Assembly (NCBI GenBank): GCA_030427525.1
Contig: JAUIBD010000004.1
Span: 1 to 54,466, forward strand
Direction of reading: 5' to 3'
Length of the DNA: 54,466 bases
DNA from: a bacterium
GTDB lineage: Bacteria; Patescibacteriota; Saccharimonadia; Saccharimonadales; Saccharimonadaceae
Shown: one piece after another, positions 1-54,466 of the stretch
How positions within the stretch are numbered: position 1 is the stretch's first letter
Layout: each line of letters starts with the position of its first letter
The notes under the pieces: model-generated
What the model saw: only the letters and a program-made list of their open reading frames with translations
Told to the model about the DNA's origin: nothing
Database searches by the model: none
Position numbers and translations under genes: made by a program

Positions 1-24
1 GTATTGTGTTTGTATGAATGTTTC

Positions 25-115
25 GTGCGGTGGTTCCCGGCGAGGCGGGGTCCCTGATACTCATACTATCTGGGTCCCCACCTGCGCCGTATCGTCTGGT
101 ATGACTGAACCACCT
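25..115. other. Folded GC-rich stretch before thyA, possible end of a structured RNA
   Basis: The 276 bases before thyA hold no convincing gene. GGTGGTTC (29-36) pairs with GAACCACC (107-114). Inside it, 39-54 and 72-88 form a long imperfect hairpin around a 17-nt loop, with GGGG/CCCC and GGCG/CGCC pairs. A weaker hairpin, GAACG/CGTTC, follows at about 144-165. The folded part is GC-rich while 175-276 is AT-rich. It could be the 3' part of a structured RNA cut by the window edge, or a folded leader. The strand is not certain, and I do not recognise SRP RNA, tmRNA or RNase P signatures. Confidence 0.4.
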
Positions 116-276
116 GTTTGTTTGTGTGTCTGGTTTGTCTCCCGAACGATACCCTCAATATACCGTTCATGCTTTTAGATTGCAATAGTATGTATGGTTA
201 TATAGTGTATTTTCTACACTATCCATAGCGTATTGTGTACATTTTGACTATACTTGTATAAAGAAGAGAGGGTAGC

Positions 277-1197
277 ATGAGGCAGTATTTAGAGCTATTA
301 GCAGACATAAAAAATAATGGTGTGCAAAAAGGTGACCGTACAGGCACGGGAACGGTGAGCGTCTTTGGCCGCCAAGTTCGCTACGACCTTGGCGAAGGCT
401 TTCCTGCGGTTACTACGAAGAAATTGTATTTTAATTCAGTCGTGCATGAATTACTTTGGTTTCTCAAGGGTACTGGCAACATTGAATACCTTGCGCAAAA
501 CAATGTACATATTTGGGACGAGTGGCCATTCAAGGCTTATCTAGAAAAAAATCATTTACCAATTCCTGAGGTAAATTCGGATGAATGGAAGGCACAAATG
601 AAAGAATTTATACATAAGGTTGCCTCAGACCACGATTTTGCTGAAAAATGGGGCGATCTCGGCCCTGTATACGGTGTACAGTGGCGCAAGTGGCCAGACG
701 GAAAGGGTAGCTATGTTGATCAAATCGCCAAGGCGATTGACATGATAAAAAACACGCCAGACAGTCGACGTATCATCGTGAGTGCATGGAACGCAGCCGA
801 GATCGATGAAATCGTACAAATCGGTGGCTTGCCACCGTGCCACAGCTTGTTTCAGTTTTACGTAGCAAACGGCAAGCTCGACCTTCACTTGTACCAGCGT
901 TCTGCCGACACATTCCTGGGCGTGCCGTTTAATATTGCCAGCTACTCGCTCCTACTCGCTATGGTCGCGCAGGTAACCGGCCTTAAACAAGGTGAATTTG
1001 TACATACGCTGGCTGATGCGCATATTTACACCAACCACTTCGATCAAGTTGACGAGCAGCTTTCGCGCACACCAAAAGCTTTGCCAAAACTCTGGCTTAA
1101 CCCAGCTATCAAAAACATTGATGATTTCACTTTCGATGACATCAAGCTAGAAGGCTACGACCCAGACCCGGCTATAAAAGCACCTATCGCTGTTTAG
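277..1197 (+). CDS. thyA: Thymidylate synthase ThyA
   Basis: ThyA methylates dUMP to dTMP using methylene-tetrahydrofolate and releases dihydrofolate. The 306-residue protein has the phosphate-loop motif DRTGTGT (20-26), the catalytic cysteine in PPCHS (C188), and the nucleotide and folate region [18 protein letters not shown] stretch at about 88-125 that E. coli ThyA lacks gives it the length of the Lactobacillus casei type. The start has a purine-rich site (agagaggg) just upstream. Its end overlaps the end of the convergent folA by 4 bp. FolA recycles the dihydrofolate made here, so the pair is functionally linked despite opposite strands. Confidence 0.97.
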
Positions 1198-1682
1198 GCG
1201 GCAAGTTTTCTATATTCCACAAAGTCGTAAGAATACTTGTTGCTTACATCGACTTCGTGATGCTCACGGCTCACTTCTTGCCAAACGTTTTTGTCAATTT
1301 CGGGAAAGAAGACGGTTGCTTGCGGAAACTCAGCATCGACTTCGGTGACGTATAGTACATCCATATCGCTCAAGGCTGCATGGTAGATTTGTCCACCACC
1401 AATAACAAAAATAGGGTAGCGCGCCAGTGCGTATGCGCTTTCAAGTTCTACGACGGATAGAACTCCCGGGACACCTGTTGGCCGGCTGGTAACCACGATA
1501 TTTTCACGATTCGGCAATGGCCTACCAATACTTTCAAAGGTTTTTCGCCCCATAATTATCGAACCGCCGGTAGTCAACTTCTTGAAGTGCGCCAGGTCGG
1601 CGGGTAAACCACGTTGCCACAGTAAATCATTGTTGGCACCTATGCCTCTATTTTTGTCCATAGCAACCACAATTGACTTCAT
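1194..1682 (-). CDS. folA: Dihydrofolate reductase FolA
   Basis: Reduces dihydrofolate to tetrahydrofolate with NADPH. The 162-residue protein has the typical length and motifs: the N-terminal [15 protein letters not shown] strand and loop, [12 protein letters not shown] with the active-site acidic residue, [19 protein letters not shown] at the NADPH site, and IGGGQIY near the end. The gene is convergent with thyA and overlaps it by 4 bp. Upstream it is divergent from the HIT gene, with only 22 bp between start codons, so the two promoters must overlap. Confidence 0.96.
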
Positions 1683-1704
1683 ATCACCATGGTACCATAG
1701 AGGT

Positions 1705-2076
1705 ATGATAATACCCGTTCGTACGCCTGAAATACAAGCCGCCTACGATGCGCACAAGCAAGCATCGGATGGCTCGTGTGATTTTTGTATCATTCAAGCG
1801 GACAGCGTTGTTGAAACGGGTGATACTATGCTTGTCATACACAACCGTTTTCCCTACAACCGCTGGGACAACCAGAAAGTCCTGAAACACTACATGATTA
1901 TTCCAAAACGCCACTTACTTTCTCTTGGTGACCAAACTGACAAAGAAAAAGTAGAGTTCGTCCAATTACTGTCAAAATACGAAAGTAAAGGCTTCTCGGT
2001 GTATGCACGTTCACAGCAAAATAGCATACGAACAATTATTCACGTTCATACACATTTGTTCGACCTTCAAAGTTAG
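1705..2076 (+). CDS. HIT-family nucleotide-binding protein
   Basis: A 123-residue protein of the histidine triad superfamily, which hydrolyses or transfers nucleoside monophosphates from substrates such as AMP conjugates or dinucleoside polyphosphates. The triad is HVHTH at residues 113-117. The region NRFPYNRWDNQ...MIIPKRH matches the HIT strand that precedes the helix. A CDFC pair at about 25-28 could bind zinc, as in some HIT proteins. The ATG at 1705 is chosen over an upstream in-frame ATG because that extension overlaps folA and a -10-like TACCAT ends 6 nt before 1705. The exact substrate cannot be told. Confidence 0.85.
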   Translation: MIIPVRTPEIQAAYDAHKQASDGSCDFCIIQADSVVETGDTMLVIHNRFPYNRWDNQKVLKHYMIIPKRHLLSLGDQTDKEKVEFVQLLSKYESKGFSVYARSQQNSIRTIIHVHTHLFDLQS

Positions 2077-2106
2077 CTTTAGCCTATGCTACAATAAAAC
2101 GAGTTT

Positions 2107-2829
2107 ATGGGAGTATACAGCAATACCGAAATACGGACGGCCATTGATGATGGCAATATTGTTTGCGTCCCGTTCAACGACAGCCACATCTCCGAAGCAA
2201 GCCTCGACTTCACATTGGGGCACTATTTTTACAAGCAAGAGTTTCAGCCAGAAGCAAGCGGGGTATATAATCCATTCGACGAGGATGATGTCGCGCGATA
2301 CTTTAAAGGCCCGCTCGAAGCTACCACACATAGGGAATGGTGCGAAAAGAACGAAAAACCGCTATTTGCTAATATTCCTGAAGATCACCCCATTATCGTG
2401 CTCGCCCCAGGTGAACGTATCTTGGGCCACACTCACGAATTTGTAGGCATCCGCGCAAAAGGTGGAGCATGTGAGGTGAAAAGCCGCTCCAGCTGGGGGC
2501 GCAATGGCGTTGCCGTTTGTTTTGACGCCGGCTGGGTAGACCCAGGCTATATCAACCGTATTACGCTCGAAATTTACAACTTGAACATGCACGAAAGTGT
2601 CGTACTCCCCGTAGGTGAGCGCGTAGGCCAGCTGATTTTCCATCACACCGGCCCTGTAGAAGGTGGCTATGCCGAGGGTCGCGCCGGCATGAGTGGCAAA
2701 TACCAACATACCGACGACCTGGATGAGCTAATTCGCACATGGGAACCGAGCATGATGTTGCCACGCGCATTCAAAGACCAACGTGTTGCAGCTCCGGTGA
2801 TTCCAGGCCTAGCCAAAGGAATGAAATAG
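2107..2829 (+). CDS. dcd: dCTP deaminase / dUTPase-fold protein
   Basis: Trimeric dUTPase-fold enzyme that deaminates dCTP to dUTP and may also hydrolyse it, giving dUMP for ThyA. Motifs: EVKSRSSWGRNGV (the conserved KSRSS segment), DAGWVDPGY, and ITLEIYN with the catalytic glutamate. At 240 residues it is longer than E. coli Dcd (193); an insertion at about 50-85 and a C-terminal tail account for this. A TACAAT box lies 11 nt before the start. Its stop overlaps the tmk GTG start by one base (TAGTG), so the two are translationally coupled. Mono- or bifunctionality cannot be decided from sequence. Confidence 0.9.
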   Translation: MGVYSNTEIRTAIDDGNIVCVPFNDSHISEASLDFTLGHYFYKQEFQPEASGVYNPFDEDDVARYFKGPLEATTHREWCEKNEKPLFANIPEDHPIIVLAPGERILGHTHEFVGIRAKGGACEVKSRSSWGRNGVAVCFDAGWVDPGYINRITLEIYNLNMHESVVLPVGERVGQLIFHHTGPVEGGYAEGRAGMSGKYQHTDDLDELIRTWEPSMMLPRAFKDQRVAAPVIPGLAKGMK

Positions 2830-3515
2830 TGGGCGTATTCATCGCGATTGAAGGTGGTGATGGCTCTGGCAAAGCAACTCATGCGAAACTTTTAGCAGAA
2901 TATGCTGCAGCCCAGGGCTGGAATATCTACAGTATCAGTTTTCCACGCTACGGCGAGGATTCATCATACTATGTTGAGCAATACCTAAACGGTGCATATG
3001 GCGGCACAAACGACGTTCCGGCGGATCTTGGAGTGCTACCGTATGCAATTGATCGCTATGCTGCGAGTAAAGATATTCGCGAACACTTGAAAGATAAGAA
3101 AGCCATGGTAATTGCTGACCGCTACATGGCCAGCAATCTAGCTCACCAAGGTGCAAAAATTGAAGACCAAGCCGAAAGAAAAACCTTTTACGAGCGCACC
3201 AAAACGACTGAATATGGCGTATTGGGTATCCCAAAGCCAGACAAAAGTATTGTGCTAATCATGCCCACTGAACATATGCAGGCAAACGTAGATAAAAAGG
3301 ACGCGCGAAGCTATACAGAAAAGAAGCGTGACATCCATGAAGCGGATGCGTCTCACCTGGAAAAGGCTAAAGCAAATTTTGAAGAATTGAGCTCTATTTA
3401 TCCAGGCGAATTTACGCCAGTAGAGTGCACTGATGAGTCGGGCGCTATGTATCCGATTGATCGGATTCAAGACCAACTAAGAGACCTTGTATTTCCCGTT
3501 CGGCCGGGTCGATAG
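2829..3515 (+). CDS. tmk: Thymidylate kinase Tmk
   Basis: Phosphorylates dTMP to dTDP with ATP. The 228-residue product has the P-loop EGGDGSGKATH near residues 8-18 and the DRYMASNLAHQGAK motif of the dTMP-binding site. The GTG at 2829 fits because the family begins directly with the FIAIEG strand; the longer frame read upstream lies inside dcd. The C-terminal end overlaps the convergent gene 3445-4350 by 71 bp, unusually long for this window. With thyA, folA, dcd and tdk (7928) it completes both de novo and salvage routes to dTTP. Confidence 0.93.
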   Translation: MGVFIAIEGGDGSGKATHAKLLAEYAAAQGWNIYSISFPRYGEDSSYYVEQYLNGAYGGTNDVPADLGVLPYAIDRYAASKDIREHLKDKKAMVIADRYMASNLAHQGAKIEDQAERKTFYERTKTTEYGVLGIPKPDKSIVLIMPTEHMQANVDKKDARSYTEKKRDIHEADASHLEKAKANFEELSSIYPGEFTPVECTDESGAMYPIDRIQDQLRDLVFPVRPGR

Positions 3516-4350
3516 CATAAATATCGCTAGGCGCTTCGTGCTTCAGCAGAGCGAGGTAACCTCTATCAATAATAGGCTGATATACATCTGCCTGCCTGTC
3601 GCTCATGAATTTGACCAATGCACGGTACCTGTTTTCGATGTCAGCCTCAATGTTATAGGGATCTCCTTCGCCAACGACTATAGAATCCCTATTTGTGAGG
3701 GCAACAAACGAGTCTTGTACCCACCGTGGCGACTTTTCTAAATCGATCACGCCTTTTCTGCGCGTTTTCGCTTCTATGATTCTGCCCGTTTCATGATCCG
3801 TTAATACCAGTCCAGTCACTTTAGTCGAAACAACCGCATGGCTAAAAGGACGACGCTCGGGATATAGTCCATCGATTGTTAATCGCGCATCGGGTTGCGC
3901 AGACTCGATATCATACGATCCTTCTTCGAACTCTGCTTTCAGTAGTCCGAACACACGCATAGCCATCTCAGCAGAGTAAACATCTGGTTCATCACGCAGC
4001 GCAAGTCGTGCAAATATTTCATAACTTGGCAGCTCCAATGCCTCGAGTGCAAACGCACTTACTCTCTGCGGGGGTGTCGTATACTCACTTGCGTCAAGTG
4101 GACCAAAAACCCTACCATACTCTTCCATTACGCGCGGGTTATCCATGACAAGGCGACGCTCATCAAGGGCGGCTTCACGGCGATCCTCTACGCTTGCGCG
4201 CACTACATGCAGTGCAACGGCACGCGTTCGTTCATCAACTGAGGATTTTTCTACAGCATCAATGTACGTCTGCTCGTAAGGAAATGCCTCTGTGAACGTC
4301 AGCGGTATCACCGGCAATGCACCGTCCTTAAATGATGGCTTGTATTTCAT
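3445..4350 (-). CDS. Uncharacterised 301-residue protein
   Basis: I do not recognise this family. The protein is soluble and acidic, and predicted mostly helical in its first half. Residues about 170-215 (KVTGLVLTDHETGRIIEAKTRRKG) alternate strands with an ExK pair, which faintly recalls PD-(D/E)XK nuclease cores, but no other catalytic residue is clear. Its 3' end overlaps tmk by 71 bp in antisense. Codon use looks like its neighbours, and the reading frame is long and uninterrupted, so it is likely real. No ribosome binding site is obvious. An RNA polymerase-like box upstream is unclear. Confidence 0.65.
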   Translation of the reverse strand: MKYKPSFKDGALPVIPLTFTEAFPYEQTYIDAVEKSSVDERTRAVALHVVRASVEDRREAALDERRLVMDNPRVMEEYGRVFGPLDASEYTTPPQRVSAFALEALELPSYEIFARLALRDEPDVYSAEMAMRVFGLLKAEFEEGSYDIESAQPDARLTIDGLYPERRPFSHAVVSTKVTGLVLTDHETGRIIEAKTRRKGVIDLEKSPRWVQDSFVALTNRDSIVVGEGDPYNIEADIENRYRALVKFMSDRQADVYQPIIDRGYLALLKHEAPSDIYAIDPAEREIQGLLVGLESDQSDT

Positions 4351-4397
4351 TTAGTGTATTAGTATTTCATAGGATATAGCTTTTGTAAATATGCTGC

Positions 4398-4426
4398 TTG
4401 AAAGACTCCATCAATTCTGTTAAAAT
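4398..4426 (+). promoter_or_regulatory. Promoter of the rplJ-rplL operon
   Basis: TTGAAA (4398-4403), a 17-bp spacer and TAAAAT (4421-4426) form a near-consensus sigma-70-type promoter ahead of the L10 leader. Confidence 0.75.
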
Positions 4427-4429
4427 GTT

Positions 4430-4595
4430 TCTAGACATTACCAAAGACAGTAGCCGCGAAGGGAGACCAACGCTTAATCCGCTACCGAGGTGAATACCAT
4501 CTATTCCCCAACGTAAGGTCTTGTCTAGTGCAGGAACTTTTTAATTTCCAGCCCTAGCGCTCGTTAACAATGTGGTCAAACAAACTAAAGTAAGG
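4430..4595 (+). promoter_or_regulatory. Ribosomal protein L10 leader
   Basis: The long leader before rplJ contains the features of the L10 leader family: a GACAGTAGC arm (4446-4454) pairing through GTAGC with GCTAC at 4481-4485, followed by CGAGGTGAA. In other bacteria the L10 or L10-L12 complex binds this leader and represses its own operon; that role is inferred here from resemblance and position. Confidence 0.75.
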
Positions 4596-4602
4596 AGTTT
4601 TT

Positions 4603-5124
4603 ATGGCAATTACCCGCGATAAAAAACAAGCTTTGGTAGCCCAGATGAAAGATGCGTTCAAAGATGCAAAGTCTGTCGCGTTTGCTCAGTATGCTGGTTT
4701 AACGGTGGCTGATCTACAAGATCTACGAAAAGCTGCACGTGAAGCTAGTGTCTCAATCATCGTCGTAAAGAACCGTCTGGTTCGTGTAGCGATGGGTGAG
4801 AGCGATGCATTCAAAGACACTGACACTTCTGCACTCGAAGGTCAGTTACTGTACGCATTCTCAAGTAACGACGAAGTAATGGCTAGCAAGGTGCTCGACA
4901 CATTTGCAAAGACTCACAGCGACCTAAAACTCGCCGGTGGTTTCTCTGCAGAAGGTGCTGCACTAGCTGAAGCTGAGGTAAAAGCCCTCGCAAGCCTTCC
5001 TGGCAAAGAACAGCTCATCGCAGAAGTGGTGGCTCAGCTGCTTTCACCAGTACACGACGTTACCAACGCACTTTCTGGCAATCTTCATGCGCTACTCGAT
5101 GGCGTTGAAGCTCACGCAGGGTAG
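4603..5124 (+). CDS. rplJ: 50S ribosomal protein L10
   Basis: Base of the ribosomal stalk; it anchors L7/L12 dimers and binds 23S rRNA. The 173-residue protein has the usual N-terminal region (AITRDKKQALVAQMKDAFKD), the central KNRLVRVAMGE segment and a C-terminal helix for L12 docking (LAEVVAQLL-like, residues about 145-170). AAGGAG lies 6 nt before the ATG, a strong Shine-Dalgarno site, in contrast to the many leaderless genes nearby. It is co-transcribed with rplL after a 144-bp hairpin-rich spacer. Confidence 0.97.
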   Translation: MAITRDKKQALVAQMKDAFKDAKSVAFAQYAGLTVADLQDLRKAAREASVSIIVVKNRLVRVAMGESDAFKDTDTSALEGQLLYAFSSNDEVMASKVLDTFAKTHSDLKLAGGFSAEGAALAEAEVKALASLPGKEQLIAEVVAQLLSPVHDVTNALSGNLHALLDGVEAHAG

Positions 5125-5268
5125 GAGGGGCTAGCCCCTCCGCTATCTTCAAGAATAAATATTAAAGATAGCTCCACCCCCTAAAGCCAGCACTTTCGTA
5201 CTGGTTAGTGAACCAAAGCATCCGGCAACGTCCGGAAAATATCAATTTCAAAAGATAAGGAGTCCAAT
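5124..5268 (+). promoter_or_regulatory. Hairpin-rich spacer between rplJ and rplL
   Basis: Starting at the rplJ stop codon, GGAGGGGCTAGCCCCTCC (5124-5141) is a perfect palindrome. GCTATCTT (5142-5149) pairs with AAGATAGC (5165-5172), and a TCCGG/CCGGA hairpin stands at about 5220-5236. There is no U-run, so full termination is unlikely. RNA processing, stability control or adjustment of the L10:L12 ratio are plausible roles (inference). Confidence 0.6.
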
Positions 5269-5652
5269 ATGGCTGACGTAGCAAAATTGGCAAAAGAGCT
5301 GACAGGTCTAACTGTCCTCGAAGTTAACGAACTTAAAAACGTATTAAAAGACGAATACGGCATTGAGCCTGCTGCAGCTGCTGCTGTAGTAGCTGGCCCA
5401 GCTGCTGGCGGCGACGCTGGCGCAGCTGCCGAAGACGAAAAGACTGAGTTTACCGTAACATTGAAAGATGCTGGTGCTCAAAAAGTAGCTGTTATCAAGG
5501 CTGTTAAGGAATTGACTGGTCTTGGCCTTGGTGAAGCAAAAGCTATCGTAGACGGCGCACCTGCACCTGTGAAGGAAAAGGTTGCTAAGGACGAAGCAGA
5601 AGCTGCAAAGAAAGCGCTTGAAGAAGCTGGCGCAACCGTAGAGCTAGCGTAG
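5269..5652 (+). CDS. rplL: 50S ribosomal protein L7/L12
   Basis: Stalk protein that recruits translation factors. The 127-residue protein shows the N-terminal dimerisation helix ([21 protein letters not shown]), an Ala/Gly-rich hinge (residues about 37-60), and the C-terminal factor-binding domain with [24 protein letters not shown] and [14 protein letters not shown]. The start has AAGGAG at good spacing. A strong intrinsic terminator follows at 5686. Confidence 0.98.
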
Positions 5653-5685
5653 TCTAGTTCCCACCGACCACATTGTCTACATTGA

Positions 5686-5720
5686 AACTACCGCTCGATA
5701 TAGGGCGGTAGTTTTATATT
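5686..5720 (+). terminator. Intrinsic terminator after rplL
   Basis: AACTACCGC (5686-5694) pairs with GCGGTAGTT (5705-5713), followed by a T-rich tail. Confidence 0.9.
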
Positions 5721-5776
5721 CAAAAATCACAACGCTTTTTATTCTACCTCAGATTTTCTTGTGGAAAATATTAGGC

Positions 5777-5807
5777 TTGACTATAAGCCTATGAATTGAT
5801 ATATAAT
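5777..5807 (+). promoter_or_regulatory. Promoter of the 5856 gene
   Basis: TTGACT (5777-5782) and TATAAT (5802-5807) with a 19-bp spacer. The spacing is longer than ideal. Confidence 0.55.
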
Positions 5808-5855
5808 GGGGTGATACCACTACTAAAAACAGACAAGGAACTGCGAGAAAATATC

Positions 5856-6371
5856 ATGTCTGAATTACCAGAAAAACAGGTAAAGCGCCTGAAAGCGCTT
5901 ATCCAAGAGGCTGAGACAAATTTAGCAGCCGCAAAAGAATTATTAATTAGCATTCTAGGGGATGATGACCACATCGTAACCCCTAGTAGTAGCCGTGAGG
6001 AAGTTAGCGGTAAGGTTGTTGAAGGTGTCTTTGATGGCCAAAAAATGGCTGGTCCAGATGGCAAAGAATACCCTGTGCCTGCTAACTATGCGTCTAAATC
6101 AAAGCTGGTTGAAGGCGACATCTTGAAACTAACGATTGCAGATGACGGCAGCTTCATTTACAAGCAAATCGGCCCTGTCGACCGCACACAAGTGATTGGC
6201 ACATTGCAACAGCACGATGGCTCGTACTATGTAGAAGCAAACGGCCGCGAATACCGCATACTACTGGCGAGCGTTACCTACTTCCGTATCAACGTTGGCG
6301 ACCAAGTCACTATCATCGTGCCAACCGACAACCAAGAAGCTACTTGGGCAGCCGTCGAAGCAGCGTTGTAA
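5856..6371 (+). CDS. Conserved CPR protein of unknown function
   Basis: A 171-residue protein that I recognise only as a widely conserved uncharacterised CPR family. It has an N-terminal helical hairpin or coiled coil (residues 5-35, KQVKRLKALIQEAETNLAAAKELL), a linker, and a beta-rich region with GPDGKEYPVPANYASKSKLVEGDILKL-type sequence, then IGPVDRTQVIGTL and a second small barrel-like repeat (ASVTYFRINVGDQVTIIVP). This suggests nucleic-acid or ribosome-associated binding, but that is inference. The start is uncertain: the ATG at 5856 is used, while an in-frame GTG at 5811 lies right behind the -10 box. It follows rplL and precedes an EamA gene. Confidence 0.75.
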   Translation: MSELPEKQVKRLKALIQEAETNLAAAKELLISILGDDDHIVTPSSSREEVSGKVVEGVFDGQKMAGPDGKEYPVPANYASKSKLVEGDILKLTIADDGSFIYKQIGPVDRTQVIGTLQQHDGSYYVEANGREYRILLASVTYFRINVGDQVTIIVPTDNQEATWAAVEAAL

Positions 6372-6377
6372 CAATTC

Positions 6378-7250
6378 ATGTGGTTCATTTATGCACTACT
6401 AGGGGCTACGTTTAAGTCCCTAGGGCACCTAAATCGCAAACAGCTTTCACACACTTCTTCAATAGTATTCACATTCTTGAGCATGACACTTGCTTCATTG
6501 CTCATATTTCCTGTTATCGTTCTGAACAAATCTCCTGTTTTGTCTCTCATTCTAGAACATTTTTGGCTAGCAATAGCACTAGCATTCACATCTTCAGTTG
6601 GGTTATTTTTTAATATGAAGGCTCTTTCAAAGGAGCAGCTGTCGTTTGTTGCGCCACTAAATGGGTTTATCCCTGTATTTGGCCTTATCGCAGGATGGGT
6701 CTTCCTCGCAAATATACCGCCACCGATAGGACTCCTAGGAATCGCCATCATTTTTATAGGTTCATACGTCATCGGTTTCGATTCAAATATCAAGAAATGG
6801 TACGAGCCGCTGAGGAGAATTTTCACGTCTCGTGCTGGACAATTCGCCATTGCAAACGGTGTTTTCTATGCTTTGAACACTGTATTGATAAAAGTGATTT
6901 TAGATTTAAACTACGATGCATTCACAATATTTTTTGTCACTTCTTCACTCACTGCTATCGCATTGTCTCCATTGATGTTTACTAAAAAGAATCGCTCAGC
7001 GCTAAATGTTATACACGAAGAGCCTAAGCTGATATTCTCCGCTACAATAAACTCTTTGCTAGGCTCGGTCTTTCATTACTTTGCCGTGGCTGGTACCTAC
7101 GTTGGCTATGCGCTAGCAGTCCGTCGTTTCGATGCAATAATCTCTGTTGTTCTAGGATGGAAAGTTTTGAAGGAATCTAATATTCGTTTCAAACTGGGTG
7201 GCGCAACGCTTATCACAATCGGTGCAGCCATCTTAGCGCTTAGTTCATAA
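6378..7250 (+). CDS. EamA/DMT-type membrane transporter
   Basis: A 290-residue integral membrane protein with about ten hydrophobic segments arranged as two five-helix repeats, as in the drug/metabolite transporter superfamily. The features are FNMKALSKEQLSFVAPLNGF near the middle of repeat one and AVRRFDAIISVVLGWKVLKE in repeat two, both positions where EamA proteins carry conserved proline, glycine and acidic residues. The start lies 7 bp after the preceding stop, so it is probably co-transcribed. The substrate is unknown. Confidence 0.8.
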   Translation: MWFIYALLGATFKSLGHLNRKQLSHTSSIVFTFLSMTLASLLIFPVIVLNKSPVLSLILEHFWLAIALAFTSSVGLFFNMKALSKEQLSFVAPLNGFIPVFGLIAGWVFLANIPPPIGLLGIAIIFIGSYVIGFDSNIKKWYEPLRRIFTSRAGQFAIANGVFYALNTVLIKVILDLNYDAFTIFFVTSSLTAIALSPLMFTKKNRSALNVIHEEPKLIFSATINSLLGSVFHYFAVAGTYVGYALAVRRFDAIISVVLGWKVLKESNIRFKLGGATLITIGAAILALSS

Positions 7251-7284
7251 CATCATAAATATCATGCCACGCTGTATCATACTA

Positions 7285-7313
7285 TTGACTTTTCTTATGT
7301 TATTTGGTATAAT
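7285..7313 (+). promoter_or_regulatory. Consensus promoter of GC-rich islet A
   Basis: TTGACT (7285-7290), a 17-bp spacer and a perfect TATAAT (7308-7313). It is one of the strongest promoters in the window, yet it serves a very small GC-rich gene. Confidence 0.85.
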
Positions 7314-7349
7314 TAGTACCAAAGCCAGCCCAGCCAGGAAGGTGATCAT

Positions 7350-7565
7350 ATGAACCAGGATGGCGCCATACTCGGCGCACTCATCGGTATCGGGGTCGGT
7401 GCCCTCATCTCTGCTTTTGTCCTCTTCGCGTGGACGAGGCAGTCAGGTAGCACCCCGCCGTCCGGAGGTCCAATCAACGGCGGGAACGCAATAGCCTTCG
7501 GACTAGCGATGGTCATCGGGATCTGCATGACCATCGGTATTGCGATCGGAGCAAGCATTGGCTGA
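7350..7565 (+). CDS. Small glycine-rich two-helix membrane protein
   Basis: A 71-residue protein with two hydrophobic segments (residues about 7-27 and 49-70), both rich in glycine and alanine with GxxxG-like spacing (GALIGIGVGALI and MVIGICMTIGIAIGASIG), and a short Ser/Pro/Gly loop between. I do not recognise it. GxxxG-rich hairpins occur in self-associating membrane peptides and in some bacteriocins, so oligomerisation is possible (inference). It has a consensus promoter, an excellent ribosome binding site (AGGAAGGTGA, 7336-7345) and its own terminator. Codon use is clearly more GC-rich than in the neighbouring genes. Confidence 0.7.
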   Translation: MNQDGAILGALIGIGVGALISAFVLFAWTRQSGSTPPSGGPINGGNAIAFGLAMVIGICMTIGIAIGASIG

Positions 7566-7568
7566 TTA

Positions 7569-7642
7569 AGCCACCGCGCGCTCGCCGCGCTAGCTATCAA
7601 GGAAAGCTAGCCGGCTGGAGCCACGCGGTGGCTCTTTTTATT
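7569..7642 (+). terminator. Intrinsic terminator of islet A
   Basis: AGCCACCGCG (7569-7578) pairs with CGCGGTGGCT (7624-7633), followed by CTTTTTATTT. A second hairpin, GCTAGCT/AGCTAGC (7589-7595 and 7605-7611), is nested in the loop. Confidence 0.85.
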
Positions 7643-7889
7643 TGTAACGTAATTTCAAGTAAAATACTGCCAATGCCATAGCTAGGGTGATAGAGCTCAT
7701 GACAATCAGTGAGATACTACTAATCAGTAAACCATACACCACCCACAGCACTTGGCCAGTAATACTTATCAGCATCCAGCCCCACGAAAGGTCGCTGGTA
7801 GATTTTGTTTTGAGTGATTTTATAAACTGTGGCAACAGCGCCAATGCAACCATAGAACCTGCCATAAAACCAACAATTTCAGCATTCAT
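7638..7889 (-). CDS. SemiSWEET / PQ-loop transporter
   Basis: An 83-residue protein with three transmembrane helices and the PQ-loop motif ALLPQFIKSLKTKSTSDLSWGW, the hallmark of bacterial SemiSWEETs, which dimerise to move sugars. Length and layout match the family. A TATGAT box (complement of 7896-7901) ends 6 nt before the ATG, so the mRNA is probably leaderless. It is divergent from tdk, and its stop lies within the terminator of the facing islet A. Confidence 0.85.
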   Translation of the reverse strand: MNAEIVGFMAGSMVALALLPQFIKSLKTKSTSDLSWGWMLISITGQVLWVVYGLLISSISLIVMSSITLAMALAVFYLKLRYK

Positions 7890-7927
7890 ATGCTCATCAT
7901 AGCAAATTTTTGTTTATAATAAGGCTA

Positions 7928-8503
7928 ATGGCGAAAATTCATTTCAAATACGGCGCTATGAACAGCGGCAAGTCTGACACGCTGATAAAAACCGCATACA
8001 ATTATGAAGAACGTGGGCTAAAGGTACTAGTAGTAAAGCCTGCTGTTGATACGAAAGGCGAAGACAAAGTAGTTGCCCGCGGTGGCCACGAACGAACCGT
8101 CGATATTCACGCGAATGCTGACCTGAATCTAGAAACTGAGGTAACGAAGCACGAAAACATTGCCTGTGTATTAGTGGACGAAGCACAATTTCTCACCCAA
8201 GAACAGATTAGCCAACTTTTCCGCGTGGCGAAGCAACATGATATTTCAGTTATCTGCTACGGCCTACGTGCAGATTTTCAAACCCAGTTATTCCCAGGCA
8301 GCGAACGTCTTTTTGAAATTGCCGACAACATCGAAAAGCTGCCTACTATGTGCTTTTGCGGCAGTCAGGCAGAGTTCAATACTCGAAAAGTGAACGGTAA
8401 ATACGTTTTTTCGGGTGAGCAAGTTGCTATAGAAAACGGCGACAATATTGTATACGACTCACTCTGTGGCAAGTGCTACATCCGCGAAGGTGGCACTATT
8501 TAG
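7928..8503 (+). CDS. tdk: Thymidine kinase Tdk (type II)
   Basis: Phosphorylates thymidine (and deoxyuridine) for dTTP salvage. The 191-residue product has the Walker A motif GAMNSGKSDTLI, the DEAQFLT segment (Walker B and catalytic Glu), the lasso loop and zinc-binding cysteines (CFCG at about 145-148, CGKC near 182-185). Here the zinc site is kept, unlike in DnaX and RecR of this window. TATAAT (7915-7920) ends 7 nt before the ATG at 7928, so this start is preferred over an upstream in-frame ATG at 7910 that would precede transcription. Confidence 0.94.
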   Translation: MAKIHFKYGAMNSGKSDTLIKTAYNYEERGLKVLVVKPAVDTKGEDKVVARGGHERTVDIHANADLNLETEVTKHENIACVLVDEAQFLTQEQISQLFRVAKQHDISVICYGLRADFQTQLFPGSERLFEIADNIEKLPTMCFCGSQAEFNTRKVNGKYVFSGEQVAIENGDNIVYDSLCGKCYIREGGTI

Positions 8504-9068
8504 TCCTTGAAATAAACAATACAGCTATCGTCATGGAGGTGGCCAAGAACATCTGTCGAGCTTGTACGATCCAATTTATTGGGTCAGTAGAGGTAATCGT
8601 AAGTAAAAATATAGATGAAGCAAAAAAAGTGAGCACCCAAGGGCCGCGCGCCTCCGATGCGGGATCTTTGAAAGTTTTTATTATGAGAGGGAAGAAGGAG
8701 ACGAAGACAGCTGCACTGAGTATGTACACATTCCACGCTGCACTGTTCGTTACATACCAAGCAACTATACCAAGAAGCGCTGCACCTAGAACAATTTTAT
8801 CAAACAGCTTGAACTGATAATTTTTTGTCCTGAACGCAAAACTAACGGCAGCAACATTTACAAGAGTCGTCAGTGACATAAACACTGCCGGATACCACTC
8901 CTGCTCTATGTACAAGGCTATGGCTTGCGATAGCGATGTTATGGCTAATACAGTAAACGTACTGACGCTTACACGAACGCCCCCTTTTGCTATTCGAATT
9001 ACGTACCAGATGAAAGCTGCAATGAACAGTAGTTGAGAGATTAGCCCGGCAATTTCAGCAATATTCAT
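8496..9068 (-). CDS. Six- or seven-helix membrane protein
   Basis: A 190-residue polytopic protein that I do not recognise. The hydrophobic segments suggest 6-7 transmembrane helices that may be two SemiSWEET-like three-helix repeats: the first begins AEIAGLISQLLFIAAFIWYV and the second NVYILSAAVFVSFFPLI. No PQ motif is seen, so this is only a suggestion. A TATACT box (complement of 9075-9080) ends 6 nt before the start, a leaderless arrangement. Its 3' end overlaps tdk by 8 bp. Confidence 0.7.
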   Translation of the reverse strand: MNIAEIAGLISQLLFIAAFIWYVIRIAKGGVRVSVSTFTVLAITSLSQAIALYIEQEWYPAVFMSLTTLVNVAAVSFAFRTKNYQFKLFDKIVLGAALLGIVAWYVTNSAAWNVYILSAAVFVSFFPLIIKTFKDPASEARGPWVLTFFASSIFLLTITSTDPINWIVQARQMFLATSMTIAVLFISRTK

Positions 9069-9138
9069 ATGCGAAGTATATCATGAGGCGCCAAAACCAC
9101 AACGTCTGAAGTCTCTAAAATGAACTATAATATAGCTA

Positions 9139-10686
9139 ATGGGGAAAGCGTTATATCGTACCTACCGTTCGCGGTCACTCGATGAGGTTGTTGGTCAACC
9201 GCAGGTGACTGATCTTCTAGCACGCGCCTTAAAGCAAGGCCGCATTGCTCATGCGTACTTATTTACTGGCCCAAAAGGAGTGGGGAAGACATCTATCGCG
9301 CGTATTTTGGCGCATGAAATCAACAATCTGCCATATAGCGACGAATCAACTCACCTCGACATCGTAGAAATCGACGCCGCCAGCAACAACGGAGTCGAAG
9401 ACATCCGTGATCTGCGCGAAAAAGTCCGCCTCGCACCCACTAGCGCCCCGAAAAAGGTGTACATCATAGACGAAGTGCATATGCTGTCGAAGCCTGCGTT
9501 TAATGCGCTCCTTAAAACGCTCGAGGAGCCTCCAGAGCACGTTGTATTCATCCTTGCCACGACGGATGTCGATAAAATCCCTAGCACAATCCTCAGCCGT
9601 ACGCAGCGTCATAATTTCCGCCGGGCTTCAAACACAGACATTGTAATAAACCTACAACGAATCGCAAAGAGCGAAAAGGTGAAAGTTTCTACCGACGCGC
9701 TCGAAATTATTGCTCGTCATAGCGATGGGAGTTTTCGTGATAGCGTGAGTTTATTTGACCAACTGGTATCACTGGCAGATGAAAAAGAGGGAATCAGCAA
9801 AGAACTGGTGGCAACAAGCCTCGGTCTCGCCGCGGAAGACCGTATACACGTGCTCGTCCAGGCCAGCCTAGTCAACGATACGCCAAGTATAGTAGCGACA
9901 CTTCATGAACTCGAGCAGTTAGGCACCCCCACCAAGACCATCCTGCATCAACTCGTCGAATATATCCGTGAAAACATCACCCAACAACCAGAGCTTGCAG
10001 AACTATTAGACAAGCTGCTGGAACTTCACAGATCATCTACTCCTGATTTAAAACTATTAACGACCCTGTCCCTGTTCAAGTTTGCCTCTTCGCAAACAAA
10101 ACCTCGAACAACCAGTGTAGAGCCGCTCGTACCACCTCAATTGAACGAGGGTAAAAGAGTAGTGCAGCCAGAGTTTACCAGTGAAACTGGCGAAACCCTG
10201 CGTGAAACGCCCTCTAAACATGACGGTGGGCGAAAAGGCGACGGCAGAAAACAAGATAGCGACCTACGTGATGATTTTTCGGATAAAAAATCAAATGACG
10301 GGAGCGGGTCTGAAAAAAATGAAGATAAGCAACCTCGGCCTAGCTCAAACAAACCGCCTACTGCATCTGAATTCGATTGGGCGAAGCTACTCGCTCATGT
10401 GAAGTCGCACCACGTCGCACTGCATAGCGTGCTTGAGAAATGCGTACCTCATTTCGAAGATAATACATTGACGTTGTATACCAGAAATCAATTTTATAAA
10501 ACTAAGCTTGATGCCAGTAAATACCGTGCATTACTGATGAAATCACTGGCCGAAACGAACATGGGTGAGCCAGAAATTGAAACCAAACCAACCACAGCAC
10601 CGCTAAAAGATAGCCAGGCTGCCAAGGTAGCTGCTATGATGGGTGGAGGAGAAGAGGTGAAACTAGAGGAAGAAAACCGTGACTGA
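9139..10686 (+). CDS. dnaX: DNA polymerase III subunit gamma/tau
   Basis: Clamp-loader ATPase of the replisome. The 515-residue protein has the Walker A GPKGVGKTSIAR, EIDAASNNGVEDIRDLRE, the DEVHMLSKPAFNALLKTLEEPPEHV motif and the sensor segment ATTD...SRTQRHNF. The zinc-binding insertion that normally sits between Walker A and EIDAAS, with four cysteines, is absent: only about 18 residues without cysteine separate them. A palindromic repeat is inserted in frame at about residues 337-360, inside the linker to the C-terminal tail. TATAAT (9126-9131) ends 7 nt before the ATG. The gene overlaps dnaB by 8 bp. Confidence 0.95.
   Translation: MGKALYRTYRSRSLDEVVGQPQVTDLLARALKQGRIAHAYLFTGPKGVGKTSIARILAHEINNLPYSDESTHLDIVEIDAASNNGVEDIRDLREKVRLAPTSAPKKVYIIDEVHMLSKPAFNALLKTLEEPPEHVVFILATTDVDKIPSTILSRTQRHNFRRASNTDIVINLQRIAKSEKVKVSTDALEIIARHSDGSFRDSVSLFDQLVSLADEKEGISKELVATSLGLAAEDRIHVLVQASLVNDTPSIVATLHELEQLGTPTKTILHQLVEYIRENITQQPELAELLDKLLELHRSSTPDLKLLTTLSLFKFASSQTKPRTTSVEPLVPPQLNEGKRVVQPEFTSETGETLRETPSKHDGGRKGDGRKQDSDLRDDFSDKKSNDGSGSEKNEDKQPRPSSNKPPTASEFDWAKLLAHVKSHHVALHSVLEKCVPHFEDNTLTLYTRNQFYKTKLDASKYRALLMKSLAETNMGEPEIETKPTTAPLKDSQAAKVAAMMGGGEEVKLEEENRD
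10147..10214 (+). repeat. Palindromic element in frame inside dnaX
   Basis: Nested inverted repeats: GAGGG (10147-10151) with CCCTC (10210-10214), GCAG (10164-10167) with CTGC (10198-10201), GTTT with AAAC, and CCAGT-GAA-ACTGG (10178-10190). The segments TAAAAGNGTAGTGCA and GGCGANACCC are shared with the dus copy at 48259-48360, while the stem bases differ and still pair. It codes for GKRVVQPE...GETLRETPS in DnaX. Confidence 0.75.
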
Positions 10687-12025
10687 TAAATCTGTCGCTG
10701 CTGGCAAAGTGCCGCCCCAAAGCCTAGACGCTGAAAAAAGCTTGCTAGGAGCTGTTTTGATTGATGATGAAGTGCTGGCGGATGCAACAGAATTTGTACA
10801 CGCCAACGACTTTTATGAAAAACGACACGAGATGATTTTTGCGGCCATGATGCGACTGTACGAAAAACACAAACCTGTCGATCTTTTGACCTTAACAGAT
10901 GAACTAAAACGTAAGAAAGAACTTGAAACCGTAGGTGGTTCCGCCTACTTGTCTGAACTAACTACCTATGTACCGACCGCTGCCCACGCTGCCAGCTACG
11001 CCGAAATCGTAGCCCAAAAGGCTGTACGAAGGCGCCTGATACGTGCTAGTGGCGACATTTCTGAACTTGGTTACGATGAAGACACCACCACCCAAGAACT
11101 ACTCGAAAAAGCCGAAGCTGAACTGTTCTCTGTGAGCGACCAAAGCTTGAAGCAAGATGTGATTAGCCTCGAAAGTATCCTGACGGAAAGCTTCGACCGC
11201 ATGGAAGAACTACACCGCAATAAAGGACAGCTACGCGGTATTCGCACCGGCTATCGTGACCTCGACAATATGACCGCTGGCTTGCAGCGAAGTGACTTGT
11301 TTATTTTGGCAGCTCGACCAGCTATGGGTAAGACCACCCTCGTAACAAACCTTGCATATAATGTTTCTACTATTGCAAAGCAGCCTGTGTTATTTTTCAG
11401 CCTTGAGATGAGTAAAGAACAGCTGGTAGACCGTATGCTGGCAGATGCGAGTGGCGTAGACGCCTGGAATATTCGTACCGGAAACCTAAGCGATGATGAC
11501 TTTTCTAAACTGTCCGAAGCAATGGGTGAACTAGCAGAGGCACCTATATTCATTGATGACACCCCAGGGCTTTCAGTGCTTGAGATGCGTACAAAAGCAC
11601 GCCGTGTATCACATGAACATCCTCTTGGGCTTATCATCGTCGACTACCTACAGCTGATGCAAGCCGCGAATCGTAGCGACAACCGTGTGCAAGAAGTGTC
11701 TGAAATTAGCCGAGGCCTAAAGCTGATTGCAAGGGAGCTAAATGTACCTCTTATCGCGTTGAGCCAGCTTTCTCGTGCCGTAGAAAACCGTCCAGATAAA
11801 AAGCCACAGCTTGCCGACCTGCGTGAGTCAGGAAGTATTGAACAAGACGCAGACATAGTAACGTTTATCCATAGGCCGGGCTATTACGAGCCTGATAATC
11901 CGGAGCTAGAAAACATCACGGAGCTTATCATTGCAAAACACCGTAATGGGCCAGTCGGAAAGATCGACCTTTACTTCCACCCAGAACGACTTCGATTTAT
12001 GTCGCTTGATAAAAAACACTCGTAA
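10679..12025 (+). CDS. dnaB: Replicative DNA helicase DnaB
   Basis: Hexameric 5'-3' helicase that unwinds DNA at the fork. The 448-residue protein has the N-terminal domain (PPQSLDAEKSLLGAVLIDD), the RecA-like domain with Walker A AARPAMGKTTLV (residues about 205-217), VLFFSLEMSKEQL, LIIVDYLQLMQ (Walker B) and SGSIEQDADIV near the end. It is somewhat shorter than E. coli DnaB (471). The GTG start at 10679 overlaps dnaX, with AGAGGAAG just upstream, indicating translational coupling with the clamp loader. Confidence 0.96.
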   Translation: MTDKSVAAGKVPPQSLDAEKSLLGAVLIDDEVLADATEFVHANDFYEKRHEMIFAAMMRLYEKHKPVDLLTLTDELKRKKELETVGGSAYLSELTTYVPTAAHAASYAEIVAQKAVRRRLIRASGDISELGYDEDTTTQELLEKAEAELFSVSDQSLKQDVISLESILTESFDRMEELHRNKGQLRGIRTGYRDLDNMTAGLQRSDLFILAARPAMGKTTLVTNLAYNVSTIAKQPVLFFSLEMSKEQLVDRMLADASGVDAWNIRTGNLSDDDFSKLSEAMGELAEAPIFIDDTPGLSVLEMRTKARRVSHEHPLGLIIVDYLQLMQAANRSDNRVQEVSEISRGLKLIARELNVPLIALSQLSRAVENRPDKKPQLADLRESGSIEQDADIVTFIHRPGYYEPDNPELENITELIIAKHRNGPVGKIDLYFHPERLRFMSLDKKHS

Positions 12026-12049
12026 CCCCATGGTATAATCAGAACAAGA

Positions 12050-13528
12050 ATGGGCAAACTAAAAGTAACAGATTTTTACATCTACCGTTGGCGATACGTT
12101 ATTGGCTATACGTTGTTCGGCGCCGCACTGCTAACCCTATTAGTGCTTGCGGGACTATTCATACCCGGTGGACTTAGCTCACAAGAGATTAGGACAGCCC
12201 TAACGAGCGATAACCTTGACCCACAAAATCTGCTATCACTGCAGCCTGCGCAGCTCGTATTCCTACCGTTTCATTTGTTACAGGCAGCAAGTATCTCACT
12301 TTTTGGCTTCAATGCATTCAGCATAAAACTTCCTTCTATCATCCTCGCATTTATTTCTGCCTGGGGTATATTAGCCCTGCTAGGTATCTGGTTTAGGCGC
12401 AATGTTGCTATAGTTGCGGGTATTATTGCTGTGACGACCGGTCAGTTTCTACTGCTCGCCCAAAGTGGGCACGGTGGGATTATGTACATCTTTTGGGCCG
12501 TAGCAATATTGCTCACCGCGTCTCTTGTTATTCAGCAGGGAAAGTATATGTCGTTCTGGGTAGTCGTTGCGTTTATTTTGGCGGGCTTCAGCATGTACAT
12601 ACCACTTACTGTTTATGTTCTACTAGCGCTACTTATCACTACCATTTTCCACCCACATGCCAGGCACGTTTTGCTGCGGCGTGTCTCCAAACTGCCGCTC
12701 TCGATTGGACTAATATTATTCATCCTCATCACGCTTCCTTTGATAATCGGTGCCATTCGAGACCCTTCAGTCATTTGGGCATTGCTTGGTGTGCCAACGA
12801 ATTGGGTGGGTATGATGGAAAATGCTAAAAATATTGCCATACACTACGCAGGTTTCGCGACACCACAAAATGGAGTAATCTTACAGCCAGTATACAGCCT
12901 AGGCACAATCCTCCTTGGTATACTTGGATTGTACTGCTTATTTACAACAAAATACACGACAAAAAGCTATATTATTAGCTTCTGGTTGCTCCTTCTCTTA
13001 CCATTCGTATTTTTAAACCCAGAGATGATTGGCATAACATTTATCCCAGGCATGCTCCTTATTGGGCTCGCTGTAGATTACTTGTTCCGGTCATGGTACC
13101 GACTCTTCCCGCGTAACCCCTATGCACGAGTTTTTGGCTTGTTACCCCTCGGCGTATTGTTGGTAGGTATCGTAATCTCCAATATTGATCGCTATTCTTA
13201 TGGGTTTCACTACGGCGAGACAGTATATAGAGAATACAACTATGACCTACGGCTGCTCTCTCGACAACTAAACGAACTTCCCAAGGACGAGGTGGTTGTT
13301 CTGGTGGCGACATCGTCAGAGAAGGCGTTCTATGCCGCTTTTGCCAGTCATCAAAAAATAATCAAGTCACTCAGTGTTACGACGGCAAAGTCAGTCGACT
13401 CTGGCGTATACACAATCGTCACACACAAAGCAAAACCAGCGATAGCAAAGACACCGAATGGAGTTGTTGCATTTAGCACCTCTTCCCACGCCGATCGATT
13501 CTACCTCTACAAAAACTCCTCGAACTAG
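12050..13528 (+). CDS. GT-C-type membrane glycosyltransferase-like protein
   Basis: A 492-residue membrane protein with about 10-12 helices and a soluble C-terminal part (from about residue 395). The segment between helices 1 and 2 (GGLSSQEIRTALTSDN) and the following FLPFHLLQAASISLFGFNAFSIKLPSI resemble the PMT/ArnT group of GT-C glycosyltransferases, which use polyprenyl-linked sugars. The usual catalytic acidic pair is weak here (SQE), so activity is uncertain. A possible role is cell-surface glycosylation (inference). A perfect TATAAT (12034-12039) stands 10 nt before the ATG. Confidence 0.65.
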   Translation: MGKLKVTDFYIYRWRYVIGYTLFGAALLTLLVLAGLFIPGGLSSQEIRTALTSDNLDPQNLLSLQPAQLVFLPFHLLQAASISLFGFNAFSIKLPSIILAFISAWGILALLGIWFRRNVAIVAGIIAVTTGQFLLLAQSGHGGIMYIFWAVAILLTASLVIQQGKYMSFWVVVAFILAGFSMYIPLTVYVLLALLITTIFHPHARHVLLRRVSKLPLSIGLILFILITLPLIIGAIRDPSVIWALLGVPTNWVGMMENAKNIAIHYAGFATPQNGVILQPVYSLGTILLGILGLYCLFTTKYTTKSYIISFWLLLLLPFVFLNPEMIGITFIPGMLLIGLAVDYLFRSWYRLFPRNPYARVFGLLPLGVLLVGIVISNIDRYSYGFHYGETVYREYNYDLRLLSRQLNELPKDEVVVLVATSSEKAFYAAFASHQKIIKSLSVTTAKSVDSGVYTIVTHKAKPAIAKTPNGVVAFSTSSHADRFYLYKNSSN

Positions 13529-13565
13529 CGTATACTAGATTCAAGTAAACGAGAGGGATGTAACC

Positions 13566-13856
13566 ATGGCTTTTGACCAAATGAAGATGCTGAACGACCT
13601 TCGCAAGGCGCAGCAACAACTAAAGAAACAGATCATCGAAGTAGAGGCAGGCGATGGTGCTGTTGTAGTGCGCGTGACGGGCGAACTGAAGATCGATGAT
13701 ATCAAACTAAACCCCGATCTTATCGACTTTGACGACATCGAAGAGCTTGAGCACTGGATCAAAATCGCAGTACGCGATGGCTTAGCAAAAGCCCAAGAAA
13801 TTGCAGCAGACACAATGAAGCCTCTAATGGGCGGCATGAACCTGCCTGGAATGTAG
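13566..13856 (+). CDS. ybaB: YbaB/EbfC nucleoid-associated protein
   Basis: A 96-residue DNA-binding protein of the YbaB/EbfC family, a small dimer that coats or bends DNA. It shows the family pattern of an N-terminal helix rich in K/Q (MKMLNDLRKAQQQLKKQ), a central beta sheet (GAVVVRVTGELKIDDIKLNP) and a C-terminal helix ending in Met/Gly-rich residues. A TATACT promoter box and GAGAGGGA ribosome binding site lie upstream. recR follows after only 3 bases, the arrangement found in many bacteria. Confidence 0.92.
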   Translation: MAFDQMKMLNDLRKAQQQLKKQIIEVEAGDGAVVVRVTGELKIDDIKLNPDLIDFDDIEELEHWIKIAVRDGLAKAQEIAADTMKPLMGGMNLPGM

Positions 13857-13859
13857 GCT

Positions 13860-14477
13860 ATGGCCACACAGCTTCTGCCAAAAGCACTTGAAACACTGAT
13901 TGAAGAACTGGGTAAGCTACCTGGCGTTGGCGCTCGTACAGCTGAACGCTACGCGTATTATTTACTCAGGGCAGACGAACGGGGCACCGACCGGCTTTCA
14001 GCCGCGTTATCACAGTTGCATAGCGGAGTAAAACATTGCCCCGTTACGTTTGCACTTATCGATTCCACCGAGGATATCTCGCAATTGTACAGCGATTCTA
14101 ACCGAGATAAAACATTGATTGCAGTGGTAGAGGAGCCCCTTGATATTGTCGCCATAGAACGAACAGGGCAATTTAAAGGCACGTACCATGTGCTAGGCGG
14201 TGCCATCTCGCCAATAGACGGCGTTGGGCCAGAACAGCTGCATATCCCCGAACTAATGAAACGTATCGAAAGCGACGCAGTTGGCGAGCTTATTATCGCA
14301 ACGAATGCGAGCGTCGAGGGTGAGTCAACCGCACTTTTTCTGCAAAAATATCTGCGCGATGCCAATGTAGACGTGAAGCTAACTCGCTTGGCGCGTGGCA
14401 TACCAGTTGGGGTTGACCTCGAGTATGCAGACCAAATTACCCTTCAGCATGCACTCGAGGGTCGCAGGACGCTCTAA
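13860..14477 (+). CDS. recR: Recombination mediator RecR lacking its zinc finger
   Basis: RecR works with RecF/RecO to load RecA at gaps. The 205-residue protein keeps the helix-hairpin-helix (LIEELGKLPGVGARTAERYAYYLL), the Toprim domain (VVEEPLDIVAIERTGQFKGTYHVLGGAISPIDGVGP) and the C-terminal Walker-like segment (TRLARGIPVGVDLEYAD). The four-cysteine zinc finger that should follow at residues about 57-80 is replaced by HCPVTFALIDSTEDISQLYSD, with a single cysteine. It is probably co-transcribed with ybaB. Confidence 0.94.
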   Translation: MATQLLPKALETLIEELGKLPGVGARTAERYAYYLLRADERGTDRLSAALSQLHSGVKHCPVTFALIDSTEDISQLYSDSNRDKTLIAVVEEPLDIVAIERTGQFKGTYHVLGGAISPIDGVGPEQLHIPELMKRIESDAVGELIIATNASVEGESTALFLQKYLRDANVDVKLTRLARGIPVGVDLEYADQITLQHALEGRRTL

Positions 14478-14530
14478 AGTGCTATACTTGTAGCAATCGT
14501 GCTGTCGATCATAGAAAGGGTGTGAGCGCG

Positions 14531-14740
14531 ATGCCAGTGATGTGCCCAACCTGCGGGAACGAGATGAAGTCCGTGGGAGTGACCATGGTCTGCCAAGTCT
14601 GCGGCGGTGTAAGCGGCGCTGTCGTCCAGCAGACGAAGCTGTGCGGAGCCTGCGGATCAGGCAAGATCCAGGCTCACGACGGCAAGTGTTCCAGCTGCGG
14701 CTGGAGTGACGACCAACAGTCGAACGATGGGAGTTCCTGA
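14531..14740 (+). CDS. Small double zinc-ribbon protein
   Basis: A 69-residue protein with four CxxC knuckles: CPTCG and CQVCG in the first half, CGACG and CSSCG in the second, so two zinc ribbons. The family is not identified; such ribbons mediate protein or nucleic-acid contacts. The ATG at 14531 is preferred over the GTG at 14522 because the AAAGGG site (14514-14520) has workable spacing only to 14531. A TATACT box is at 14483-14488. Codons are strongly GC-biased compared with recR and pyrC on either side. Its stop overlaps the next small ORF by one base. Confidence 0.7.
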   Translation: MPVMCPTCGNEMKSVGVTMVCQVCGGVSGAVVQQTKLCGACGSGKIQAHDGKCSSCGWSDDQQSNDGSS

Positions 14741-14856
14741 TGTCCTGCGTCGCGGCTGGAGTCGTGATCTTCTATCTGTACTTCCGCATCATGCGATGGT
14801 GGCTGGGGATCACTCCTCACGCCGCTGGAACCGAAGACGAAGGTGATGGCCTGTGA
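14740..14856 (+). CDS. 38-residue single-helix membrane peptide
   Basis: A short ORF starting inside the TGATG overlap with the zinc-ribbon gene. It encodes a hydrophobic segment (AAGVVIFYLYFRIMRWWLG) and a polar acidic tail (TEDEGDGL). It is likely a single-pass membrane peptide, translationally coupled to the zinc-ribbon protein. It is GC-rich like its partner. No homology is recognised, and at this length the call rests on the coupling and the terminator right after it. Confidence 0.5.
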   Translation: MSCVAAGVVIFYLYFRIMRWWLGITPHAAGTEDEGDGL

Positions 14857-14875
14857 GCCCGCACCGGAAGTCGAG

Positions 14876-14917
14876 CACAACGACTGCTCCTTCCGGGGCG
14901 GGCGTTGTGTTTTTTTG
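14876..14917 (+). terminator. Intrinsic terminator of islet B
   Basis: CACAACG (14876-14882) pairs with CGTTGTG (14903-14909), followed by seven T. CCGGAAG (14864-14870) can alternatively pair with CTTCCGG (14890-14896). Confidence 0.8.
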
Positions 14918-14952
14918 ATACACTATATCTAACACATAAGCGGAGACACTGT

Positions 14953-15999
14953 ATGCCAGAAGTGATGATATTGCCAGGTCTAATCGATGTTCACGTCCAC
15001 CTAAGGGATCCTGGTCAAACAGAGAAAGAGGATTTTACGACAGGCACAATGGCCGCATTGGCAGGCGGATTTACCACAGTCTGTGACATGCCCAACAACG
15101 CCGAGCCTATTTTCTCGGCTGAGCTTCTAGCGAACAAGCGCCAGCTGGCCGCACAAAAAACCGTTGCCGATATTGGCTTTCACTATGGGTCTTTAGGGGA
15201 CAACATCGACACCTTCGAAGAAGCAGCCAAGCACTCAATCGGCTTGAAACTATACCTAAACAACACCACGGGTGGCTACACGCTAGATGTTGAGCACCTG
15301 AAAGAAATCTACGCTGCATGGCCGAAAGAGCAGGTGGTACTGCTACATACCGAGGAAGACACGATAGACGTGGCGATTGCGTCACTAGATGGCTTAAAAC
15401 GCCCTGTGCATGTATGTCACATGCCGAGCAAAGAGGTGCTACAGAAGATTATCGCGGCAAAAGCTAAAGGTATTCCGGTTACCTGTGGTGTAACGCCACA
15501 CCACCTGTTTTTGAACGAAACAGACCGCGAGACGTTGGGTGTATACGGGCAGATGAAACCACCACTAAAAACGAAGGAAGACCAAGCCTTCCTTTGGGCA
15601 CATCTAGACGACATCGATATTTTCGAAAGCGACCACGCACCGCACACTCGTCAGCAAAAAGAGGAAGGCGCCTTTGGCGTACCAAACCTTGAAACTACAT
15701 TACCTTTGCTATTGAAAGCACGACAAGAGGGCAAGATTACGCTCGAGCAAATCATCGACAAGTGCTATACCACGCCAGCAAAACTGTTTAATCTCCCGAC
15801 AGACGAATCGACCCACGTGGAGGTAACAATGCAACCATACACCATCAAGAATGAAGATTTGCTCACGAGATGCGGCTGGTCGCCGTTTGATGGCTGGGAA
15901 GTACCCGGAAAAGTAACGAAGGTCGTACTACGAGGTGAGACTGTGTTCGAAAACGGCCAAGTGCTCGCCGCACCAGGTAGCGGCAACGTATTAGGCTAA
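14953..15999 (+). CDS. pyrC: Dihydroorotase PyrC
   Basis: Closes carbamoyl-aspartate to dihydroorotate in UMP synthesis. The 348-residue protein has all metal ligands of the class I amidohydrolase type: HVHLRD (14-19), the carboxylated lysine in GLKLYLNN, histidines in VLLHTEE and VHVCHMPS, and FESDHAPHT with the catalytic aspartate. The ATG at 14953 is chosen because the family begins just before PGLIDVHVH and GGAG lies 9 nt upstream. It converges on pyrD with a 9-bp overlap. Confidence 0.94.
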   Translation: MPEVMILPGLIDVHVHLRDPGQTEKEDFTTGTMAALAGGFTTVCDMPNNAEPIFSAELLANKRQLAAQKTVADIGFHYGSLGDNIDTFEEAAKHSIGLKLYLNNTTGGYTLDVEHLKEIYAAWPKEQVVLLHTEEDTIDVAIASLDGLKRPVHVCHMPSKEVLQKIIAAKAKGIPVTCGVTPHHLFLNETDRETLGVYGQMKPPLKTKEDQAFLWAHLDDIDIFESDHAPHTRQQKEEGAFGVPNLETTLPLLLKARQEGKITLEQIIDKCYTTPAKLFNLPTDESTHVEVTMQPYTIKNEDLLTRCGWSPFDGWEVPGKVTKVVLRGETVFENGQVLAAPGSGNVLG

Positions 16000-17049
16000 A
16001 CTGGCTTTTATTTCCGCTGCGAGTTCTGGATTCCACATTGCTCCAGCAACCGACATAACATAGTCCGCTCCTGCATCGATGTATTCGTGAAAGTCACTCG
16101 CACTTGTCACGCCGCCAATTCCGATGACCTTGTAGTTCATTCCTAGTTGGTCGCGCAGCCCTACCAGTGATTTCGTCATCTCTAGGCCTGCCCATTTGAT
16201 AGGAGCACCACTGACACCCGCCTTCGGACGGCCAGGGAACGCTTCTTTGCCGTCATCGTCGACTACAGCGGTCGCCATTGTATTAATCGCGCTAATTCCA
16301 TCGAGCCTTGCACCGACCGACTCTACCAGTCGTCGTAAATGCTGTTTATCTTCAAAATACGCAAGTTTAATGAGCAGCTTGATATCAGGGAATTCGTCCC
16401 TAACAGCATTTACGATTCTAGTAGTCATGGGCACATCAAAACAAGCTAAGTTTTCTTCACCCTCGTTTGGGCAACTTAGATTTATCTCTATTACGTCCGC
16501 ACCGGTTTCTACAATCATACGCACGCCATCCACGTGGTCTTGCACAAAATCATCTGCGCCGGTGCCACGCGCAGTGCCTTGAAAGGCAACCAGCAATGCC
16601 TGTCCAGGCTGCGTCAATGCAAACGATTTCTTCATCATCGGCTGCCAGACTTTTGGTTTCACGGATGGAATGCCAAACGAATTGGCAACTGCTACAGGCC
16701 ATGTATACTCGTCAGCGACTTTTAGTGTTTCGTTTGGGTCAAGGTTACCGGTCACATTAACAGGTCGTACCTGCGGAAATAGATTCAGCGGAAATGTATC
16801 TGTACGTACAGATTTTAACGTCACAATGTCAAAACCTTTTTTCAACGCAGCGTCGATAAACTTTGGGGTTGGTAGCGGGCCAGCTGCAATACCGAATGGA
16901 CTATACACAGGTGTACCGAAAAAATCGTATTTGGGCTCGCCAGTATTGTTATATGGCTCGTCGATGTTCGCGTAGTCGCCGTATGGCCCTTCAGCCTTAT
17001 TTACCTCGAAATCCTTTGTATCGTCGTAGAGTTGCACCTGCTGTATCAT
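15991..17049 (-). CDS. pyrD: Dihydroorotate dehydrogenase PyrD (class 1)
   Basis: FMN enzyme that oxidises dihydroorotate to orotate. The 352-residue protein has the class 1 motif EINLSCPNEG with the catalytic cysteine, LLIKLAYFEDK, ISAINTM, and the phosphate-binding IGIGGVTSASDF near the end. No membrane anchor is present, so it is soluble. About 45 N-terminal residues precede the usual start of the barrel. A TATACT box (complement of 17056-17061) ends 6 nt before the ATG, and this box overlaps the -10 of pyrF on the other strand. Confidence 0.93.
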   Translation of the reverse strand: MIQQVQLYDDTKDFEVNKAEGPYGDYANIDEPYNNTGEPKYDFFGTPVYSPFGIAAGPLPTPKFIDAALKKGFDIVTLKSVRTDTFPLNLFPQVRPVNVTGNLDPNETLKVADEYTWPVAVANSFGIPSVKPKVWQPMMKKSFALTQPGQALLVAFQGTARGTGADDFVQDHVDGVRMIVETGADVIEINLSCPNEGEENLACFDVPMTTRIVNAVRDEFPDIKLLIKLAYFEDKQHLRRLVESVGARLDGISAINTMATAVVDDDGKEAFPGRPKAGVSGAPIKWAGLEMTKSLVGLRDQLGMNYKVIGIGGVTSASDFHEYIDAGADYVMSVAGAMWNPELAAEIKASLA

Positions 17050-17052
17050 GCC

Positions 17053-17066
17053 TATAGTATACTATA
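17053..17066. promoter_or_regulatory. Overlapping divergent -10 boxes of pyrD and pyrF
   Basis: The palindrome TATAGTATACTATA holds TATACT on both strands (17058-17063 for pyrF, complement of 17056-17061 for pyrD). They end 9 nt and 6 nt before the two start codons. Only one polymerase could occupy it at a time. Confidence 0.75.
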
Positions 17067-17072
17067 GCTAGT

Positions 17073-17807
17073 ATGGTAGACCCGTCCCGAATCATAGTGG
17101 CACTTGATGTCGATAGCTTCGAGCAAGCTACGCCAATCGCCGAATCTTTGGCGGGCACGGGAGTAACCTACAAAATCGGTAATCAGCTGGCAACTACAGA
17201 GGGATGGAAAGCATGTATCGAATTTGCACGCGCTCACCAGGCGCGTATTTTTTGTGATAGCAAATTCAAAGATATTCCCGAAACGGTAAAGCTTTCATCA
17301 CGCTCCATGACACATCTGCAGCCAGACATGTTCAACATCATGGCAGATACCGACCCTGAAGTTCTAACCGCAGCGATAGATGGTATACACGAAGCAGCCG
17401 AAGAATTTGGCGTCGTAAAGCCAATCGTTCTAGGCGTAACTGTATTGACGTCGATGTCTGACGAAGTTGCTAACAGCATTTACGGTGCAAGCTCGGCTGA
17501 TAAGGTGCTACAGTTTGCCACCGCTGCCGCAAATGCCGGCCTAGATGGCGTGGTCTGTTCCGCCGAGGAAGCCAAGGCTCTACGCGGGAACCCTGATACG
17601 AGCAAACTTACTTTGGTTACGCCTGGCATCAGGCCATCATGGGCAGTTAGTGGCGACCAGTCACGCATAATGACGCCGAAAATGGCAATAGAAGCAGGCG
17701 CTGATTATTTAGTAATCGGCCGGCCTATTACACAGCCACCGCCTGAAGTCGGCTTGCCGAAAAATGCTTTTGAGAAAATAATGGAGGAAATAAATGGGAG
17801 TAATTGA
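17073..17807 (+). CDS. pyrF: Orotidine 5'-phosphate decarboxylase PyrF
   Basis: Last step of UMP synthesis. The 244-residue TIM-barrel protein has IIVALDVDSFEQA at the start, the catalytic DSKFKDIPETVK motif (Lys-Asp-Lys-Asp tetrad region), and the phosphate-binding GADYLVIGRPIT near the C-terminus. Its end overlaps pyrE by 14 bp, and the pyrE ribosome binding site GGAGG lies inside pyrF, so the two are translationally coupled. Confidence 0.95.
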   Translation: MVDPSRIIVALDVDSFEQATPIAESLAGTGVTYKIGNQLATTEGWKACIEFARAHQARIFCDSKFKDIPETVKLSSRSMTHLQPDMFNIMADTDPEVLTAAIDGIHEAAEEFGVVKPIVLGVTVLTSMSDEVANSIYGASSADKVLQFATAAANAGLDGVVCSAEEAKALRGNPDTSKLTLVTPGIRPSWAVSGDQSRIMTPKMAIEAGADYLVIGRPITQPPPEVGLPKNAFEKIMEEINGSN

Positions 17808-18399
17808 AAAACTTAAAACAGATGTGCTAGAAAACGGCATCCTAGACTCAGAAACGATACATCACGAATTTGTTAGTGGCGTACATGGGCGAAAATTAGA
17901 TTTCGATAAAATACCGACAGGTAGTGACCTGTACGAGCTCTGGCTCGATGCGCTCGTAGAGCATATCAAAGCAAACTACAATCCTCTACCAGATTTTTAT
18001 ATAGGTGTTGCGAACGGTGCAAACCGACTCGCAGTGAGCATCGCCGCGAGAATGGGTAATGGAGCAATCGGCCTTATGACAGATAAAGAAACGCCAAAAT
18101 CGGTGAGGTTTTCTACGTCGGCCGCAGATGTCATAAGTTCCTACAAACCCGATTTTGCACTCTTTCTCGAAGACGTAGGTACTTCGGGCACAACATCATT
18201 AACTGGTGTAGAAAAAGCCTTGGCGCTGGGCGCGCAACGCGCAGAAGTGCTGAACACATGGCAAAGAAACAAGAAACTTGCGAAGTTAGAGGAAGCTGGT
18301 GTACCGTATCAGTCAGTCATATTTGAGCCTCTCCCAAGTTTTCCGCCAGATGATTGTGACTACTGTAAGGCCGGCGTAGAGTTTGTTCCTCATGACTAA
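17794..18399 (+). CDS. pyrE: Orotate phosphoribosyltransferase PyrE
   Basis: Joins orotate and PRPP to give OMP. The 201-residue protein carries the PRPP-binding motif [16 protein letters not shown], typical of type I phosphoribosyltransferases, and [17 protein letters not shown] upstream. Sequence around the PRPP loop is divergent from enterobacterial PyrE, so assignment leans on its place between pyrF and pyrB. A CDYC pair near the C-terminus is unusual. It has GGAGG before the ATG, and its 3' end overlaps pyrB by 8 bp. Confidence 0.87.
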
Positions 18400-19282
18400 G
18401 CACATCCTCAGCATCGACCAATTCACTCGAAAAGATATAGAGAAACTCTTCAAACGCGCTGAACACTTTAAAGCAATCGTCGAGAAAGACGGTGGCACCG
18501 ATCTGCTAAAAGGCCACGTGAGCGCAAATCTGTTCTACGAACCATCGACTCGTACGTCTAGCTCCTTCGCCGCGGCAATGTACCGACTCGGTGGCAATGT
18601 TATTCCCATCAACGATGTGCAGTATTCATCTGTTTCAAAAGGCGAAACGCTTGAGGACACAGTACGAACGCTAGAGCAATACGCCGATGTAATCGTGCTA
18701 CGCCACCCGGATGTGGGCGCGGCCAAGCGCGCGGCAGGCGTAGCTAGTGTGCCTATTATTAACGCGGGCGACGGTGTAGGCGAGCACCCAACCCAAGCTT
18801 TGTTAGATCTCTTTACTATTTTCGAAGAACAGGGCAGGGTAGACGGACTAAGTGTTGCGATGCTTGGTGATCTCAAAAACGGTCGTACAGTGCACTCTCT
18901 CGCAAAATTGCTCGCCCTATATGATGTCGAGCTCCTGGCTGTTGCACCGAATGAACTGGCCTTTCCACCAGAATATGGCAAGGTGAAAACCTACGAATCG
19001 CTGGATAAAGTAATCGATAAAGCTGACGTGCTATATGTAACCCGCGTACAAAAAGAGCGTTTTGCCAGCCTGGAGGAATACGAAAAGGTACAAGGCAGCT
19101 ACATTATTGATGGAGATGTCGCCAATAAAATGAAAAAATCTGCGTCTATCATGCACCCGCTGCCACGCGTTGGTGAAATTCATTTCGATGTCGACGCCAA
19201 CCCACGCGCAGCGTATTTTCGCCAGATGCGAAATGGTCTGTACGTGCGCATGGCACTCCTAGAACAAGTACAAGCTAACTAA
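18392..19282 (+). CDS. pyrB: Aspartate carbamoyltransferase catalytic chain PyrB
   Basis: Makes carbamoyl-aspartate, the first committed step. The 296-residue protein has the carbamoyl-phosphate loop [12 protein letters not shown] (residues about 46-57), [10 protein letters not shown] and the HPLPRVGEI segment. No regulatory chain gene (pyrI) is adjacent. The ATG at 18392 overlaps pyrE; a TTG 9 bp upstream adds nothing conserved. Together with pyrC, D, F and E it covers carbamoyl phosphate to UMP; the synthetase genes carAB are not in the window. Confidence 0.95.
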
Positions 19283-19292
19283 CCAGAGTGTA

Positions 19293-19754
19293 CTATTGGC
19301 GAGCGGCTCGACGTGCCTCTACTAGGGCTCTTAGTCGGGTGTTCTCAACTCGTTCAATAGTAGCCTTTAGCCTCTCGGCCGCAGCATCATGCAACAATTC
19401 ACATGCCGCTTCTAAGAACTCTGCGGTTTCTTCCGCCTCTTCGATAGTAGTAACACTGTTCGAATCTATCTGAACCGGATCGCATTCTAAAAATATTTTT
19501 GTTGAGTCATCATTACTATATGCATTCTCGAGTAAAACTCTAAGCGTGCATTCCGAGCCGCACTTTTGACGAAGATCATCCAAATCCCTGTTTAGTGTAT
19601 CTTTAAGTCTACTATTAATGTCCTCAGCTGTGCCCATATGACTAACAGCGCCACTTCCTACTAGGCTTGATCCCCATGTTCGTAACTCGGACTTTGAAAT
19701 TTCGTCTAATTCTACTGGTGTTGACACGCACGCTTCAGTAAATATTCTTACCAC
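19293..19754 (-). CDS. Uncharacterised acidic helical protein
   Basis: A 153-residue soluble protein with no recognised family. The second half is strongly helical (EEAEETAEFLEAACELLHDAAAERLKATIERVENTRLRALVEARRAAR) and may form a coiled coil; two cysteines sit in CGSEC at about 65-69. The GTG start has GAGGT 6 nt upstream. It stands alone between pyrB (convergent, 10 bp apart) and the DHH gene (divergent). Confidence 0.6.
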   Translation of the reverse strand: MVRIFTEACVSTPVELDEISKSELRTWGSSLVGSGAVSHMGTAEDINSRLKDTLNRDLDDLRQKCGSECTLRVLLENAYSNDDSTKIFLECDPVQIDSNSVTTIEEAEETAEFLEAACELLHDAAAERLKATIERVENTRLRALVEARRAARQ

Positions 19755-19842
19755 AATGTACCTCTTTTCAATATTGAATACAATATATAGTGACCAATAA
19801 ATGATAGTCTGTCAACTATTTGCGCATGCTACAATAAAACAG

Positions 19843-20820
19843 ATGTATGATGAAGCAAAAAAATTGATTTCTGATGCTCAGAAAATAGTTGTCATCCAGG
19901 CCGAAAACCCAGATGGCGATAGCTTAGCAAGTGCGCTAGCATTAGAAGATCTATTACACGACAAAGAAGTCACACTGTATTGCCCTGTGGAAATTCCAAA
20001 GTACATGCGCTATATTCCCGGCTGGGATAGGGTAGTAGGTGATTTCGATACAAAAGCAGACCTGGCAATTATCGTTGATACCGCAGCAGATGTGCTGCTG
20101 TCAAAAGTACTCGAAACTCGTGGTGTGCGTCACTTCCTGGAAAGCCATCCAGTACTGGTAATCGATCACCACACGACAGAATCAAACCTGTCTTTCCCGC
20201 ATACTATGTTGTCTGGCGATGCCATTTCTACTGGTGAGGTCATATTCAACCTAGCCAAAGATGCTGGTTGGAGCATTTCTAAAGATGCCGCAGAGCTACT
20301 ACTCGCTTCGCAACTAGCTGATAGCCTCGGACTCTCGACACAAGGTGTGACGCCTGATAGCTACCGAATTGCCGCTGAGCTAACAGAGCTAGGCGCACAT
20401 GTTTCCGCTATAGAAGAGCGCCGTCGTGAATTTATGAAAAAGGCGCCTGAGATTTTGAAATACAAAGGTGAATTATTGCAGCGAATTGAATATTACTTGG
20501 ACGGCAAGTTAGCACTCGTACACATCCCGTTTGGAGAAATTGAACAGTACAGCGACAAATACAACCCGAGTGTTCTAGTGCTGGATGAAATGCGCCTGGT
20601 AGACGACGTGGAAGTCGCCATCGCTATCAAAACGTACCCCGATGGCAAACTAACTGGCAAGCTGCGTAGCAACAAGCCTGTTTCAGAAGCCATCGCGGGC
20701 TACTTTGGCGGAGGCGGCCACCAATATGCAGCAGGCTTCCGTGTGTATGATAACTACGAAACAACGTTGCAAGAACTCCTCGTGGCGACGAGCAGAGCAT
20801 TAGAGGACACTTCAAAATGA
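19843..20820 (+). CDS. DHH/DHHA1 phosphoesterase (NrnA-like)
   Basis: A 325-residue protein of the DHH superfamily, close in layout to NrnA, which degrades short oligoribonucleotides and pAp. It has the N-terminal DGDSLASALAL motif, IIVDTAAD, the signature VIDHHTTE and the C-terminal DHHA1 segment GGGGHQYAAGF. The start at 19843 is chosen because TACAAT (19830-19835) ends 7 nt before it; the longer frame from 19801 contains the promoter. The stop overlaps the next start by 4 bp (ATGA). Confidence 0.88.
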   Translation: MYDEAKKLISDAQKIVVIQAENPDGDSLASALALEDLLHDKEVTLYCPVEIPKYMRYIPGWDRVVGDFDTKADLAIIVDTAADVLLSKVLETRGVRHFLESHPVLVIDHHTTESNLSFPHTMLSGDAISTGEVIFNLAKDAGWSISKDAAELLLASQLADSLGLSTQGVTPDSYRIAAELTELGAHVSAIEERRREFMKKAPEILKYKGELLQRIEYYLDGKLALVHIPFGEIEQYSDKYNPSVLVLDEMRLVDDVEVAIAIKTYPDGKLTGKLRSNKPVSEAIAGYFGGGGHQYAAGFRVYDNYETTLQELLVATSRALEDTSK

Positions 20821-21392
20821 ATCGGCTTGTTGAACTAAAAAAGTCAGTCGCTAGTTTATATGCTTCAAAACTGCCGACCCGAGCAGATTGGGCCGATTGG
20901 TTGTACGATAACCACGTCATTGTGGCTGCAGAATTTGCTGAAATATTAGCCAAAAGACACGGTGCGAACATAGAGCTGAGTGTCGCAGCTTCACTACTTC
21001 ATGACGTTGCTGATGCAACTATGAGCCGATTTGATCCTACGCATGCCAAGGAGAGTTTAAAAATTTCACGGAAACTTTTGAATCAGGCAGGGTATTCCGA
21101 CAAAGATATGGCTATCGTTGTTGATGATGCGATTCGCTACCATAGCTGTCATGATGGAGAAATGCCGCAATCCATCGAGGGCAAAGTGTTAGCAACCGCG
21201 GACTCTTACGCTCATTTAAAAACCGATTTTTATATTTTTGCGGCAAATCAGCTAGGCAAATCTTTGGAAGAATTGAAGAATTGGACCTTGAAAAAGATAG
21301 AACGAGACATTAATGATAAATGCTTTTTTGACGATGCGCGAGAAGAACTTATGCCAGACTATCTTATGATAAAGGAGCTGTTCTCGCGATGA
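20817..21392 (+). CDS. HD-domain phosphohydrolase
   Basis: A 191-residue protein of the HD superfamily of metal-dependent phosphohydrolases. Visible are the metal-binding residues AEFAEILAKRHG, SLLHDVADA (His-Asp), the second histidine region AIRYHSCHDGE and ATADSYAHLKTDF with the last aspartate. The substrate, perhaps a nucleotide, is unknown. It lies between the NrnA-like gene and cysS with 4-bp ATGA overlaps at both ends, so all three are one translationally coupled operon. Confidence 0.82.
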   Translation: MNRLVELKKSVASLYASKLPTRADWADWLYDNHVIVAAEFAEILAKRHGANIELSVAASLLHDVADATMSRFDPTHAKESLKISRKLLNQAGYSDKDMAIVVDDAIRYHSCHDGEMPQSIEGKVLATADSYAHLKTDFYIFAANQLGKSLEELKNWTLKKIERDINDKCFFDDAREELMPDYLMIKELFSR

Positions 21393-22810
21393 AACTACAT
21401 AATACGCTAACTGGGACAGTTGAAGAGCTGAAACCCCTGGGAGACGGCAAAGTAAAGCTCTACACTTGTGGCTTGACTGTATACAGCCAACCTCATATCG
21501 GCAACTGGCTGGGCTATATCTATTGGGACGTACTAGTGCGCGTGCTGAAACACGAGGGCTACGAGGTTGAGAGGACGCAAAACATCACCGACGTAGGTCA
21601 CCTGGTTTCAGACGACGACAGCGGTGAAGACAAGATGGAAAAAGGCGCCCGCAAAGAAGGCATTACTGCGTGGGACGTTGCTAAAAAGTACTCTGAAATT
21701 GCCGAGCATGAAGCATACGATCTGCTGAGGCTCACCCGTCCAGACCACTTAGTATCTGCCACTGGCTGTATCGACCAACAAATCGCCTTTGCCAAGGAGT
21801 TAGAGGACAATGGCTACCTGTACAAAATCGATGGCGATGGTATGTACTTCGACACCTCGAAACTTAGTGACTACGGCAAACTAGCCAAGCTCGACATAGA
21901 TGGTTTGCAAGCTGGTGCCAGAGTGAGCGTGGAAGGCAAAAAGCATCCAACCGACTTTGCTGTATGGAAATTCAGCCCGACCGATGCAAAGCGCGATATG
22001 GAATGGGAAAGCCCATGGGGAACTGGCTTCCCAGGCTGGCACCTTGAATGTAGTGTCATTGCTCGCGAAACATTAGGTGACCAGATAGACATTCATACTG
22101 GCGGAATAGACCACATTCCTGTACACCACACCAATGAAATTGCTCAGACAGAAAGTGTGACTGGAACGCAATTCTCCCAGGTATGGCTACACAATAACCA
22201 CATAAAAGTAGATGGCCAGAAAATTTCAAAAAGCCTGGGTAATATATACACCCTCGATGACATCCAAAACCGAGGTTTTGATATCATGGCCTTTAAACTA
22301 ATGGCCCTCTCGAAACATTACCGTACCGAGGGTAATTTTACGTGGGAAATTCTAGAGGCTGCACAAAACAGGCTAGATCACTGGAGAATGGGAGCATGTC
22401 TTGTATGGCAAGCAGAAGCTCTGAAAAAATCAGATCTTAAATATACCGACGAAGACGTAAAGACTGGTATCCATCAATTTGAAGTAGCGCTTGAAAACGA
22501 CTTGGATACCCCAGGCGCAGTCGCTACGGTAGATGCAGTTCTTAGCCATATCGAAAGATGGGATTCATTAAATAGCACCGAGTCACTGAGTAGATTGTTT
22601 GACATGGTGCGTGAGTTGCTAGGTATTGATGTCAGTACTTCAGACATCACAGATGAGCAAAAATCGCTTATACAAGACCGCGAAACAGCGCGAGCTACGA
22701 AAGACTGGCAAAAGTCAGATGAGCTACGAGACTCATTGTTATCGCAGGGTATAGCCCTGCGCGATAAACCAATCGGCACACAGTGGTATAGAGTAAAGTC
22801 TAAAAACTAA
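21389..22810 (+). CDS. cysS: Cysteinyl-tRNA synthetase
   Basis: Charges tRNA-Cys. The 473-residue class I synthetase has LYTCGLTVYSQPHIGNW (zinc cysteine and the HIGH-type motif), WHLECSVIA, the HTGGIDHIPVHHTNEIAQ segment with further zinc ligands, and KISKSLGN (KMSKS). Length is typical. The C-terminal DALR-like helical part ends with SDELRDSLLSQGI...DKPIGTQW, as in the family. It ends with a 4-bp overlap with the convergent permease gene. Confidence 0.97.
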   Translation: MKLHNTLTGTVEELKPLGDGKVKLYTCGLTVYSQPHIGNWLGYIYWDVLVRVLKHEGYEVERTQNITDVGHLVSDDDSGEDKMEKGARKEGITAWDVAKKYSEIAEHEAYDLLRLTRPDHLVSATGCIDQQIAFAKELEDNGYLYKIDGDGMYFDTSKLSDYGKLAKLDIDGLQAGARVSVEGKKHPTDFAVWKFSPTDAKRDMEWESPWGTGFPGWHLECSVIARETLGDQIDIHTGGIDHIPVHHTNEIAQTESVTGTQFSQVWLHNNHIKVDGQKISKSLGNIYTLDDIQNRGFDIMAFKLMALSKHYRTEGNFTWEILEAAQNRLDHWRMGACLVWQAEALKKSDLKYTDEDVKTGIHQFEVALENDLDTPGAVATVDAVLSHIERWDSLNSTESLSRLFDMVRELLGIDVSTSDITDEQKSLIQDRETARATKDWQKSDELRDSLLSQGIALRDKPIGTQWYRVKSKN

Positions 22811-23940
22811 TCTTTTGCTATCAATTTTTTGACAGCTTTTTTATGTAGCTTTTCGTCTTGTTCTGGCTTTTTGTTTCGTCGCTCAACATAAGACTCGAAC
22901 AAAATCTGCACACACCCTGCAATTGGGATGGAAATAATCGCTCCAGCTAAACCAAATGTGTAAATACCTATCGTTACCGAAGCAAGAATCGCCAGCGGAG
23001 TAAGGTCGTTTCGTTTTGACTGGATAGTGGGTGATACGTAGTTGTTTTCAATCTGCTGGTAAATCACGAAGTAGATAAAGTAGGCGATAGCAGCCGCCAC
23101 AGAGTTGAAGCCAAGCAGCAGGACAATTAGAATGCTTCCAATGGTTGCCCCAAACATCGGTATCAACGAGAAGATAAATGTAATTGCCGCTACAGGTACA
23201 GCTAGATTGGCCGGAACATTCGGAAATATGACACTCAAAATGAATATAGTGATGCCGGCGAACGCTGCGCCAATGGCCGAAACTGTGAGTTGCCCGGTAA
23301 CATACCCAGCAACTACCGCATTCATACGACGTGCAATATTTCTGTGATGTTCCATACGCTCTTTGTCACCATACAAAGCCCATATGCGTTTCATCCAGCT
23401 TGGACCTTCAATAAGCATCAGGAATGAGAGAACTAGCACGATTAGCATACTTGCCAGCACAGAAAGGACTGAGCCGACGCCTGCGAGTACATTTGAGCCG
23501 ACGTTACTGGCCCATTTCGAAGCGTTATTGCTCATTGCATCTAGTGCCGCATCTACCTGTGGCTGCAGGTTATACTTTACGATGAGTACATTCAACCCTT
23601 GCCACTGACCCCTTGCTGTTTCAACCACTGTCGGCAGCGACTGAGTAAACCTGGCCGTTTGTTGCGCAATAGGAGGTACAGCCAAGAATATAAATGCACC
23701 CAGAAATGCTACGACAACGACATACGATATAGCAGTACTAACCACACGACTATTACCAGGAAGGTGCTTTGCCAAACGACTCACCGGGCCGTTCAAGGCT
23801 AGCGCTAAAAATAGGGCAGCGCCCAGTAGTATTAGCGCAGCGCGTGCACTATATAGCGTTATGGCAGCAAGCACAAAGCCCAGCAGGACCAGCCAAAAGC
23901 GAATAAAGGTGTTGTTGTCGATTTCAATACGGACTTTCAT
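22807..23940 (-). CDS. AI-2E family permease
   Basis: A 377-residue membrane protein of the AI-2E/UPF0118 family, with about seven to eight helices: an N-terminal pair, a central amphipathic region (residues about 100-160) and the C-terminal helices with the conserved FIYFVIYQQIENNYVSPTI motif. Family members export small molecules or ions; the substrate here is unknown. The lysine-rich cytoplasmic tail is normal. A TACAAT box (complement of 23947-23952) ends 6 nt before the ATG. A second paralogue is at 32679. Confidence 0.88.
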   Translation of the reverse strand: MKVRIEIDNNTFIRFWLVLLGFVLAAITLYSARAALILLGAALFLALALNGPVSRLAKHLPGNSRVVSTAISYVVVVAFLGAFIFLAVPPIAQQTARFTQSLPTVVETARGQWQGLNVLIVKYNLQPQVDAALDAMSNNASKWASNVGSNVLAGVGSVLSVLASMLIVLVLSFLMLIEGPSWMKRIWALYGDKERMEHHRNIARRMNAVVAGYVTGQLTVSAIGAAFAGITIFILSVIFPNVPANLAVPVAAITFIFSLIPMFGATIGSILIVLLLGFNSVAAAIAYFIYFVIYQQIENNYVSPTIQSKRNDLTPLAILASVTIGIYTFGLAGAIISIPIAGCVQILFESYVERRNKKPEQDEKLHKKAVKKLIAKD

Positions 23941-23979
23941 ACAGCTATTGTATCACTACTACCGCCCGCTAATAGCACT

Positions 23980-24008
23980 TTGACGTTTTTTACTAGACAA
24001 TGTATAGT
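23980..24008 (+). promoter_or_regulatory. Promoter of the HxlR-type regulator
   Basis: TTGACG (23980-23985), a 17-bp spacer and TATAGT (24003-24008). The expected start of transcription coincides with the ATG at 24016. Confidence 0.8.
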
Positions 24009-24015
24009 TATGTAC

Positions 24016-24318
24016 ATGAAACCCGTGGGCACACTCGATGCGGCAACAGATATTCTTGGCGACAAGTGGACGCCACGTTTGCTACGGTTTTTCATGGACA
24101 ACGAAACAGTGCGCTTTTGCCAGCTACAAGACCTTGCGGGTGACATTAACCCCCGTACGCTTTCCGCCCGTTTGGTCAAGCTAGAAAATTCAGGCATTAT
24201 CATGAAACAACCAATGTCAGGGAGTCGCTGCGAGTATTCCTTGACCGAAAAAGGCCAAGATCTGCTGCCGGTGCTGGAATGCATGCATGATTGGTCGAAC
24301 AAGTACACCTCAGCATAA
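24016..24318 (+). CDS. HxlR-family winged-helix regulator
   Basis: A 100-residue DNA-binding protein. The pattern TDILGDKWTPRLLRFF, then FCQLQDLAGDINPRTLSARLVKLENSGII and the wing CEYSLTEKGQDLLPVL, is typical of HxlR regulators, many of which sense redox or reactive aldehydes through a cysteine; two cysteines (about residues 37 and 75) are present. The ATG at 24016 lies 7 nt after the -10 box; a more upstream frame would include the promoter. It is divergent from the permease at 22807, a possible target. Confidence 0.88.
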   Translation: MKPVGTLDAATDILGDKWTPRLLRFFMDNETVRFCQLQDLAGDINPRTLSARLVKLENSGIIMKQPMSGSRCEYSLTEKGQDLLPVLECMHDWSNKYTSA

Positions 24319-24350
24319 TTTCAGCTTGGGAGTATACTATATAGGATACT

Positions 24351-25022
24351 ATGCGTATTTTAGTTGTCGAGGATGAACACAAAATTGCCCGTGCCGTGCA
24401 ACGGGCACTCGAGCTAGAACACTACGCTGTAGATGTATGTTATGACGGTGACGAAGGCTATGCTATGGCCACAACCGAACCATACGATGTTGCAATCATC
24501 GACCGTATGATTCCCGGAGATTACAACGGCATAGAAATAGTAAAAGAAATGCGTAAAGAGGGCATTCACACTCCTGTATTGCTTTTGACCGCCCTTGGTC
24601 GTACACAAGACAAAATAGACGGCCTAGATAGCGGGGCCGACGATTACCTGCCAAAACCATTTGCACTGGAGGAGTTGCTGGCAAGAGTTCGCGCTCTTAT
24701 GCGCCGCCCAGCCGAGCAGCAGGCAACCATACTGACTGCGGGCGATCTTTCACTCGATACCACTACATTTAGTGTCACACGAGCTGGTAAATCTATTACG
24801 CTAACATCAAAAGAATTTGCATTGCTAGAATATCTACTGCGCAACCAAGGCCGCCCTATTTCGAAAGATATGATTATTGCCCATGTATGGGATTACGATG
24901 CAGATATTTTGCCCAATACCGTTGAAGTATATATGCGCTATCTTAGAAAAAAGGTTGATACGCCATTTAAAAAGCCCCTTCTGCACACAATGCGCGGGTT
25001 TGGCTACAAACTCGAGGCCTAA
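24351..25022 (+). CDS. OmpR-family response regulator
   Basis: A 223-residue two-component regulator. The receiver domain has the acidic pair ED (7-8), the phosphoacceptor D51 in AIIDRMIPG, and the LLTAL and DYLPKPF motifs; the C-terminal winged helix includes SKEFALLEYLLRNQGRPISKDMI and the YMRYLRKKV recognition region. TATACT (24333-24338) stands 12 nt upstream of the ATG. The partner kinase starts 6 bp after the stop. Output genes are unknown. Confidence 0.95.
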   Translation: MRILVVEDEHKIARAVQRALELEHYAVDVCYDGDEGYAMATTEPYDVAIIDRMIPGDYNGIEIVKEMRKEGIHTPVLLLTALGRTQDKIDGLDSGADDYLPKPFALEELLARVRALMRRPAEQQATILTAGDLSLDTTTFSVTRAGKSITLTSKEFALLEYLLRNQGRPISKDMIIAHVWDYDADILPNTVEVYMRYLRKKVDTPFKKPLLHTMRGFGYKLEA

Positions 25023-25028
25023 AGATAT

Positions 25029-26036
25029 ATGCTGCGTATTTTTGAATCTGCCACACTGAAACTCACAGGGTGGTATTTGTTAATTCTGATGATAACTACC
25101 ATTTTGTTTAGCGTAGTAATCTATCAGCTTGCTGCAGGTGAGCTAAGCGGTCGCCTAGAAGGAATGGAGTTACGACTTGAAAACGATCCAAATTGGATCG
25201 TAAACAGCGACCTACTGCACGCATCGCGCTTGCACCAAGAGGCCGAGGCAAAGGGTAGTATATTTTTTGGCTTGCTATACACAAATATCGTTATCTGGAT
25301 TGCTGGCGGTGTCGGCAGCTACTGGCTAGCCAAGCGCACGTTACAACCTATTCAGGAAATGCACGAGGCGCAAAGCCGATTTGCCAGCGACGCCAGCCAT
25401 GAACTAAAAACGCCACTGGCGGTCATGAAGTCAGAGCTCGAACTGGCACTACGTGACCCAAACATGAAAAAGGCAGACTATAAAGAAGTTGTCAGTAGCA
25501 GTCTCGAAGAAGTAAATAAATTGACCGACCTTACGCATACCTTACTGCAAATGTCGCGCCTTGAACATGCTGACATTGATATGTCAGGTGAGGTGAATTT
25601 GTCTGAACAAATTCAAAAGGTCGCCAAGCTGCTTGATCTTAATAACCAAATAGTCATCGATGTTCCTGCGAAACCAGTTCTAGCCCAGGGTAATGAAAGC
25701 ATGCTACGAGATGTTTGCATGGTGCTAATAGATAATGCGCTGCGGTACAGCCCAAAAGGCAATAAAGTCACTGTAGCTGCCAAAAACACCGCTAAGGCAG
25801 CCGTCTTACGGGTTACGAATGCAGGCAAGGGAATTAGCCAAGAAGATTTATCACATATTTTCGACCCATTTTACCGTGCAGACAGTTCACGAACTTCAGA
25901 TGACGGTGAAAAGAACTATGGCATGGGCCTTGCTGTAGCAAAAAAGATAGTTGACCTGCACGATGGTGAGATAACCATCACTAGCAAGCCTGGTGGCGAA
26001 ACCAATGTGCAAGTTTCATTACCAAAATCGAAATAA
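25029..26036 (+). CDS. Sensor histidine kinase
   Basis: A 335-residue membrane kinase and partner of the upstream regulator. Two transmembrane helices (about 12-33 and 78-100) bracket a short 45-residue extracytoplasmic loop, too small for a folded sensor, so it may sense the membrane or a partner. The H-box is SDASHELKTPLAVMK (H124), the N-box ID-N-ALRYSPKG (about 235), then GKGISQEDLSHIFDPFYR and GMGLAVAKK of the ATP lid. No clear HAMP domain is seen between helix 2 and the H-box. Confidence 0.94.
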   Translation: MLRIFESATLKLTGWYLLILMITTILFSVVIYQLAAGELSGRLEGMELRLENDPNWIVNSDLLHASRLHQEAEAKGSIFFGLLYTNIVIWIAGGVGSYWLAKRTLQPIQEMHEAQSRFASDASHELKTPLAVMKSELELALRDPNMKKADYKEVVSSSLEEVNKLTDLTHTLLQMSRLEHADIDMSGEVNLSEQIQKVAKLLDLNNQIVIDVPAKPVLAQGNESMLRDVCMVLIDNALRYSPKGNKVTVAAKNTAKAAVLRVTNAGKGISQEDLSHIFDPFYRADSSRTSDDGEKNYGMGLAVAKKIVDLHDGEITITSKPGGETNVQVSLPKSK

Positions 26037-26131
26037 TATTTAATTTTTAAGACTTCTCTCAGATTGCTATGGCATAGTAGTGTCATAGCAGCAACGGCAC
26101 CTCTGGCTGCAGTAAAAGATAAGGAGGAAAA

Positions 26132-26599
26132 ATGAATACGACATCAACCATCTTGCTTAGTAAAAAAGGCATGAAAGAACTGAAAAAAACGGTTGCACGG
26201 CTTGAACGTGAACGCCAGGCAGCAATCAACCGATTACGCGAGCTCGACAAGACAGACAACCACGAGCAGCGCCTAGAGCGCATGGATCGCCTGGCAGAGC
26301 TCGACACAGTAGAGGCACAGCTTGCCGACAAGCAATTACAGCTTAGCCATGCAAAGCTATTCCCACGCAAACGTGATGCGCTAAAAGTGGCACTTGGCTC
26401 CGTCGTAGAGCTCATCGACACGCAAGGCCGCCTATTTAGCTATCAATTAGTCGATAGCATCGAGGCGAACCCAAGCGATGGCCGTATTTCGGCAAACAGT
26501 CCGCTAGGCCAGAGTTTACTAGGTAAAACCATCAAAGACACCATCCGCTGGGGCTCCTCACTCCAACCCCGCCAGCTCACCCTAGTAGCAATCCGCTAG
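26132..26599 (+). CDS. GreA/GreB-like transcription factor
   Basis: A 155-residue protein with the Gre architecture: an N-terminal coiled coil (residues 10-75, rich in R/E/L) and a C-terminal FKBP-like domain with VALGSVVELIDTQGR, ISANSPLGQSLLGKTIKD and the final strand. Gre factors rescue backtracked RNA polymerase through two acidic residues at the coiled-coil tip. The tip here reads LDKTDNHEQRLERM, unlike the canonical acidic loop, so cleavage activity is uncertain. It has a strong AAGGAGG site. Confidence 0.8.
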   Translation: MNTTSTILLSKKGMKELKKTVARLERERQAAINRLRELDKTDNHEQRLERMDRLAELDTVEAQLADKQLQLSHAKLFPRKRDALKVALGSVVELIDTQGRLFSYQLVDSIEANPSDGRISANSPLGQSLLGKTIKDTIRWGSSLQPRQLTLVAIR

Positions 26600-26670
26600 C
26601 CCCTGGCAATTCACCCTCAAATTTGCTACAATACTCGAGGCTCTTTCAACAAGGAGCCTCGTGTTTATTG

Positions 26671-26754
26671 GGTGTGGCCAAGTGGTAAGGCACATGGTTC
26701 TTTACCCCAGAAAGCAGGCTTTGCGGGGACCCCATTGGTCCATGCATTCGGGGT
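26671..26754 (+). other. Broken tRNA-Gln-like copy with a hairpin in the anticodon loop
   Basis: Bases 26671-26700 are identical to 26889-26918 of the tRNA-Gln downstream, and 26736-26754 are identical to 26919-26937. Between them, exactly after the two T that begin the anticodon loop, sit 35 extra bases that fold (CCCC 26706-26709 with GGGG 26726-26729; AAAG with CTTT). The T-arm and the 3' acceptor strand are missing; instead 26755-26886 holds other small hairpins. A TACAAT box (26628-26633) and a hairpin, CGAGGCTC/GAGCCTCG (26637-26662), lie upstream. It could be a pseudogene, a remnant of an insertion or a tRNA mimic. Confidence 0.6.
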
Positions 26755-26886
26755 GAGAACTGCCAGCGGCAGCTCGCAAGGAAACCTTCCGTTGCATACA
26801 ATGTTTGCAAACGTGAAGTTTCGGGCCGGCGCTAGCGTCGGGCGAATCCGTCATTAACAAATCGAGATTTCTTTCCTGGCTATCGC

Positions 26887-26961
26887 TGGGGTGTGGCCAA
26901 GTGGTAAGGCACATGGTTTTGGTCCATGCATTCGGGGGTTCGAATCCCTCCACCCCAGCCA
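26887..26961 (+). tRNA. tRNA-Gln (anticodon TTG)
   Basis: A complete cloverleaf: acceptor TGGGGTG/CACCCCA, D-arm GCCAAGTGGTAAGGC, anticodon stem CATGG/CCATG around TTTTGGT with anticodon TTG, T-arm GGGGG-TTCGAAT-CCCTC, discriminator G and an encoded CCA (26959-26961). The 5' flank CTTTCCTGGCT is complementary to the CCA and 3' trailer AGCCAGGAAAG, which would extend the acceptor stem in the precursor and hide the CCA. Confidence 0.95.
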
Positions 26962-27093
26962 GGAAAGAGTTCTTGATTTGACAACCTTTAGTCGATGCGG
27001 CGCTAGCATAGCGCTAACATACAAGCGTTCACCCCCTTACAATGGGACGATTATCTACTAATCAGATTATCCACTTTTTGCTACAATATTCTC

Positions 27094-27678
27094 ATGACCG
27101 AAAGCAGCCATGATCTAGACTTCAATGAAGAATCAGCGGACGCAGTCGACTACGGTGCAACCACTCCACTCACAACAGAACGATTGACGCTTCGACTTTT
27201 AGATACAACTGACGGGATTCCATTACAAGCCGTACTAGGCGATCCTGATGTTATGAAGTTTAGCGACGATGGGCCACTGGACAATGCAAAGATTGATGGA
27301 TGGTTGAAACAACAAAAACAACAATACGAAACTTCAGGGCACCCAGTCATGGCAGTTACTGATCGGGAATCTGGTGAAGTCATCGGCTACTGTGGCCTTT
27401 TTGACTGCGTAATTGATGAGGTATCCGAAGTTGAGGTTGGTTTCAGATTTTCATCAGCAAACTGGGGTAAAGGCTATGCTACTGAAGCCGCAGCGGTAAT
27501 GCTTGATTATGCTCATCGGAATCTCGGCTTAAACCGAGTTGTAGCCATGATTGACCCTGGAAACGAAGGGTCACAACGCGTAGCGGAAAAACTCGGTATG
27601 GCCTACGAAAAAGACTTCATGATGCCTGGGTACAGCTACCCAGATAGATTGTACGTTTCAAAAAGATCCGCATCTTAA
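27094..27678 (+). CDS. GNAT acetyltransferase (RimJ/RimL-like)
   Basis: A 194-residue N-acetyltransferase. TTERLTLRLLDTTD near residue 28 is the typical opening of RimJ/RimL-type enzymes, followed by EVGFRFSSANWGKGYATEAAAVML (the acetyl-CoA pyrophosphate-binding motif) and LNRVVAMIDPGNEGSQRVAEKLGM. The first 25 residues are an acidic extension. TACAAT (27082-27087) ends 6 nt before the ATG, so the mRNA is probably leaderless. The acceptor substrate is unknown. Confidence 0.88.
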   Translation: MTESSHDLDFNEESADAVDYGATTPLTTERLTLRLLDTTDGIPLQAVLGDPDVMKFSDDGPLDNAKIDGWLKQQKQQYETSGHPVMAVTDRESGEVIGYCGLFDCVIDEVSEVEVGFRFSSANWGKGYATEAAAVMLDYAHRNLGLNRVVAMIDPGNEGSQRVAEKLGMAYEKDFMMPGYSYPDRLYVSKRSAS

Positions 27679-27733
27679 GTAGCTTTGCCATACTCGGGGC
27701 GTATGAGTACTCATGAAAAAAGCAGCACAGTAT

Positions 27734-28135
27734 TCAACGTATCGGGAACAAGTTAAGAGTTTGCATATTATCTTCCACTCGATTCTTCAAAATAGAACAA
27801 CGCTCGATTGTCTCTGGCTCATCACCAAGATTTTTTCGATCTAACACAATATAGCTTTTCACATAGGAGCCCTGTGGAAATTGCTGCCATGTAAGATCAA
27901 TATGATACATACGATCGTCCACTTCCAGAATATTCCAAAAATGCGTTTCTTCTTCGTTGCCGTTCCACACTATACCTTTGGCAATCTCTACTTCTGGAAA
28001 ATACTGCTGTACAAGCCAAGACGTAGGGTAACATTGGCCCAGTGCAGGGTTTCCCGTTTCTTTTACCGCGCGATAGGAAGTTTTTTCGTCCCAAGATGCT
28101 TCAAGTGCTTGTCGAAGTTTTACCATATCTACCAT
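27734..28135 (-). CDS. YunG-like protein, possible cysteine hydrolase
   Basis: A 133-residue protein resembling the Bacillus YunG family. The conserved blocks are NPALGQCYPTSWLVQQYFP, EETHFWNIL and YHIDLTWQQFP. The order Cys, His, Asp matches the triad of transglutaminase or NlpC-like folds, so a cysteine-dependent hydrolase is possible, but this is inference from order alone. A GATAAT box (complement of 28142-28147) ends 6 nt before the ATG. It stands alone between a GNAT gene and a small unknown gene. Confidence 0.7.
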   Translation of the reverse strand: MVDMVKLRQALEASWDEKTSYRAVKETGNPALGQCYPTSWLVQQYFPEVEIAKGIVWNGNEEETHFWNILEVDDRMYHIDLTWQQFPQGSYVKSYIVLDRKNLGDEPETIERCSILKNRVEDNMQTLNLFPIR

Positions 28136-28209
28136 GGAGTAATTATCCCACAGTCTTCATTAAGCCCCATAACTACATAGGTCTCCACGGGTCACGGTTT
28201 AAACGAATA

Positions 28210-28238
28210 TTGACTTTTTTACTATTTTGTGCTATGAT
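28210..28238 (+). promoter_or_regulatory. Promoter of a leaderless 100-residue gene
   Basis: TTGACT (28210-28215), a 17-bp spacer and TATGAT (28233-28238), with the ATG 6 nt further. It is a clear example of a leaderless promoter. Confidence 0.85.
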
Positions 28239-28244
28239 GAAAAT

Positions 28245-28547
28245 ATGACTCAAGTATCAAAGCTTAAAGGTTATGGGGAAACCTTCCTCATTGAACCACC
28301 TGTGGAAGCTGGATCAAGGACCGTTGACTCACTTGGTAAGTTGGCTGCTATTGCTGCCTATGGCCCAGAATCCAGCCCAGAAAGACTTAATGCCGTCACT
28401 GAATCCGTAAACCATACACTTGCGGTACTGCATGATCATAACCTTAGCGCACCTGAAGGCGGCCTAAGCCCAACTAGTGGTTTTGCGGAATTTCTATCTG
28501 GAGCCGCCTCACAAGGCGACACAAAATACACAGTTACTATTGAATAA
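28245..28547 (+). CDS. Uncharacterised 100-residue protein
   Basis: A small soluble protein without recognised family. It has an N-terminal strand-rich part (GYGETFLIEPPVEAGSRTV) followed by helices (LGKLAAIAAYG, ERLNAVTESVNHTLAVL) and a Gly/Ser-rich tail ending KYTVTIE. It has its own promoter and terminator, so it is an independent single-gene unit. The ATG at 28245 is chosen because it sits at the predicted transcript start. Confidence 0.65.
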   Translation: MTQVSKLKGYGETFLIEPPVEAGSRTVDSLGKLAAIAAYGPESSPERLNAVTESVNHTLAVLHDHNLSAPEGGLSPTSGFAEFLSGAASQGDTKYTVTIE

Positions 28548-28567
28548 TCATACAGAAATGTCACGAG

Positions 28568-28596
28568 GCTTGTGTACCTTTGCACAAGCTTTTTTA
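28568..28596 (+). terminator. Intrinsic terminator after the 28245 gene
   Basis: GCTTGTG (28568-28574) pairs with CACAAGC (28583-28589), followed by seven T. Confidence 0.9.
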
Positions 28597-28627
28597 GTTA
28601 CTGTTTGCATGCTAGACTATAGTCACA

Positions 28628-29332
28628 ATGGATAACCAAAATACAAACCCCCAGCCTGAACAACCAACACAACCAACTGAAAAATCCGCAGCCGAAATGC
28701 CAAAAAAATCACGCAAAGTATTGTGGGTAATAGTGGCTGTCGCCGCAGTGGTAGTACTAGCAGGCGCTGGGTTTACTGCTTTTACGGTAGTTCGTACCAT
28801 ACAGCAACAGCAAAAAGATTTTCAAACAGGCAATCGTATTGATGCACTTGCCACCTACACAGACAAAAAGTCTGGCATTTCCATAAAAATCCCCGAAAAT
28901 TGGGATGTAAAACGTTCTACCCCAAGCCAAAAGTCTATTGTGCGCCTCAGCATAACGCCACCTGCGGGTTCATTTAGCAACGCATTCGACCAAGGGCAGG
29001 GAATCGACTTGTTGTGCGAGTCGACCAGTGGCAAAGTAACAAAAGATAGCTTTACACAGGCAATAAAGAAAAATGTTATACCAAGCCAACAAGCCAGCGG
29101 GCTAACTATCAGCGACCAATCAGCAAAAACTATCAACCAAATACCTGCGTATCTATATAATGCTACCAGCAAAACCGGCGAGCTGCAGACAGCCTACTAT
29201 CACGGCTACTACATGCTAAACTCACGAGCGATTTGTGACATATACGTCCTAGTCATTCGCGCAGATACTGATAAACTGCCTGTTGAAACATACGCAAATG
29301 ACATTGTCAGGTCGTTCAGTTACAAAAAATAA
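28628..29332 (+). CDS. Membrane-anchored exported protein
   Basis: A 234-residue protein with a Pro/Gln-rich cytoplasmic head (1-28), one transmembrane helix (about 29-52, VLWVIVAVAAVVVLAGAGFTAFTVV) and an extracytoplasmic domain. That domain has YTDKKSGISIKIPENWDVKR, a pattern seen in PsbP-like and related lipoprotein domains, but the assignment is weak. Two cysteines (about 127 and 200) may form a disulfide. A TAGACT box lies 9 nt before the ATG. Confidence 0.7.
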   Translation: MDNQNTNPQPEQPTQPTEKSAAEMPKKSRKVLWVIVAVAAVVVLAGAGFTAFTVVRTIQQQQKDFQTGNRIDALATYTDKKSGISIKIPENWDVKRSTPSQKSIVRLSITPPAGSFSNAFDQGQGIDLLCESTSGKVTKDSFTQAIKKNVIPSQQASGLTISDQSAKTINQIPAYLYNATSKTGELQTAYYHGYYMLNSRAICDIYVLVIRADTDKLPVETYANDIVRSFSYKK

Positions 29333-29377
29333 GTCACCCGTAAGTGGTATACTAAAAGTACTGAAAGAGGAGGGGAT

Positions 29378-29566
29378 ATGACGAAAAGTAAAACTGTCTA
29401 TCAACACGCACCATCTGGCTACGTAATGTTCGTGGCGTACTTCGGAGCACTGGTGTACTTTATCAACAATGCCGACGGCTTTTGGCAAGTCGTCTTTAGC
29501 TTTCTGCAAGCAGCTGTTTGGCCCGGTATTTTGCTGTACCACGGCCTGCAAGCTTTAGGTGTCTAG
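29378..29566 (+). CDS. Small two-helix membrane protein
   Basis: A 62-residue protein with a short polar start (MTKSKTVYQHAPSGY) and two transmembrane segments (about 16-31 and 38-58). I recall similar small proteins with the HAPSGYVMFVAYFGALVYF pattern in Saccharibacteria, but with no function. It has TATACT (29349-29354) and a very strong AGGAGGGG site, so it is SD-led and probably well translated. Confidence 0.7.
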   Translation: MTKSKTVYQHAPSGYVMFVAYFGALVYFINNADGFWQVVFSFLQAAVWPGILLYHGLQALGV

Positions 29567-29680
29567 CCGTTTTCGCTCTTGCTTTTTCCTGTCCAGCATT
29601 TCTGGTTTAATTAGAAGTATCCTAGTAACACGCCCCTCGGTGCCGTGCGAACGGTGTACCGAACGACCCTGGAGGAATGC

Positions 29681-30217
29681 ATGCCCCAGCTCACCGAATC
29701 ACCCGTTCACGCCAACACGGCCAACGGCGCCATCTTCTTGTACCTGCATCCCTTCAAGCAAGGGGTGCGCGTCAGTCGGGCCAAGAACAGCCATCTGAAC
29801 AACTTCTGGCCATTCTGGCTGCGCCAGCTGATCCTGGAGAACACCGACCCGGCCGACCAGTTCGCCGTCGAGGTCGCCGGCACCTCGGTGCTGGTGCGGT
29901 CCTCGCTGTCGTCAGCAGGAACCGTCGAGACGGTGCGTCACTTCGCACAGCAGATCGTCCCGCTGCCGCTCCCGCCACTCAGGTGGAGGCGGCGGATCGG
30001 GACGTCGATGTCGTGCCACTGGGACTGCTTGGATGGCTTCGACTCAACCTGGCTGCAGACGCTGACGCTGCCCGACGGCGCACGCGTGCTGCACAGTGGG
30101 GACGTCGTCGAGGGCAGTCTGACACTCCGACGCAACCAGCGCAACCCCTTCAAGATCGGGGAGCTGCGTCGGATGGTGGAGATGCACGTGGCACTCCACG
30201 CCAGCGGTCGTTCCTGA
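29681..30217 (+). CDS. GC-rich orphan protein of islet C
   Basis: A 178-residue protein that I do not recognise. It is rich in Arg, Trp, Pro and His, with codons of actinobacterial style (CTG, GCC, CGG), unlike either neighbour. Features are NNFWPFWLRQLIL near residue 48, an Arg-rich stretch PLPLPPLRWRRRIGTS (about 96-112) and a C-terminal LRRNQRNPFKIGELRRMVEMHVALHASGR helix. The ATG at 29681 has GGAGG 5 nt upstream; an upstream ATG-like start at 29645 has none. No soluble family or catalytic motif is evident. It ends in a very strong terminator. Confidence 0.6.
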   Translation: MPQLTESPVHANTANGAIFLYLHPFKQGVRVSRAKNSHLNNFWPFWLRQLILENTDPADQFAVEVAGTSVLVRSSLSSAGTVETVRHFAQQIVPLPLPPLRWRRRIGTSMSCHWDCLDGFDSTWLQTLTLPDGARVLHSGDVVEGSLTLRRNQRNPFKIGELRRMVEMHVALHASGRS

Positions 30218-30218
30218 T

Positions 30219-30273
30219 GCCAGGGCCGCTCGTACACGACTGTACGGGCGGCCCTGGCGGGAACACTTTTTTT
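30219..30273 (+). terminator. Very long terminator hairpin of islet C
   Basis: GCCAGGGCCGCTCGTACA (30219-30236) pairs over 18 bp, with one G-U, with 30241-30258 around a CGAC loop. Seven T follow 8 nt later. Confidence 0.8.
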
Positions 30274-30277
30274 GTAA

Positions 30278-30766
30278 TTATCGTTTAAACGTCTTTTTCT
30301 CAGTAATTACCATGTCCATTGCAACGTCTACAGGACTAATCGGTACTTGGGCTACTTTTTGCAGTGAAAAAGCGATGCCCACCTTCAAGGCGCCAGGTTG
30401 AGACGCCAAGTACTCGTCGTACCAGCCGCCACCCATTCCGATTCGATTGCAGCTGCCATCAAAGGCGACAAGGGGAACTAAAATAATGTCGAATTCGCCA
30501 TCTGGCTGTGCGGCGTCAATTTTGAATTTTGAAACAACAATATCTATATCGGGATGCTCAAGCCCGATACGCACCAGTAGTGACGAAGGGTCAACTTCGT
30601 GCAAACTTTTCAGTGCCTTATACGCATTGAGCCGTTTTACCGACGACCAGTCGATTTCATCGTAAACTCGCTGGCATATTTTCAGCGATGCCAACGTCTG
30701 TTCGCCAGGAGAAAGCGCAGTTCTACGCTTCATGCTGGCGATGCGAAGCGCTTCTTTGCTAACCAT
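30278..30766 (-). CDS. 5-formyltetrahydrofolate cyclo-ligase
   Basis: ATP-dependent enzyme (MTHFS) that converts 5-formyl- to methenyl-tetrahydrofolate, keeping the folate pool that ThyA and FolA use. The 162-residue protein has the N-terminal KEALRIASMKRRTALS helix with the ATP-contacting basic residues and the signature DIILVPLVAFDGSCNRIGMGGGWYDEYL. The start at 30766 is chosen because a TATACT box (complement of 30773-30778) ends 6 nt before it; an ATG 24 bp upstream would lie in the promoter. Confidence 0.92.
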   Translation of the reverse strand: MVSKEALRIASMKRRTALSPGEQTLASLKICQRVYDEIDWSSVKRLNAYKALKSLHEVDPSSLLVRIGLEHPDIDIVVSKFKIDAAQPDGEFDIILVPLVAFDGSCNRIGMGGGWYDEYLASQPGALKVGIAFSLQKVAQVPISPVDVAMDMVITEKKTFKR

Positions 30767-30820
30767 AGTTTCAGTATACACCCGCGTCAAGCCCTAAGCG
30801 AGTGTGAGTAAGCTACTATT

Positions 30821-31687
30821 CTACTTTTTCGACTTTTTCTCTGAGGCCATATGTACCACACGCTGCGGGAACGGAATCTCGATGCCTTCTTTATCGAAGG
30901 CTTTTTTCAGTTGGCGCAAAATTTCACTTTTTACCTCCCACTGGCGAATCGGCGCCGTTTTACAGACAATCCGCACCGTGATGGCGGAATCATCAAATGA
31001 ATTTACACGGAGCATGTGCGCTGGTTCTAGCACTACGCCTCGCCATGCTTCATCTTCATAAATCTGCTCACCAACCGTGTCAATAATTGCTTCAACCTTG
31101 TCGATATCGCTGTTATAGCTAACTCCCACATCTGCCACCACCTGGGCATACTCCATGGTCATGTTTGTAGCAATGGTAATCTCGCCGTTTGGAATGTAAT
31201 GAACATTTCCGTCAAGGTCGCGAAGCTTCGTCATGCGTAAGGTAATTTTTTCAACCACACCGGAAACCCCTTGATTTACCTGTAAAACGTCACCTACACG
31301 ATACTGATTTTCGCCTAAAATGAAGAGCCCGGCTAAGAAGTCCTTCACCATAGTTTGGGCGCCGAACCCAAGCGCTACACCTGCGATACCTGCACCAGCC
31401 AGAAGCGGTCCGATATTTATATTCAGCATGGTCAACGCTATAAGCACTGCAATAGTCCATATTATGGCCGTGGCCGCAGTATTTAAAATCGAAATGAGCG
31501 TGTCTTCGCGTTGCTCTTCGTCACGTTTCGACTTGAAATTCTGCGGCTGCAACGCTCGTCGTATAACGCGAGCAATTATACGCTTGCTAAACATCGTTAA
31601 TAGATACGCCACTAAAAAGGTGATGGCTATAGTGATTAGCTGTTTATTAATACTCAAAAAATAGTTGAACAGTGTGCTTGAATCCAT
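30821..31687 (-). CDS. MscS-family mechanosensitive channel
   Basis: A 288-residue channel protein. It has an N-terminal helix (about 15-37), a second hydrophobic segment (about 72-92), the pore helix rich in Gly/Ala (GPLLAGAGIAGVALGFGAQTMVKDFLAGLFIL) and the cytoplasmic beta domain starting YRVGDVLQVN...GVVEKITLRMTKLRDLDGNVHYIPNGEI. It opens under membrane tension to release solutes during hypo-osmotic shock. The lysine-rich end is normal. It is divergent from the gene at 31771. Confidence 0.94.
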   Translation of the reverse strand: MDSSTLFNYFLSINKQLITIAITFLVAYLLTMFSKRIIARVIRRALQPQNFKSKRDEEQREDTLISILNTAATAIIWTIAVLIALTMLNINIGPLLAGAGIAGVALGFGAQTMVKDFLAGLFILGENQYRVGDVLQVNQGVSGVVEKITLRMTKLRDLDGNVHYIPNGEITIATNMTMEYAQVVADVGVSYNSDIDKVEAIIDTVGEQIYEDEAWRGVVLEPAHMLRVNSFDDSAITVRIVCKTAPIRQWEVKSEILRQLKKAFDKEGIEIPFPQRVVHMASEKKSKK

Positions 31688-31770
31688 ACTGTATAGTCTA
31701 TCAAGCTTGTCTGTTTCTGCACAGCCTCACTAAAATACTGTATACTTTAGGCAGAAATTGGAGGTGTGAC

Positions 31771-32682
31771 ATGGCAAAACGTATCTCGTCAGCAAAAAAA
31801 TCTAATACAGTTACTAAATATCATCCCTATATTAGCTGGTCCCTATTGGCGCTAGCAGCACTATTACTGCTACTGGCACAAGGTTCTGCATGGGTGAAAA
31901 ACACCTTGTTCGACCAAGCCGACTTTAAGTCAATCGCCATTACCACGCTTTCCCAACAGCAAAATCGTGATGCAATCGCAAGCAAAGTGGTGGATACAGC
32001 CCTCCAAGATCGTCCAATTATCAAACGAATTGCTGGTGATCGACTATCTGCCTTCACTAGCGGACTGCTGGCAAGTGATTTCGGTGAACGCGTGCTCGAT
32101 GGCGTTGTCTCGAAAATGTATGGCTATGTTACAAACCCCAATCCAAAGGACGTCGAGCTTCAATTAACCGTCATTAAACAGCCGCTGAGTATTCTAACGC
32201 AGATTGCTCAGACCTATGACGCAGACATTAAACTTGAAGCCGATGCGATACCGGATACATTAGTGCTCGTGCGTGCCAATGAGGTACCAAACGTGAGTGG
32301 AATATATCGAAGCTTTATCTGGCTCGCACCCTTGTTTTGGTTGCTGACCTTAGCGGCATTTGCAAGCTATCTTTACATAAACCGGAAAGATTACGCAAAA
32401 CACGTATACCGTGTATACGGCGCGATTATCATCGTGGTAGTTATTGGATTATCAACTGGACCGTTCGTTCCACAATCGGTTGGTGCTTTGCTGGCCGATG
32501 CGAATACAAGCCAGCTAGTAACAAATCTCGTTTCGGCGTATCTTGCGCCCTTTACGCAGCAAATGTGGACAATGGCAGCGATAGCGTCTGTAGCGGTCAT
32601 CATCTTTTCACAGCGTCAACGAATTGTTACTACTTCGCAATCACTACTAGCAAAACTGCCTAATCAGAAAGCCAAAAAGTGA
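31771..32682 (+). CDS. Membrane protein paired with an AI-2E permease
   Basis: A 303-residue protein with one N-terminal helix (about 21-38), a 140-residue extracytoplasmic domain and three C-terminal helices (about 179-197, 212-230 and 262-280). The external domain alternates helices (DFKSIAITTLSQQQNRDAIASKVVDTAL). It is unknown to me. The ATG at 31771 follows a GGAGG site, and a TATACT is at 31741. Its stop overlaps the following permease start by 4 bp (GTGA), suggesting the two proteins act together. Confidence 0.7.
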   Translation: MAKRISSAKKSNTVTKYHPYISWSLLALAALLLLLAQGSAWVKNTLFDQADFKSIAITTLSQQQNRDAIASKVVDTALQDRPIIKRIAGDRLSAFTSGLLASDFGERVLDGVVSKMYGYVTNPNPKDVELQLTVIKQPLSILTQIAQTYDADIKLEADAIPDTLVLVRANEVPNVSGIYRSFIWLAPLFWLLTLAAFASYLYINRKDYAKHVYRVYGAIIIVVVIGLSTGPFVPQSVGALLADANTSQLVTNLVSAYLAPFTQQMWTMAAIASVAVIIFSQRQRIVTTSQSLLAKLPNQKAKK

Positions 32683-33752
32683 GCACAAAAGCGAAAACTC
32701 AGCCAGAGAACCAACCAAATTGGTTGGTAATCGGCATCGTTTGCATCGTTATTGCTTTGGTGTTTTTCCAGCCGTTCCTTGCTCCTATGGCATTGAGCGC
32801 AGTCTTTGCATCGTTGCTATTTCCTCTATACGAATGGTTCAGGAAGCACATGAAGGATAAAATCGCCGCCAGTCTTACAATGATAACGAGTATTCTTATC
32901 TTTTTGCTCCCACTGCTATTTATCGGAGTGCTCGCTATTCAGCAAGCATTCAATCTAGCAGAGACAGTATCGAACTTGAAATATGAACCAGGCTCGTCTT
33001 TCTACGAAACCGTCCAAACTATAGGCGACAGTGTTGGCACAATCCTGCCAGCTGAAGCAGCCACCGGAACTGAAACAACTATAAAAGAGTTTATCCAGCA
33101 AACAATTCCATTCGTTGTTAGTCAAACGATTAAGGTTATCGCTGCTATCGCCGCCTCAGCGCCACAGCTCATCACGTCTGCAATTATTTATGGCTTCATG
33201 TTCAATATATTTTTGCTCTATCACAGAGACATCCGAAACTTTGTTATTACCGCTTCGCCATTTTCAGAAGAAGATAGTGGAAAATACTTACAACGGGCTA
33301 GTTTGATCGTTACCGCCAGCTTAAAGGGTCAGTTTATCATCTCTTTAGTTTCCGCCGTCAGCTCAGCATTACTTTTATTTATACTAGGTTTACAGCCATA
33401 CTTCTTGCCACTTGTGATTCTCTTTACGATCCTCGGCATGGTACCTCTTGGCAGTGGCATCGTAGTGGTGCCGATATCACTATTCGCTATGGCCAGCGGT
33501 AATTTCTGGCCAGGCTTCTGGGTGTTCATGATCTATTCATTAGTCATTTGTAATTTTGATAACGTCATGAGGCCACGACTAGTTCCAAAAGAAGCTGGCA
33601 TGATCCAAGCGCTCGCGATAATCGCGACATTTTCGGGAATCTACTATTTTGGCTTAATGGGAATTGTATATGGACCATTGGTTGTTATTCTACTGATGAC
33701 GACAGCACAAATTTACCTCGACCACAAACAGCCAGCCTTAGAAAAACTTTAA
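32679..33752 (+). CDS. AI-2E family permease, second copy
   Basis: A 357-residue membrane protein of the AI-2E/UPF0118 family, about seven to eight helices. It has the N-terminal FFQPFLAPMALSAVFASLLFPLYEWF pair, the central soluble loop (about 90-140), and the C-terminal region VICNFDNVMRPRLVPKEAGMIQALAIIATFSG, which is the conserved family signature. It starts with GTG overlapping the previous stop. It differs from the copy at 22807 in sequence and context, so they are probably not recent duplicates. Confidence 0.87.
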   Translation: MSTKAKTQPENQPNWLVIGIVCIVIALVFFQPFLAPMALSAVFASLLFPLYEWFRKHMKDKIAASLTMITSILIFLLPLLFIGVLAIQQAFNLAETVSNLKYEPGSSFYETVQTIGDSVGTILPAEAATGTETTIKEFIQQTIPFVVSQTIKVIAAIAASAPQLITSAIIYGFMFNIFLLYHRDIRNFVITASPFSEEDSGKYLQRASLIVTASLKGQFIISLVSAVSSALLLFILGLQPYFLPLVILFTILGMVPLGSGIVVVPISLFAMASGNFWPGFWVFMIYSLVICNFDNVMRPRLVPKEAGMIQALAIIATFSGIYYFGLMGIVYGPLVVILLMTTAQIYLDHKQPALEKL

Positions 33753-33797
33753 TTTTCTGCGCAACGGGCGTATAGTATGAGGCAAGGGAGTCATGGC

Positions 33798-34163
33798 ATG
33801 AAATCTTCTGCGAGAATCTTCCATCTTATTGCGGCCTTGGCGCTGCTAGCTGTGGGTTTTTTGCTCGTATTCGACATTCTTAACGTACCAGACATGAACT
33901 TTGTAATAGGGTTAGGATCCGCCGTATTTGGCCTATTACTGCTGGCTGTGCCTATTTCACTAGTACGGCGCATTGGTTTTATCGCATTAATCCTCGGTAC
34001 ATACATCACGCTAAAGCAGGCAGACATACTTCGTATGGATTATATCCGTTACTCACTTGGTTTTGTTCTCATAGCCGCCGGATTACTCGGTGTTTTTCAT
34101 GATGTGAAAGGAGGCGAACCCGAATCAATCCCAGATGAACAAACAGAAGAAGCTACTAATTAG
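33798..34163 (+). CDS. Small four-helix membrane protein
   Basis: A 121-residue protein with four hydrophobic segments (about 9-27, 33-54, 58-74 and 82-100) and an acidic tail (EPESIPDEQTEE). No family is recognised. TATAGT (33771-33776) places the transcript start near 33783, so the ATG at 33777 cannot be used; the ATG at 33798 follows GGGAG with good spacing. It is probably co-transcribed with the HdeD-like gene 14 bp downstream, which has its own AGAAGGAG site. Confidence 0.65.
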   Translation: MKSSARIFHLIAALALLAVGFLLVFDILNVPDMNFVIGLGSAVFGLLLLAVPISLVRRIGFIALILGTYITLKQADILRMDYIRYSLGFVLIAAGLLGVFHDVKGGEPESIPDEQTEEATN

Positions 34164-34177
34164 AGAAGGAGTAAATT

Positions 34178-34729
34178 ATGGCTGCAAAAGTTCAACAAAC
34201 TAATGGTGTATGGTGGCTCGGCGCCGTGGCAGGAGTCGCGACAATGCTCTTTGGCATCGCTGCGCTGTTCTGGCCAGGTCTCACACTAGCAACGTTCGTG
34301 TACATTTTTAGTGCATACGTATTGGCGTGGGGTGTAATATCAGTCGTTCGTGGATTCATGAGCGTGTCTACTGACAGTATGTGGTGGCTCAAGCTGCTAT
34401 TCGGCGTTCTGGCGGTTGGTGTCGGTGTATATTTGGTGCGTCACCCTGGCGTATCGTTCGCAACGCTCATTCTACTAACTGGATTCACGCTAGTAGTCCA
34501 GGGCCTATTCGACGTTGTTGTCGGACTGTTCGGTGATGTAAAGACAGCCACTGCTCGCACGTTCGCGCTTATTGGTGGTGCGCTGAGTGTGCTAGCTGGT
34601 GTGTTTATTCTGTCACAGCCAGTTTCTGGCGGAGTAGCCTTCGTATGGATCATCGGTCTGTACGCGTTGCTCTTCGGTCCGCTACTTATCGCGGCATCGA
34701 TGGATGAGCGAACACTCGAACAAGCATAG
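34178..34729 (+). CDS. HdeD/DUF308 membrane protein
   Basis: A 183-residue protein with six transmembrane helices made of repeated two-helix units, as in HdeD (acid-resistance membrane protein). The pattern GAVAGVATMLFGIAALFWPG, then YVLAWGVISVVRGF, LVVQGLFDVVVGLF and ALSVLAGVFILSQP matches DUF308. The exact role outside enterobacteria is unknown. It has a strong AGAAGGAG site and is followed by an intrinsic terminator. Confidence 0.85.
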   Translation: MAAKVQQTNGVWWLGAVAGVATMLFGIAALFWPGLTLATFVYIFSAYVLAWGVISVVRGFMSVSTDSMWWLKLLFGVLAVGVGVYLVRHPGVSFATLILLTGFTLVVQGLFDVVVGLFGDVKTATARTFALIGGALSVLAGVFILSQPVSGGVAFVWIIGLYALLFGPLLIAASMDERTLEQA

Positions 34730-34750
34730 GTGAGTGCCCATATACAATGA

Positions 34751-34780
34751 AAAGATCTGTCCTAGAGGCGGATCTTTTTT
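34751..34780 (+). terminator. Intrinsic terminator after the HdeD-like gene
   Basis: AAAGATC (34751-34757) pairs with GATCTTT (34771-34777), followed by T. Confidence 0.85.
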
Positions 34781-34860
34781 ATGCTTTAAAACCAAGTTGC
34801 ACTTTAGCCAATATCTTGCTATGGTAAATATTAATCAAAACAGTACGTGCGAGGTAAGTC

Positions 34861-36951
34861 GTGAAAAAACTATTAGCATTCTTAGTAATAGCGGTGGCAT
34901 CAATAGTAACTTTAACTACTGTTCGGGCGGCAGACACCGACAGTATCTATGTATACGATTTTAGGGACGCTACCAGTCCAGTCCAGAATGCTGCACCCAC
35001 AAATCAAACGGCATCTATACAACTGGTAGGCGACTGGGTATCGACCACAGACGGCGTCCAATTTAATGGAAATACGTCATCGTTGCAGTCTGGTGGACAC
35101 GCCGCGCCAGCTAGTGGACCAGTGATAAACGCTAGTGCCTCTCAGTCAGTAGGAGCTGCAGTAATCTTTAGCCAAACTGGAGGATGCGGTAGCGATTCTC
35201 AGAATATTTCGCAGATCGGTCCTTTCGCCACCTCCACTTCGCAGATCAAGCTACAGCTCAGTAAATGTCGCGGCGGCAACATGTACCCAGAGTGCCGCAT
35301 CGCAGGACAAAGCACTCCTACAAAACAGTTCGCGCTGCGCGGATCACCGCAAGTAGCTAGCGACACCGACTACCGACTTGAATGCGTGAAAAGCCCAGAT
35401 CAAGGCAGCAGCGCAACAGTTACGATGCGTACAACTGACCTTACAACAAGCACAACGACCATCGATACATTTACCATACCCGCTACCGGTACCATCAACT
35501 CTACCCGCGACGTCACTGCGGGCAATAAGTATCCCTTGCCAGCACAGGGCTCAAACACCGACCAATACACAGGTGTTATCACACTACTCGGCTACTGCGT
35601 TAGTAATAATGTTGTCCGGGCGCAGGCGTGTCTAGACAGTGAAGTGAACCTAGAAAACACACCACCTGTCGACCCACCTGTAGACCCTCCGGTCGACCCA
35701 CCGGTTGATCCGCCAGTTAGCAGCGGCAGTGCAGATGAAATCAAGTATTCATACGGCGACACACGAGACGAGGTTGTCTTCAGCTGGCGAGGAGAAGCAG
35801 ACGTCATCTACTATGGCCTCGACGAGTCATATGGTAGTTTCGCAACCGCAAATGAGAGCGACATAACACCAGTTGATATTGACGGACCGTTCATGGAGGC
35901 ACGATTAAGTGGTCTATCGCTCGGGGAAACCTATCATTATAAAATTGGTAGCGACGGCACTGACCATAGCTTTACCACAGCAGCAGGAGACGACGGCAGT
36001 TTCTCTGCCGTAGCAATAGGCGACACAATAGCCAGCGACTGCCGCGGCTATCAACAAGAAATGAATAGCCTCATAAACTCAATGCAGCCGAGCATGGTCT
36101 TGCACCACGGCGACATGGCGATCGCCAATGAATGTGGCGTGCCGGCGGTTCATCAGTTTTACATGGACCTTCAAAACAGCTATTCAACCTACGCAGCCTT
36201 TATGCCTGTGTGGGGCAATCATGAGTATGGAAAGCCGACTAGCCATGCACCTGCAGGCACACCTCGTGACAGCTTGGCGAATTACAAGGGGCGAAGTGCA
36301 GTTCCAAATGCTCAAACCGTTCCAAATGACAAAACAACAAAGACATCACACCCTGGATGTGGCCAAGAAATCGGCAGCAGCATAAATACATGTCGTGGCG
36401 AAGACTGGGGCTGGTTCCAAAGTGGTCGAGTACTCTTCATTTCTTACCCGGAGCCATGGTGGAATGCAATTATGGACTGGCGAGCGAAAGCAGGTGCTTT
36501 GATGGCTCAAGCACAAAGCGACTCATCTATAGATTTCGTCGTAACGTACGGCCACCGACCAGTCATTAGCAGCACTGGCTATACTCCACCGAAAGATTGG
36601 AACACCGCATTTTCTCAGCTCGCAGCTAGTTATAGCCCGTCAAGCTCAAATCCAAACGGCAAATATGTGCTAGACCTGACTGGCCACCGTCACAACATGG
36701 AAGTATTTGCAAATTGGAACAACCTTACTCAGGTAGTAAATGGTGGTGGCGGGCAAGGCCTGATTAATTTCCAAACTGTACTCAGCGGCTCTACGTTCCG
36801 CGCCAAGCATCTTGGATTTACGACACTATTATACGATGGCCAAGCGCGAACGCTGACCTTCGCAATGATCTGTGGTCCTCAGCACAACAGTCAAAATACT
36901 ACCTGCACCCCTGGCTCAACGCTATATAGCCAAACATACTCAAAAAACTAG
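34861..36951 (+). CDS. Secreted calcineurin-like phosphoesterase with LamG-like domain
   Basis: A 696-residue exported protein. Order: signal peptide (1-23, ending VRA), a concanavalin/LamG-like beta domain (about 28-265, VYDFRDATSPVQN...), a PPVD repeat linker (about 267-282), a fibronectin/purple-acid-phosphatase-like N-domain (about 290-375), and a metallophosphoesterase domain with GDTIAS, HHGDM (about 416), WGNHE (about 452), GHRPV and GHRH (about 608). Such enzymes cleave phosphomonoesters or nucleic acids outside the cell; the substrate is unknown. No membrane anchor or sortase signal ends the protein. GTG start after GAGGT. Confidence 0.85.
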   Translation: MKKLLAFLVIAVASIVTLTTVRAADTDSIYVYDFRDATSPVQNAAPTNQTASIQLVGDWVSTTDGVQFNGNTSSLQSGGHAAPASGPVINASASQSVGAAVIFSQTGGCGSDSQNISQIGPFATSTSQIKLQLSKCRGGNMYPECRIAGQSTPTKQFALRGSPQVASDTDYRLECVKSPDQGSSATVTMRTTDLTTSTTTIDTFTIPATGTINSTRDVTAGNKYPLPAQGSNTDQYTGVITLLGYCVSNNVVRAQACLDSEVNLENTPPVDPPVDPPVDPPVDPPVSSGSADEIKYSYGDTRDEVVFSWRGEADVIYYGLDESYGSFATANESDITPVDIDGPFMEARLSGLSLGETYHYKIGSDGTDHSFTTAAGDDGSFSAVAIGDTIASDCRGYQQEMNSLINSMQPSMVLHHGDMAIANECGVPAVHQFYMDLQNSYSTYAAFMPVWGNHEYGKPTSHAPAGTPRDSLANYKGRSAVPNAQTVPNDKTTKTSHPGCGQEIGSSINTCRGEDWGWFQSGRVLFISYPEPWWNAIMDWRAKAGALMAQAQSDSSIDFVVTYGHRPVISSTGYTPPKDWNTAFSQLAASYSPSSSNPNGKYVLDLTGHRHNMEVFANWNNLTQVVNGGGGQGLINFQTVLSGSTFRAKHLGFTTLLYDGQARTLTFAMICGPQHNSQNTTCTPGSTLYSQTYSKN

Positions 36952-37018
36952 TTGCATTTGCACAAAGCGAGGCCTACTATAGACGTATTATAAGTGTCAT
37001 AACACAGGGGGTGTAACT

Positions 37019-39811
37019 ATGACGAAGAAATTACTTATACTAGGGGTCGCAGTGCTACTATCAGTGTTCGGCATTGCCACTGTAAACGCGACACATTCAG
37101 ACAGCTTGTTTGTGTACGATTTTCGGAACGCCACCTCGACCGTTGCCAATCAAGCAGCTGCGAATAGTGGTGTTGATATGGTACTAAGCGGCAACTGGAG
37201 TTCCAACTCGGAAGGCGTCAACTTTACAGGTGACCTCGTGTCGCTACAATCTGGTGGCGCCGCAGACCCACCATCAAATCCAACCATCTCCGTACCTGGT
37301 AGCAACGCCCTTGGCATGTCGGTGGTATTTTCCAGCAACGGGGCTTGTATTAATGATTCACAAAATATATCTCAAATCGGTTCGTTTGGAGCTGGGGCTT
37401 CACAGCTAAAGCTTCAACTGAGTAAATGTACCGATGGCTACGTCTACCCAGAATGTCGTGTTGCAGGCGGCAATACACCCACTGGCACCGGCCCAGAACG
37501 CGGCACAACGGCCATCGTAGCTGACACACTATACAGACTTGAATGTATCAAAGGGCCTGATGTATCAAATGTTGGGGCAGAGCTCACAATGAGACTAACC
37601 GAGGTTGCATCAGACCATACATACACCGATACCTTTACTATTCCGGAAACAGGAACTATCAGCACAAACAAGGATGTGACAGCTGGCAACAAATCTCCTC
37701 TGCCAGCGCAGGGTAGCAACACAGACCAGTTCACTGGCATGGTTCAAGCACTAGGCTACTGCTCGTCAACTAGCGCGGCAAACGCTCAAACATGTGTAGA
37801 GAATGAAGTCGTGGCAACACTTCCGTCAACAGGCGAGGAATATAGCGTGTACACGTATGACCTACGCGATACCACAGGAACCGTCAGTAATACAGCAGCT
37901 CTTAATGCAGGCGTCGACCTCGTATTATCGGGAGATTGGAATTCCGACTCTACAGGAACCACCTTTACAGGCGACACTGAGTACTCTCAATCTGGAGGAA
38001 CAGCTGTACCAACTAGCGGACCAACCCTGGATTTCACTGAAGATCAAGCCGTGGGCACTGCAGCGGTATTTAGTCGGTTAGATGGTTGTCTGAACGCCAT
38101 GCAATTACTGACGCAGACAGGCAATTACGCAAACTATCAGTCACAAATTAAACTGCAGCTAAGTAAGTGTAACTCGTCGTCAAACAACGAGGTTTTCCCT
38201 GAGTGTAGATTTGCTGGTGAGAACACCCTCGGCAGCGAGCTTGCACTTCGTGGTACAACCGCTATCATTGCGGACACGCCGTATCGCCTAGAATGTGTCA
38301 AAGGTCCAAATGCGTTTTCAAGCAACAGCGTCACCATGCGACTCACCAACCTAACAACTAACCAAGTGTCAACCGATACATTTAGCATCAGTAACACAGG
38401 CGACATGAGCACCACTGCTGCTATGGGCGTCGGTAACCGCTCGCCGCTTCCGTCTCAGGCTAACAATGACGTACAGCTAAACGGTACGATTCAGAAACTA
38501 GGTTATTGTGCTTCAGATGAAGTAGCAACGACAGAACTATGCTTAGAAACCACTGTTAGCTACGTGGCGCCACCCGCACCAACCGATGTTGTCGATGAGA
38601 TTAAATACTCGTACGGCGACACTCGTGACGAAGTCGTCTTTAGCTGGCGCGGCAGCGAGGACACGCTGTACTACGGAGCAACCAATACGTACGGACAAAC
38701 CGCAACTGCTTCAGCGAGCGCGATCACTCCTGTTGACACGACTGGACCTTTTATGGAAGTACGTGTTTCAGGACTTAGCCTCGGTACTACCTACCATTAC
38801 AAGATAGGCACTGCCGGCCTTGATCATACGTTTACCACCGCAGCAGGCGACACTGATGATTTCCAAGCCCTTGCTGTAGGTGATACGATAGCCAGCACGT
38901 GTCGTGAGTACGAACAAGACCTGTTCGACCAAATGGGAGCACTATCGCCAAACTTTGTCTTACACCACGGCGATATTTCAATCGCGAATGAATGTGGTGT
39001 ATCGGCCGTGCACCAGTTCTTTATGGATGCAGAAGCAAGTTTCGCGACCAATGCAGCCTTCATGGTGACATGGGGTAACCACGAATACGGCAATCCGACC
39101 TCTCACGCTCCTGAAGGTACACCACGCGACAGCCTAGCAAACTACAAAGGACGCTTGGCAGTACCAAACCCACAAACTGTACCAAACGACACAGCAACGA
39201 AAACAACACACCCTGGATGCGGAGAAGAGATTGAAAGCACAGTAAACACTTGTCAGGGCGAGGACTGGGGCTGGTTCCGCAGTGGACGAGTACTATTTAT
39301 ATCATTCCCAGAACCATGGTGGAACGCTATCACTGACTGGGAGACGAAGGCCGATGCTCTGATGACCGATGCACAAGAAGATTCTACTATCGATTTCGTT
39401 GTGACATACGGCCATCGGCCAGTTATCAGCAGCACCGATTATACTCCACCAAACAACTGGGAGTCTGTCTTTGGAGCGCTTGCGGCAGAGCACAGCCCGT
39501 CCACATCTAACCCAGACGGCAAGTATGTGCTTGACCTAGCGGGCCACCGACACGGCATGGAAGTGTTTGAAGACTGGAACAATCTCACGCAAGTAGTCAA
39601 TGGCGGCGGCGGACAGGGCCTCATCAACTTCCAGACCGTCTTGCCGGAATCTACTTACCGGGCAAAACACCTAGGCTTCAGCACGCTTTCCTACGATGCC
39701 AGCGCACACGAGCTGACATACCAGATGATTTGTGGCCCAGCTCACAGCGGTGAAGACATCACCTGTACACCAGGCGCAGTCCTTTATTCAAAGACATTTA
39801 GCGCACAATAG
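37019..39811 (+). CDS. Secreted phosphoesterase with two LamG-like domains
   Basis: A 930-residue paralogue of the preceding protein. Signal peptide (about 1-24), two tandem LamG-like domains (about 25-272 and 277-520, each ending in a GYC...C segment), no PPVD linker, then the same Fn3-like domain and metallophosphoesterase with HHGDI (about 649), WGNHE (about 686) and GHRH (about 842). The extra beta domain is the main difference. The two genes are separated by 67 bp, with a GGGGGTG site before the second, and arose by tandem duplication. Extracellular phosphate or nucleic-acid scavenging is a sensible guess. Confidence 0.85.
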   Translation: MTKKLLILGVAVLLSVFGIATVNATHSDSLFVYDFRNATSTVANQAAANSGVDMVLSGNWSSNSEGVNFTGDLVSLQSGGAADPPSNPTISVPGSNALGMSVVFSSNGACINDSQNISQIGSFGAGASQLKLQLSKCTDGYVYPECRVAGGNTPTGTGPERGTTAIVADTLYRLECIKGPDVSNVGAELTMRLTEVASDHTYTDTFTIPETGTISTNKDVTAGNKSPLPAQGSNTDQFTGMVQALGYCSSTSAANAQTCVENEVVATLPSTGEEYSVYTYDLRDTTGTVSNTAALNAGVDLVLSGDWNSDSTGTTFTGDTEYSQSGGTAVPTSGPTLDFTEDQAVGTAAVFSRLDGCLNAMQLLTQTGNYANYQSQIKLQLSKCNSSSNNEVFPECRFAGENTLGSELALRGTTAIIADTPYRLECVKGPNAFSSNSVTMRLTNLTTNQVSTDTFSISNTGDMSTTAAMGVGNRSPLPSQANNDVQLNGTIQKLGYCASDEVATTELCLETTVSYVAPPAPTDVVDEIKYSYGDTRDEVVFSWRGSEDTLYYGATNTYGQTATASASAITPVDTTGPFMEVRVSGLSLGTTYHYKIGTAGLDHTFTTAAGDTDDFQALAVGDTIASTCREYEQDLFDQMGALSPNFVLHHGDISIANECGVSAVHQFFMDAEASFATNAAFMVTWGNHEYGNPTSHAPEGTPRDSLANYKGRLAVPNPQTVPNDTATKTTHPGCGEEIESTVNTCQGEDWGWFRSGRVLFISFPEPWWNAITDWETKADALMTDAQEDSTIDFVVTYGHRPVISSTDYTPPNNWESVFGALAAEHSPSTSNPDGKYVLDLAGHRHGMEVFEDWNNLTQVVNGGGGQGLINFQTVLPESTYRAKHLGFSTLSYDASAHELTYQMICGPAHSGEDITCTPGAVLYSKTFSAQ

Positions 39812-39853
39812 CCAGCATCACCGTACGCAAAGCTCCGCACATGCGCATTGCTA

Positions 39854-39911
39854 GTGGTTAGTGACAGTCTACTCTCGGCTAATTTGCTAAGCACGACAAA
39901 TTACTAACCAC
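39854..39911. other. Nested hairpin between phosphoesterase and methyltransferase genes
   Basis: GTGGTTAGT (39854-39862) pairs with ACTAACCAC (39903-39911), and AATTTG (39881-39886) pairs with CAAATT (39897-39902) within it. No U-run follows in either direction. Confidence 0.55.
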
Positions 39912-39957
39912 ACAACGATGGTAGTGCAACGTAGCGAGAACTGATACCATAGGTATG

Positions 39958-41256
39958 ATGTCTAAAATATACTCTACTGCTGAGGTACGTCTGGAAAAAA
40001 TTGTGGGTGGCGGGCAAGCGCTCGGAAAGCTTGAAGATGGCAAAAAAATATTCGTATGGGGTGGCTTGCCTGGCGAGCTAGTCTCAGTCCAGATAACCAA
40101 GAAGAAGTCGTCTTACCTTGAAGGAAAAGTCATTGAAATCATCGAAGCAAGCGACGAGCGCATTACGCCGAAAGATCCCGAAAGCTATCTCTCAACCAGT
40201 CCCTGGCAGATCATGAAAGCAGAGAGCGAGGCACACTACAAGGCTGCGCTTATTGAAGAGGCTTTCGAGCTACACGATATTGTCTTGCCAAACCCGATAC
40301 AGCTATATGGCGACACAAAAAGATTTGAATATCGAAACAAACTTGAATTTAGCTGGTATGGTCATGAGGTGAATGGTCAAGAGCTACTAGACTTAGCGTT
40401 TTTTATACGTGGTAGTAAAGGTAAGGTGCCTGTTACTCAGATGTCTCTTGCACATCCTAGTATCATGCGCACGGCACTGGCAGTCCGTGACCTACTGCGC
40501 ACAAAGCCTATCACCGCGCGTAACCTCAAAACTCTACTAATACGATGCGATAGCGAAGGCAATACCGTCTGGCAGCTGTACGTCAAAGATGCCTTGCCTG
40601 AGATCATCACCAAAGACGAAGCAAACTCGCTAGCTGCACTTGGTGGGGAAGTTATTTTTTCAGACCCGCGCAGCCCAGCTAGCAAGATAACAAAGCGCCT
40701 GGCGCAGTTTGGCGATACATCACTATCAGATACTATACTAGGGGTTCCATTTCGCTATGCCACCGAGGGGTTTTTTCAAATCAATTTACCCATATACGAA
40801 GCAGCTTTGAAAGAAATGCAAAAATGGGTTGAGAATAAACAAACTGTTGACCTATACAGTGGTGTCGGTACTATCGGCCTTACCATTGGTGGAGACGGTA
40901 CGACACTTGTAGAAATCGACGAACACGCGGTACGAGAAATGCGTCAGAATATCATGCGACTCGACGTAGACGCACACGCGGTGCTCGCACCGAGCGAAAA
41001 AGCGCTCGACTACATAACTTCTGATAAGACGATTATCGTAGACCCGCCCCGAGCAGGCCTACATCAGATAGTTATTGAACGACTGCTCGAACAACAACCA
41101 TCTCGCATAATTTATCTTAGCTGTAACCCCGTTACGCAGGCACGTGATGTACAAAAGCTAGGCGATATATACGGTGTTCGCGCCCATCAAGGCTATAACT
41201 TTTTCCCTTGTACACCACATATTGAACATCTTGTCATCCTCGACCGAAAAGCATAA
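39958..41256 (+). CDS. RumA/TrmA-type (uracil-5-)-methyltransferase without Fe-S site
   Basis: SAM-dependent enzyme that makes 5-methyluridine in rRNA or tRNA. The 432-residue protein has an N-terminal TRAM domain (about 8-60, RLEKIVGGGQALGKLEDGKK), the SAM motif VDLYSGVGTIGL, DPPRAGLH and the nucleophile motif IIYLSCNP. RlmD-type enzymes bind a 4Fe-4S cluster through cysteines after the TRAM domain; here the region reads PESYLSTSPWQIM and has none. The target RNA cannot be told. The ATG at 39958 is 7 nt after TACCAT; an adjacent ATG at 39955 is also possible. Confidence 0.88.
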   Translation: MSKIYSTAEVRLEKIVGGGQALGKLEDGKKIFVWGGLPGELVSVQITKKKSSYLEGKVIEIIEASDERITPKDPESYLSTSPWQIMKAESEAHYKAALIEEAFELHDIVLPNPIQLYGDTKRFEYRNKLEFSWYGHEVNGQELLDLAFFIRGSKGKVPVTQMSLAHPSIMRTALAVRDLLRTKPITARNLKTLLIRCDSEGNTVWQLYVKDALPEIITKDEANSLAALGGEVIFSDPRSPASKITKRLAQFGDTSLSDTILGVPFRYATEGFFQINLPIYEAALKEMQKWVENKQTVDLYSGVGTIGLTIGGDGTTLVEIDEHAVREMRQNIMRLDVDAHAVLAPSEKALDYITSDKTIIVDPPRAGLHQIVIERLLEQQPSRIIYLSCNPVTQARDVQKLGDIYGVRAHQGYNFFPCTPHIEHLVILDRKA

Positions 41257-41262
41257 GCACCA

Positions 41263-41291
41263 TTGACGCTACGCTCCGGCTTTATTACAGT
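41263..41291 (+). promoter_or_regulatory. Promoter of the prepilin-like gene
   Basis: TTGACG (41263-41268), a 17-bp spacer and TACAGT (41286-41291), with the ATG 6 nt further. Confidence 0.85.
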
Positions 41292-41297
41292 AGTAAC

Positions 41298-41870
41298 ATG
41301 AAACAACGTGGCTTTACGCTTGTCGAATTACTCGTGGTAGCTATTATTATTGCGATCATTGCCGGCGTGTCTGCTGTTGGCTACATTCAGTACCAAAATA
41401 AATCCAGCGACTCCCAGGCATCAACACTCAGCAGGGTTATCGCGAATGCTGCCGACCATTATTACAATCAAAACCTCGAGTACCCAACCGCAACGCAGCT
41501 ACTTGGAGCCTCGCCAAGCAACAACGCACCAACCAGCGGCCAGTACGCCAACATTGCATCATTTTTGAATATTCCACAAGATTCAATCAAAAATGGTAAG
41601 TTCAGTATCTTCCCGTGCTCTGGCACATGCACACTTTCGAACACAAATGGCGACTACGTATTTTATATAACAAAAGGTACTGCGGCCGGCTCTGCCAAAA
41701 CGTATCCAATTAGCGACAATGGTTGTGTATTCACTTTCCCAAGCAACGAAAATGATGGCGTGTCCTACTTCATAGCATACAAACCAAAAGAAACTGGCAA
41801 CTGGGTATACATTCGTAGCTCGAACGGTGATGTGGCTACAAGCGATAGTTTCTGGTGTCCGTTTAAATAG
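41298..41870 (+). CDS. Type IV prepilin-like protein
   Basis: A 190-residue protein with the prepilin cleavage and methylation motif: a short basic leader MKQRG, then FTLVELLVVAIIIAIIAG with Glu at +5, a hydrophobic helix and a soluble head. The head has CSGTC, then a CVFTF and a final WCPF cysteine, probably two disulfides. It would be a pilin or pseudopilin for adhesion or DNA uptake; type IV pili are known in CPR. No assembly genes are in the window. It ends with an 8-bp overlap with the convergent gene. Confidence 0.9.
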   Translation: MKQRGFTLVELLVVAIIIAIIAGVSAVGYIQYQNKSSDSQASTLSRVIANAADHYYNQNLEYPTATQLLGASPSNNAPTSGQYANIASFLNIPQDSIKNGKFSIFPCSGTCTLSNTNGDYVFYITKGTAAGSAKTYPISDNGCVFTFPSNENDGVSYFIAYKPKETGNWVYIRSSNGDVATSDSFWCPFK

Positions 41871-42351
41871 CTTTTATACGACGGTACGTAAACTTTGCCC
41901 CAACACGCCAACCTCCACTTGCGTCAGGGTCAAATTGTTTTATTTCGCCATGTTTTATTTCACGAATTTGCACCAAGGCAGGGTTGTACGGCGCGAGCGT
42001 ACGATAGTACTGCAGGTCCTCTGGCAATGGGTTATGCCTGCCAGGAAATACCGTCTTGAATTTCTCGCTGCCGATGTCATCAAAATAGGCAGGTCGGCCT
42101 TTTGGCGGAATATATGTTTCAGCGGTCAGATCCATTCGCGATACAATTGTTTTAATATCTTTTAGCAGCAAGCGTGATGTACCTGAGATATACACATATA
42201 GCTGTTTGCTTTTGGTTAAAAACACCGTCGCGTATGCCACGCGGCTCACTGGTACATGCCGCACTATCACATGCTCAATTTCTAATGGAATACCAAATTT
42301 GTCTTTGGCAATCTGCTCCAAGGCAATATCATCATAGATTTCACTGTCCAT
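41863..42351 (-). CDS. Uncharacterised conserved-looking protein
   Basis: A 162-residue soluble protein with no recognised family. The start at 42351 (MDSEIYDDIALEQ) is chosen because a TAAAAT box lies 8 nt upstream on that strand and the longer open frame runs into the GC-rich RNA locus. Residues about 20-80 look like an alternating alpha/beta fold (IEHVIVRHVPVSRVAYATVFLTKSKQLYVYISG), followed by PPKGRPAYFDDI and a C-terminal WRVGAKFTYRRIKAI. It is divergent from the structured RNA at 42423. Confidence 0.6.
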   Translation of the reverse strand: MDSEIYDDIALEQIAKDKFGIPLEIEHVIVRHVPVSRVAYATVFLTKSKQLYVYISGTSRLLLKDIKTIVSRMDLTAETYIPPKGRPAYFDDIGSEKFKTVFPGRHNPLPEDLQYYRTLAPYNPALVQIREIKHGEIKQFDPDASGGWRVGAKFTYRRIKAI

Positions 42352-42387
42352 TACCTCATATTTTAGCACATTATTTATAAAAAAGTA

Positions 42388-42416
42388 TTGACATTTTAGC
42401 ATATTTGGTGTATAAT
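42388..42416 (+). promoter_or_regulatory. Perfect consensus promoter of the islet D RNA
   Basis: TTGACA (42388-42393), a 17-bp spacer and TATAAT (42411-42416) match the sigma-70 consensus exactly. It points into the GC-rich folded region and is the best promoter in the window. Confidence 0.92.
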
Positions 42417-42422
42417 GATATG

Positions 42423-42895
42423 ACCATCGATTAGACGCACACGTCTGCTGCGTCGGCGAGCCCGGTTCGGGAATCGGTGGCTGCAAGATAGGTGGGTCCG
42501 CGCTCGTCGCGCGGCTCTTGTGCCAGGTCAGGCACCCACCTCGGTACGGCGACCCCTCGTGGTTGGTGGTCGCCCTGGATGCCCCCTCGAGGGGCAAGCC
42601 GGACGCGGGACCCGAGATCCCCGTCCGCCGAAAAGCTCCAGCCCTTGACTGGGCAAGTCGCGGGCGACGCCGCATGCTAGACTGGAGCTACCGCCACGGA
42701 GGTCGTCGATCACCTCCATGCTCCCACCGTGGATTGCGTGTCCCCGTGCACGTACGATCGGTGGAGCAGGGGCGAGAATGGCCGCAAGGCCTATGCCCCC
42801 GTCAAGGCCCCCTGGGCCCGGAGCCACCCGCAAGGGTCGGCACCGGGTCCAGGGCGGTCTAAATCACTCGAACCACCATCTGGTGGTCTTTTTTA
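42423..42895 (+). ncRNA. Structured GC-rich RNA of unknown class (islet D)
   Basis: The predicted transcript is about 470 nt. Helices seen: AGGTGGGT (42490-42497) with 42534-42541, enclosing CCGCGC/GCGCGG and TGCC/GGCA (a three-way junction); GGCGACC (42548-42554) with 42568-42574; GCCCC/GGGGC (42581-42595); CGGACG/CGTCCG (42600-42627); AGCTCCAG (42634-42641) with 42682-42689, enclosing two hairpins; GGAGGT/ACCTCC (42698-42717); GGGGC/GCCCC around GGCC-GCAA-GGCC (42780-42791); and a 12-bp helix 42810-42821 with 42843-42854, capped by ACCC-GCAA-GGGT. I cannot match it to RNase P RNA, tmRNA, SRP, 6S or group I/II introns. Open frames across it look random. Confidence 0.8.
42872..42894 (+). terminator. 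Intrinsic terminator of the islet D RNA
   Basis: ACCACC (42872-42877) pairs with GGTGGT (42882-42887), followed by CTTTTTT. Confidence 0.92.
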
Positions 42896-42917
42896 TTTCC
42901 CGTATACTAGATAGAGA

Positions 42918-45900
42918 ATGGATTTTGATAGCAGGTACAAAAAGCTCAACGCCAAGCAAAAGGAAGCAGTAGACCACATTGATGGTCCGCTCATGGTAAT
43001 AGCAGGGCCTGGCACGGGTAAAACAGAGCTACTTAGTATGCGCGCGGCAAACATTTTGCGCCGTACCGACACGGCTGCACAAAACGTGTTGTGTTTAACA
43101 TTTACCGAGGCTGGGCAAACCGCCATGCGAAAGCGCTTGGTAGAGATCATGGGCCAAAGTGGCTATCAAGTGGCCGTTCACACCTTCCACGGCTTTGCTG
43201 GTGATGTTATGGCCCAGTATCGCTACCATTTCTTTGGTGGTGCATCGTTTCGTATCGCTGATGATTTAGTAAAATATCGCGTTATTAGTAGTATTCTAGA
43301 TAGTTTGCGCTACGACAACCCCCTAAAAGTCAGCATGAATGGTGAATATACTGGCATAAAAGATATCCTACAAGCGATTTCAGAAATTAAGCGTAGCGGC
43401 TTGGTGCTCGAAGAGCTTCGAGGCGTGCTCGACGCCAATGACATTGCTATTGGCGCAGCCGAACGCGAACTCGCCCCAGTGTTCGAACCGCGTATTTCGG
43501 CCAAAACTATCCCAGACCTAGAAGGTGTAATACCAAAAATAGAGGCGATCGACGAACCAAAGCCGCTAGAACTTATTCCTCGTTTGTCCGACACAATCAT
43601 CGCCAGCCTAGAGCAAGCACTGGCTGAATGCGACGTACTAGGGGGCAAAACTCCTCCTATTACCGCGTGGAAAAAGTCATGGCTTACGAAAGACAGCAGC
43701 GGTAAAACTATACTGAAATCACACGCCCAGCAGGCAAAGCTACGCGAGCTATTGCCAGTCTATCAACAATACTGCGAAATCCTGGAAAAAGCTCAGCTGT
43801 ACGACTACGACGACATGATCGTGCAGCTGATTCACGTACTTGAAACTCAAGATGATGTGCGATTCGACCTGCAGGAACGCTACCAGTACATAATGGTCGA
43901 TGAATTTCAGGACACCAACCTCGCTCAAGCTCGCATACTACGCAACCTCACAAACAACCCCATAGTCGAAGACCAACCAAACATTATGGTCGTGGGCGAT
44001 GACGATCAAGCTATTTATGGCTTCCAGGGTGCGGAAGTAGGCAATATCATCAATTTCGACCATTTATATCCACGCCGTGAGCTTCTTACACTTACCGATA
44101 ACTACCGTTCAACCGAACCGATACTCAGTGCCGCCAGAGAAGTCATCTCGCAAGGGAGTGAGCGCCTGGAAGCACGTATTACCGAACTTGATAAAACACT
44201 GCAAGCCCACGCTACACATACCCCTTTGATGCCGAAGTTAGTAGAGCTGCCAACTACAGCAGGTGAGCGTAGGTGGGTAACGCAGCAGGTCGCAGCTGCA
44301 CTAAAAGCTGGCACCGCACCAAACCAGATTGCAATTATTGCCCGTAAGCACGCCGACCTAGAAGCTATGGTGCCGTACCTCAGCGAGCACGACATAGCCG
44401 TAAGCTATGAGCACCAAGACAACGTGCTCGATATCGAAGTCGTACGCATAGTATTGCTGCTTGCCAAGACTATTCATGCAATCCACGACCAGCGCCATCA
44501 CGACGCGCAGGCATTGCTACCCGAACTACTAAGCCACCCGGCCTGGGATATCAATGCAAAAACGCTATGGGATATAAGCCTCAGCGCCTACAAAGAACGC
44601 ACAAATTGGATAGAGACTATCCTTGAGAACGCGGAAACTAGCCAGCTAGGCGAATGGCTGCTTTCCGCAGCGAAAGCGTCGGCCCATACACCCCTCGAGA
44701 CAATGCTCGACGTGCTTTTGGGCCAAAGTACACTCGAAGAATCTGAGTATACTTCGCCATTGAAATCATATTTCTTTTCAGACACCAAGCGCGAGCAAGA
44801 AATCCTAACGTATACTCGGTACCTAGAAGCGCTACGAACTATTCGCACCAAACTCCGTGAACACAACCCCGAACAAACCACGTTACTGCTGCCAGCCCTT
44901 GTCGAATTTGTGAGTTTGCATGCAGCTACCAACACATCAATTACATCTATTTCGCATATTGGTGATGCATCTACGTCTGTTCAGCTGTTGTCAGCTCATG
45001 GTGCAAAGGGACTTGAGTTTGAATCAGTGTTCATACTCAATGCGGTCGATAGTGTGTGGGGTGAATCGGTGCGTTCGCCATCTTCGCTCATTTCTTACCC
45101 TGAAAACTTACGACTTCGCCAACACAGCGGCAGTGTAGAAGAGCGCCTTCGGCTCTTTTTCGTCGCAATGACTAGGGCAAAACAATCATTAGTCATAAGC
45201 TACAGCACGCTTTCCGATACCGCCAAAGAACAGCTTCGCCCTAGTTTTTTGGCTGACCAAACTACGCTTGATGTTGAAATACCTAGCATCGACACCAGTG
45301 CCGCAGCCACACTCGAGAGCGCGCAACATATGTGGTATGACCCTGTTGCGAGCTTGCCACCAGGCGACATGAAACGTGCACTAGCAGCAAACTTGGAGAA
45401 GTTCCAGCTTACCGCAACCAGCCTTGGCGCATTTTTAGATGTTACGAAAGGTGGGCCAAAGGCGTTCCTTACCGAACAGCTGCTTCATTTCCCAAGCGCT
45501 AAATCTCGGCATGCCAGCTTTGGCTCGGCCATTCACGCCACCTTGCAGTACATGCACACCTTTGTTGTTCAAAACGGTCATCTTCCGCCCGATGAAGACA
45601 TTTTGCAACATTTTCAGCACACGCTTGATGAACAACAACTCTCGAAAACAGATCACGACCATTTCCTTCATAAAGGCTTTGACGCTCTGAATGCATTTGT
45701 AAAAGCAAAGGGTGGCGATTTTAACGCCAACCAGCTGGCTGAATTCGACTTTTCGCACCAGGGTGCTCAACTAGGTCAGGCTCGCTTAAAGGGTAATTTA
45801 GATGTTGTAGAGCTCGATAAAACAGCCAAAACCGCGCAGATTATAGACTATAAAACAGGCTCAAGTCTCAGCGGATGGGGTCGTGGTAGTGTATACGACA

Positions 45901-46199
45901 AAATTAAATCCCACCACTACCGACAACAGCTGTTGTTTTACCACATTCTCATGAACCGTAGCCGCGACTATGCTAACTACCAGGTGTCGAATCTAATGGT
46001 ACAATTTGTCGAGCCAAACAAAGCAGGCGAGATAATAGACCTTGGTTTAGAAGTCGATAATGAGGAACTAGCCCGTCTCGAACAGCTAGTACAGGTCGTA
46101 TGGCGGCATATCATGGCACTAGATTTTCCTGACACATCGCAGTATGAACAATCTGTCGAAGGCATCAAGGCCTTTGAAGAAGATTTGTTGACAGAATAG
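42918..46199 (+). CDS. UvrD/Rep-type helicase fused to a PD-(D/E)XK nuclease
   Basis: A 1093-residue repair helicase-nuclease, of the AddA/AdnB kind. Helicase motifs in order: Walker A AGPGTGKT (29-36), LTFTEAGQTAMRKR, YDYDDMI, MVDEFQDTN, VVGDDDQAIYGFQGA, LTDNYRST, LLSAHGAKGLEF and VAMTRAK. The C-terminal part (about 830-1093) has FGSAIHATLQY, LKGNLDVVELDK and IIDYKTGS, a RecB-like nuclease core. Cysteines for the Fe-S staple of AddB/AdnB are not seen. No second subunit is adjacent, so it may work alone. TATACT (42903-42908) is 9 nt before the ATG. Confidence 0.92.
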   Translation: MDFDSRYKKLNAKQKEAVDHIDGPLMVIAGPGTGKTELLSMRAANILRRTDTAAQNVLCLTFTEAGQTAMRKRLVEIMGQSGYQVAVHTFHGFAGDVMAQYRYHFFGGASFRIADDLVKYRVISSILDSLRYDNPLKVSMNGEYTGIKDILQAISEIKRSGLVLEELRGVLDANDIAIGAAERELAPVFEPRISAKTIPDLEGVIPKIEAIDEPKPLELIPRLSDTIIASLEQALAECDVLGGKTPPITAWKKSWLTKDSSGKTILKSHAQQAKLRELLPVYQQYCEILEKAQLYDYDDMIVQLIHVLETQDDVRFDLQERYQYIMVDEFQDTNLAQARILRNLTNNPIVEDQPNIMVVGDDDQAIYGFQGAEVGNIINFDHLYPRRELLTLTDNYRSTEPILSAAREVISQGSERLEARITELDKTLQAHATHTPLMPKLVELPTTAGERRWVTQQVAAALKAGTAPNQIAIIARKHADLEAMVPYLSEHDIAVSYEHQDNVLDIEVVRIVLLLAKTIHAIHDQRHHDAQALLPELLSHPAWDINAKTLWDISLSAYKERTNWIETILENAETSQLGEWLLSAAKASAHTPLETMLDVLLGQSTLEESEYTSPLKSYFFSDTKREQEILTYTRYLEALRTIRTKLREHNPEQTTLLLPALVEFVSLHAATNTSITSISHIGDASTSVQLLSAHGAKGLEFESVFILNAVDSVWGESVRSPSSLISYPENLRLRQHSGSVEERLRLFFVAMTRAKQSLVISYSTLSDTAKEQLRPSFLADQTTLDVEIPSIDTSAAATLESAQHMWYDPVASLPPGDMKRALAANLEKFQLTATSLGAFLDVTKGGPKAFLTEQLLHFPSAKSRHASFGSAIHATLQYMHTFVVQNGHLPPDEDILQHFQHTLDEQQLSKTDHDHFLHKGFDALNAFVKAKGGDFNANQLAEFDFSHQGAQLGQARLKGNLDVVELDKTAKTAQIIDYKTGSSLSGWGRGSVYDKIKSHHYRQQLLFYHILMNRSRDYANYQVSNLMVQFVEPNKAGEIIDLGLEVDNEELARLEQLVQVVWRHIMALDFPDTSQYEQSVEGIKAFEEDLLTE

Positions 46200-46217
46200 T
46201 ACATAAAGTGTTACAAT
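46188..46217 (+). promoter_or_regulatory. Promoter of the islet E RNA
   Basis: TTGACA (46188-46193), an 18-bp spacer and TACAAT (46212-46217). The -35 box overlaps the last codons of the helicase gene. Confidence 0.85.
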
Positions 46218-46223
46218 AGTAGT

Positions 46224-46830
46224 AGCTTTAGGTGGTAGAGATGAGTAGATAGTGCTGTAGGAACCACCGTTTCATACACAACTATCTGCTCATTTCCTGT
46301 CTAAACGCACATTAAGAGACAGGAATGATGCTAATAAAGGTAGCGAGGCGTTGAGTCCGCCATCTGGCACGGGTCGGGCCGTAGGCTGGAGCCGCCGTCG
46401 CACCCTCCGAGTGTGGCAGCATTTCGGAGAGTGCGGACACGAGGGTGGTCACCTCAGCCAGGTGCCTCGCACTCGTGTCCGCACAAGCTTTGGTGCATTT
46501 TCGCACCGACAAACCTCGGCGCGTTTCGGCGCTGTGGTACTCGCACTCACGCACCTCCTTCCGCCCATCGCAACGTGGATGGTAGCGAAAATGCGAGCAG
46601 ACCAGGCGGCGCGGCGTGTGAACAGCACTCGCGCCGTCTGGTCCAGACTTGCCGAATTTTAATTCGGTACAGACTCGGTGTTCGGGGTTCCACCGAGCAT
46701 CGGCGAGCCGGCCCCCATGACGGCAGCCGATGGGCAGGGCACGGGGTGAAAACCCGTGCCCTGCCACCCCAAAGCTTGAATGCACCACCCTCATGCGGAC
46801 CGTCCGCGTGAGTTTTCGACACCTCGAAAG
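46224..46830 (+). ncRNA. Large structured RNA with pseudoknot and hairpin array (islet E)
   Basis: The predicted 5' end begins with an H-type pseudoknot: GGTGGT (46231-46236) pairs with ACCACC (46263-46268), and ATGAGTAGATAGT (46241-46253) with 46281-46293. Then follow CCTGTCT/AGACAGG (46296-46323), CTCCGA/TCGGAG (46405-46429), a 13-bp stem 46431-46443 with 46472-46484, GGTGC/GCACC (46492-46507), 46601-46613 with 46630-46642, CCGAATT/AATTCGG (46652-46667), CTCGGTG/CACCGAG (46674-46697), CATCGGC/GCCGATG (46698-46732), a 13-bp stem 46733-46745 with 46753-46765, and two short hairpins just before the ribosome binding site at 46830. The class is unknown; it may be a separate RNA or a long leader of the ORF at 46844. 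Confidence 0.78.
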
Positions 46831-46843
46831 GGGGTGGATTGCT

Positions 46844-47008
46844 ATGTGCAAGCCTGGCTGCAAGTCGGCCTACGGCAAGGCCTTCGAGGTGTTGTCTGCG
46901 AAGACCGACATCTCGACCAGTGACAGCTACTACAAGTTCCTCCAGACCAAGACCAACATGGCCTGTGTGCGCGCCTTCCTGGCGAGTATCGCCAGCAAGG
47001 TCAAGTGA
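46844..47008 (+). CDS. 54-residue basic protein behind the islet E RNA
   Basis: A small Lys-rich protein (MCKPGCKSAYGKAF at the start, then helical KFLQTKTNMACVRAFLASIASKVK). Three cysteines are present, two as CKPGC. No family is recognised. AAAGGGGGTG just before the ATG is a strong ribosome binding site, and codons are GC-rich (AAG, GCC, ACC), unlike the helicase gene before it. It has no other promoter than the one at 46188, so it is likely translated from the structured transcript. Confidence 0.6.
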   Translation: MCKPGCKSAYGKAFEVLSAKTDISTSDSYYKFLQTKTNMACVRAFLASIASKVK

Positions 47009-47084
47009 GTAGCTGTTCGTGACGGACGCTACGGCGTAAAATCAGGTCTCTGTAGCACACCAGCTGCAACGCATCATTCCTGTC

Positions 47085-47127
47085 CGTCTCACACTTTACA
47101 GAACTAGCTTGTGTACAGTGTGAGACG
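47085..47127 (+). other. Strong hairpin, possible 3' end of the islet E transcript
   Basis: CGTCTCACACT (47085-47095) pairs perfectly over 11 bp with AGTGTGAGACG (47117-47127). No T-run follows, so it is not a standard terminator. GACGGAC at about 47023 could alternatively pair with GTCCGTC at 47082. Confidence 0.6.
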
Positions 47128-47180
47128 ATATATCATGCGTGATATAATTGTACAGATTCAAACCTAAATGGAGACTACTT

Positions 47181-47402
47181 TTGGGCGACACATACCGACC
47201 TCCCGTCATCATCCACCCACTAACAGGCCGCGAGATGCCTACTCCTAAGGTTGATCCTGAAACAGACGAAGTAACGCCAGGCTTCGTGCTGACAATAGGC
47301 GAAGAGGGTACGCTACGCGTCGTGGCTTTTCCCGATAATGAAACGACCCCTGAGAGTGAAACAATTGATATGGGCTATCGTCGCGCAACGCGCACTTGGT
47401 AG
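47181..47402 (+). CDS. Uncharacterised 73-residue protein before dus
   Basis: A small acidic protein rich in Pro, Thr and Glu (IIHPLTGREMPTPKVDPETDEVTPGF, then VLTIGEEGTLRVVAF). No family is recognised. TATAAT (47143-47148) puts the transcript start near 47155, which excludes the longer frame from 47148. The TTG at 47181 has GGAG 7 nt upstream and is the likely start. It ends 9 bp before dus, so both are probably one transcript. Confidence 0.55.
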   Translation: MGDTYRPPVIIHPLTGREMPTPKVDPETDEVTPGFVLTIGEEGTLRVVAFPDNETTPESETIDMGYRRATRTW

Positions 47403-47411
47403 GCAAATCGT

Positions 47412-48605
47412 ATGTGGGCACACCTTCCGAAACCATTTTTTATATTAGCCCCCATGGAGGCAGTGACCGACGTGGTGTTCCGTCACGTGATAAAACAAGC
47501 CAGCCCGCCAGACGTATTTTTTACAGAATTTACCAATGCCACCGGCTGGGTGCACGCGGGCGAGAAAGCAATTGGTAGTCGACTCATTCGCACAGAAGAC
47601 GAAGACCCGATAGTCGCCCAAATATGGGGCGGCGAACCTGGCGACATGGAGCAGCTCGCCGCACACTGTAAAGAATTAGGTTTTCATGGCATCGATATCA
47701 ACATGGGTTGCCCAGCTAAAAGCGCCATTAAGAGTGGCGGCTCGGCACTGATTCGTAAGCCAGAGCTCGCTGCCGCGGCAATAGCCGCTGCAAAGACGGC
47801 AGGCCTGCCCGTCAGCGTAAAAACACGCCTCGGCTATACACATATAGATGAGTGGAAAGATTGGCTGTCGCATCTACTGCGCCAAGAAATCGTGAACCTG
47901 ACCATTCATCTGCGTACAAAAAAGGAAATGAGCAAAGTGCCTGCGCACCACGAACTAATTCCAGACATCCTAGCTCTGCGCGACGAAATCGCTCCAGGTA
48001 CGCTGATTACTATTAATGGCGATATAGAAAATAGGGCAGAAGGACTAGCACTTACCAAAAAACACCCCGGCATCGATGGCATCATGATAGGAAGAGGAAT
48101 TTTTCATAATCCGTTCGCCTTTTCGCCAACGGAATTTTCTGAAACGGCTTCGAGCCGGGCTTTCGTAGAGCACGCATCTGCGAAAACTCGGTCTGCAGAT
48201 GTTTCTGAAAATTCGTCAGCGAGCGGCTCTCCCGATGCTGCGCCAGCCGTCACTGATTCAGAATCTCTTTTGCACGGTGGTAAAAGCGTAGTGCAACCTG
48301 AGTCGCCCGATGAAATCGGCGAGACCCAGCGTGTAACGCCATCTGCAAAAGATGGTTCTGGAGCGATGACGGTATCTTCCACCGAAAAGGCGAACAAAAT
48401 GAAACTAATCAACTTGCTGCACCTCCACCTCGACCTCTTCGACCAATGGGATACACCTGAACATCCACGCAAATTCGACCCATTAAAGCGTTTCTTCAAG
48501 ATTTATGTAAACAGTTTCGAGGGCGCCGCCGAGCTGCGCGACAAACTGATGCATACCAAAAACACCGCCGAAGTTCGGGCGGTGCTAAAGGATTGGTCGC
48601 TGTAG
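47412..48605 (+). CDS. dus: tRNA-dihydrouridine synthase with repeat-derived insertion
   Basis: FMN enzyme that reduces uridines in tRNA. Motifs: FILAPMEAVTDVVFRHV, the catalytic-loop NMGCPAKSAIKSGGSALI with its cysteine, VSVKTRLGY, INGDIENRAEG and IMIGRGIFHNP. The 397-residue protein is longer than the usual 310-330 residues because residues about 235-320 are a low-complexity insert encoded by two adjacent palindromic elements. The insert lies between the barrel and the C-terminal helical domain (KMKLINLLHLHLDLFDQWD), where it could be tolerated. Confidence 0.93.
   Translation: MWAHLPKPFFILAPMEAVTDVVFRHVIKQASPPDVFFTEFTNATGWVHAGEKAIGSRLIRTEDEDPIVAQIWGGEPGDMEQLAAHCKELGFHGIDINMGCPAKSAIKSGGSALIRKPELAAAAIAAAKTAGLPVSVKTRLGYTHIDEWKDWLSHLLRQEIVNLTIHLRTKKEMSKVPAHHELIPDILALRDEIAPGTLITINGDIENRAEGLALTKKHPGIDGIMIGRGIFHNPFAFSPTEFSETASSRAFVEHASAKTRSADVSENSSASGSPDAAPAVTDSESLLHGGKSVVQPESPDEIGETQRVTPSAKDGSGAMTVSSTEKANKMKLINLLHLHLDLFDQWDTPEHPRKFDPLKRFFKIYVNSFEGAAELRDKLMHTKNTAEVRAVLKDWSL
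48132..48214 (+). repeat. Palindromic element 1 in dus, same peptide on both strands
   Basis: GAATTTTCTGAAAC (48132-48145) is the inverted copy of 48201-48214 with one central mismatch, with CATCTGC/GCAGATG inside (48175-48201). Read on either strand in the open frame, it gives a peptide starting EFSET and ending VSENS with several shared residues between. Confidence 0.75.
48259..48360 (+). repeat. Palindromic element 2 in dus, related to the dnaX copy
   Basis: CAGAA/TTCTG at the ends, TCTTTTGCA (48266-48274) with TGCAAAAGA (48344-48352), GGTGG (48276-48280) with CCATC (48339-48343), and at the centre CGAT-GAA-ATCG flanked by TCGC/GCGA. It shares TAAAAGCGTAGTGCA and GGCGAGACCC with the dnaX element at 10147-10214. 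Confidence 0.78.
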
Positions 48606-48606
48606 T

Positions 48607-49029
48607 TTAGCGCTTGTGTCGTCGGCGCAGGCCGGCAACATTCAGGCGAACTTGGTGACGGTCTATCAGGGCCGTTGCTTTTTCTAGCTCGACTTGGTTT
48701 TTCGCGTTGTCGCGTAGCTTCATGGCTTTTTCTAGTGCAGCTTTGCTTTCTGCTTCCACTATATCGTCGCCACGATCAGCTTCGTCTACCAGCACGCGTA
48801 CGCCAGCAGGCGTTATCTCTACCACGCCACCACCAATGGCAAAGTATTCCAGCTTACTATCGGCGTCTTCTTTTTTATGGCGTACGGCAATCGCACCTGG
48901 TACGGCAACAGAAACCAGTGGCTCGTGCCCAGGAAACACACCTATCGGCCCATCGGCGGTAGGAATCTGCACTTCATACACCTCTTGATCTAATTGCACA
49001 CCCAGTAGAGTTACTAATTCAAATTTCAC
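48607..49029 (-). CDS. atpC: ATP synthase epsilon subunit
   Basis: Central-stalk subunit of F1. The 140-residue protein has the N-terminal beta sandwich (MKFELVTLLG...DGPIGVFPGHEPLVSVAVPGAI, AIGGGVVEITPAGVRVLVDEA) and the C-terminal two-helix hairpin (EAESKAALEKAMKLRDNAKNQVELEKATALIDRHQVRLN) that can inhibit the enzyme. It is the last gene of the operon, separated from atpD by 145 bp that hold a palindromic element. AAAGGAGCA precedes the start. It converges on dus with one base between. Confidence 0.96.
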   Translation of the reverse strand: MKFELVTLLGVQLDQEVYEVQIPTADGPIGVFPGHEPLVSVAVPGAIAVRHKKEDADSKLEYFAIGGGVVEITPAGVRVLVDEADRGDDIVEAESKAALEKAMKLRDNAKNQVELEKATALIDRHQVRLNVAGLRRRHKR

Positions 49030-49058
49030 GCAGTGCTCCTTTGGTTTATGGAACCGCG

Positions 49059-49169
49059 TTCTTTAGGCGAATTTAGTTCGAGGCAGCAGCGAAGCCCGAA
49101 CAAGCGGTACTGAATGGTACCGTGAGTGAGGACTGGAGCTGCTAACGAAGGAATAAATCGCATAAAGAA
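49059..49169. repeat. Palindromic element between atpD and atpC
   Basis: TTCTTTA (49059-49065) with TAAAGAA (49163-49169), followed inward by GCGAATTTAGTTCG against CGAAGGAATAAATCGC, GCAGC against GCTGC, and a central GGTAC-TGAAT-GTACC type hairpin. About 110 bp long; it resembles in size and design the elements in dus, though sequence similarity is slight. Confidence 0.65.
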
Positions 49170-49174
49170 GGCGC

Positions 49175-50749
<1,575 letters not shown>

Positions 50750-50753
<4 letters not shown>

Positions 50754-51616
50754 TTCATTGCCTCCGATCCACCGCTTATTTCTGCTAATTCTTGGGTAAT
50801 CGCTGCCTGGCGGGCTTTGTTCATAGCCAGGGTCAGGTCGTCTATCAAATCTGTTGCGTTGTCGGTGGCGTTTTTCATCGCCATCATACGCATACTGTGC
50901 TCACTGGCACGGCCGTCTAGGAATGCTTGGAATAGTTGCGCACCCAGTAGACGATAGACCACGTTTTGCAGTACTACCTCAGTACTTGGCTCAAACAACG
51001 CTTCGTCGATAGCATCATTGGTTGGCTCGCCAGCCTGGCCAGCAGGTAGCAGGCGCTCAATTTTCGGCGTTTGAGTGATGCTTGAGACAAATTCGGTGTA
51101 AATCATATCAACAGCATCTACTTCACCAGCTTCGTACATCTTGTAGGCTGTATCTAGCACGGCACGAAGTTCGTGGCCCTCCAGTACATCTGGCAAGTCC
51201 TCGTACACACCTACAACCTTGTCATCCTTTAGCTTGGTTGCTAGCTGTGCAACTTTTCGGCCAATCGCAATGGTCGAGCTGTGAATACCAGCTTTGTCAT
51301 CTGCCAGCAGTTCTTTCAGGTAAACCTTCGAGACATTCGTATTGTACGCACCAGCCAAGCCTTTGTCGCTGGCAATCACTATCAGCAGGCGGCTTTTTAC
51401 CTCGCGCTGTTCAAACAATGGGTGATTGCGTGTTGCGCCTTGTTTTGCCAGGTGCGCCAAAATATCACGTGCCGTCGCAGTGTAGGGTGCAGTAGCTTTG
51501 GTGCTATCTTGCGCACGGCGCATTTTACTAGCAGCAACCATTTGCATGGCCTTGGTAATCTGCTTGGTGTTTTTCACCGAGCGAATACGTGATTTTAGTT
51601 GACGTTGACTAGGCAT
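50750..51616 (-). CDS. atpG: ATP synthase gamma subunit
   Basis: Rotor shaft of F1. The 288-residue protein has the N-terminal helix SQRQLKSRIRSVKNTKQITKAMQMVAASKMRRAQ, the central Rossmann-like domain with VIASDKGLAGAYNTNV, and the C-terminal helix ALFEPS...RASEHSMRMMAMKNATDNA...RQAAITQELAEI. A short LLPAGQAGEP stretch at about residue 200 looks slightly odd but length is normal. Its ATG directly follows the stop of the 68-residue gene. Confidence 0.97.
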
Positions 51617-51823
51617 CTAGCAATCATCTCCATCATCAGGCATACGGTATCGATTCATCTCCTCAAGCTGTTCAGTAGAGAGAAACGGCAGTCTATCAGC
51701 AATCTCTCGAATTAGCCGCAATCTTCGCTCAGTTTTTTCATCAGTAGGGATTGGTTCTGCGACACGAAATGCATGCGGTGACGTAACGAAGCCTGGCGCA
51801 TCGACAACGATTCTATCTCCCAT
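51617..51823 (-). CDS. Small extra gene between atpA and atpG
   Basis: A 68-residue soluble protein (MGDRIVVDAPGFVTSP at the start, a helical TEKTERRLRLIREIADRLPFLSTEQLEEMNRYRM-like centre and an acidic DDGDDC end). The first residues recall ribosomal-like strands, but no family is recognised. It starts 3 bp after atpA and ends right before the atpG start. The position inside the F1 genes is unusual for bacteria. Confidence 0.7.
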   Translation of the reverse strand: MGDRIVVDAPGFVTSPHAFRVAEPIPTDEKTERRLRLIREIADRLPFLSTEQLEEMNRYRMPDDGDDC

Positions 51824-51826
51824 GTC

Positions 51827-53362
51827 TTAGCCTTCAAAACCTTTCGCTGCAGCCTTGGCAGTCTTTTCAATCAGTTTTGCTACGGCAGAATCTTTTTCTA
51901 CTTTTTCAGCGCCTTTATTTAGCTCGGTCATTTCTTTCTTGCTATCTTTCGAAAGCTTCGTCAGCATCGCAGCTTGCGCGTCTTTAATTTTCGCGACAGC
52001 TACGCCGTCGAACGAGCCAGAATCTACCGCCACGATAGACGCAACTTGCTCCCAAATACTCATTGGCTGGTACTGAGGCTGTTTCAACAGTTCAGTCAGA
52101 CGCTGACCACGGTCAATCTGTGCCTTAGTGTCGGCATCTAGGTCGCTACCAAACTGAGCAAAGCTAGCCAGCTCGCGGAATTGTGAAAGGCCAAGCTTTA
52201 GGTGACCAGACACAGATTTCACGGCCTTGGTTTGGGCGTCACCACCCACACGAGAAACAGATAGACCAGCCGAGATAGCCGGGCGAATACCTTGGTAGAA
52301 TAGGTCGGTTTCCATGAAAATCTGACCGTCGGTAATAGAAATCACGTTGGTAGGAATGTAGGCAGAAATGTCGCCAGCCTGCGTTTCGATAATCGGCAGA
52401 GCAGTCAAAGATCCAGCGCCGAGGTCGTCTGAAAGCTTACTTGAGCGCTCGAGCAGGCGAGAGTGCAGGTAGAATACGTCGCCAGGAAACGCTTCACGTC
52501 CTGGTGGGCGACGAAGCAGCAGTGACATCTGGCGGTAGGCAACAGCGTGCTTTGTCAGGTCGTCGTAGACCATCAGCGCGTGCTCGCCTTTGTCGCGGAA
52601 GTATTCACCCATAGCAGTACCTGCATACGGTGCGAGGTACAGCATAGACGCAGGGTCAGCCGGGCCAGTCGCCACCACGATGGTTTGATCCATTACGCCT
52701 TCTTGTTTGAGGCGCTCGACCAAACGAGCAACCTTTGAAAGCTTCTGACCAATTGCCACGTAGACGTTTACCACGCCAGTCTTTTGCTTGGCTTGGTTGA
52801 TCATCGTATCAATTGCAATGGCGGTTTTACCGGTCTGACGGTCGCCAATAATCAGCTCTCGCTGACCACGACCGATAGGGAACATGGCGTCGATGGCCAT
52901 AATACCGGTCATCAGTGGTTCATGCACGTGCTTTCGGCCTAAGACTCCGATAGCTTCGCGCTCTACTTTACCGGTTTGTTTAGCCTTGATAGCAGGGCCG
53001 CCATCGATAGCAACACCCAATGGGTTCACCACGCGACCAAGCAACTCTGGACCTACTGGTACTTCTAGCACTACACCTTTTAGACGCACTGTGTCACCAG
53101 CAGAAACCTGGCTGTCATCACCCAGTATCACCGCACCAATTTCATCTTCCATTAGGTTCAATGCGAATGCTTCTACCACGCCACTTTTCGTGTCGATTTC
53201 GAGCACTTCGCTGTAGCCAGCCTTTGAGAGGCCGTGCACCCATGCCACACCGTCGCCCACGCGAATCACCACGCCAGCTGATTCAAGTCCTTCAGATTGT
53301 GAAAGGCCAGCAATAGCCGCTTGGAGTTCGCCGGAAAGTTCTTTTACTTGTAACTCTGCCAT
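51827..53362 (-). CDS. atpA: ATP synthase alpha subunit
   Basis: Nucleotide-binding, non-catalytic subunit of F1. The 511-residue protein has Walker [15 protein letters not shown], the [13 protein letters not shown] segment, [46 protein letters not shown], and [14 protein letters not shown]. The first 25 residues ([13 protein letters not shown]) are a short version of the usual delta-binding N-terminus, which matches the short AtpH. The start follows AGGAGTATAG. The end carries Lys/Ala-rich helices. Confidence 0.98.
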
Positions 53363-53364
53363 TT

Positions 53365-53745
53365 CTATACTCCTAATTTCTCTAATTTCGTTTTCGCCGT
53401 TGTGTCTAGCTGTGCGCCTGCCAGTGAAACTTTCACCCCAGCTAATACGCTCGCATCTATTTCTTCGCGTAATATCACGTCGCTTACCTGTGAGAATTCA
53501 CTGCGAACCAGCTGTTCTACCGATGCTTTGGCATCGCTGGTAAGCGCACGCGCAGAGGTAACCGTTACCAGCGCAATACCTTTAGCTAGCAGTGCGTCTT
53601 CGATAGAGCGAACTACCAGCTCGGCTTCATTGCTTCGGCCGGTGTCCAGTAGGTACGCGGCTAGCTCTTGCATTACAGTTGAAGCCGCATCACCCTTAGT
53701 GAGGCGCTCGGCAGCGTGTTCAGCTAGCTTACGGCGTGAAATCAT
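53365..53745 (-). CDS. atpH: ATP synthase delta subunit (short)
   Basis: Peripheral-stalk subunit linking alpha and b. With 126 residues it is well below the usual 170-180, so the N-terminal six-helix bundle is truncated; the C-terminal region ([48 protein letters not shown]) is intact and typical. The start is [19 protein letters not shown]. It is separated from atpA by 2 bp and from atpF by 1 bp. A short delta is common in CPR genomes, so it is probably functional. Confidence 0.9.
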
Positions 53746-53746
53746 A

Positions 53747-54313
53747 TTATTTCTTCGCCTCCGCTACGGCTTTCTTTACCACTGCAGCGTCTAGCTGACT
53801 ATCGGCCACGCCAGCAACAGCTAGGCCAGCCGCTTGTTTCACCAAGCTTAGCGTGTCTTTTTCCAGTGCTTTCCTGGCAGCCAGTACGTCTTTGGCAATT
53901 TCTTCGTGCGCCTCTGCCACGATTCGTTCTGAACGAGTCTTGGCATTGGTTTCAGCTTTTTCAACCATCTGAGTTGCTTCGGCTTTTGCGGTCGACACTA
54001 TATCTGACGCTTCGCTGCGAGCCTTTTTCAGTAGTTTCTCGATGTTTGCTTCGGCCTCCACTGCTTTTTTCTCGGCTTCAGCGGCGACTTTGGCACCTTC
54101 CTCGATATTTTCCTGACGAGCATCAACTGCCTTCATGAGAATAGGGTAGACGAATTTACCCATAATCAGCACTAATACGACAAAGCCGATTACTTGAAAG
54201 AGCAGCATCTGCCAGTCGATGCCGAGCGCACTAAACACACCGCCGCTGGCGGCTTCTGTCTCCGCGCCATGCGTGGCTGCTTCTGCAAATTGTGTTAGTA
54301 CCGTGTGTATCAT
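53747..54313 (-). CDS. atpF: ATP synthase b subunit
   Basis: Peripheral-stalk subunit. The 188-residue protein has a 30-residue N-terminal extension, one transmembrane helix (about 34-55, WQMLLFQVIGFVVLVLIMGKFVY), and a long Ala/Glu/Lys-rich coiled coil (about 58-160). The C-terminal part (LVKQAAGLAVAGV) contacts delta. Length and order (after atpE) are typical. AGCTCCT-rich sequence on the complement gives an AGGAG site before the start. Confidence 0.95.
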   Translation of the reverse strand: MIHTVLTQFAEAATHGAETEAASGGVFSALGIDWQMLLFQVIGFVVLVLIMGKFVYPILMKAVDARQENIEEGAKVAAEAEKKAVEAEANIEKLLKKARSEASDIVSTAKAEATQMVEKAETNAKTRSERIVAEAHEEIAKDVLAARKALEKDTLSLVKQAAGLAVAGVADSQLDAAVVKKAVAEAKK

Positions 54314-54321
54314 CTAAGCTC

Positions 54322-54466
54322 CTAGATAAACTTCGCGATAATAGCCACGATAATACCGATGATCGCTAGTGAGTCAGCGAACACGATAGCCGTGATCATA
54401 AGTGTTCGGATATCTGCCAGTTTTTCTGGGTTACGGCCCAGCGCGTTCAACGCACCGTTACCGATG
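54322..54466 (-). CDS. atpE: ATP synthase c subunit, 3' part only
   Basis: The last 47 residues of the c subunit are present; the N-terminus lies beyond the window. Visible are the polar loop with RNPEK and the second helix TLMITAIVFADSLAIIGIIVAII. The ion-binding carboxylate is an aspartate (FADS), not the glutamate of many bacteria. The first gene of the segment of the operon seen here; atpB would be expected upstream. Confidence 0.93.
   Translation of the reverse strand, partial: IGNGALNALGRNPEKLADIRTLMITAIVFADSLAIIGIIVAIIAKFI

Follow-up and report, generated by a model that had tools for sequence, protein, structure and literature searches.

A probable accessory RNA gene with a kept fold upstream of uvrD in a Saccharibacteria genome

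Introduction

What is encoded by the G+C-rich stretch that stands directly upstream of uvrD in a Saccharibacteria genome? The stretch lies at 42423-42895 of the window, by which we mean the whole 54,466-nt piece of DNA that was analysed (contig JAUIBD010000004.1 of assembly GCA_030427525.1), and the source genome of the window (G000) has 996,100 bases in 29 contigs. An initial annotation, made from the sequence, had read this stretch as a discrete folded transcript and had raised the possibility of a new class of non-coding RNA. Literature searches found no study devoted to genes for non-coding RNA in Saccharibacteria. We examined the transcription signals, relationship to known RNA families, coding capacity, fold, homologues and genomic site of this element, whose features are listed in Table 1.

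Table 1. Features of the candidate RNA gene and its neighbours, in window positions
Feature	Position	Strand	Basis or remark
Conserved hypothetical protein, divergent neighbour	41863-42351	-	tblastn
Sigma-70-type promoter TTGACA-17-TATAAT	42388-42416	+	12/12 match; TTGACA 42388-42393, 17-nt spacer, TATAAT 42411-42416
Candidate structured non-coding RNA gene	42423-42895	+	fold z -5.6; no Rfam match; pairing kept; no kept ORF; start approximate, 7 nt past the -10 box
Long-range helix CGGTGGCTGC/GGAGCTACCG, closing a multi-way junction	42475-42484 with 42684-42693	+	RNAalifold consensus
Three-way junction, closing helix AGGTGGGT/ACCCACCT	42490-42541	+	consensus fold; hairpins 42498-42514 and 42522-42533
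Variable arm of three hairpins (42548-42574, 42580-42596, 42600-42627)	42548-42627	+
Hairpin 42698-42717 and two-part hairpin 42720-42767	42698-42767	+
Hairpin GGGGC...GCCCC, inner GGCC-GCAA-GGCC (first GCAA tetraloop)	42769-42799	+	compensatory pair 42782-42789
24-pair 3' hairpin, cap ACCC-GCAA-GGGT (second GCAA tetraloop)	42805-42860	+	identical in G002
Intrinsic terminator	42872-42895	+	hairpin 42872-42887, then T-run
uvrD -10 box TATACT	42903-42908	+	downstream of the RNA terminator
UvrD-type helicase with PD-(D/E)XK nuclease domain	42918-46199	+	Pfam

Results

Transcription signals and base composition

Both the perfect promoter and the intrinsic terminator claimed by the initial annotation were found at the element, which is present as a single copy in G000. 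Only eight sites in this 996-kb genome match the promoter consensus at 12/12 positions with a spacer of 16 to 18 nt. In G002, a genome of another species of the same genus, both hexamers were identical to those of the window and the spacer alone differed; the terminator was also present. Counterparts in two further genomes, G011 and G001, were preceded by TTGACA-17-CATAAT and ended in a terminator whose hairpin differed from that of the window and was followed by a T-run. Having its own promoter and terminator, both kept in homologues, the element presents what would be expected of an independent non-coding RNA gene. A recount of positions 42481 to 42540 gave the same 41 G or C among 60 bases as reported previously, and the local G+C content was 63 to 71%, compared to a genome mean of 46.8%.

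Taken alone, high G+C content next to a consensus promoter does not stand out in G000, because many small protein-coding cassettes share these properties. Of the 61 sites that matched the promoter consensus at 11 or more of 12 positions, 14 preceded 250-nt stretches of at least 58% G+C, compared to 2.5% of the genome. Most of the G+C-rich promoter islands were protein coding, and 42423-42895 was among the few without an ORF. The RNA gene has in common with the cassettes its promoter type, a G+C content of about 60 to 69%, strong terminal hairpins and an accessory distribution, but the cassettes carry an ORF with about 80 to 97% G+C at third positions whereas 42423-42895 keeps none.

Dozens of such single-gene cassettes (60 to 69% G+C) with TTGAC(A/T)-N17-TATAAT promoters were seen in G000 (e.g., C1:32889-34944, C25:48546-49610, C18:3458-4050, C19:17607-18580, C4:2814-3330 and C4:24950-26000). 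They contain small ORFs, with the third-position bias given above, and repeated 5' and 3' hairpins, and were possibly acquired from high-G+C hosts. Islands of this type in the window were 7285-7650 (ORF 7350-7565, 71 aa), 14501-14910 (ORF 14531-14740, 69 aa) and 29621-30280 (ORF 29681-30217, 178 aa). Pfam searches with ten cassette and neighbour proteins detected no informative family. On C6 there are ORFs that we take to be surface-protein-like and sortase-like, the latter having no Pfam match. Just past a cassette on C19, at about 18590-18640 (L087), lies CTGATGAGTCCAAAAGGACGAAAAC, presumably a hammerhead-like core; an Rfam search of this region at gathering cut-offs gave no match.

Comparison with known RNA families

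A search of Rfam with Infernal, proposed as a check in the initial annotation, returned no family at or near threshold. Analysis of the whole window with cmscan at gathering cut-offs gave no match at 42423-42895 (an L10 leader was found by the Rfam search at 4423-4552), and a search of 42380-42920 with lax filters gave a best score of 15.7 bits, where the family's cut-off is 36.2. The initial annotation had seen no conserved motifs of RNase P RNA, tmRNA, signal recognition particle (SRP) RNA or 6S RNA, and no such model matched the locus. RNase P RNA (RF00010; C28:16052-16392, 261.6 bits) and tmRNA (RF00023; C28:12847-13233, 86.3 bits) were located on another contig of G000, and these identities were rejected. 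An SRP RNA (RF00169) or 6S RNA (RF00013) identity was likewise rejected, with no match at the locus and none elsewhere in G000, whose completeness is estimated at 93%, using the small bacterial SRP RNA and 6S models; among 14 control genomes, 13 had a match for SRP RNA and 6 for 6S RNA. The element does contain CCAGGTCAGG, presumably a decamer of bacterial SRP RNA. Models of OLE, ROOL and GOLLD gave no match at any threshold used.

These results indicated that the RNA is new, being absent from every curated family, while its kind, the lineage-specific structured bacterial RNA gene, is known. Like such genes, it has a promoter, a terminator and a multistem fold with compensatory changes, and has neither an ORF nor an Rfam family; it differs from them in having been found so far only in some species of a single Saccharibacteria genus. 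The suggestion of a possible new class is supported by the Rfam and ORF tests, within that taxonomic range. OLE, ROOL and GOLLD are large ornate bacterial RNAs with homo-oligomer contacts (PMC12286853). The RNA at 42423-42895 is similarly long and many-stemmed, with multiple junctions and hairpin arms of variable length; it matches no Rfam model, and the resemblance is one of style only.

Coding capacity

Translation of all frames revealed none that the window shares with G002, or that either of them shares with G011/G001; frames between homologues were broken and interrupted by stops. No ORF with a Shine-Dalgarno sequence and G+C-rich third positions was listed in 42421-42895. The lowest p value in 18 tests for synonymous excess was 0.024, for a frame within the first 120 nt in which 6 of 9 changed codons were synonymous. 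This frame has no start codon, is immediately preceded by TGA and breaks up further along, and hence 42423-42895 was considered to be non-coding. Coding capacity was rejected for both strands. Homologues that keep an ORF rather than the pairing had been named as evidence against a structured RNA; G002 keeps the pairing and no ORF.

Predicted fold

The predicted folding energy of 42423-42895 was -247 kcal/mol, compared to -210.8 ± 6.5 for 100 dinucleotide shuffles, none of which folded as well (z = -5.6). Similar z values were obtained for the G002 homologue (-6.6) and the diverged G011 counterpart (-5.2). The consensus structure for the window and G002 contained 22 helices, more than the "at least ten" counted initially. 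The long-range helix was identical in the two sequences and would close a multi-way junction at 42475-42693, whose geometry is a prediction of the model. Comparison of the three-way junction with G002 detected one one-sided change and zero breaks. The variable arm differed in length and sequence between species and retained its pairing, with compensatory pairs at 42600-42627, 42603-42624 and 42609-42619. In the inner stem at 42735-42754 there were three compensatory changes, and the same three appeared in a structure-blind MAFFT alignment.

Two GCAA tetraloops had been described, and the window has both of them. G002 shares the second alone (42830-42833), and has a 5-nt GCTGA loop where the first would be. 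The helix beneath the second tetraloop had been given as 12 bp and in fact comprises 24 pairs (42805-42829 with 42834-42860). G011 and G001 have a hairpin of comparable size in the corresponding place.

Homologues and conservation of pairing

A BLAST search of 151 genomes detected one clear homologue, that of G002, with 81% identity and the same place, promoter and terminator as the window element. The strongly diverged counterparts of G011 and G001, which are 95% identical to each other, were found at the same site via uvrD. Local alignment of the window with these counterparts scored 339, compared to a maximum of 314 in 300 shuffles, and the score for G002 against them was reached by 2 of 300 shuffles. 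With similarity this weak and just above that of shuffles, homology of the G011/G001 element to the window RNA would be argued chiefly from its position and layout. When 295 genomes of the family were searched with a covariance model built from the 3' part (R1), matches were obtained in G000 and G002 only; it missed G011 and G001, and the R1 search therefore underestimates distant relatives. The phage search gave only chance stretches of 26 to 27 nt, the plasmid search gave no homologue, and exact 17-mer matches to the RNA in viral contigs did not extend past 24 nt.

The window and G002 were aligned by hand with regard to structure, towards which the middle part of the alignment leans; the 141 consensus pairs comprised 125 unchanged, 8 one-sided, 8 compensatory and 0 broken pairs. 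Besides those of the variable arm and 42782-42789, the compensatory pairs were 42640-42650 and the three of the inner stem (42738-42751, 42739-42750 and 42740-42749). The comparison covers two close sequences, for which formal covariation statistics are weak, supplemented by the diverged pair G011 and G001. When the two sequences were folded separately, each formed 157 pairs, with 99 in common. Substitutions avoided stems, affecting 24 of 282 paired sites compared to 51 of 174 unpaired ones (Fisher p = 1e-8). In the 3' 200 columns of the structure-blind MAFFT alignment, there were 3 compensatory pairs and 100% of cells were paired, compared to 36 to 49% when the partners were slid by 1 to 3 columns. 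In a letter-shuffle control, itself weak with two sequences, 79 of 500 shuffles reached 3 compensatory pairs. Between G011 and G001, 22 of 27 differing sites were unpaired and none of 121 pairs was broken.

Genomic site and distribution

A uvrD match was obtained in 149 of the 151 genomes, and the uvrD search of genome contigs returned three named Candidatus Saccharibacteria relatives. The site of insertion is marked by uvrD and the divergent hypothetical gene, which was detected by tblastn in 22 of 30 loci and in 5 further genomes of the genus. The RNA is absent from eight or more other species of the genus, in which the site is only a short gap, with about 50 to 130 bp between the two genes in RNA-less members. 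In other genera, different genes occupy the gap, with L050 having a G+C-rich cassette with short ORFs. All four carriers (G000, G002, G011 and G001) have the RNA directly upstream of uvrD and in the same orientation. Of 30 loci, 29 had a TANNNT motif 10 to 22 nt ahead of the uvrD start, irrespective of whether the RNA was present.

In a phylogeny of UvrD, the remaining members of the genus formed a clade that included G011 and G001 and excluded G000 and G002. As the uvrD genes of the four carriers thus fall into more than one clade, exchange at the locus is suggested. UvrD of G000 and G002 was observed to group with other genera, and the 41863-42351 gene was closest to homologues within the genus; recombination at the uvrD locus is likely, to judge from these sequence relationships.

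Discussion

The element at 42423-42895 is best explained as an accessory structured non-coding RNA gene of about 470 nt, giving a separate terminated transcript that most likely acts in trans, a reading that we hold with reasonable, though not high, confidence. Transcription is here inferred solely from the kept promoter and terminator, and action in trans is likewise inferred. The gene would sit at an insertion-prone site between the conserved hypothetical gene and uvrD, and its sigma-70 promoter and terminator would delimit a separate transcript. This transcript would fold as several domains, with a 5' domain shut by the long-range helix, then the variable arm of hairpins and, at the 3' side, a domain that ends with the long hairpin. 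No stretch similar or complementary to the RNA was found elsewhere in G000 at E ≤ 1; long antisense pairing within this genome is therefore unlikely, although pairing through short seeds is conceivable. The combination of a terminated element with a kept fold, the lack of long antisense matches and the patchy presence favoured a trans-acting folded RNA, and the molecule would most likely work in this way rather than as an mRNA or an antisense RNA. A role as a protein-binding or decoy RNA is conceivable, and we offer it tentatively.

Of the other explanations, a 5' leader of uvrD, riboswitch-like or an attenuator in which the terminator at 42872 governs read-through into the helicase gene, has the most to recommend it and is nevertheless unlikely. 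Like riboswitches and ribosomal-protein leaders, the RNA is structured, precedes a gene of the same orientation and ends in a terminator hairpin, here about 25 nt before the uvrD start, and it occupies this position in 4/4 carrier genomes. Unlike in such leaders, uvrD has a -10 box of its own past the RNA terminator, and a box is found at this place in nearly all loci whether or not the RNA is present, so the RNA is probably not a leader of uvrD. In most relatives, among them eight or more members of the genus, uvrD is present and the element is not, and the RNA occurs with uvrD genes of different clades in G000/G002 and G011/G001. Somewhat less probable is a decayed or unrecognised G+C-rich small-protein cassette, of which the element would be the mRNA or its remains. 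The strong promoter, G+C-rich body and strong 3' hairpins are shared with the cassettes, and the frame with p = 0.024, the lowest of 18, fits this idea, but the missing start codon and later breaks of that frame do not; stems rather than frames have been kept, and decay would not be expected to leave long near-identical stretches and compensatory changes.

Two further explanations appeared very improbable, to about the same degree. A highly diverged housekeeping RNA, SRP or 6S, missed by Rfam would account for the lack of RF00169 and RF00013 matches in G000 and for the presumed SRP decamer, but even the lax-filter search gave no match, and RNase P RNA and tmRNA lie elsewhere in the genome. Moreover, patchy presence argues against a housekeeping role: most species of the genus lack the element at this site, and it was not found elsewhere in them, unlike an essential RNA. 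Alternatively, the stems could act in DNA, as a recombination or replication site or the end of a mobile element, with transcription being incidental. Patchy presence at an insertion-prone site is consistent with this, but the element is a single copy in G000, the promoter and terminator have the same orientation in all carriers, and one-sided changes to G-U pairs are tolerated, as in RNA.

A discrete accessory RNA, folded and fast changing and located beside a recombination-type helicase, would offer a concrete target for RNA-seq and pull-down experiments. It also directs attention to a larger group of accessory units, G+C-rich and promoter-driven, in the tiny genomes of Saccharibacteria. That this RNA founds a new structured RNA family, carried by Saccharibacteria as exchangeable accessory cassettes as the RNA-only counterpart of the small-gene cassettes and acting in host-cell contact or defence, is a speculation that we regard as doubtful.

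A second folded RNA downstream of uvrD

A larger folded RNA was observed directly downstream of uvrD at 46218-47135, with a fold z of -14.0 over 862 nt, a TTGACA-18-TACAAT promoter at 46188-46217 and no match in an Rfam search. Its ends recur in relatives, with apparently strong covariation. The 5' hairpin is GATGAGTAGATAG/CTATCTGCTCAT in the window, GAGCATGGATATG/CATATCCATGCTC in L053 and GAGCAGTGGACA/TGTCCGCTGCTC in L060; the closing helix is GACAGGAATGATGC/GCATCATTCCTGTC and the 3' hairpin is GTCTCACA/TGTGAGAC. The 3' motif TTCCYGTCCGTCTCNCA was present in 13 of 151 genomes from 7 genera, compared to 0 for the reversed control. On these sequence comparisons, this RNA is more widely conserved than that at 42423-42895, and we judge it the worthier of separate study. 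Within it lies a small ORF (46844-47008; MCKPGCKSAYGKAFEVLSAKTDISTSDSYYKFLQTKTNMACVRAFLASIASKVK) with a strong Shine-Dalgarno sequence, for which a Pfam search gave no match; the ORF is nearly identical in G002, and G011 has a different short ORF there. In the uvrD-dus gap of relatives, there were matches resembling tRNAs that carried inserts or had unusual anticodons (Asp atc, Phe aaa, Pro agg or undetermined), at L033 4961-5243, L035 963-1346, L037 747-904, L044 1235-1309 and L057 1276-1353, and these may be tRNA-like portions of large RNAs in that gap.
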